Assembly (NCBI GenBank): GCA_028825365.1
Contig: JAPKAF010000015.1
Coordinates: 1-33,655 of the forward strand
Length of the DNA: 33,655 nt
Direction of reading: 5' to 3'
Source of the DNA: Flavobacteriaceae bacterium
Lineage (GTDB): Bacteria; Bacteroidota; Bacteroidia; Flavobacteriales; Flavobacteriaceae
Position numbers and translations under genes: made by a program. Of this stretch, positions 1 through 33,655 are shown in pieces (position 1 is the stretch's first letter; each line of letters starts with the position of its first letter). Under the pieces are notes generated by a model. The model saw only the letters and a list, made by a program, of their open reading frames with translations. It had not been told where the DNA came from and made no database searches.

Positions 1-87
1 CTAGCATTATATAGTTTCTACTGGAACATTCTTAATACATTATTTAACTTTATTAAGAATCCATACTTACCGTTTAGATCAAAATAA
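1..87 (+). CDS. C-terminal end of an unidentified protein (partial)
   Basis: Frame 1 is open from the first base to a TAA at 85-87, giving 28 residues rich in aromatic and hydrophobic amino acids and ending in PFRSK. The other two forward frames stop early. A rho-independent terminator follows about 30 bases after the stop, as expected at a gene end. The aromatic, basic tail could suit a membrane-associated protein, but 28 residues cannot identify a family. The open frame could also be chance in AT-rich DNA. Confidence 0.45.
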   Translation, partial: LALYSFYWNILNTLFNFIKNPYLPFRSK

Positions 88-107
88 ACAGTAATAAAAT
101 TTAAGGG

Positions 108-145
108 AAAAAAAAAAAAGATCCCAATTTGGGGTCTTTTTTTTT
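108..145. terminator. Bidirectional rho-independent terminator
   Basis: The stem AGATCCC (119-125) pairs with GGGGTCT (131-137), with one G-T pair, around a five-base AATTT loop. It has an A-run on the left (108-118) and a T-run on the right (137-145), so it can stop transcription in both directions. It closes the partial gene to its left and shields the rhodopsin gene from read-through. Confidence 0.85.
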
Positions 146-208
146 AAAAAAGAATAACTCAAACTATAACTCTTAATTTTACTAAATCAACAATCTAGAA
201 ACTAAATG

Positions 209-239
209 TTGTGAAATATGCAAAATATAGTTACTTTAG
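209..239 (+). promoter_or_regulatory. Candidate promoter of the rhodopsin gene
   Basis: TTG at 209-211 and TACTTTAG at 232-239 are 20 bases apart. The Bacteroidota primary-sigma consensus is TTG-N19/20-TAnnTTTG; only the seventh base of the -7 element differs here. Transcription would start near 245, leaving a leader of about 26 bases before the ATG at 272. Assigned by pattern only. Confidence 0.45.
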
Positions 240-271
240 CGGCTAACTATTAATTTTTAAAATAACAAAAT

Positions 272-988
272 ATGAATTATTTAAACTTTATTGCAATGTC
301 AGTCCCTACGGATGGCACTGGATTTACGTTCTGGCTTGGAGCTATGGCTATGATGGCAGCATCTGTGTTTTTCTTCTTGTCAATGAACAGTGTTGATGCT
401 AAATGGAGAACATCTCTTTTAGTTTCAGGATTAATTACGTTTATTGCTGCTGTTCACTACATGTACATGAGAGATGCTCATGCTGCTGGTGACAGTACTA
501 CAGTATTTAGATATGTAGATTGGATTTTAACAGTTCCATTAATGTGTGTTGAGTTTTACTTAATACTTAAAGTTGCTGGTGCAACTAAGTCACATATGTG
601 GAAGTTAATTGGATGGTCAACAGTTATGTTAGTTGCTGGATTCTTTGGTGAGTCTGGATGGGACGGCGGAATTATGAACGCTTCAATGTGGGGATTAATC
701 TCTGGTCTTGCTTACTTCTATATCGCATATGAAGTGTGGTTAGGTAGTCTTAAGAAATTAGCTGTTGCAGCTGGTGGAAACGTACTAGAAGCTCACAAAA
801 TGCTATGTTGGTTCCTTCTTGTTGGTTGGGCAATTTATCCTTTAGGATATATGGCTGGTACTGATGGATGGTATAACGGAATTGAAGGAGTATTACCTTC
901 TATGGAAGTTATATATAACATTGGAGATGCAATCAATAAAATCGGTTTCGGTTTAGTTGTTTACAGCTTAGCTGTTAAAGAGTCTTAA
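272..988 (+). CDS. Proteorhodopsin, green-type light-driven proton pump
   Basis: This is a 238-residue microbial rhodopsin with seven hydrophobic segments (roughly 16-38, 48-68, 78-100, 108-126, 134-157, 176-197, 209-233). Retinal would bind Lys223 in the helix-7 motif GDAINK. Helix 3 carries RYVDW: Arg80, the proton acceptor Asp83, Thr87 and the donor Glu94, which is the DTE set of outward proton pumps, not the NDQ set of sodium pumps. His62 matches the acceptor's partner (His75 in the SAR86 protein). Met91 sits at the spectral tuning position (Leu in green, Gln in blue marine forms), which predicts green absorption. It would use light to energise the inner membrane. The gene stands alone between two terminators. 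No retinal or carotenoid synthesis gene is in the window, so retinal must be supplied from elsewhere. Confidence 0.97.
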   Translation: MNYLNFIAMSVPTDGTGFTFWLGAMAMMAASVFFFLSMNSVDAKWRTSLLVSGLITFIAAVHYMYMRDAHAAGDSTTVFRYVDWILTVPLMCVEFYLILKVAGATKSHMWKLIGWSTVMLVAGFFGESGWDGGIMNASMWGLISGLAYFYIAYEVWLGSLKKLAVAAGGNVLEAHKMLCWFLLVGWAIYPLGYMAGTDGWYNGIEGVLPSMEVIYNIGDAINKIGFGLVVYSLAVKES

Positions 989-1010
989 TTAAAGATTCCA
1001 ACAAAAAATT

Positions 1011-1043
1011 AAAAAAGGCTACACATTGTGTAGCCTTTTTTTT
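1011..1043. terminator. Bidirectional terminator between rhodopsin and argS
   Basis: GGCTACAC (1017-1024) pairs perfectly with GTGTAGCC (1028-1035) around a three-base loop. A-run at 1011-1016 and T-run at 1036-1043 let it work on both strands. It lies between the convergent ends of the rhodopsin gene (988) and argS (1059). Confidence 0.92.
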
Positions 1044-1058
1044 ATACAATAAATTCTA

Positions 1059-2840
1059 TTACATTTTTTGAACTACTCCAATACCTAATAGGTCTAACGC
1101 ATTTTTTATAGCAAAAGATACTGCTTTAGAAAGCTGAAGTCTAAACATTTTTCTATCCTCAAAAGAAGTCTTTAGAATGGGTGAAGAGTGATAGAAAGAA
1201 TTAAAGACCTTAACTAAATCATATAAGTAGTTAGCAATTAAAGCAGGGCTATGGATATTAGCTGCTTTTTGAATTGCAGTTGGAAACATAAGTAATTGTT
1301 TAATTAAATCTTTCTCTACAGCTTCTACCTTTCCATTATAATCTTCAACACTAACTTTATCAATCTTTCTTAAAATAGCCTGAATCCTTACATATGAGTA
1401 CTGAATGAAGGGCCCTGTATTTCCTTGAAAATCTACAGATTCTTTAGGGTCAAATAAGATTCTCTTTTTAGGGTCTACTTTCAAAATAAAATATTTTAAA
1501 GCACCTTGACCTATAACATTATATACCTTATTTTTTTCATCTTCATTTAAGTCCTCTAACTTTCCTAGCTCTAGAGAAATATCTCTTGCAGTAGTTGTCA
1601 TTTCCTCTAATAAATCATCCGCATCTACAACAGTACCTTCTCTACTTTTCATCTTTCCACTAGGGAGATCTACCATACCATAACTTAAATGATGTAGATT
1701 ATTAGACCAACCAAAACCTAGTTTTTTAAGTATCAAAAACAATACTTTAAAATGATAGTCTTGCTCGTTACCAACAGTATAAACCATTGAGTTTATAGTA
1801 GGATAATCTTTAACTCTTTGAATTGCAGTACCAATATCTTGCGTCATATAAACAGCAGTACCATCAGATCTTAAAACAATTTTTTCATCTAACCCATCTT
1901 CAGTTAAATCACACCAAACACTTCCATCTTCCTTCTTGAAAAAAACATTTTCAGAAAGACCTTGTTTTATAAATTCTTTACCTAACAAATAGGTTTCACT
2001 TTCGTAATAGTAGTTATCAAAATCTACCCCAAGAGTTTTATAAGTTTGCGCAAAACCCTTATAAACCCATTCATTCATTGTTTTCCACAACTTAACAACC
2101 TCATCATCTCCAGCTTCCCACTTTAAAAGCATTTTTTGGGCTTCAACTAAAATAGCTGCATTTTTTTTTGCGTCCTCCTCAGAATTACCATCTTCAACAA
2201 GAAGACTAATTTGTTTTTTATACTCCTTGTCAAATAAAACATAGTATTTACCGACTAACTTATCACCCTTTACAGAAGTAGATTCAGGTGTTTCCCCATT
2301 TCCAAACTTAACCCAAGCAACCATACTCTTACATATGTGTATACCTCTGTCATTAATTATTTGAGTTTTTAGAACATTTCTACCAGATGCTTTTAATATC
2401 TGAGATACACTAAAACCTAATAAGTTATTTCTAATATGACCTAAGTGAAGTGGCTTATTTGTATTCGGTGAAGAATATTCAACCATGGTATAATCAGAAG
2501 TAGTAGGTTTTACAAAACCAAAATCACTTTTTTCTTTAATAGAATTAAATTGATTTAAGTAGTACTCATCAGAAACAACAATATTTAGAAAACCCGAAAC
2601 AACATTAAAAGATGTAAAAGAGTTTTCAGCACCAACTATATACTCACCTAGCTTATTCGCAAGCTCCATTGGGCTTGTTTTAATGGACTTTAGCAAAGGA
2701 AATACCACTATTGTTAAGTCACCCTCAAAGTCACTTCTAGTAGGCTGAATTTCAACAGTAGCTATATTTATTTTGTACAAATCATTAATTGCTGTTATTG
2801 CAATAGACTTTAATGTAGATTCAATATTCATTTCGTTCAT
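1059..2840 (-). CDS. argS: Arginyl-tRNA synthetase
   Basis: This class I aminoacyl-tRNA synthetase (593 residues) charges tRNA-Arg with arginine using ATP in the cytoplasm. The N-terminal tRNA-binding (Add-1) domain covers about 1-100. The ATP-binding HIGH motif appears as HLGH at 132-135 after SSPNTNKP, and the KMSK-type loop as KMKSREG at 396-402. The last 130 or so residues form the DALR anticodon-binding domain. Length is normal. A second ATG at codon 4 is an alternative start. It begins 30 bases after the ctlX-like gene with no terminator between, so it is probably the last gene of that transcript. Confidence 0.97.
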   Translation of the reverse strand: MNEMNIESTLKSIAITAINDLYKINIATVEIQPTRSDFEGDLTIVVFPLLKSIKTSPMELANKLGEYIVGAENSFTSFNVVSGFLNIVVSDEYYLNQFNSIKEKSDFGFVKPTTSDYTMVEYSSPNTNKPLHLGHIRNNLLGFSVSQILKASGRNVLKTQIINDRGIHICKSMVAWVKFGNGETPESTSVKGDKLVGKYYVLFDKEYKKQISLLVEDGNSEEDAKKNAAILVEAQKMLLKWEAGDDEVVKLWKTMNEWVYKGFAQTYKTLGVDFDNYYYESETYLLGKEFIKQGLSENVFFKKEDGSVWCDLTEDGLDEKIVLRSDGTAVYMTQDIGTAIQRVKDYPTINSMVYTVGNEQDYHFKVLFLILKKLGFGWSNNLHHLSYGMVDLPSGKMKSREGTVVDADDLLEEMTTTARDISLELGKLEDLNEDEKNKVYNVIGQGALKYFILKVDPKKRILFDPKESVDFQGNTGPFIQYSYVRIQAILRKIDKVSVEDYNGKVEAVEKDLIKQLLMFPTAIQKAANIHSPALIANYLYDLVKVFNSFYHSSPILKTSFEDRKMFRLQLSKAVSFAIKNALDLLGIGVVQKM

Positions 2841-2870
2841 TATAAGTATAAATATAACATATTAATAATT

Positions 2871-3821
2871 CTATTTTGTTTTTGGTAAAAACACTTCCGC
2901 CATCATACATCTAGCACTTCCTCCTCCATAAGTTTCAATTGTACTAAGTGAACTAAATACAATTTTAGCATATTTATTTATAGTGTTTTTTTGTTGGTTA
3001 GTTAACACATTATATGCTGATTCACTCATAACTAATAATGGGTTATTATTTCTATCTAATAGTTGCAGCATGTTACCTGCGAAAGAATTAACTTGATTTT
3101 CAGATATTTCTATAATTTCTTTTCCGTCAGTTAACAAATGAGAAATTACATTTTTTTTCTCCTTTTTATCATCAATGCAGTCCAAACAAATAACAGCAAA
3201 ATCATCTGCAACACACATCATAACGTTTGTGTGATATATCAGCTCCCTTTTATCTTTAATTGACTGATACGCATTAAAAATAACTGGAGTATATTCAAAA
3301 TCTTCACAAAACTCAATCAATAGATCTTCATTGGACCTCTCAGAAACTGCACAATAAGCTTTTCTATTTACTCTGTCTAAAACTACACTACCCGTTCCTT
3401 CTAAAAACAAACCTGCTTCTTCTCCGGAAGAATAGTCGATAACATTATTAATTAAATGGTTGTTTTTTTCGACAAACTCCATCACATCTTCTCTTCTTTC
3501 CTGTCTTCTATTTTCAGCATACATAGGGTATAGTGCTAAATCACCATTTGAATGAAAAGACACCCAATTGTTAGGAAATAATGAGTCTGGAGTATCAAAC
3601 TTATTATCATCCTGAAATACTATAACATTGACTCCAATAGATCTAAGTTTTAAAACTAAATTATCAAATTCAGATTGGGCTTTTAAGTTAATTTGATCAG
3701 AACTATTATTAGGCTCTACTACCTTTTGATAATGATTATTAACAGCTGTTTGCACATTGTAATTAAATGCAAATGGTCTAATCATCATAATTGTATTTGT
3801 ACTTTGTTTGTTCACAGTCAT
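2871..3821 (-). CDS. ctlX: Citrulline hydrolase-like protein of the guanidino-modifying superfamily (CtlX type)
   Basis: The open frame extends to 3851, but I place the start at the internal ATG at 3821, giving 316 residues: this ATG overlaps the stop of the upstream gene as TAATG, and the ten extra codons look like antisense-free read-through of that gene. Superfamily residues are visible: PDSLFPNNWVSFH near the start of the fold, Glu141 in FLEGTGS, His197 in YHTNVMM and the nucleophile Cys305 in GGGSARCM (numbered from the chosen start). The block LYPMYAENRRQERR is typical of CtlX-like proteins. The Francisella founding member hydrolyses citrulline to ornithine, CO2 and ammonia; that activity here is inferred. 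It could act on another ureido or guanidino compound. It is followed by argS. Confidence 0.8.
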   Translation of the reverse strand: MTVNKQSTNTIMMIRPFAFNYNVQTAVNNHYQKVVEPNNSSDQINLKAQSEFDNLVLKLRSIGVNVIVFQDDNKFDTPDSLFPNNWVSFHSNGDLALYPMYAENRRQERREDVMEFVEKNNHLINNVIDYSSGEEAGLFLEGTGSVVLDRVNRKAYCAVSERSNEDLLIEFCEDFEYTPVIFNAYQSIKDKRELIYHTNVMMCVADDFAVICLDCIDDKKEKKNVISHLLTDGKEIIEISENQVNSFAGNMLQLLDRNNNPLLVMSESAYNVLTNQQKNTINKYAKIVFSSLSTIETYGGGSARCMMAEVFLPKTK

Positions 3822-4735
3822 TACTTTCTTATTAAAGGCATAGTTGAACACCTTAACAAACCTTCTTGTTTAGCTATTTCTGAATATTTAATAGTCTCAA
3901 CTTCGAATCCGTTTGAGTTTAGCCATTTATTTAACCTGTTGAATTTATTTTCTGATACTACTATATTTTCAGAAATAGAAAACACATTACAGTTCATATT
4001 GTACATCTCTTCTTTTGTAGTTTGAAAAATATTTTCTTTTCCAAAAAAATCTATTAGCCAATCACACTCGTCTTTTATTAAAAAACCTTCTGGATGTAAT
4101 ATTGCTTTATTATTTCCAAGTGGCTGAAAGCAACAGTCCAGATGAAGGGCATTGTCTTTTGGTGAGTTATTTGACTTTCTTAACTCAAAAGTCTTAATAG
4201 TTTTATTGGGGAAAATTTCTCTCAGCGCGTTGACAGCGTTAACATTGGTCCTAGCGGTTATATAATTAGAATAATCTTCACCACTATAAATTCCAATAAA
4301 AATATGATCATTACAAAGTATCACATCACCACCCTCAATATGACAATCACTACTAAGTCTAATTACGTTTTTAGCGGGTATCTGATCGATTATATGATTA
4401 ATTGCAGATAATTCTAAGGATCTGTTGTCAATCATATTAGATAAGATAATTTTATCTTCAATTACAAATGAAATATCTCTAGTAAATATCTGATTATAAT
4501 CAGATATTTCTTTTGGTCTATAAACTTTTACTTTGTGTTTTTTTAAAACATCCTCAAATAAACCTAACTCGGCTATCATATCAAGCTCTGTTGGGTAAGT
4601 ACCATTTAAGATATGCTCTTTAGACTTTGGATCATAGCAATCTTCAATTTTAGGAATTGGCCCATTAGAAACAGCAGTACCTAAAATTACGGATACTAAT
4701 TTAGAGGTCTCATTGTTAATATTAATTTTTAACAT
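3821..4735 (-). CDS. DDAH / arginine deiminase-like amidinohydrolase
   Basis: This 304-residue protein belongs to the pentein guanidino-modifying superfamily. Expected active-site pieces are present in order: Asp87 in FTRD, Glu134 in HIEGGD, His198 in ALHLDCCFQPLG and the Cys nucleophile at 296 in GLLRCSTMP. Such enzymes attack a guanidino carbon through a thiouronium intermediate. The likely product is citrulline, from arginine or methylarginine, but an amidinotransferase is not excluded. At about 300 residues it is closer to DDAH than to classical arginine deiminases of about 410. It shares a TAATG junction with the following ctlX-like gene, which argues for consecutive steps. It starts 42 bases after citrate synthase with no hairpin between. 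A weak TATCTTTA at 4751-4758 could be its own -7 element. Confidence 0.82.
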   Translation of the reverse strand: MLKININNETSKLVSVILGTAVSNGPIPKIEDCYDPKSKEHILNGTYPTELDMIAELGLFEDVLKKHKVKVYRPKEISDYNQIFTRDISFVIEDKIILSNMIDNRSLELSAINHIIDQIPAKNVIRLSSDCHIEGGDVILCNDHIFIGIYSGEDYSNYITARTNVNAVNALREIFPNKTIKTFELRKSNNSPKDNALHLDCCFQPLGNNKAILHPEGFLIKDECDWLIDFFGKENIFQTTKEEMYNMNCNVFSISENIVVSENKFNRLNKWLNSNGFEVETIKYSEIAKQEGLLRCSTMPLIRK

Positions 4736-4777
4736 ATGTAAATATAATAATAAAGATATTCAGAATGTTGTCTTTAC

Positions 4778-6073
4778 TTATCTGTCAGAGATAGGAGAAT
4801 ATGGTCTGTGTGTCTCACCTGTGTAGACTTGTCTTGGCCTACCAATTGGTTCATTACGCAGCCTCATTTCTCTCCAATGAGCTATCCAACCTGGAAGTCT
4901 ACCTAAGGCAAACATAACGGTGAACATATCAGATGGGATACCCATGGCTCTATAGATGATACCAGAGTAAAAATCAACATTTGGATATAAACTTCTATCC
5001 ACAAAATACTGATCACTTAAAGCTTCTTTTTCAAGTCCCTTTGCAATATCTAAAATAGGATCTACAATTCCGAGGTCATTTAAAACTTCGTCAGTTGCAA
5101 CTTTGATTATTTTTGCTCGAGGATCAAAACTTTTGTAAACTCTATGACCAAAGCCCATTAATCTAAATGGATCTTCTTTGTCTTTCGCTTTTTGCATGTA
5201 CTTATTAGTATCTCCGCCATCTTCATTAATTGATTCAAGCATTTCTAATACAGCTTGGTTTGCACCACCATGAAGTGGACCCCACAGAGCAGAAATTCCA
5301 GCAGAAATTGAGGCAAATAAACCAGCATGTGACGAACCAACTATTCTAACTGTTGAAGTAGAGCAGTTTTGTTCATGATCAGCATGAAGAATTAAAAGCT
5401 TATTTAAAGAATTAACTAAAACAGGATTTTGGACATACTGTTCATTTGGTTTATTGAACATCATTTTCAAAATATTTTCAACGTAACCTAAAGAAGAATC
5501 TCCATAATCTAGTGGTAGTCCATTCTTTTTTCTAAAAGTCCAAGCAATTAAGACTGGTATTTTACCTAAAACTTTAACAATAGTATCATATAGCTCGGAT
5601 TTACTTCTATCGTAATCTATATGTTTTGAACTAGGATTAAATGCAGTTAAAGCACTAGTTAAGGAAGATAAAATCCCCATTGGATGAGCTGATTTTGGAA
5701 AGGCTTCTAATATTTTCTTTATATCCTCATCAACAATACTTTCTTTTTTTATGTCATCATTGAACTTCTTGTACTCTTCTTGAGTTGGAAGATTACCATA
5801 TATTAGTAAATATGCAACTTCTAAAAAACTAGCATTATTAGACAAATCTTCAATTGAATAACCTCTGTATCTTAAAATACCTTTCTCACCATCTAAGTAT
5901 GTGATTTTACTTTCACATGATGCAGTGTTCTTAAAACCTGGATCAATAGTAGTAACTCCACCAGTAAGTGATCTTAAGTTTTTTATATCTATAGAAGTTT
6001 CATTTTCAGAACCTAAAACAATAGGAAAATCAAATTCTTGATTATTTATTAAAAGTGTAGCTTTTTTTGACAT
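4778..6073 (-). CDS. gltA: Citrate synthase (type II)
   Basis: This protein (431 residues) condenses acetyl-CoA and oxaloacetate to citrate at the entry of the TCA cycle. Catalytic residues are visible: His268 in GPLHGGAN, His310 in GFGHRVYK and Asp367 in NVDFYSG. An extra N-terminal beta domain (about 1-50) and the length fit the hexameric, NADH-sensitive type found in Gram-negative bacteria; the allostery itself cannot be read from the sequence. It lies downstream of eno with a 66-base gap that contains a -7-like box, so it may have its own promoter. Confidence 0.97.
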   Translation of the reverse strand: MSKKATLLINNQEFDFPIVLGSENETSIDIKNLRSLTGGVTTIDPGFKNTASCESKITYLDGEKGILRYRGYSIEDLSNNASFLEVAYLLIYGNLPTQEEYKKFNDDIKKESIVDEDIKKILEAFPKSAHPMGILSSLTSALTAFNPSSKHIDYDRSKSELYDTIVKVLGKIPVLIAWTFRKKNGLPLDYGDSSLGYVENILKMMFNKPNEQYVQNPVLVNSLNKLLILHADHEQNCSTSTVRIVGSSHAGLFASISAGISALWGPLHGGANQAVLEMLESINEDGGDTNKYMQKAKDKEDPFRLMGFGHRVYKSFDPRAKIIKVATDEVLNDLGIVDPILDIAKGLEKEALSDQYFVDRSLYPNVDFYSGIIYRAMGIPSDMFTVMFALGRLPGWIAHWREMRLRNEPIGRPRQVYTGETHRPYSPISDR

Positions 6074-6096
6074 TTAGATTTTTGTATTAAGGAATG

Positions 6097-6104
6097 CAAA
6101 AGTA
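6097..6104 (-). promoter_or_regulatory. Candidate -7 element for gltA
   Basis: On the minus strand this reads TACTTTTG, a full match to TAnnTTTG, 23 bases before the gltA ATG. The -33 region holds only T-rich sequence and no clean TTG, so the promoter is tentative. Confidence 0.4.
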
Positions 6105-6139
6105 CAAAATATCTGTGAATTATTAAAAAATAAAACCGA

Positions 6140-7426
6140 CTACGATTTAAACGCGCTAGCTTTAGGGTAAATAGCTCGTGAACCTAGTTCCTCTTCGATT
6201 CTTAGTAATTGGTTATACTTAGCCATTCTATCACTACGAGATGCTGAGCCTGTCTTAATTTGACAAGTAGTAAGTGCTACAGCTAAATCAGCAATTGTAT
6301 TATCTTCTGTTTCACCTGATCTGTGTGACATAACAGATGTAAATCCAGCTTTGTGTGCCATTTCAACAGCTTGAATAGTCTCTGTCAAAGTGCCAATTTG
6401 ATTTACTTTAATTAAAATCGAATTAGCTATTGACTCATTTATTCCTTTAGATAATCTATCTACATTGGTAACAAATAAATCATCACCAACTAATTGAATT
6501 TTGTCTCCAATAATTTCTGTTAAATACTTCCAACCTTCCCAGTCATTTTCATCCATTCCATCTTCAATTGATATAATTGGATATTTAGAAGCAAGGCTTG
6601 CTAAGTAGTCAGCTTGTTCTTTACTTGATCTAACCTTACCCTGTTCACCTTCAAATTTTTTATAATTATACTCATTATTTTCATAAAACTCAGCGGCAGC
6701 ACAATCAAGAGCAATCATTACATCTTTACCAAAACTATAGCCTGCATTTTCAACAGCTAAAGCTATAGTATCTAATGCGTCCTCAGTACCGTCTAACACG
6801 GGAGCAAAACCTCCTTCATCTCCGACAGCAGTACTTAATTTTCTACTTTTCAATACAATTTTAAGATGATGAAATATCTCACTACCCATCTGCATTGCAT
6901 GAGTGAAAGACTCAGCAAGTACTGGAACCACCATAAACTCCTGAAAGGCAATAGGCGAATCACTATGCGATCCTCCATTAATAATATTCATCATGGGAAC
7001 AGGTAGTGTGCAAACATCTTCTCCTCCAATATATTTATACAATGGAATGTTTTTTTCATTTGCTGCAGCTTTTGCAACAGCTAATGAAACACCTAAAATT
7101 GAATTTGCTCCTAATTTTGACTTATTTGGAGTTCCATCTAAATCAATCATTATATTATCTATTTCTGTTTGATTAAAAACGGAAATACCTAAAACGGATT
7201 GTGCAAGAATTTCATTAACGTTACTCACGGCAATTTTCACACCTTTACCCATATAATCAGATCCACCATCTCTTAATTCAACAGCTTCATGTTCACCGGT
7301 AGATGCTCCAGAAGGAACAGCTGCCCTACCCAAAGTACCATTATCAGTAATAACATCAACTTCAATAGTTGGGTTACCTCTTGAATCAAAGATTTGCCTA
7401 GCGTGAATTTTTTTGATATTTGACAT
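6140..7426 (-). CDS. eno: Enolase
   Basis: This 428-residue protein interconverts 2-phosphoglycerate and phosphoenolpyruvate in glycolysis and gluconeogenesis. The N-terminal capping domain carries the flexible loop [11 protein letters not shown]. The barrel domain has the catalytic acid Glu204 in VGDEGGF, magnesium ligands Asp241, Glu288 (SIEDGMDE) and Asp315 (GDDLF), the general base Lys340 in LIKVNQIGT and the signature [10 protein letters not shown] from 367. Nothing is missing. It lies 99 bases after carA, with no terminator hairpin in that gap. Confidence 0.98.
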
Positions 7427-7451
7427 AAGTATAAAAATGATTGTTAATTGA

Positions 7452-7459
7452 CAAAAATA
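7452..7459 (-). promoter_or_regulatory. Candidate -7 element for eno
   Basis: The minus strand reads TATTTTTG, matching TAnnTTTG, 25 bases before the eno start. No TTG is found at the proper distance upstream, and the box lies in very AT-rich DNA, so it could be chance. Confidence 0.3.
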
Positions 7460-7525
7460 TCACATATAAATAGAATTATATCTAATTATAAAAATAAATT
7501 AACGAAAACGTAATAGTGGAATATC

Positions 7526-8626
7526 TTATTTCTTCATATTCTCAACAAACTCATCAAACAAATATGAGGAATCATGAGGTCCTGGGCTAGCCTCAGGATG
7601 AAATTGGACAGAAAAACAGTTACTATTTTTAAGCCTAATGCCGGCAACAGTATCATCATTCAAGTGAATGTGAGTGATTTCTATGTTCTCATTAGACAGG
7701 GCATCTTCTTTATTTATTGCAAAACCATGATTTTGAGAAGTTATTTCCCCCTTACCAGTAATTAGGTTTTTCACAGGATGGTTAATTCCTCGATGGCCAT
7801 TATGCATTTTGTATGTAGCAATTCCGTTAGCAAGTGCAATAATTTGATGTCCAAGACAAATTCCAAATAGCGGTAAATTATTTTTGATTATTTTTTTTGC
7901 AACTAACTGAGCACTTTTCAAAGGTTCAGGGTCACCAGGGCCATTTGATAAGAAATAACCATCAGGATTCCATTTCTTCATTTCCTCAAAGGATGTGTCA
8001 AAAGGAAAAACTTTTATATAAACATCTCTACTAGCTAAATTCCTTAAAATATTCTTTTTAATTCCTAAATCTAGAGCAGCTACTTTATACTTGGATTTTT
8101 CATTTCCAAAAAAATATGAAGATTTGGTAGAAACCTCTGACGCTAATTCAAGACCTACCATAGAAGGGACAGAAAGCAGTTTTTTTGATAAGCTTTCTAA
8201 ATTATCTACATCAGTAGTTATAACAGCATTCATAGCTCCGTTCTCCCTGATATAACTAACTAAAGCCCGTGTATCAATATCAGAAATTGCAAAAAGATGA
8301 TTCTTATTTAAAAAATCCTCGAGAGAGCTATCTGCTAATTCTCTCGAATAATTGTAACTAAAGTTTTTACAAATTAAGCCTGAAATTTTTATAGAATCTG
8401 ATTCAGACTCATCATTATTTATTCCATAATTACCTATATGTGGATTGGTCATAACCATTAACTGACCAAAATAAGAAGGATCAGTATATATTTCTTGATA
8501 ACCAGTCATACCAGTATTAAAACAAACTTCTCCAAAAGCAGTACCATCACCGAAAACAGACTTACCATAAAATATAGTGCCGTCAGATAATAATAATATA
8601 GCTTTCTTTCTTTTTTTATATTCCAT
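7526..8626 (-). CDS. carA: Carbamoyl-phosphate synthase small (glutaminase) subunit
   Basis: This subunit (366 residues) hydrolyses glutamine and passes ammonia to the large subunit CarB, making carbamoyl phosphate for pyrimidine and arginine synthesis. The N-terminal CPSase_sm domain (about 8-140) includes FNTGMTGYQEI. The C-terminal class I glutamine amidotransferase has LSNGPGDP, the nucleophile Cys257 in GICLGHQ, and His343 and Glu345 in QFHPEASPGP. carB is not in the window. Its product is relevant to the nearby citrulline-related genes, but shared regulation is only an inference. A terminator lies just upstream, so it is transcribed from its own promoter or from read-through. Confidence 0.97.
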   Translation of the reverse strand: MEYKKRKKAILLLSDGTIFYGKSVFGDGTAFGEVCFNTGMTGYQEIYTDPSYFGQLMVMTNPHIGNYGINNDESESDSIKISGLICKNFSYNYSRELADSSLEDFLNKNHLFAISDIDTRALVSYIRENGAMNAVITTDVDNLESLSKKLLSVPSMVGLELASEVSTKSSYFFGNEKSKYKVAALDLGIKKNILRNLASRDVYIKVFPFDTSFEEMKKWNPDGYFLSNGPGDPEPLKSAQLVAKKIIKNNLPLFGICLGHQIIALANGIATYKMHNGHRGINHPVKNLITGKGEITSQNHGFAINKEDALSNENIEITHIHLNDDTVAGIRLKNSNCFSVQFHPEASPGPHDSSYLFDEFVENMKK

Positions 8627-8642
8627 AATAACTAAACTAGAA

Positions 8643-8650
8643 CAAAAATA
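8643..8650 (-). promoter_or_regulatory. Candidate -7 element for carA
   Basis: TATTTTTG on the minus strand, 16 bases before the carA ATG and downstream of the terminator that ends the preceding gene. carA needs a promoter in this short gap, which favours the call, but no TTG is seen at the -33 position. Confidence 0.35.
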
Positions 8651-8670
8651 ATTATAATAATTAATTATAT

Positions 8671-8700
8671 AAAAAAAGAGGTTAAATTTCTTAACCTCTT
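8671..8700 (-). terminator. Rho-independent terminator ahead of carA
   Basis: AAGAGGTTAA (8676-8685) pairs perfectly with TTAACCTCTT (8691-8700) around ATTTC. The A-run at 8671-8677 becomes a U-run in the minus-strand transcript. It ends transcription of the secreted-protein gene. It is the first clear terminator met by leftward transcription after the ribosomal gene cluster. Confidence 0.88.
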
Positions 8701-8755
8701 TATTAACAATTTTTATATAACATGAAACACAAAGTCATGCAAGTAAGTGGAAACA

Positions 8756-9469
8756 CTAAATACTGTTATAATACTCAAGAACTTTAACTACTCCTTCTAC
8801 GTTCTTTAATGAAAGTGAATTTGAATCCACAAACATATCAAGTTTAGATGAATCTGATTTATCTAATTTTAAAGTTTTGAAAATTGATTTCTTTTTTAAT
8901 TTTACCGGATTGATCGTTCCATTAATCATAATAAAGTAATCTTCTCCACGAACATACTTATCATTTGGTCTATTAACTAATGGATTAGCTGAGCCTGCAA
9001 TTAACTTAACTTCAAAACCTTTCATCAATTTATAGTTGTCAGAATCGTATAACATTTCGTAAACTCGGTTATCATCATCATAATAATAATTCTTGTAGAC
9101 TTTGTTATTGATAACAATTTTTTTAATGTTATTGAACGTAAAAGAAAAAATCGAATCAGAATCATTCATTTTCGCCTCAAAAGAATTTCTTTGAAGGTTT
9201 AAATTAATTCGTTTTACCAAAAACTTATCATCAGAAAGTGTGTGAATAACTGCTGTATTGTTCCAATCTTCAAATAGATGAAACTTACCGTCAATTTGTC
9301 TTTTTGGATTATAAAACATCATAGAATTACCATAACTACTTCCGTTACCAGCAGCTAATTGAGCATATTTCTCCATAGCTTGACTTCCTCCAGCATCTAC
9401 AGAACTAGTCTGGGCTAGGGCGATAAAACTACTTAACAAAAATGTAATAAATAAAATGAGATTCTTCAT
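8756..9469 (-). CDS. Secreted protein of unknown function
   Basis: I do not recognise this 237-residue protein. The N terminus is a clear signal peptide (Lys3, a hydrophobic stretch 4-18, then LAQ with cleavage near residue 20), so it is exported to the periplasm or envelope. There is no lipobox cysteine. The mature part is polar and Asn/Asp/Lys/Tyr-rich, with predicted beta character (for example KFHLFEDWNN and KNYYYDDDNRVYEMLYD), but no catalytic motif. It lies 91 bases after rplQ, and I saw no convincing terminator between, so it may receive read-through from the ribosomal operon as well as use its own promoter. It ends at the hairpin at 8671-8700. Confidence 0.85.
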   Translation of the reverse strand: MKNLILFITFLLSSFIALAQTSSVDAGGSQAMEKYAQLAAGNGSSYGNSMMFYNPKRQIDGKFHLFEDWNNTAVIHTLSDDKFLVKRINLNLQRNSFEAKMNDSDSIFSFTFNNIKKIVINNKVYKNYYYDDDNRVYEMLYDSDNYKLMKGFEVKLIAGSANPLVNRPNDKYVRGEDYFIMINGTINPVKLKKKSIFKTLKLDKSDSSKLDMFVDSNSLSLKNVEGVVKVLEYYNSI

Positions 9470-9484
9470 AAAGATTTTTTTTTA

Positions 9485-9492
9485 CAAAAATA
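9485..9492 (-). promoter_or_regulatory. Candidate -7 element for the secreted protein gene
   Basis: The minus strand reads TATTTTTG, 15 bases before the ATG at 9469. No good TTG partner is visible, so confidence is low. Confidence 0.3.
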
Positions 9493-9560
9493 ATATTATA
9501 TATGATTCTAAATGTTAAGGATTTATTAATTAAATCTTAAAATTTTAGATATTTACAACT

Positions 9561-10073
9561 TTATTTTTCTTCTGGTGATTCAGTTTCAGGGGACTCAACT
9601 TGTGGAGCATCAACTTTTTCAGTAGATTCTACTTCTGGAGTAGTAACTTTAGCAGTGGTGCTTTTTTTACGTCGTCTAGTCGTTGATTTTTTCTTTTTAC
9701 CAGCTTCATAAGTTTCGTTATAATCAACTAACTCGATCATAGCCATATCAGCGTTATCACCAAGTCTATTTCCTAATCTAATAACTCTAGTGTAACCACC
9801 TGGACGATCAGCTATTTTAGCAGAAACATCACGAAATAATTCTGCAACAGCTTCTTTTTGTCTTAATCTAGCAAAAACAATTCTTCTGTTTTGAGTTGTA
9901 TCTGATTTTGACTTAGTAATTAGTGGTTCTACAAATTGCTTTAAAGCTTTTGCTTTGGCAGTAGTAGTATTTATACGCTTATTTTCGATTAAAGAACAAG
10001 CCATATTAGCTAACATAGATTTTCTATGAGCAGTTTTTCTTCCTAAATGGTTAATTTTTTTTCCGTGTCTCAT
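9561..10073 (-). CDS. rplQ: Ribosomal protein bL17
   Basis: The conserved bL17 core starts [20 protein letters not shown] and covers about 115 residues with [20 protein letters not shown]. The protein is 170 residues because of a C-terminal tail that is first very basic ([12 protein letters not shown]) and then acidic, with repeated ES/PE motifs. Such tails are common in Bacteroidota bL17. It belongs to the large subunit near the exit-tunnel region. It is the last ribosomal gene of the cluster, 27 bases after rpoA. Confidence 0.97.
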
Positions 10074-10100
10074 TATTAAATTTATTTATAGTCTAATAAA

Positions 10101-11093
10101 TTAATCTTTATCTAGTTTATATTTTGTTAAATCCATTCCGAAATTCAACCCTTTTACAATCACAAGTTCTTCTAATTCAGTTAGAGATTTTTTACCAAAA
10201 TTTCTAAATTTCATCAAATCGTTTTTGTTAAACGAAACTAAATCTCCCAAGGTATCTACTTCAGCAGCTTTTAAACAGTTTAATGCACGAACTGAAAGAT
10301 CCATATCAATTAACTTAGTTTTAAGAAGCTGACGCATGTGTAATGATTCCTCATCATATGTTTCAGTCTTAGCAATTTCATCTGCTTCAAGAGTAATTCT
10401 TTCGTCAGAGAAGAGCATAAAGTGGTGTATTAAAATTCTAGCAGCATCAGTTAATGCGTCTTGTGGGCTTATAGAACCATCAGTCATTATTTCAAATACT
10501 AATTTTTCATAATCAGTCTTTTGCTCAACTCTGAAGTTTTCTACAGCATATTTCACATTTTTAATAGGAGTGAAAATAGAATCTGTGAAAATCGTACCTA
10601 TTGGAGCACTAGATTTTTTATTTTCCTCAGCTGGAACATAACCTCTACCCTTTTCGATAGATAATTCCATTTGAATCTTAACTTTAGAATCTAAGTTACA
10701 AATAACTTGATCTGAGTTTAAAACTTGAAAACCAGAAATAAACTTCTGAAAATCACCAGCAGTGATTTTATCTTGTCCAGAAAGAGATATAGAAACAGTT
10801 TCATTATCAACCTCATCTATTTGTCTTTTAAAACGAACTTGTTTTAAATTTAAAATAATTTCAGTAACATCTTCCACAACACCTGCAATAGTTGAGAATT
10901 CGTGATCAACACCTTCAATTTTTACTGAAGTAATTGCAAATCCTTCAAGAGAAGATAATAAAACTCTTCTCAGAGCATTACCAACTGTTAAGCCATAACC
11001 AGGTTCAAGAGGTCTGAATTCGAATTTTCCTTCAAAATCAGTTGAATTGATCATTATTACTTTGTCCGGTTTTTGAAAATTTAATATTGCCAT
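10101..11093 (-). CDS. rpoA: RNA polymerase alpha subunit
   Basis: This 330-residue subunit has the usual two domains. The N-terminal dimerisation domain (about 1-230) begins with [20 protein letters not shown] and includes the [11 protein letters not shown]-type region. The C-terminal DNA- and activator-binding domain (about 255-320) contains the helix-hairpin-helix segment [17 protein letters not shown]. It nucleates polymerase assembly. It lies between rpsD and rplQ, the standard alpha-operon position. Confidence 0.98.
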
Positions 11094-11113
11094 AATACTT
11101 TGTATATTAATTA

Positions 11114-11719
11114 TTATTTTGAGTACAATTCAACAATGAACTGTTCATTAATGTTTTCAGGAATTTGTATTCTTGCAGGAATTGAAACGTAAGTTCCTTG
11201 CATTAAATCACCATTCCATGTAATCCATTCAAATACACTTGAGGAGTTAGAAAGAGCTCTATCAATTGTCTCTAAAGACTTAGACTTTTCTCTAACAGCA
11301 ACTACATCTCCAGGTTTTAAGCTGTAAGAAGATATGTTAACTATTCCTCCATTGACAGTAATATGTCTGTGTGATACAAGTTGTCTTGCTCCGCTTCTTG
11401 AGTTTGATAAACCCATTCTAAATACAACATTATCTAACCTTGATTCACAAAGTTGTAATAATACCTCACCGGTAATTCCAGTTGCAGCAGTTGCCTTTTT
11501 AAACATATTTCTAAATTGCTTTTCTAATATACCATATGTATATTTAGCTTTTTGCTTCTCCATAAGTTGTACAGAGTACTCAGATTTTTTACCACGTCTA
11601 CGGGTATTTCCGTGTTGACCAGGTGGGTAGTTTCTTTTCTCAAAAGATTTATCTTCTCCGAAAATTGCTTCACCAAATTTTCTTGCAATTTTTGTTTTTG
11701 GACCAGTATATCTTGCCAT
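11114..11719 (-). CDS. rpsD: Ribosomal protein uS4
   Basis: A 201-residue small-subunit primary assembly protein. The N-terminal region has [20 protein letters not shown] and lacks the cysteine zinc-binding set found in some uS4 proteins. The S4 RNA-binding domain (about 90-150) includes [18 protein letters not shown] and SHRHITVNG. uS4 is the translational repressor of alpha operons in other bacteria. Here it is preceded by a 94-base gap that can fold, see 11742-11778. Confidence 0.98.
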
Positions 11720-11741
11720 TGTTTTTTGTTTTTTTAGAGTA

Positions 11742-11778
11742 ACTATGAATTAAGGTCTTAATCTAATCCTTCGATAGT
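11742..11778 (-). promoter_or_regulatory. Candidate structured leader of rpsD
   Basis: In a 94-base rpsK-rpsD gap, ACTAT (11742-11746) can pair with ATAGT (11774-11778), enclosing a second stem ATTAA (11749-11753) with TTAAT (11758-11762) around a four-base loop. Gaps inside this operon are otherwise mostly under 20 bases. An uS4 autoregulatory site is a reasonable guess, but the helices are short and AT-rich. Confidence 0.3.
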
Positions 11779-11813
11779 ATCTTGTCTCTGATTATACTTA
11801 TTATAAATATTAT

Positions 11814-12197
11814 TTAAACTCTTCTACGTTTAGGTGGTCTACAACCATTATGAGGAGTTGGAGTTACATCAATTATTTCTGCGACTTCAATACCTGCATT
11901 ATGAATAGATCTAATTGCTGATTCTCTTCCATTTCCAGGACCCTTTACATATACCTTAACCTTTCTCAAACCAGCATCTTTTGCAACACCAGCTGCATCT
12001 TCAGCGGCTAATTGAGCTGCATAAGGAGTGTTTTTCTTCGAACCTCTAAAACCCATCTTACCAGCAGATGACCAAGAGATAACGTCTCCTTTTTTGTTAG
12101 TTAATGATATTATAATGTTGTTAAATGATGCAACAATATGTGCTTCACCTATAGATTCAACTATTACTTTACGCTTTTTAGTACTTGACTTTGCCAT
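11814..12197 (-). CDS. rpsK: Ribosomal protein uS11
   Basis: A 127-residue platform protein of the small subunit. It contains the typical [19 protein letters not shown] and ends with the conserved [16 protein letters not shown], including the Asn-Gly pair that forms isoaspartate in some species. It starts 11 bases after rpsM. Confidence 0.98.
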
Positions 12198-12208
12198 ATT
12201 ACTAATTA

Positions 12209-12583
12209 TTATTTAGTTACTTTTTTCTTGTTTGCAACTGTTTTTCTTCTTCCTTTTCTAGTTCTAGAGTTGTTTTTAGTTCTTTGACCTCTCAAAGGTA
12301 AACCAGATCTGTGTCTGATACCTCTGTAGCACCCAATATCCATTAAACGTTTAATGTTTAATTGAGTTTCTGATCGTAATTCTCCTTCAATAGTGAAAGT
12401 GCTAACAGCCTCACGTATTTTACTGATATCTGAATCAGACCAATCATTAACTTTAATGTTGTCATCAACACCCGCGGCCTTCAAAATTTCTTTTGCGCGA
12501 GTTCTACCTATACCGAATATATAGGTAAGGGAAATAACTCCTCTTTTTTGTTTTGGTATATCTACACCTGCTATTCTTGCCAT
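12209..12583 (-). CDS. rpsM: Ribosomal protein uS13
   Basis: A 124-residue head protein of the small subunit that contacts the P-site tRNA and the large subunit. It begins [15 protein letters not shown] and contains the [13 protein letters not shown] helix-hairpin-helix. The signature [22 protein letters not shown] is followed by a basic tail. It starts two bases after the rpmJ stop codon. Confidence 0.98.
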
Positions 12584-12585
12584 AA

Positions 12586-12702
12586 TTAACCTTGTCTTTG
12601 TTTAAACCTTGGATTCTTTTTGTTTATCACATAAAGTCTACCTTTTCTACGTACAATTTTACAATCTGCACTTCTCTTTTTTACTGAAGCTCTTACTTTC
12701 AT
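12586..12702 (-). CDS. rpmJ: Ribosomal protein bL36, zinc-free form
   Basis: A 38-codon gene runs from ATG at 12702 to TAA at 12586-12588. It starts [17 protein letters not shown] and ends NPRFKQRQG, the bL36 signature. The classic CxxC...C...H zinc ligands are reduced to a single Cys14, with Ser, Asn and Phe at the other positions, so this is the C-minus type usual in Bacteroidota. It fills the gap between infA and rpsM exactly, as in other spc/alpha junctions. Confidence 0.96.
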
Positions 12703-12711
12703 GATTTTTTA

Positions 12712-12927
12712 TTAATATCTATATGTTATGCGAGCCTTTGATAAATCGTAAGGACTCATTTCTAATTTAACTTTATCTCCTGGTAACAACTTAATGTAAT
12801 GCATACGCATTTTACCAGATATATGTGCAGTCACAATATGACCATTTTCTAATTCTACTCTAAACATTGCATTGGACAACGCTTCTATTATTGAGCCATC
12901 TTGCTCTATTGCTGCTTGCTTTGCCAT
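12712..12927 (-). CDS. infA: Translation initiation factor IF-1
   Basis: A 71-residue single OB-fold protein that binds the A site of the 30S subunit during initiation. Motifs [30 protein letters not shown] and [15 protein letters not shown] are characteristic. Its ATG overlaps the secY stop as TAATG, which suggests coupling of translation to SecY. No map gene stands between secY and infA. Confidence 0.98.
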
Positions 12928-14285
12928 TAGATTCCTGTTTTTCTATTTTTACCAGCCTTCATCAGCCCATCATAATGTTTATTCAACAAATATGAATTAA
13001 CCTGTTGCATTGTATCTATCGCCACACCAACCATAATTAATAAAGATGTACCACCGAAAAATAATGCCCATCCTTGCTGAACATCCATAAATTGAACAAC
13101 AAAAGCAGGAAATACTGCTATTAGAGCCAAGAATACAGATCCAGGAAGCGTTATGTGAGACATAATTTTATCTAAAAACTCAGATGTCTCAGAACCTGGT
13201 CTTATACCTGGTATGAATCCACCACTTCTTTTTAAATCATCAGCCATCTTATTAGTAGGTACTGTTATAGCAGTGTAAAAATATGTAAACACTATAATAA
13301 GTAAACCAAATACTACATTATACCATAATCCAAAAATATCACTAAAGTTAGATGCCATCCATTGACCAAACGAAGAGTCCTTTAAAAAACTAGAACCTCC
13401 TATAAGACCAGGAACAAACATTAATGCTTGTGCAAATATGATAGGCATAACTCCAGAAGCATTTAACTTTAATGGAAGAAATTGCCTTGAACCAGAAATA
13501 TTTTTCTCATAACTACCAGAAGCAGTTCTTCTTGCATATTGAACCGCTATTCTTCTAACGGCCATTACTAAGTATACTGATGCAAGGATTATTAACCACC
13601 AAATAACTAATTCGATTAGGATCATCATCAGACCACCATTAGATCCAGTAACTCTAGCAGCATATTCTTGTATGAATGATTGTGGCATATTAGCAATAAT
13701 ACCAACAGTAATTAATAAAGAAATGCCATTTCCAATACCCTTATCTGTTATTTTCTCACCTAACCACATTGCAAAAATACAACCTGTAACTAAAACTACA
13801 GTTCCAGTGAAGAAAAATATCGGGCCTTGACCAAGTAAAAAGGCTTCTTGAGGGATACCGAACATAAGATCTAAACTCGCTAAATAACCAGGAGCTTGAA
13901 CCATACATATAGCAATAGTTAACCATCTAGTAATCTGAGTGATTTTTTTCTGACCACTAGCGCCTTCTTTTTGAAGTTTTTGAAGATAAGGAATTGCTAT
14001 TCCCATCAGTTGCACTACAATTGATGCAGAAATATATGGCATAATACCAAGAGCAAAAACAGATGCATTTGCAAAAGCACCACCCGTAAAGGCATTTAAT
14101 AAACCTAAAATACCTTCAGATGTTTGAGCATCTAAGCCACTACCAACCAGTAATTCTGCATCGATTCCTGGTATAGTTATTTGAGCACCAAAACGGTAAA
14201 CTAATAACATAGCTAGAGTAAAAAGAATTCTATCTTTTAACTCAGTTATATTCCAAACATTTTTTATTGTATCTATAAATTTCAT
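12927..14285 (-). CDS. secY: Protein translocase channel subunit SecY
   Basis: A 452-residue inner-membrane protein with about ten transmembrane helices that forms the Sec channel with SecE and SecG. It shows the family motifs [12 protein letters not shown] near residue 32, [14 protein letters not shown] in helix 2, [16 protein letters not shown] in mid-protein and the cytosolic loop [15 protein letters not shown]. Gene position between rplO and infA is standard. Length is slightly above the E. coli protein. Confidence 0.98.
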
Positions 14286-14289
14286 ATAA

Positions 14290-14742
14290 TTATAATATTA
14301 CTACTTCTCCTCCAGCTGCTTCAATTGCATTTTTTGCAGTAGCAGTGAATTTGTGAGCAGATACTTTAATTTTTGCTTTTAATTCTCCTCTTCCGAGTAT
14401 TTTAACTAGTTCATTTTTCCTAGCTAAACGTAACTCTATAATAGAGTTAAAATCTAAAGAGTCCTTTATTTTTTTACCATCAACTAATTCTTGAATTACA
14501 TCAAGGTTAATTCCTTGGTATTCTTTTCTGTTAATATTAGTAAATCCAAATTTAGGTACACGTCTTTGAAGGGGCATCTGTCCACCCTCAAATCCTATTT
14601 TTCTAGAATATCCAGATCTAGACTTAGCACCTTTGTGACCTCTAGTAGCAGTTCCACCTTTACCAGAACCTTGTCCTCTACCAATTCTTTTACTATTATT
14701 ATTAACTGATCCTTCAGCAGGTTTTAAATTACTTAAATCCAT
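14290..14742 (-). CDS. rplO: Ribosomal protein uL15
   Basis: A 150-residue large-subunit protein. The N terminus is the extended Gly/Arg-rich segment RIGRGQGSGKGGTATRGHKG, followed by GFEGGQMPLQRRVPKFGF, both diagnostic. The C-terminal globular part ends in AIEAAGGEVVIL. It lies four bases before secY. Confidence 0.98.
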   Translation of the reverse strand: MDLSNLKPAEGSVNNNSKRIGRGQGSGKGGTATRGHKGAKSRSGYSRKIGFEGGQMPLQRRVPKFGFTNINRKEYQGINLDVIQELVDGKKIKDSLDFNSIIELRLARKNELVKILGRGELKAKIKVSAHKFTATAKNAIEAAGGEVVIL

Positions 14743-14760
14743 TCTAAGTGTTTTTTTTTA

Positions 14761-14940
14761 TTAAGCTTCTTTAAAAGAAACTAAATGATTAACTTTTTTT
14801 ATCATACCAAGAATATTGGCAGAAGCATCATGTTCTATGCTATGCCCAATTCTTTTAAGACCAAGAGCTACTAAAGTTCTTTTTTGTCTTAGCGTACGAT
14901 TGATCGCACTTTTTTCTTGTGTTACTATTATCTTCTTCAT
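14761..14940 (-). CDS. rpmD: Ribosomal protein uL30
   Basis: The longest open frame begins at 14991 inside rpsE, but the proper ATG is at 14940, giving 59 residues that start MKKIIVTQEKSAINRT and match the normal uL30 size. The conserved central part is QKRTLVALGLKRIGHS. It is a small large-subunit protein and starts four bases after the rpsE stop. Confidence 0.96.
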   Translation of the reverse strand: MKKIIVTQEKSAINRTLRQKRTLVALGLKRIGHSIEHDASANILGMIKKVNHLVSFKEA

Positions 14941-14944
14941 GTTA

Positions 14945-15460
14945 TTATCCGTTAAAAACTTTTTGTAGAGATATACCTCTGTTTTTTGCAATAGTGTTTG
15001 CGTCTCTTAAATTTAATAAAGCCTCAAAAGTAGCTTTAACAACGTTGTGAGGGTTTGAAGATCCTTGAGATTTTGACAATACATCATGTACTCCAACAGC
15101 TTCAAGAACTATTCTAAGTGCACCCCCTGCAATAACACCTGTACCAGGTGCGGCAGGAATAATATTAACTCTAGCTCCACCAAATTTTCCTTTTTGTTCG
15201 TGAGGTAATGTACCTTTTATTAAAGGGATTCTAACTAGGTTCTTTTTTGCATCTTCCACAGCTTTTGCTATAGCACTAGCAACATCTTTAGATTTTCCTA
15301 ATCCATGTCCTACGACTCCATTTCCATCTCCTACAACAACAATTGCAGAGAAACCAAATGCTCTACCACCTTTTGTTACTTTAGTAACTCTTTGAACACC
15401 AACTAAACGATCTTTTAGATCAAGTCCACTTGGTTTTACTGATTCTACGTTTTGATACAT
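14945..15460 (-). CDS. rpsE: Ribosomal protein uS5
   Basis: The open frame extends to 15496 into rplR, but the ATG at 15460 gives 171 residues beginning [18 protein letters not shown], which fits other flavobacterial uS5 starts and leaves a four-base gap after rplR. The double-stranded RNA-binding domain has [18 protein letters not shown], and the C-terminal domain has [14 protein letters not shown]. uS5 helps keep decoding accurate and shapes the mRNA entry tunnel. Confidence 0.96.
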
Positions 15461-15464
15461 ATAA

Positions 15465-15821
15465 TTAAAATTTAAGTCCTCCTTCTCTAGCTCCATCGGC
15501 TAAAGACTTCACACGTCCATGATATAAATAACCTGCTCTATCAAATGATACTTTACTAACACCTAATTTCACAGCTTTCTCTGCTAATGTCTTACCGACT
15601 AAAGTAGCAATGTCTTTTTTAGTTACTTCTGCAGTAATAATTTCTTTTTCTCTAGAAGAGCAAGCACATATAGTTTTTCCAGAAACATCGTCAATTAATT
15701 GAGCATAGATTTCTTTATTACTTCTATATACAGACAGTCTAGGATTAGCTGGAGTACCGGAAATTATCTTTCTGATTCTGTTTCTAATTCTTTGTCTTCT
15801 ACCTTGTTTTGTTAATGCCAT
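15465..15821 (-). CDS. rplR: Ribosomal protein uL18
   Basis: A 118-residue 5S rRNA-binding protein. It shows the basic N-terminal [13 protein letters not shown], then [19 protein letters not shown] and the conserved end [24 protein letters not shown]. It lies 15 bases after rplF. Confidence 0.98.
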
Positions 15822-15836
15822 AATTCTAATATATTT

Positions 15837-16379
15837 TTAAGCTGATTTACCAGCTTTTCTTCTAACTTGTTCACCTACAAATCTAACTCCTTTACCTTTG
15901 TAAGGTTCGGGACTTCTGAAGCCTCTAATTTTAGCTGCTACTTGACCAATTAATTGTTTATCGTTAGATGTTAATTTAACAATTGGATTTTTTCCTTTTT
16001 CTGAGATAGTCTCTACTTTAACTTCAGGAACTACTTGTAAAACAATGTTGTGTGAATAGCCTAAAGCTAAATCAAGCTTTTGCCCTTGATTAGTTGCTCT
16101 ATAACCAACTCCAACAAGCTCTAATTCCTTTGTCCAACCAGTTGTAACTCCATCAACCATATTACTAATTAGGGCTCTATATAAACCATGTTTAGCTTTA
16201 TGATCTTTATGCTCAGAAGATCTAGTCAATATAACTAAGTTATCTTCTATTTTTATTGCAATATCAGAAAACTCTTGATTTAGTTCTCCTAATTTACCTT
16301 TTACAGTAACAATACTATTATCAATACTAATAGTTACACCTTCTGGTATTGTTACTGGATTATTTCCTATTCTTGACAT
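15837..16379 (-). CDS. rplF: Ribosomal protein uL6
   Basis: A 180-residue protein of two repeated alpha/beta domains that sits at the base of the L7/L12 stalk and binds the sarcin-ricin region. It starts MSRIGNNPVTIPEGV and carries the C-terminal signature RGFRSPEPYKGKGVRFVGE. It is preceded by rpsH with a 15-base gap. Confidence 0.98.
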   Translation of the reverse strand: MSRIGNNPVTIPEGVTISIDNSIVTVKGKLGELNQEFSDIAIKIEDNLVILTRSSEHKDHKAKHGLYRALISNMVDGVTTGWTKELELVGVGYRATNQGQKLDLALGYSHNIVLQVVPEVKVETISEKGKNPIVKLTSNDKQLIGQVAAKIRGFRSPEPYKGKGVRFVGEQVRRKAGKSA

Positions 16380-16394
16380 TATATTATCTTTAAA

Positions 16395-16793
16395 TTAGTA
16401 TACGTAACAAATTACCTCACCACCAACATTATGTCTCTTTGCTTGCTTAGCCGTCATAACTCCTCTAGAAGTGGACACTATTGCAATACCAAGACCATTT
16501 AAAATTCTAGGTAAGCCATTAGAATTTGAATATTTACGTAAACCAGGTTTACTTAATCTTTGGATCTTTTTAATTACAGGCTCTTGGCTCAGTTTGTTGT
16601 ATTTAAGTGCAATTTTAATTGTACCCTGAACTGTAGAGTCTTCAAACTTATAACTTAAAATATATCCTTGATCGAACAATATTTTAGTAATTTCTTTTTT
16701 AAGATTAGATGCAGGGATCTCAACCACTCTGTGCTTAGCAGCCACTGCATTTCTAACTCTTGTTAAATAATCCGCTATTGGATCTGTATACAT
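16395..16793 (-). CDS. rpsH: Ribosomal protein uS8
   Basis: A 132-residue primary rRNA-binding protein of the small subunit. It begins with DPIADYLTRVRNAV and ends with the uS8 signature around STSRGVMTAKQAKRHNVGGEVIC. In E. coli uS8 represses the spc operon by binding mRNA that mimics its 16S site. Here the gene is preceded by an unusually long 62-base gap holding a hairpin (16808-16846). Confidence 0.98.
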   Translation of the reverse strand: MYTDPIADYLTRVRNAVAAKHRVVEIPASNLKKEITKILFDQGYILSYKFEDSTVQGTIKIALKYNKLSQEPVIKKIQRLSKPGLRKYSNSNGLPRILNGLGIAIVSTSRGVMTAKQAKRHNVGGEVICYVY

Positions 16794-16807
16794 AATTATA
16801 ATTTTTT

Positions 16808-16846
16808 TGATTATGGTTTTTAGCTTTCGCGCTAAACCTTTAATCA
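16808..16846 (-). promoter_or_regulatory. Hairpin in the rpsH leader, candidate uS8 autoregulatory site
   Basis: In the minus-strand transcript UGAUUA pairs with UAAUCA, then GG with CC after a small AA/A internal loop, then UUUAGC with GCUAAA after an AA bulge, closed by the six-base loop GCGAAA. That makes about 14 pairs in 39 bases. There is no U-run after it, so it is not a terminator. It ends 14 bases before the rpsH ATG. Control by uS8 is inferred from position and the purine-rich internal loop, not from a match to a known model. Confidence 0.5.
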
Positions 16847-16855
16847 GTTAATATA

Positions 16856-17125
16856 TTACCAACTGGCTTTTCTTACACCTGGTATTAATCCTTTATTTGC
16901 CATTTCTCTAAACATAACTCTAGATAAACCAAAGGTTCTCATGTATCCTTTTGGTCTTCCTGTAAGTTTACATCTATTGTGCATTCTAACTGGCGATGCA
17001 TTTTTGGGTAGTTTCTGTAAACCTTCAAAATCACCAGCTTCTTTTAAAGCCTTTCTTTTTTCAGCATACTTAGCAACCGTTTTTGCTCTTTTTACCTCAC
17101 GGGCTTTCATTGATTCTTTAGCCAT
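16856..17125 (-). CDS. rpsN: Ribosomal protein uS14, zinc-free form
   Basis: An 89-residue uS14 of the long, zinc-independent type: it contains one cysteine only, in [22 protein letters not shown], not the CxxC pairs of the short type. It ends [11 protein letters not shown]. It assembles in the head of the small subunit. The gap to rplE is three bases. Confidence 0.98.
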
Positions 17126-17128
17126 AGT

Positions 17129-17680
17129 TTAATTTTTTTTAAATGGTAAACCTAATTCAGTTAATAATGATTTTGCTTCTTTGTCTGTACCAGCGCTAGT
17201 AACAAAAGTTATATCCATTCCAGAAATCTTATTCACTTTATCAATATTTATCTCTGGAAAAATAATTTGCTCTACAACACCTAAACTATAATTACCTCTA
17301 CCATCAAAGCCTGTAGCTTTAATACCATTAAAGTCTCTAACTCTAGGAAGTGCAGATGTAACTAATCTATCTAAAAATTCATACATCTTCTCTCCTCTTA
17401 GGGTTACTTTAACTCCAATAGGCATCCCTTTTCTTAGCTTAAAGGTGGCAATATCTTTTTTAGAAATAGTTGCGACAGCTTTTTGTCCTGAGATATTAGT
17501 AATTTCTTCGACAGCATAGTCAATTAACTTTTTGTCAGATACTGCAGCGCCTACACCTTTAGAAATAACTATTTTCTTTAGCTTAGGGACTTGCATAACA
17601 TTTTTATATCCAAACTCCTCTTTAAGGTTACTTATAACCTTATTGTTGTATTCCTGTTTTAATCTTGGTACGTAACTCAT
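17129..17680 (-). CDS. rplE: Ribosomal protein uL5
   Basis: A 183-residue 5S rRNA-binding protein of the central protuberance that touches P-site tRNA. Motifs include [33 protein letters not shown] and [18 protein letters not shown]. It starts two bases after the rplX stop, so translation is probably coupled. Confidence 0.98.
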
Positions 17681-17682
17681 AA

Positions 17683-17994
17683 TTATATTACTTCATTAGA
17701 TTTTTTTGAAAATCTTACTTTTTTGTTTTCATCCATTCTATAGCCAACTTTGGTTGTTTCACCTGACGGTGTTAACAAAGAGACGTTAGAAACATGAATA
17801 AAAGCTTCTTTTTCAATTATTCCACCTTGTGGGTTTTGAGCGCTAGGCTTCATATGCTTTTTAACCATATTAACACCTTCAACAATTAACCTATTTTTTT
17901 CGGATACTATCTTAAGTACTTTACCTTCAGAGCCTTTGCTATTTCCAGTAATTACCTTAACGTTATCTCCTGTTTTTATTTTGATCTTTTTCAT
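17683..17994 (-). CDS. rplX: Ribosomal protein uL24
   Basis: A 103-residue assembly-initiator protein of the large subunit. The KOW motif lies at the N terminus ([22 protein letters not shown]), followed by [21 protein letters not shown]. It lies nine bases after rplN. Confidence 0.98.
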
Positions 17995-18003
17995 AATAAT
18001 TTA

Positions 18004-18372
18004 TTATAATACTTCAGGTGCTAAAGAAACAATTTTCATAAATTGCTTATCTCTTAGTTCTCTTGCTACAGGACCAAATACTCTTGTTCCTTTCATTTCA
18101 CCAGCTGCGTCTAACAAAACACAAGCATTGTCATCAAATCTGATATATGTACCATCAGCTCTTCTAACTTCTTTTAGTGTTCTTATAACAACTGCAGTTG
18201 AAACTTCACCTTTTTTCACAGATCCGTTGGGACTGACAGCTTTAACTGAAACTACAATTTTATCTCCGACAGAAGCGTATCTTCTTTTTGTACCACCTAG
18301 CACTCGGATAGTTAAAACTTCCTTGGCTCCAGTGTTATCGGCTACTTTTAATCTTGATTCTTGTTGTAACAT
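18004..18372 (-). CDS. rplN: Ribosomal protein uL14
   Basis: A 122-residue barrel protein of the subunit interface. It begins [19 protein letters not shown] and has the family signature [20 protein letters not shown] and the end [20 protein letters not shown]. It starts two bases after rpsQ. Confidence 0.98.
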
Positions 18373-18374
18373 AA

Positions 18375-18632
18375 TTACTTAGCTCTTTCAATTATTTGTA
18401 CTAATCTCCAACATTTTGATTTACTTAAAGGTCTTGTTTCCATGATCTTTACAGTATCTCCAATGTTGCAATCGTTTGTTTCATCGTGTGCTACATACTT
18501 CTTAGTCTTTAACACGAATTTACCATACATAGGGTGTTTGATTTTTTTAACCTCTGAAACAACAATAGATTTCTCCATTTTGTTACTAGTAACAACTCCT
18601 ACACGTTCTTTTCTTAAATTTCTTTTTTCCAT
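18375..18632 (-). CDS. rpsQ: Ribosomal protein uS17
   Basis: The open frame could begin at a TTG at 18638, but the ATG at 18632 gives the normal 85 residues starting [14 protein letters not shown]. The OB-fold signature is [20 protein letters not shown] near the end. It binds 16S rRNA in the lower body of the small subunit. Confidence 0.97.
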
Positions 18633-18648
18633 TTTCAATAGAATAAGT

Positions 18649-18840
18649 TTATTGTATTTCTCTTTTAGTTATCTCCGTCGCTATTCTAGCTACAGTTCTT
18701 CTTAATGCTCGAAGCTGTATTGGGTTTTCCAAAGGGGATATAGCATGAGTCATTTTCAACTCTCTATAGCTCTTTTTAGATTCCCCAAGTTTTTCACTTA
18801 GCTCTTCGTTTGATAATTTTGATACTTCTGTTTGTTTCAT
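18649..18840 (-). CDS. rpmC: Ribosomal protein uL29
   Basis: A 63-residue helical protein near the peptide exit tunnel. It starts [18 protein letters not shown] and contains the signature region [19 protein letters not shown]. It is placed between rplP and rpsQ, with 11 and 16 base gaps. Confidence 0.97.
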
Positions 18841-18851
18841 TTTAATAAATA

Positions 18852-19271
18852 TTAAGCTTCGTGATCTCTTGCGATTACAAACCTAGTTTTAACTGGTAAT
18901 TTTTGTGCAGCTAGCCTTAATGCTTCCTTAGCAATATCTAATGGAACACCACCAACTTCGAATAAAATTCTACCTGGTTTAACAACAGCAGCCCAATACT
19001 CTACAGCACCTTTACCTTTACCCATACGTACTTCAAGAGGCTTCTTAGTTATCGGCTTATCTGGAAATATTTTTATCCACAATTGACCTTCTCTTTTCAT
19101 ATATCTTGTAGCAGCAATTCTAGCAGCTTCAATTTGCCTAGAAGTCAAGAAGTTAGAATCTAACGACTTTATTCCAAACATTCCGTTAGAAAGAATAGTT
19201 CCTCTTCCGGAGTTTCCTTTCATCCTTCCTTTTTGGACTTTACGATATTTTGTTCTCTTAGGTTGTAACAT
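18852..19271 (-). CDS. rplP: Ribosomal protein uL16
   Basis: A 139-residue protein beside the peptidyl-transferase centre that helps position the A-site tRNA. It begins [19 protein letters not shown] and has the signatures [20 protein letters not shown] and [17 protein letters not shown]. Confidence 0.98.
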
Positions 19272-19287
19272 TGCTTTTTATTATAAT

Positions 19288-20004
19288 TTATTTTCTTCTT
19301 CTTGATTTATTTCCCGCATTTCTACTACCTGGTTTACCTTGATTTTTAGATAATCCAACTAAAGGAGATAATTCTCTTTTACCATATACTTCACCTTTCA
19401 TAATCCAAACTTTTATTCCTAGTCTACCATAAGTAGTATGAGCTTCAACTAGTGCATAATCAATATCAGCTCTAAAAGTGGATAAAGGAATTCTTCCATC
19501 TTTATAATGTTCGTTTCTAGCCATCTCAGCACCATTTAAACGTCCACTAATTTGAATTTTTATTCCTTCTGCATTCATTCTCATTGCAGCTGCAATAGAC
19601 ATTTTAATAGCTCTCTTGTAAGAGATTCTATTTTCAATTTGTCTAGCAACACTAGATGCAACTAAATAAGCATCTACTTCAGGTCTTTTGATTTCGTAAA
19701 CGTTCAACTGAACTTCCTTACCAGAAATCTTTTTTAATTCCTCTTTAAGCTTATCAACTTCTTGTCCACCTTTACCAATAATGATTCCAGGTCTAGCAGT
19801 TGTTATAGTAATGGTAACAATCTTAAGAGTCCTTTCAATAATGACTCTAGAAACACTTGCCTTAGCAAGTCTTACATAGATGTATTTTCTAATTTTATCA
19901 TCTTCAGCTAATCTATCTCCATAATCATTTCCTCCGTACCACATAGATTCCCAGCCTCTAATAATACCTAATCTATTTCCTATTGGATTTGTCTTTTGTC
20001 CCAT
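19288..20004 (-). CDS. rpsC: Ribosomal protein uS3
   Basis: A 238-residue protein at the mRNA entrance of the small subunit. The N-terminal KH domain contains [20 protein letters not shown], and the C-terminal domain contains [19 protein letters not shown] and [18 protein letters not shown]. The basic tail NKSRRRK ends the protein. It starts three bases after rplV. Confidence 0.98.
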
Positions 20005-20007
20005 TTA

Positions 20008-20418
20008 TTAAATACTTTGAGTGTTATTTTTAGAATCAAGCACTATTGTTACGTGATTTGATCTCTTTCTAATTCTATGAGCTCTACCTTGTGGAGCTGG
20101 TCTTAATCTTTTAAGCATTGAACCACTATCTACAGTTATTCTAGAAACATAAAGCTCAGCTTCTTCAAGGTTTAAACCTTCGTTCTTAGCTTCCCAGTTA
20201 GATATAGCAGATAAAAGTAATTTTTCTAATCTCCTAGAAGCTTCTTTTTGACTAAACCTTAATATGTTTAGTGCTCTATCAGCCATTTTACCTCTTACAA
20301 GATCAGCAACTAAACGCATTTTTCTAGGTGAAGTAGGACAGTTGTTTAGCTTGGCAAAAGCAACTTTCTTTTTCTCAGACTTAATAGTCTCCGCCATTTT
20401 AGTTTTACGACTTCCCAT
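20008..20418 (-). CDS. rplV: Ribosomal protein uL22
   Basis: The open frame extends to 20487 inside rpsS, but the ATG at 20418 gives 136 residues beginning [18 protein letters not shown], matching related flavobacterial proteins and leaving a four-base gap after rpsS. The conserved core is [20 protein letters not shown], and the tunnel-lining hairpin region is [21 protein letters not shown]. Its long loop reaches the exit-tunnel constriction where macrolides act. Confidence 0.96.
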
Positions 20419-20422
20419 ATCT

Positions 20423-20701
20423 TTATTTTTTACCTTTATTTTTAGACCCCATATGACCTCTAAAAGATCTTGTCGGTGAAAATTCACCTAATTTATGACC
20501 AACCATATTTTCAGTAACATATACTGGAATAAATTGACGTCCATTGTGTACTGCTATAGTTTGACCAACAAAATCTGGTGTAATCATACTAGCTCTAGAC
20601 CATGTTTTGATTACAGTTTTTTTGTTACTTTCTACATTTTTCGCGACCTTTTTATCGAGCTTATAGTGAACGAATGGTCCTTTTTTTAATGATCTTGACA
20701 T
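20423..20701 (-). CDS. rpsS: Ribosomal protein uS19
   Basis: A 92-residue head protein of the small subunit. It starts [15 protein letters not shown] and has the signatures [20 protein letters not shown] and [16 protein letters not shown]. The gap to rplB is seven bases. Confidence 0.98.
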
Positions 20702-20708
20702 AACTTAA

Positions 20709-21533
20709 TTATTTCTTTCTACGTTCAATAATGTATTTATTACTTGCTTTAGTTTTAGATCTAGTTCTATAACCTTTTGCTGGAATACCATTTCTTGATC
20801 TTGGATGTCCACCAGATGATTTACCTTCACCACCACCCATTGGGTGATCGACAGGATTCATAACTACAGGTCTAGTTCTTGGTCTTATTCCAAGCCATCT
20901 AGATCTACCAGCTTTACCAGAAACAAGTAATTGGTGATCCGAATTAGAAACGACTCCAATAGTTGCAGAGCAAGTCTCTAAAATTAATCTAGTTTCACCA
21001 GAGGGTAATTTAACTGTTGCAAATCTACCATCTCTAGCCATTAATTGAGCAAAAGCACCAGCACTACGAGCCATGATAGCTCCTTGACCAGGCCTTAATT
21101 CAATACAAGAAATAATTGTACCTAATGGAATATTAGCCAAAGGCATACAATTTCCAATTTCAGGAGCAACATTATCTCCAGAGACAACATTTTGTCCAAC
21201 TTTTAATCCGTTGTGTGCAATCATATATCTCTTATCACCATCTTGATAGTTTAAAAGAGCAATAAATGCAGTTCTATTAGGATCATATTCAATTGATTTA
21301 ACTTCAGCTGGAATTCCAGGCTTATCTCTTTTAAAATCAATTACTCTATATCTTTTCTTGTGACCACCACCTTTATAACGCATGGTCATTTTACCTTGAC
21401 TATTTCTTCCTCCAGATCTTTTTTTCGGGAGAAGTAAACTTTTTTCCGGTTTATCTGTAGTTATGGCATCATATCCATTGACTACTCTAAATCGTTGTCC
21501 TGGTGTTATTGGTTTTAATTTTCTTACTGACAT
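20709..21533 (-). CDS. rplB: Ribosomal protein uL2
   Basis: A 274-residue primary 23S-binding protein needed for subunit joining and peptidyl-transferase activity. The C-terminal signature [20 protein letters not shown] contains the conserved histidine that approaches the catalytic centre. The N terminus, [15 protein letters not shown], is typical of Bacteroidota. Confidence 0.98.
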
Positions 21534-21543
21534 TTCTTTTTAA

Positions 21544-21834
21544 TTACATGTTAGCATACAAATCTATAGACTCACCTTCCGCCAGTTGTACAATTGCCTT
21601 TTTAACAGCATTTGTTTTACCATTTTGGATACCTGCTTTCGTATGACGGGTACTCCTATCTGGACGGACATTTATAGTACGAACTTTTTCTACAGAAACT
21701 CCATAAGCTTTTTCAACAGCTTTTTTAATTTCTACTTTATTCGACTTAACGTTAACTTGAAAAGTATAACGATTGTTTAATTCACTATCGTTGGTAGCTT
21801 TTTCAGTTATAATTGGTTTAATCAAGATATTCAT
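21544..21834 (-). CDS. rplW: Ribosomal protein uL23
   Basis: A 96-residue protein at the exit tunnel, where trigger factor and SRP dock in other bacteria. It begins with LIKPIITEKATNDSELNNRY and has NVRPDRSTRHTKAG in the middle. It lies seven bases after rplD. Confidence 0.97.
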   Translation of the reverse strand: MNILIKPIITEKATNDSELNNRYTFQVNVKSNKVEIKKAVEKAYGVSVEKVRTINVRPDRSTRHTKAGIQNGKTNAVKKAIVQLAEGESIDLYANM

Positions 21835-21841
21835 ATCTTAC

Positions 21842-22471
21842 TTATTTACTTAAATTTAATTCAATTCCTTCTAATGCGCTTTCTGCTAATACTAATTGGT
21901 CAGCATTTAATAATTTATAAGTACTTAATTCTGAGTAAGTTATAACTTCAGAGCCTTTTAAATTACGCGATGACAAATATACATTATTATTCGAAGCACC
22001 AAAGACAAATAAAGATTTTTTACTTTCTAAATTAAGAGCCTTTAAAACAGAAGTAAAGTTTTTTGTTTTAATCGTCTCAAAATCAAAATCTTCCACTACT
22101 GTGATTGACTTACTAGTTGCCTTTAATGTTAAGGCAGTTTTTCTAGCCAATCGCTTTAAGTTTTTATTAAGCTTAAATCTATAATCTCTTGGTCTTGGTC
22201 CAAACATTCTACCACCACCTCTAAAAACACCTGACTTAATACTACCTGCTCTTGCAGTACCAGTACCCTTTTGTTTCTTTATCTTTCTTGTAGAACCTGT
22301 AATATCAGCTCTTTCTTTGGCTTTATGCGTTCCTTGACGTTGATTAGCTAAATATTGCTTAACATCTAAGTACAAAGAGTGATTGTGTGGCTCAATACCG
22401 TATACATCTTTAGAAAGGTCTACCTTTCTACCTGTGTCTTTTCCTTTATAATCTACTACAGCTATTTTCAT
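21842..22471 (-). CDS. rplD: Ribosomal protein uL4
   Basis: A 209-residue protein whose long loop (KKQKGTGTARAGSIKSG and GGGRMFGPRPRDY) lines the exit tunnel. uL4 is the repressor of the S10 operon in E. coli; whether this one regulates is unknown. Its ATG overlaps the rplC stop as TAATG, so uL3 and uL4 are probably translated in a coupled way. Confidence 0.98.
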   Translation of the reverse strand: MKIAVVDYKGKDTGRKVDLSKDVYGIEPHNHSLYLDVKQYLANQRQGTHKAKERADITGSTRKIKKQKGTGTARAGSIKSGVFRGGGRMFGPRPRDYRFKLNKNLKRLARKTALTLKATSKSITVVEDFDFETIKTKNFTSVLKALNLESKKSLFVFGASNNNVYLSSRNLKGSEVITYSELSTYKLLNADQLVLAESALEGIELNLSK

Positions 22472-23088
22472 TATTTCTGAATTGTTACGTAAGAATTATT
22501 ATGTCCTGGAACACAACCTTTTACTACTAAAAGATTTTTGTCTAAAACCACTTTATAAACTCTTAAATTTTGAACCTTAATTGTTTCACCACCCATTCTA
22601 CCTGCCATCTTCATACCCTTGAATACTCTTGCAGGATAAGAAGCTGCTCCAATAGAACCTGGCGCTCTTAATCTATTATGTTGACCGTGAGTAGCTTGAC
22701 CTACACCAGCAAATCCATGTCTTTTTACAACACCTTGAAATCCTTTACCTTTTGAGGTTCCAGAAACATCAACAAATTCACCTTCAGTAAAGTGATCAAC
22801 ACTTATACTATCTCCTAATTTGTACTCCTCATCAAAACCTTGAAATTCAACAACTTTTCTTTTGACAGATGAACCAGCCTTCTTTGAATGCCCAATTTGA
22901 GCTTTCGTAGAATTTTTTTCAGTCTTGTCATCGAAACCAAGTTGAAGGGCTTCATAGCCATCTACTTCTTTAGTTCTGACTTGGGTAACAACACAAGGTC
23001 CGACCTGAATGACTGTACATGGAATATTCTTTCCATTGTCGTCAAAAATACTGGTCATTCCTATTTTTTTTCCAATTAACCCAGACAT
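22471..23088 (-). CDS. rplC: Ribosomal protein uL3
   Basis: A 205-residue early-assembly protein of the large subunit. It starts [19 protein letters not shown] and carries the central extension [13 protein letters not shown] followed by [18 protein letters not shown], which reaches the peptidyl-transferase centre. It follows an unusually long 139-base gap after rpsJ that may be a leader. Confidence 0.98.
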
Positions 23089-23126
23089 ATTTTATTTATT
23101 TATTGTTATTATTAATATTAAAAATT

Positions 23127-23218
23127 AAGGGCCAAAATAAATTCAACCCTTGAATGTATTTTTTTCCGTTTTTCCTTCGCGAAACGCTCCAGACATGTTA
23201 TCGAAATAAAATTTCGAT
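23127..23218 (-). promoter_or_regulatory. Candidate structured leader of rplC with alternative pairings
   Basis: The rpsJ-rplC gap is 139 bases (139 non-coding bases at 23089-23227). Reading the transcript, ATCGAAAT (23218-23211) pairs perfectly with ATTTCGAT (23207-23200) around TTT. Further on, ATTCAA and TTGAAT form a stem around GGG (23155-23141). The same GGG with its AA neighbours (AAGGG, 23151-23147) can instead pair with CCCTT (23131-23127), which is followed by AATTTTTAA. The two are mutually exclusive, as in attenuators. Function and ligand are inference; no known RNA family was recognised. Confidence 0.4.
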
Positions 23219-23227
23219 TAATGTTAA

Positions 23228-23533
23228 TTATACTTTAATCTCTACTTCAACTCCACTTGGTAATTCTAGCTTCATTAATGCATCAATAGTTTTTGATGAA
23301 GAGCTATAAATATCAAGTAATCTTTTATAAGAACTTAATTGAAATTGCTCTCTAGCTTTTTTATTAACGTGTGGAGAACGTAGTACAGTAAATAATTTTT
23401 TGTGCGTAGGTAAAGGAATTGGTCCTGTTACTACTGCGCCAGTACTTTTTACTGTTTTAACAATCTTTTCAGCAGAGTTATCTACTAAATTGTGATCGTA
23501 AGATTTTAATTTGATTCTAATTTTTTGACTCAT
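23228..23533 (-). CDS. rpsJ: Ribosomal protein uS10
   Basis: A 101-residue small-subunit head protein, also the NusE partner in antitermination. Motifs are [34 protein letters not shown] and the end SGVEVEIKV. It follows fusA by ten bases, with no tuf gene between them. Confidence 0.98.
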
Positions 23534-23543
23534 AGTTTATATA

Positions 23544-25670
23544 TTATGCTTCAGTTCCCCTAGCTTCTTTAATGACTTGTTCTGAAATACTTGACGGAGT
23601 TTCCGCGTAATGCGAAAATTCCATTGTTGATGTTGCTCTACCAGATGAAAGTGTTCTTAATGTGGTAACATAACCAAACATTTCTGAAAGTGGAACAGTA
23701 GCTTTTACCGTTTTTGCACCAGCTCTATCACCCATATCACTAACCTGACCTCTTCTTCTATTTAAATCTCCAACTATATCACCCATGTTTGCTTCAGGTG
23801 TAATAACTTCTAATTTCATAATAGGTTCCATGATCACAGCTTTAGCAGCTTTCGAAGCATTTTTAAAACCTAACTTTGCAGCTAGCTCAAATGAAAGTTG
23901 ATCGGAATCAACATCATGGTAAGAACCATCTCTAAGTGTTACTTTCATAGCATCAACTTCATAACCAGCTAAAGGACCATTAATCATTGCTTGTTTAAAT
24001 CCTTTTTCAACAGATGGAACAAATTCTTTAGGAACGTTACCACCTTTAATTGAAGATACAAACTCTAAACCTGACTTACCTTCTTCAGCAGGCTCAAGAG
24101 TAAATACTATATCTGCAAACTTACCTCTACCACCAGATTGTTTTTTATACACTTCTCTGTGTTCTGCAACTCTAGTAATAGCTTCTTTATATTCTACTTG
24201 AGGTTGACCTTGATTAACCTCAACTTTAAATTCTCTTCTTAATCTATCACATATAATATCTAAGTGAAGTTCACCCATACCAGAAATAATAGTTTGACCT
24301 GAAGCTTCATCAGATCTAACAGTAAATGTTGGATCTTCTTCTGCAAGTTTAGAAAGTGCCATACCTAGTTTATCAACATCAGCTTTGGTTTTCGGCTCTA
24401 CAGCTATACCAATTACAGGGTCAGGAAAATCCATTGACTCTAATACAACTGGGTTTTTCTCATTAGACATAGTATCACCAGTTTTAATATCTTTAAAACC
24501 TACGGCAGCACCAATATCACCAGCTTCAATGTAATCTATAGCATTTTGCTTGTTAGAGTGCATTTGGTAAATACGTGAAATTCTTTCTTTTTTTCCAGAT
24601 CTATTATTTAAAATATAAGATCCAGCATCTAATCTACCAGAGTAAACACGGAAAAAAGCCAAACGACCAACAAAAGGATCGGTTGCAATTTTAAATGCTA
24701 AAGCAGCAAATGGCTCTTTAACATCTGGTTTTCTGATTGTTTCTAAATCTGTTTTAGGGTCAATACCAATAATTGCTTCTTTATCTGTTGGAGCAGGTAA
24801 ATACCTACAAACAGCATCAAGTAAGAACTGTACACCTTTATTTTTAAAAGCAGAACCACAAACCATTGGAATGATTGACATATCCATAACTGCTGCTCTT
24901 AAAGCTGCATGTACTTCATCTTCAGTAATAGAATCTTCATCTTCCATGAATTTTTCTAGAAGATTTTCATCATAGCCAGCAACTTCTTCAATAAGTAGGG
25001 CTCTATATTTTTTTGCTTCTTCTTTAAGATCATCTGGAATATCTACAACATCATAAGTTGCACCTTGATTATCTTCATGCCAGATTATTGCTCTATTTTT
25101 TATTAAATCTACAATTCCCTTAAAATCATCTTCATCACCAATATTTAACACAATAGGAACAGCGTTTGATCCTAACATATCTTTTACTTGCTGACAAACA
25201 CCCATAAAGTTAGAACCTTGTCTGTCCATTTTATTAACGAACCCAATTCTTGGTACTTTATAATTATCGGCTAATCTCCAGTTAGTTTCTGACTGAGGCT
25301 CAACACCATCAACAGCACTAAATAAAAATACTAAACCATCTAATACTCTTAATGACCTATTAACTTCAACAGTGAAATCAACGTGACCAGGAGTATCTAT
25401 AATATTAAAATGGTAACCTTTTGTATCATCAACAGCCTTACCGTTTTCAGTAGGGAATTCCCAGTTACAAGTTGTTGCAGCAGATGTAATTGTAATACCT
25501 CTTTCTTGCTCTTGTTCCATCCAATCCATTGTAGCAGCTCCATCATGAACTTCTCCAATTTTGTGAGAAACACCTGTATAGTATAGGATTCTTTCCGTAG
25601 TAGTAGTCTTACCAGCATCAATGTGTGCAGCAATACCAATATTTCTTGTATATCTTAAATCTCTTGCCAT
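23544..25670 (-). CDS. fusA: Elongation factor G
   Basis: A 708-residue five-domain GTPase that drives translocation of tRNA and mRNA. The P-loop AHIDAGKT is at 15-22, the G2 region near [17 protein letters not shown] at 92-99 and NKMDR at 146-150. Domain III contains [15 protein letters not shown] and domain IV has GGRGKFADI. The P-loop form is that of canonical EF-G, not the dedicated recycling or release paralogs, and the position between rpsG and rpsJ supports this. Confidence 0.98.
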
Positions 25671-25676
25671 TTTTGA

Positions 25677-26153
25677 TTAGAATCTAAAGTGTGAAAATGC
25701 TTTATTGGCTTCAGCCATTTTGTGAGTATCTACTTTCTTTTTAACTGCACTTCCTTCTTCTTTCGAAGCAGCAAGGATTTCAGCAGCTAATTTTTGAGCC
25801 ATAGATTTTTCGTTTCTTTTTCTAGAAAAACTAATTAACCATTTCATTGCAGTAGAAATTTTTCTATCTGCTCTAATAGGGTTGGGAATCTGAAAAGTTG
25901 CTCCACCTATTCTTCTACTTCTAACTTCGACGTGAGGCATAACATTTGTTAGTGCTTCTTTCCAAATCTCTAAAGCAGATTTCTCTTCATCTGTATTTTT
26001 AGATTCAACTACTTCAATAGCATCATAAAATATTTTAAATGCTGTTGACTTCTTACCTGACCACATCATCATGTTAACAAACCTAGTAACTAGTTGGTCG
26101 TTAAACTTAGGATCTGGTAATAATGGTCTTTTTTTTGCCTGTTTTTTTCTCAT
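25677..26153 (-). CDS. rpsG: Ribosomal protein uS7
   Basis: A 158-residue head-assembly protein that contacts the E-site tRNA. It starts [19 protein letters not shown] and has [20 protein letters not shown] and the C-terminal [19 protein letters not shown]. It is flanked by rpsL (22-base gap) and fusA (six-base gap). Confidence 0.98.
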
Positions 26154-26175
26154 TTCTTCTAATTAAAACTTTTAA

Positions 26176-26550
26176 TTATTTCTTTGGGCGTTTTGCTCCG
26201 TACTTAGATCTTCTTTGTGTTCTACCTTCGACACCTGCGGTATCTAAAGCTCCACGAACAATGTGATATCTAACTCCTGGCAAATCTTTTACCCTTCCAC
26301 CTCTAACCAATACTATCGAATGCTCTTGTAAATTATGACCCTCACCTGGAATGTACGCGTTTACTTCTTTACCATTAGTTAATCTTACTCTAGCTACTTT
26401 ACGCATAGCCGAGTTAGGTTTCTTTGGTGTAGTAGTATATACACGAGTACAAACTCCACGTTTTTGAGGACATGAATTTAAAGCAGCCGATTTACTCTTC
26501 TTGATTGTTTTGGCTCTTCCTTTTTTTACTAACTGTGATATTGTTGGCAT
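26176..26550 (-). CDS. rpsL: Ribosomal protein uS12
   Basis: A 124-residue decoding-centre protein and the first gene of the 17-kb cluster. The two conserved loops are [12 protein letters not shown] (Lys43, Lys44) and [12 protein letters not shown] (Lys88, Asp89). No streptomycin-resistance substitution is visible at these lysines. The start at 26550 lies about 40 bases after the predicted transcription start of the promoter at 26598-26628. Confidence 0.98.
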
Positions 26551-26597
26551 ATTATATTATAATATTTTTTTAATTTCCCCTATTCATAAGGAGCGTG

Positions 26598-26628
26598 CAA
26601 AGGTAGAAATTAAAATGAATTATTCAAA
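26598..26628 (-). promoter_or_regulatory. Promoter of the str-S10-spc-alpha superoperon
   Basis: On the minus strand TTTG (26628-26625) is followed after exactly 19 bases by TACCTTTG (26605-26598), an exact match to the Bacteroidota consensus TTTG-N19-TAnnTTTG. Transcription would start near 26590, about 40 bases before rpsL. It lies in the divergent gap between rpsL and the Omp85-type gene. This is the best promoter match in the window. Confidence 0.8.
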
Positions 26629-26722
26629 TCTTAATTATTAAATTTTGAAAGTTTTTTTAAAATAGTTTAAAAACACACTATAATAAGGATATAAGCGTTT
26701 CAACATATATCTTGTACAAACC

Positions 26723-28405
26723 ATGAGTAACCGAAATAAAATCTTATACTTTTTATTGTTTCTATCTAGTTCTTACTACGCTTGTTCTCAAAATATAAAT
26801 TTAGAAATTGAATTCTTAAGCAATTCAGCAGATGTTTCGAATTATAAAAAAATTAAAAAGAATGCTATTGAGTTCACGGATTTAGAGAAGATCATAGATG
26901 TATCCATAGATAGTTTGAAAAAACAAGGATACTTTAAAGCGAGGGTTAAAGAAATTACAAAAAAAGATAGTTTTAATTACAATAGCATAATAGAACTAAA
27001 TGAGCAATTTAATAACATATATATATATGATGTAAATAAAGTCATCATTTATGAAGATAAAATAAGAAAAATTGATAACAAAGAATATTACACGGTTGAG
27101 ATTAATGAATTAGAAAGTTTCCTAAAAAAAACCACTAAAAAATTAGCAGACAGAGGATACCCTTTTAATAAAATTAAATTAATCAACATAAAAGAAATAG
27201 ACAATTCTAGTATAAGCGCTAACTTAAATGTTGATTTAGGAGAGAAAAGAACTTTAGACAAGATAAAAATAAAGGGATATGAAAAGTTCCCTAAGTCTTT
27301 TACAAAACAATACTTAAAATTATTGACTGAAGAAACTTTTGATTTTGAAAAAATAAAAGAGAAAAGTAAAAAAATCAACAACCTAGGATTTGTAAGACAA
27401 ACAAAGGACCCCGAGGTACTGTTTAAAAAGGATTCTACAATAACATATTTATTTATTGAAAAGACGGAGAATAATAGCTTTGATGGTTTTATAGGTTTTG
27501 CAACAAATGAAGAGTCTAATAAACTTGAGCTAAATGGGTATGTGAATTTAAAACTAAGCAATACCTTAAACTATGGCGAAGAGATAACATTAGATTACAA
27601 GAGCACTGACAATGAAGACAAGTTTTTTAAAACTAACATTATAGCTCCTTTTGTATTACAATCTCCTCTAGGCTTGGAGTTAAGTTTAAATCTTACAAAA
27701 AAAGACACTTCCTATACTAAAGATGAGCAATCCATTGGGGTAAACTACTTGACAAAAAATAAACACGGCATTAGTCTTCACTTAAGTTATTTAAATTCTG
27801 TTAGTAATTTAACAATTGTTAATCAGAGCATAAAAGATTACAACTCAAAATTCCAAAAAATCAGATACAGCTATCTTGAACCAAACATTAACAATAAGTT
27901 GATCCCTATAAAATTTTTAAATACGCTGGAGTTCTCAATTGGTGAAAGAAGAGATAATACAAATACAAGAAAACAAATAAAATATAAAACAAAGACCTAT
28001 AACAACTTCAAAATAACAAACAAAAGCAGTATTTACTTAAATTTTGAATCTTACGGAATGATATCTACTAATTTTTATCAAAACGAAATGCTATTATTTG
28101 GAGGGATAAATTCAATAAGGGGTTTTGAAGAAAATAGCATAGCTGCCAATAAACTATTTATGATAAATTCTGAATATAGATTTACAATAGATAATAACAT
28201 ATATATAAACACAATACTAGATTCGGCATATTATGAAAATTCATTGAGTGATATTAAAGGGTATATATATGGTCTTGGTTTAGGTTTAAATATAAATACA
28301 AATTCAGGTGTCTTTAAAATAAACTATGCTAATGGAGTAAAAAAGGGAGAGGCAGTGGACTTAAAGTTATCTAAAATTCATGTTAGTTTCTCGAATACTT
28401 TTTAA
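26723..28405 (+). CDS. Omp85-family (BamA/TamA-like) outer-membrane protein
   Basis: This 560-residue protein begins with a signal peptide (hydrophobic 7-20, then ACSQ, cleavage near 23). A cysteine at 21 makes lipidation conceivable but less likely. POTRA-like segments follow, at about 45-110, 125-175 and, most clearly, 178-247 (KIKIKGYEKFP to LFIEKT). From about 254 on it alternates like a 16-strand barrel. FGGINSIRGFEE at 459-470 is the Omp85 loop-6 signature (V/I-RGF), and the chain ends in Phe. It may insert or export outer-membrane proteins, but it is too short and diverged for the essential BamA (usually five POTRA domains). It is A-rich, with many ATA codons, unlike its susC neighbour, suggesting modest expression. 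Confidence 0.85.
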   Translation: MSNRNKILYFLLFLSSSYYACSQNINLEIEFLSNSADVSNYKKIKKNAIEFTDLEKIIDVSIDSLKKQGYFKARVKEITKKDSFNYNSIIELNEQFNNIYIYDVNKVIIYEDKIRKIDNKEYYTVEINELESFLKKTTKKLADRGYPFNKIKLINIKEIDNSSISANLNVDLGEKRTLDKIKIKGYEKFPKSFTKQYLKLLTEETFDFEKIKEKSKKINNLGFVRQTKDPEVLFKKDSTITYLFIEKTENNSFDGFIGFATNEESNKLELNGYVNLKLSNTLNYGEEITLDYKSTDNEDKFFKTNIIAPFVLQSPLGLELSLNLTKKDTSYTKDEQSIGVNYLTKNKHGISLHLSYLNSVSNLTIVNQSIKDYNSKFQKIRYSYLEPNINNKLIPIKFLNTLEFSIGERRDNTNTRKQIKYKTKTYNNFKITNKSSIYLNFESYGMISTNFYQNEMLLFGGINSIRGFEENSIAANKLFMINSEYRFTIDNNIYINTILDSAYYENSLSDIKGYIYGLGLGLNINTNSGVFKINYANGVKKGEAVDLKLSKIHVSFSNTF

Positions 28406-28543
28406 AGTAATAAATACCACACTTAAAACTCCTATTATCAACATTACAACACTTCAATTAGGGGATATAACGTCTTATTTAAGCTTTTTTTAACAAATTT
28501 TAACTAGAATAAAACCAAATTATAAATGTTTTATATGGTTAAA

Positions 28544-28560
28544 AGAGGGTATAGAGGGTA
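28544..28560 (+). repeat. Tandem direct repeat, possible operator
   Basis: AGAGGGTA occurs at 28544-28551 and again at 28553-28560, a period of nine bases. These G-rich words stand out in AT-rich DNA and end 18 bases before the -33 element of the candidate susC promoter, a usual place for an activator site. No regulator is identified. Confidence 0.5.
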
Positions 28561-28578
28561 AAGTTTATTGGAATAATG

Positions 28579-28609
28579 TTGTTTATTTAACATTTATTTA
28601 AGATTTTTG
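28579..28609 (+). promoter_or_regulatory. Candidate promoter of the susC/susD pair
   Basis: TTG at 28579-28581 is followed after 20 bases by GATTTTTG at 28602-28609, matching TAnnTTTG except for the first base. Transcription would start near 28616, giving a leader of about 24 bases before the ATG at 28640. Confidence 0.5.
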
Positions 28610-28639
28610 TGTTTAGACTAATACAAATAAATTATAAAC

Positions 28640-31600
28640 ATGAAAACAAAGTTCAGTGGAATTTTAACGCTCTTGCTAGCGTTGATTGTGCAAATGACAT
28701 TTGCACAAGGAAAAGCAGTTTCAGGTAATGTTTCAGATGATTCTGGAATGCCCGTTGCTGGAGTAAACATTATTGTACAAGGTACAACTACCGGTACTCA
28801 ATCAGATTTTGATGGTAATTATAGCATCATGACCGATCAGGGATCTGTACTTACATTTACTTATTTAGGATACTCTACAGTGAGTGAAACTGTAGGATCT
28901 TCTGATACAGTTAATGTAACTATGAGTGAAAACGTTGCAGAACTTGATGAAGTTGTTGTAACTGCCCTAGGTATTTCTAGAGAGAAAAAATCTCTTGGTT
29001 ATGCGGTTAGTGAAGTATCTGGTGAAGAAATGGAACAAAGAACAGAAGGAGATGTTGCCAGAGTTTTATCTGGTAAAGCTTCAGGTGTACAAATTACATC
29101 TGCAAGTGGTACGTCAGGATCTGCTACCAATGTAGTTATTAGAGGTTATACTTCTATTAACGGTAGTAATCAAGCCTTATTTGTTGTTGATGGTGTTCCT
29201 TTTAGTAGTGATACCAACGCTCAAGGTGGATTTTTAAGTGGTAACATTGGTTCAAGTAGATTTTTGGATTTAGATCCAAATAACATTGCTAGTGTAAACG
29301 TTCTTAAAGGTTTAGCTGCAGCTACATTATATGGTACTGCTGGTAAAAATGGTGTAATTGTAATTACTACAAAATCTGGTTCTGCTGCTCCAAAAGGTGC
29401 TAAGAAAACAGAAATCACTATTAACCAATCTTATTTTGTTAATGAAATCGCTTCAATGCCTGATTATCAAAACAAATATGGTGGTGGATTTGATCAATCG
29501 TTCGGTTGGTTCTTCAGTAACTGGGGACCTGGTTTCGCTAGAGATGGTGTAGACGGATGGGCAAATGATCCAGCTGGAACTATTATTGATACTGACGGTA
29601 TAGGTACTGTTGAGCATCCTTATGGATCTTCTGCATTTCTTAATAACTTCTTAGGAGGTAACAATGTATTGAACGAACAATACACTGGTGAGAGATATGC
29701 ATGGCAACCTTACGAAAGTGTTGAAAATTTCTTTAGATCAGGTGGAGTATCTAATACTTCATTAAACATCGCTGGGCAATCAGATGATGGAACTGTATCT
29801 TATAACATTAACTACGGTCATTTAGATGAAAAAGGTTTTACTCCAGGTAATGGAATAAGAAGAAATACTTTATCTATTGGTGGTAGAGCTAAACTTTCAA
29901 ATAAATTTACTGCTTCAGGATCTATGAATTACACTAACAATAGTGTGGTTTCTCCTCCAGTTGCATCAAGTAGAGGTAATGGAACATTAGGATGGTCAAC
30001 ATTCGGTAATGTATTCTTTACTCCTAGAAATGTAGATTTAATGAACTTACCATTTGAAATTCCTGAAACAGGAGGTAGTATCTACTACAGAAATGGTAAT
30101 GATATTATCAATCCAAGATGGTCAGTTAAAAATTCTCAAGGTGGTCAAAAGACTAACAGAATATTTGGTACTGCTCAACTTAACTACGAGTATAATGATA
30201 ACTTAACATTTAGTTACCGTTACGGATTAGATTGGTATAACGAAAGAAATACATCATACTCTAATAAAGATGGTGTTAACTTTAATGCAGCAATCTTTGG
30301 ATACTTAAATTCTTATGATAACAATGTTACTGTAAATACTCACTACGTAGGTATGAATGGTAGTTATGAATTATCTGATGAAGTTGGATTAACATTTACT
30401 GTTGGTGCTGAGTCACAAAACAGAAGTTATGACAGAGAAGGTGTTGGAAGTACTGGTCAAATTGTTTTTGGTGTTTTACAACACTTTAACTTTGAAAACC
30501 AAGTTGCTATATCTTACCACGCTAGTAAAAACACAGCAGGTGTATTTGCAAGTGCGGATTTAGATTACAACGACTATTTATTCTTGAATGTATCAGCTAG
30601 AAACGATTGGGTTTCTAACTTACCAAAAGAAAACAACAGCATGTTCTACCCAAGTGCAAGTATTGCATTTTTACCAACTGCTGCTAACCCAGACATGAAG
30701 TCTGATAACTTAAGTTATTTAAAAACTAGAGTTAGTTATGGTACATCTGCAGGTTTTCCTGGTGGATATCCAACGGTTAACAGTGTAAACCAAAATACAA
30801 ATGTAAATGGTGGTTTAAACGGTGGAATTATTACTAACTCAGTTAGTAATTTTCAAGCTAACCCAGATTTAAAACCAGAATTACTTGGTGAATTCGAATT
30901 AGGATTTGACGCAAGAATGTTTAATAACAGACTTGGTGTTAATGCTTCTTACTTTGAAAGAACTAGTACTGATTTAATTGTATCTAAACCATTACCAACT
31001 TCTACAGGATTTACTTCTACAGAAGATAATATTGGTAAGGTTGCAGGAGATGGAATTGAATTAGATTTAGATTTCGATGTTATGGAATCTAATGATGGTT
31101 TAAATTGGAATGCTAGAGTAAACTTTACTACTAGTAATTCAATAGTAACAGAACAAGCAGATGATCAAATTATATTTGCTGGATCTACTAATGCAATCTT
31201 AGGTGGTAATGCTGCTATACAAGGTGAACAATTAGGTGTTATTGTTGGAACAAGAATTGAGAGAAATGATTCAGGAGAGTATGTTGTAAATGCATCTGGT
31301 AACTATAACGTTGAAAACAATATGTCTATTGACGCTAATGGTAACCAAGTTGCTGCTGGAACTCCTGGTTCAAGATCAATTACTCCAATTATTGGTAATC
31401 CAAACCCTGATTATGTAATGAATGTAATTAATACAATGTCATTCAAAAACTTTAATCTAGGATTCCAAATGAGTCATACAGCTGGTGGTGATATTGCTTC
31501 ATCTACTGTAGCAACTCTACTTGGTAGAGGTGGTATAGTAGAAGACAGAAAGAATACATTTATTCTTCCTGGTGTTTTACAAGATGGTTCTCCGAACAAT

Positions 31601-31927
31601 CTACAAGTAAACAACTCAACTTACTACTTTAACAATGTGTTATTTGGACCTAAAGAATTATCAATTTACGATGGTTCTGTACTAAGGTTACAAGAAATAT
31701 CTTTAGGTTATTCATTCCCTCAAGACATGTTAGACAAGACTCCATTTGGATCTTTATCTATCACGGCTACAGGATTTAACTTATGGTATGATGCATATAA
31801 TGTACCAGATGCTACAAACTTTGACCCTAATGTTGCGGGTACAGGTGTAGGTAATGGTAGAGGATTTGATTATCTTAATGGACCAAGTTCAAAAAGATAC
31901 GGAATCAGTCTTAAAGCATCATTTTAA
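28640..31927 (+). CDS. SusC/RagA-type TonB-linked outer-membrane transporter
   Basis: At 1095 residues this is a full-length SusC-family channel. Signal peptide 1-22 (cleavage near TFA-QGK). A carboxypeptidase-D regulatory-like domain covers about 25-96 (VSGNVSDDSGMPVAGVNI and DFDGNYSI). A TonB-box-like stretch, LDEVVVTALGISREKKSLGYA, spans about 102-122, then comes the plug (SGKASGVQITSASG, FVVDGVPF, ATLYGTAGKNGVIVITTK) to about 250. The rest is a 22-strand barrel ending in SLKASF with terminal Phe. Together with the SusD-like lipoprotein it forms a lidded importer powered by TonB-ExbBD. The substrate cannot be told: no glycoside hydrolase, peptidase or regulator is adjacent in the window. 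Codon use (GGT, GTT, TCT, few ATA) looks like that of highly expressed genes. Confidence 0.96.
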   Translation: MKTKFSGILTLLLALIVQMTFAQGKAVSGNVSDDSGMPVAGVNIIVQGTTTGTQSDFDGNYSIMTDQGSVLTFTYLGYSTVSETVGSSDTVNVTMSENVAELDEVVVTALGISREKKSLGYAVSEVSGEEMEQRTEGDVARVLSGKASGVQITSASGTSGSATNVVIRGYTSINGSNQALFVVDGVPFSSDTNAQGGFLSGNIGSSRFLDLDPNNIASVNVLKGLAAATLYGTAGKNGVIVITTKSGSAAPKGAKKTEITINQSYFVNEIASMPDYQNKYGGGFDQSFGWFFSNWGPGFARDGVDGWANDPAGTIIDTDGIGTVEHPYGSSAFLNNFLGGNNVLNEQYTGERYAWQPYESVENFFRSGGVSNTSLNIAGQSDDGTVSYNINYGHLDEKGFTPGNGIRRNTLSIGGRAKLSNKFTASGSMNYTNNSVVSPPVASSRGNGTLGWSTFGNVFFTPRNVDLMNLPFEIPETGGSIYYRNGNDIINPRWSVKNSQGGQKTNRIFGTAQLNYEYNDNLTFSYRYGLDWYNERNTSYSNKDGVNFNAAIFGYLNSYDNNVTVNTHYVGMNGSYELSDEVGLTFTVGAESQNRSYDREGVGSTGQIVFGVLQHFNFENQVAISYHASKNTAGVFASADLDYNDYLFLNVSARNDWVSNLPKENNSMFYPSASIAFLPTAANPDMKSDNLSYLKTRVSYGTSAGFPGGYPTVNSVNQNTNVNGGLNGGIITNSVSNFQANPDLKPELLGEFELGFDARMFNNRLGVNASYFERTSTDLIVSKPLPTSTGFTSTEDNIGKVAGDGIELDLDFDVMESNDGLNWNARVNFTTSNSIVTEQADDQIIFAGSTNAILGGNAAIQGEQLGVIVGTRIERNDSGEYVVNASGNYNVENNMSIDANGNQVAAGTPGSRSITPIIGNPNPDYVMNVINTMSFKNFNLGFQMSHTAGGDIASSTVATLLGRGGIVEDRKNTFILPGVLQDGSPNNLQVNNSTYYFNNVLFGPKELSIYDGSVLRLQEISLGYSFPQDMLDKTPFGSLSITATGFNLWYDAYNVPDATNFDPNVAGTGVGNGRGFDYLNGPSSKRYGISLKASF
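28686..28708 (+). other. Perfect ten-base-pair hairpin in the signal-peptide codons of susC
   Basis: TTGTGCAAAT (28686-28695) and ATTTGCACAA (28699-28708) are exact inverted repeats around GAC. It lies 46-68 bases after the ATG, in the codons for IVQMTFAQ at the signal cleavage site. Such an RNA hairpin could slow ribosomes or be a target for processing; as DNA it could be a dyad operator. Chance is possible, so function is not claimed. Confidence 0.5.
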
Positions 31928-31948
31928 TAATAATAAAACAATTTAATC

Positions 31949-33655
31949 ATGAAAAAAATATACAAATACTTATTAATGACAGTCGTTGCTTCAAGCACGA
32001 TGTTCTACTCTTGTGATACACTTGAAATGGAAGATCTTGCTAGTCCAAACGCACTGTCTGCAGATTTAGCGGATGCTGATCTGTTACTGAACAGTATTCA
32101 GCTTAGCTACTTATCAGCTATGCAGGATATGCAATACAATGGTGCTGCCTTAGGTAGAATCTCGAATATGTCGGGAAGAAACTATTACAGCAACTTTGGT
32201 GGTGGTACAGTTAGTGGAGCTTGGTCTTCATTATATGCATCTATGATGCCAGATATCGCAGCGATCGAAGGATTAAACACAGATGGATTATTAGATTTCC
32301 ATATGGGTATATCTAAGGTTATGCAATCACATGTAATGATGGGACTTGTTGATTCTTTAGGAGATATTCCTTGGAGTCAAGCAGTTAACGCTACAGAATA
32401 CCCTTCACCGGGTGTTGATGATGGCGCATCTGTTTATGCTGCTGCTGTTGCAATGTTAGGAGAAGCTGCTGGGTACTTTGGTACTGCAGGTGGTGGTGAT
32501 GATTTATTCTACGGTGGAGATGTCTCTAAGTGGGTAAAATTACACAATACACTTTTAATGCGTGCTAACTTAACAACTGGTAACTACGCTGCTGCATTAG
32601 CTCAAACTAATGTAATAGAGTCTGCTGCTGATGATTTCCAATTTAATTATGGAGACCAAGAGTTACAGCCTGATACTAGACACCCATTTTATGGTAGTGA
32701 TTACACTACTTCAGGTGCTAACATTTACCAATCATCTTGGTTAATGGGTCATATGGCTGGTAGCTATGATGATTACAGAGCATTATACTTTGATAACTGG
32801 CAACCAGGAACGGAAGCTCGTTTAGGAGATCCAAGAAGAAAGTATTATTTCTACAGACAAACTTGGGGAACTCCAGGTAACCAAACTGCTTTATATTATG
32901 GTGGTGCAGCTTACCTTTATCCTCTAGATTTCGGTGGAGATACTTCTAATGGTGAAACATTACAATGTTCATTACAGACAGTCGCTTTCCATTTAGAATT
33001 TACTCCTGATGAAGAAACTCATTGTTCAAACATTGCTGGATATTGGGGTAGAGCGCATGGTAACGACGAGGGAACTCCTCCGGATAACTTTACAAGAACT
33101 GCTTCAGGTGTTTACCCTGCAGGTGGAAGTTTTGACAACCAACCAGACGTTCAAATATATGAAACTACTTTATCTGCATTACCAACTGGTGCTGTGAATC
33201 AAGGACAAGGTGGTGGTGGTGCCGGAATATGGCCAATCTACTTATCTTCATATGTTTCGTTTATGAAAGCTGAAGCTGCAATGTGGCTAGGTGATACAGC
33301 TATGGCTGGAATGTACATGGAACAAGGAATGAACCAATCTATGGCTAAAGTAACTGGAATGATTTCAGTTGATGCTGATGCTGATGTAGCTAACGCTCCT
33401 TCTGCTGCTTGGGTTGCTGAATACGTATCTAATAAAGTTGCTGAATTTAACGCGGCTCCGAACTCTAGTGCTCTAGATGGTTTTGGATGGCCAGTTGAAA
33501 AAGCTAAATTAGATATATTAGGTGAAGAATATTTTGTTGCTATGTTTGGTGGTGCTAATGATGCTTGGAACTTTATCAGAAGAACTGGATACCCGAGAAC
33601 TCTACAGAGATCTCTTTCTGATCCAGCTGAATCTGGTCTTTTCCCAAGAACTGGT
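31949..33655 (+). CDS. SusD/RagB-like surface lipoprotein (partial, C terminus outside window)
   Basis: The ATG at 31949 lies 21 bases after the susC stop, and the frame stays open for 569 codons to the window end. The N terminus is MKKIYKYLLMTVVASS followed by a lipoprotein signal with Cys22 (FYSC). The residues after it, DTLEMED, are acidic, like the export signal that sends Bacteroidota lipoproteins to the cell surface. The body fits the SusD-like type 2 family (nutrient-binding lipoprotein), with the late motif AWNFIRRTGYPR at 539-550; probably a few tens of residues are missing. It would be the lid that captures substrate above the SusC-like channel. It uses the same favoured codons as its partner. 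Confidence 0.93.
   Translation, partial: MKKIYKYLLMTVVASSTMFYSCDTLEMEDLASPNALSADLADADLLLNSIQLSYLSAMQDMQYNGAALGRISNMSGRNYYSNFGGGTVSGAWSSLYASMMPDIAAIEGLNTDGLLDFHMGISKVMQSHVMMGLVDSLGDIPWSQAVNATEYPSPGVDDGASVYAAAVAMLGEAAGYFGTAGGGDDLFYGGDVSKWVKLHNTLLMRANLTTGNYAAALAQTNVIESAADDFQFNYGDQELQPDTRHPFYGSDYTTSGANIYQSSWLMGHMAGSYDDYRALYFDNWQPGTEARLGDPRRKYYFYRQTWGTPGNQTALYYGGAAYLYPLDFGGDTSNGETLQCSLQTVAFHLEFTPDEETHCSNIAGYWGRAHGNDEGTPPDNFTRTASGVYPAGGSFDNQPDVQIYETTLSALPTGAVNQGQGGGGAGIWPIYLSSYVSFMKAEAAMWLGDTAMAGMYMEQGMNQSMAKVTGMISVDADADVANAPSAAWVAEYVSNKVAEFNAAPNSSALDGFGWPVEKAKLDILGEEYFVAMFGGANDAWNFIRRTGYPRTLQRSLSDPAESGLFPRTG

Follow-up and report, generated by a model that had tools for sequence, protein, structure and literature searches.

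A candidate two-enzyme route from arginine to ornithine in Flavobacteriaceae, exchangeable with arginase

Gene A and ctlX, two neighboring genes of Flavobacteriaceae, probably encode successive enzymes that convert free L-arginine to L-ornithine without urea, urease or carbamate kinase and that are exchangeable with arginase, a reading to which we assign a probability of roughly 0.7. As in the arginine deiminases (ADIs), A would attack the guanidino carbon of arginine through Cys296, releasing ammonia, and would then hydrolyze the covalent intermediate to yield citrulline. CtlX would hydrolyze the ureido group of citrulline to ornithine and carbamate, a step proposed, not proven, by Price et al. 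(2022), and the carbamate would decay to CO2 and ammonia. The ornithine may be converted to glutamate semialdehyde by RocD or be put to other uses. The pair and arginase would be interchangeable at one chromosomal slot, the guanidino nitrogen leaving as ammonia with the pair and not as urea. On the wider question, we lean towards the view that the Flavobacteriaceae have a split arginine dihydrolase, composed of a short deiminase clade and CtlX, that was exchanged with arginase after gltA several times, and that the occupant of this slot sets whether ammonia or urea is formed.

The genomic evidence comes from an even sample of 120 genomes, one per genus, of a family (f1) that was taken as Flavobacteriaceae from named loci, referred to in the following as the family sample, and from a phylum sample of 247 genomes.

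Organization of the locus

In the window, that is, the whole stretch of 33,655 nucleotides that was analyzed, gene A lies on the minus strand at positions 4735..3821 and encodes 304 amino acids, a predicted arginine deiminase-type guanidino-group hydrolase (arginine to citrulline and ammonia). It is followed on the same strand by ctlX (3821..2871; 316 amino acids), encoding a predicted citrulline hydrolase (citrulline to ornithine, CO2 and ammonia), and, after 30 bases between the ctlX stop and the next start, by the arginyl-tRNA synthetase gene argS (2840..1059, minus strand), which scored 421.8 bits against TIGR00456 (cut-off 261.65). Upstream of A, all on the minus strand and named by NCBIfam, are the conserved neighbors gltA (citrate synthase, 6073..4778), with 42 bases between its end and the start of A, eno (7426..6140) and carA (8626..7526). 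A terminator-like 14-pair hairpin with a T-run is located just past argS (1041-1011, minus strand) and a second terminator-like hairpin just ahead of carA (8700-8676), and the hairpin scan detected no terminator-like site between these two. With no such hairpin between carA and argS, a single unit is possible, and carA-eno-gltA-A-ctlX-argS could be transcribed as one; the hairpin count in the region was no higher than in shuffled sequence.

The stop codon of A (TAA, 3823-3821) and the start codon of ctlX (ATG, 3821-3819) share one base in the motif TAATG (3823..3819, minus strand), as the original prediction had noticed when it also placed argS 30 bases past ctlX, both correctly. Overlaps of 1 or 4 bases between A and ctlX also occurred at loci L046, L035 and L036, and in most of the linked relatives inspected the two genes were up to about 150 bases apart. 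The one-base overlap is ordinary and not generally conserved, and since it lacks general conservation in relatives, an operon meaning for it was rejected. Among the best 80 of 578 loci, gltA was directly upstream of A in 74 of the 80 named loci, and of the 38 named loci showing ctlX, 20 had a same-strand argS downstream of it, mostly 2–4 kb off. The A locus thus sits in a carA-eno-gltA string whose neighborhood is broadly conserved; the proximity of gltA, eno and carA is general synteny, and the earlier idea that the nearness of carA points to arginine-level control gained no support from it.

Sequence and fold of A

A matched the Pfam families PF02274 (58.2 bits) and PF19420 (43.3 bits). Against the arginine deiminase model TIGR01078 it scored 48.8 bits, far short of the cut-off of 489.1, and against another curated arginine deiminase model 52.5 bits (cut-off 414). 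None of the NCBIfam models that A matched had its curated cut-off exceeded; the gene is present in 101 of 120 sampled Flavobacteriaceae genomes. When a profile of 18 sequences was compared with solved structures, arginine deiminase came first at 34.9 bits, followed by human DDAH1 (27.9), AgrE (25.0), the amidinotransferase StrB1 (22.7) and AGAT (17.3).

The predicted structure of A is a confident one, with a mean pLDDT of 93.0. By VIA-align, its fold matched arginine deiminase with a Z of 29.5, ArgZ with 29.4, and the amidinotransferases HsvA and AGAT with 29.3 and 28.8; the amidinotransferases overall gave 27.8–29.3 and DDAH 25.2–27.3. Because arginine deiminase, ArgZ and the amidinotransferases tie at a Z of about 28–29.5, the fold does not decide the enzyme type of A. 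According to a passage of PMC3474736, an 85-residue helical domain distinguishes the deiminases from DDAH and the amidinotransferases, which lack it. A has 304 residues, its modeled secondary structure shows no helical insertion of this kind, and the domain is thus missing.

In a tree of 55 rows, A formed a group of its own, with one very long branch (L189) inside it, apart from CtlX (support 100/100) and from the deiminases. Judged by its sequence, A is a guanidino-group enzyme that belongs to a separate clade, one to which no curated name is attached. A recent tandem duplication giving rise to A and CtlX was rejected because BLASTP showed no meaningful similarity between them (16.9 bits, E = 0.56) and because they fall into separate groups in the tree. 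Plasmid relatives of A (13 records) have 24–29% identity to it and carry the annotation arginine deiminase or DDAH family protein.

Active-site residues

A and CtlX were aligned with 20 deiminase-type sequences from Bacteroidota, using 16 of the 17 A rows after the remote L157 had been dropped. Cys296, His198 and Glu134 of A and Cys305, His197 and Glu141 of CtlX, which had been picked out from the start at these positions, aligned with the Cys, His and Glu of the arginine deiminase-type sequences. Seven of the eight key residues of A (Asp87, Arg105, Glu134, Arg162, His198, Asp200 and Cys296) were identical in 16/16 A rows and 20/20 deiminase-type sequences, and the eighth, Asn81, was found in 15 of 16 A rows, with Asp in the other one, and in 20/20 deiminase-type sequences. 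The eight residues were matched by alignment and spacing to those of the ADI in PMC3474736, the Mycoplasma sequence itself being outside the alignment. The relevant passage of that paper describes a Cys/His/Glu triad, two Asp residues that stabilize intermediates, and Asn, Arg and Arg among the binders of the amino-acid end.

CtlX retained both Arg and the Glu, His and Cys in 10/10 rows, with Asn in place of both guanidinium Asp and Asp in place of Asn81. In the CtlX protein encoded in the window, the motifs FPNN at 82 and HTN at 197 correspond to this replacement of both substrate Asp residues by Asn. These signatures fit a guanidino substrate for A and a ureido substrate for CtlX. AgrE, like A, has HLD, and its FTAN motif puts Asn71 opposite Asp87 in the FTRD motif of A, which has Asp there as in the deiminases. 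The series Asp/Asp, Asn/Asp and Asn/Asn may thus mark deiminase, dihydrolase and citrulline hydrolase, respectively. Asn71 of AgrE/ArgZ is presumably the decisive residue for the dihydrolase. The ArgZ mutant N71S is represented by entry 6juz.

Alternative activities of A

A could instead be a one-step arginine dihydrolase like the cyanobacterial ArgZ/AgrE, converting arginine to ornithine, two NH3 and CO2, with CtlX separately salvaging citrulline. Consistent with this, no genome of the family sample has both A and arginase and 11 of its 14 arginase genomes retain CtlX, as described below, and the model of A matches ArgZ/AgrE with a Z of about 29 and an rmsd of 2.3 Å, the lowest among rows with a Z of at least 28. 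We consider it unlikely, however, because A reached only 35.7 bits against the arginine dihydrolase model NF052232 (cut-off 450) and has the deiminase-like Asp87 of FTRD at the position of Asn71 in FTAN of AgrE. In addition, A without CtlX was seen in only two of the 101 A genomes of the family sample, namely G051, where A is broken, and G062, which is 84% complete; the remote A homologues of G312 and G327 also lack CtlX.

It is distinctly improbable that A is a DDAH with methylated arginine as its main substrate, leaving the citrulline to CtlX. DDAH also makes citrulline, as stated in part of PMC11659421, and DDAH1 was second in the profile search at 27.9 bits, but A fell below all three DDAH cut-offs, with 28.1, 22.8 and 31.1 bits against NF045658, NF045659 and NF045660 (cut-offs 450, 300 and 340). 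Its model is also nearer to ADI (Z up to 29.5) than to DDAH (25.2–27.3), and in the profile alignment its Arg86-Asp87 agrees with ADI, human DDAH1 having Glu-Asp at these positions. Moreover, enzymes that act on free arginine, namely arginase and long ADIs, occupy the slot of A in relatives. The original prediction had envisaged a route from arginine or methylarginine to ornithine without carbamate kinase. The two-step route from arginine is favored by the residues, the 0/120 count for carbamate kinase and the slot swaps, whereas methylarginine as the main substrate is weakened because arginase takes the slot of A.

We regard an amidinotransferase, which would transfer an amidino group from arginine to an amine and release ornithine, as highly doubtful: Foldseek E-values for the model put amidinotransferases on top, VIA-align has them level with ADI (Z 27.8–29.3) and residues 4–75 of A match StrB1 (22.7 bits in all), but the profile places ADI, DDAH1 and AgrE (34.9, 27.9 and 25.0 bits) above StrB1 and AGAT (22.7 and 17.3), and the triad acid is Glu in 16/16 A rows, as in the hydrolases, where amidinotransferases have Asp.

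CtlX as a putative citrulline hydrolase

CtlX passed the curated cut-off of NF046062 with 438.6 bits (cut-off 334), and PF19420 was its sole Pfam match. A PDB sequence search with CtlX gave nothing beyond chance, its one match being an unrelated protein (E = 0.42). The description of CtlX as a putative citrulline hydrolase goes back to Price et al. (2022, PMC9007349), who relied on Phaeobacter and Pseudomonas fitness data; in the passages concerned, an amide substrate was argued from the Asp-to-Asn change, and the authors state that "biochemical studies will be needed". Another paper, PMC12366310, also concerns ctlX. A Francisella CtlX had at first been named as the precedent for a citrulline ureidase, which was mistaken: Ctu, the citrulline ureidase of Francisella, belongs to PF00795 and is described in a passage of PMC9007349 as non-homologous to CtlX, and PF00795 was not found in CtlX.

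Co-occurrence of A and CtlX

A was found in 101 of the 120 genomes of the family sample, including assemblies of 1.4–1.9 Mb, a count that includes the broken copy in G051 and leaves out a 25-bit match in G083. CtlX was found in 111 genomes, in 110 of them over the cut-off. Both proteins occurred together in 99 of the 101 A genomes, G051 and G062 being the only exceptions, while 12 genomes had CtlX without A. Where A and ctlX were on one contig (85 genomes), they were on the same strand and within 13 kb of each other (matched edges) in 79 genomes, with A always first, and 55 of these 79 had them within 1 kb. The remaining 20 of the 99 had the genes on different contigs (14), far apart on opposite strands (5) or 93 kb apart (1). 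The pairing of A and CtlX is far beyond chance, the genome counts being phylogenetically non-independent. Whether the pair always co-occurs in relatives had been asked at the outset; A was accompanied by CtlX in 99/101 genomes and 79/85 same-contig pairs were linked, and 20 of the 99 pairs were not closely linked. At mapped loci with a gap of about 10 kb, the intervening genes were mostly on the opposite strand, so co-transcription of A and ctlX is not general.

Arginase in the place of A

Matches of 207–234 bits to TIGR01229 were counted as strong arginases, 6 of the 14 being over the curated cut-off of 227.6. Among the matches listed, the next scores, at or below 127 bits, were not counted and probably represent the agmatinase/HutG-like range. 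In the family sample, 101 genomes had A, 14 had a strong arginase, none had both and five had neither. The chance of zero overlap is 1.7e-14 under independence, the genomes being related. CtlX was present in 11 of the 14 arginase genomes, over the cut-off in 10 and at 173 bits in G002. In six of these 11, arginase and ctlX were within 1 kb of each other on one strand, with arginase first; in two they were within 18 kb, and in three they were apart. The persistence of CtlX in these genomes shows that it does not serve A alone, and its retention suggests an additional role in processing citrulline of other origin.

At eight A-less loci, arginase was directly after gltA, in the slot of A: L159, L160, L164, L181, L182 and L183 in the family sample, and L162 and L163 in the phylum sample. 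The arginase was identified by Pfam at L159, L160, L162, L163 and L164 and by TIGR01229 position at L181–L183, and at L162 it overlaps ctlX by one base. As relatives that lack A mostly carry arginase, often in the slot of A, the pair appears to substitute for arginase, with release of ammonia. In a FastTree of eno and gltA from 91 loci, for which no branch support was computed, the seven arginase-slot loci having both of these genes required six changes, so that a swap, or loss from an ancestor with both enzymes, seems to have been repeated.

At L180, in family f7, arginase, ctlX and argS were consecutive on one strand and overlapped as longest ORFs. Both A and a strong arginase were found, on different contigs, in G187, G259 and G334, which belong to one genus; these were three of the 21 further A genomes searched and three of the 13 genomes with A in their genus. 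The exclusion is therefore not absolute.

Other families of the phylum

In the phylum sample, A scored over 140 bits in 25 of 27 f1 genomes and in three genomes of another family of the order, and also in G121, from another family of the class, with remote copies in G312 and G327. CtlX was found in 58 of the 247 genomes; the remote A homologues of G312 (39% identity) and G327 (29%) were without it. Deiminases were searched for in 61 chosen genomes (41 CtlX-positive without A and 20 without CtlX), arginase beyond the family sample in 60 genomes and carbamate kinase in 41.

Among 24 CtlX-positive, A-less genomes from other families of the class, 17 had a strong deiminase and the other seven a strong arginase. 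In nine of the 17 the deiminase was a long one (about 480–550 amino acids); in eight genomes it immediately preceded ctlX on the same strand, and in the ninth it was 49 kb from ctlX. The eight shorter, classical deiminases were on other contigs than ctlX, and three of these genomes also had arginase. The six CtlX-negative genomes of the class gave no PF02274 match, and four of them have arginase. With A in the family and a long deiminase or arginase elsewhere, three different arginine-consuming enzymes occupy the place before ctlX, and this partner swap is an independent genomic argument that CtlX works with arginine-degrading enzymes. Mere inherited synteny of a housekeeping string, with no functional meaning for the A-ctlX linkage, would agree with the broad conservation of the carA-eno-gltA neighborhood and with the mostly opposite-strand block between A and ctlX in several genomes, but is very improbable given the non-orthologous arginine consumers (arginase and long ADI) upstream of ctlX in other lineages and the presence of CtlX alongside A even when unlinked (99/101).

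Downstream and competing pathway genes

Ornithine aminotransferase (RocD) was over the cut-off in 116 of 120 family genomes, including the genome of the window itself. Carbamate kinase was over the cut-off in 0/120, the window's own genome being 72.6% complete. Matches below the cut-off in 39 of the 120 genomes, at most 44.4 bits and covering only the C-terminal part of the model, were not counted and are probably acetylglutamate kinases. Citrulline from A would thus have no carbamate kinase route in the family sample. Among the 41 other genomes, carbamate kinase was over the cut-off in one, the CtlX-negative, deiminase-carrying G128, and three more genomes of this type lacked it. The idea that a genome with ADI and no CtlX always has carbamate kinase was rejected, since this was so in just one of four such genomes.

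Urease was over the cut-off in one of the 120 family genomes, an A genome. It was absent from all 14 arginase genomes, so that urea formed by arginase would meet no urease there, and the reclaiming of urea by urease in the arginase genomes was not supported.

Comparison with known systems

A search of open-licence papers found no description of the A and CtlX pair in Flavobacteriaceae. If the proposed route is correct, one locus predicts whether a protein-degrading flavobacterium releases the nitrogen of arginine as ammonia or as urea.

CtlX resembles the described NF046062 proteins in passing the cut-off and in its FPNN and HTN motifs. It differs in its surroundings, being found here beside an arginine-consuming enzyme and argS; the ctlX genes described in part of PMC9007349 often adjoin ocd or aruG in citrulline-using bacteria. 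With Francisella Ctu it shares the proposed reaction and not the protein family, since Ctu belongs to PF00795 and is stated in that source not to be homologous.

A resembles ArcA (TIGR01078, PF02274), its best sequence-profile match, with which it shares the triad, both guanidinium Asp and the Asn/Arg/Arg amino-acid clamp. It differs from ArcA in its length of 304 residues, the lack of the 85-residue helical domain, a score of 48.8 against 489.1 bits and a clade of its own. Unlike the classical ADI pathway, the A/CtlX route would operate in a family sample from which carbamate kinase is absent.

The net reaction of ArgZ/AgrE, from arginine to ornithine, ammonia and CO2, is that of the proposed pair, and the fold of A is similar (Z about 29). 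ArgZ/AgrE is a single protein with Asn71 and HLD, whereas here there are two proteins, with Asp/Asp in the first and Asn/Asn in the second. Arginase (RocF; TIGR01229, PF00491) would have the net substrate and the amino-acid product in common with the pair, and it shares the chromosomal slot in relatives. It belongs to a different Pfam family from A, and it releases urea.

Genomic context of the window

On the minus strand, the genes carA-eno-gltA-A-ctlX-argS, where A encodes a predicted arginine deiminase-type protein and ctlX a predicted citrulline hydrolase, are flanked on both sides by terminator-like hairpins (1011-1041 and 8676-8700, both minus strand), and may form a single transcription unit between them. 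A rhodopsin gene (272-988, PF01036) is convergent with argS, and rhodopsin is also a neighbour in loci L036, L037 and L038. Between carA and rplQ lies a gene (8756-9469) for an uncharacterised 237-aa protein, which had no Pfam match and whose cluster comprises 14 loci, counting the window. Upstream of rpsD, positions 11740-11779 match RF03141, the S4-Flavobacteria ribosomal protein leader, with a score of 43.1 bits.

Related guanidino-fold proteins

In several Bacteroidia families, ctlX is preceded by a long arginine deiminase of about 480-550 aa. This subfamily includes L148:8808-10247, L149:7033-8532, L153:6542-7987, L158:8837-10381 and their relatives; the four members scanned scored 223-239 bits against TIGR01078, compared with a cut-off of 489.1.

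A further guanidino-fold paralogue of about 292 aa was observed in Bacteroidota (L184-L188), with motifs YCRD, EGGD, FHLMS and PTCL; the second substrate Asp is replaced by Met.

Two short proteins, L190 and L191, carry YTAN or FCAN together with HLD, and were placed near CtlX in the tree, on long branches. They are candidate dihydrolases in other Bacteroidota, sharing the Asn/Asp signature of arginine dihydrolase.
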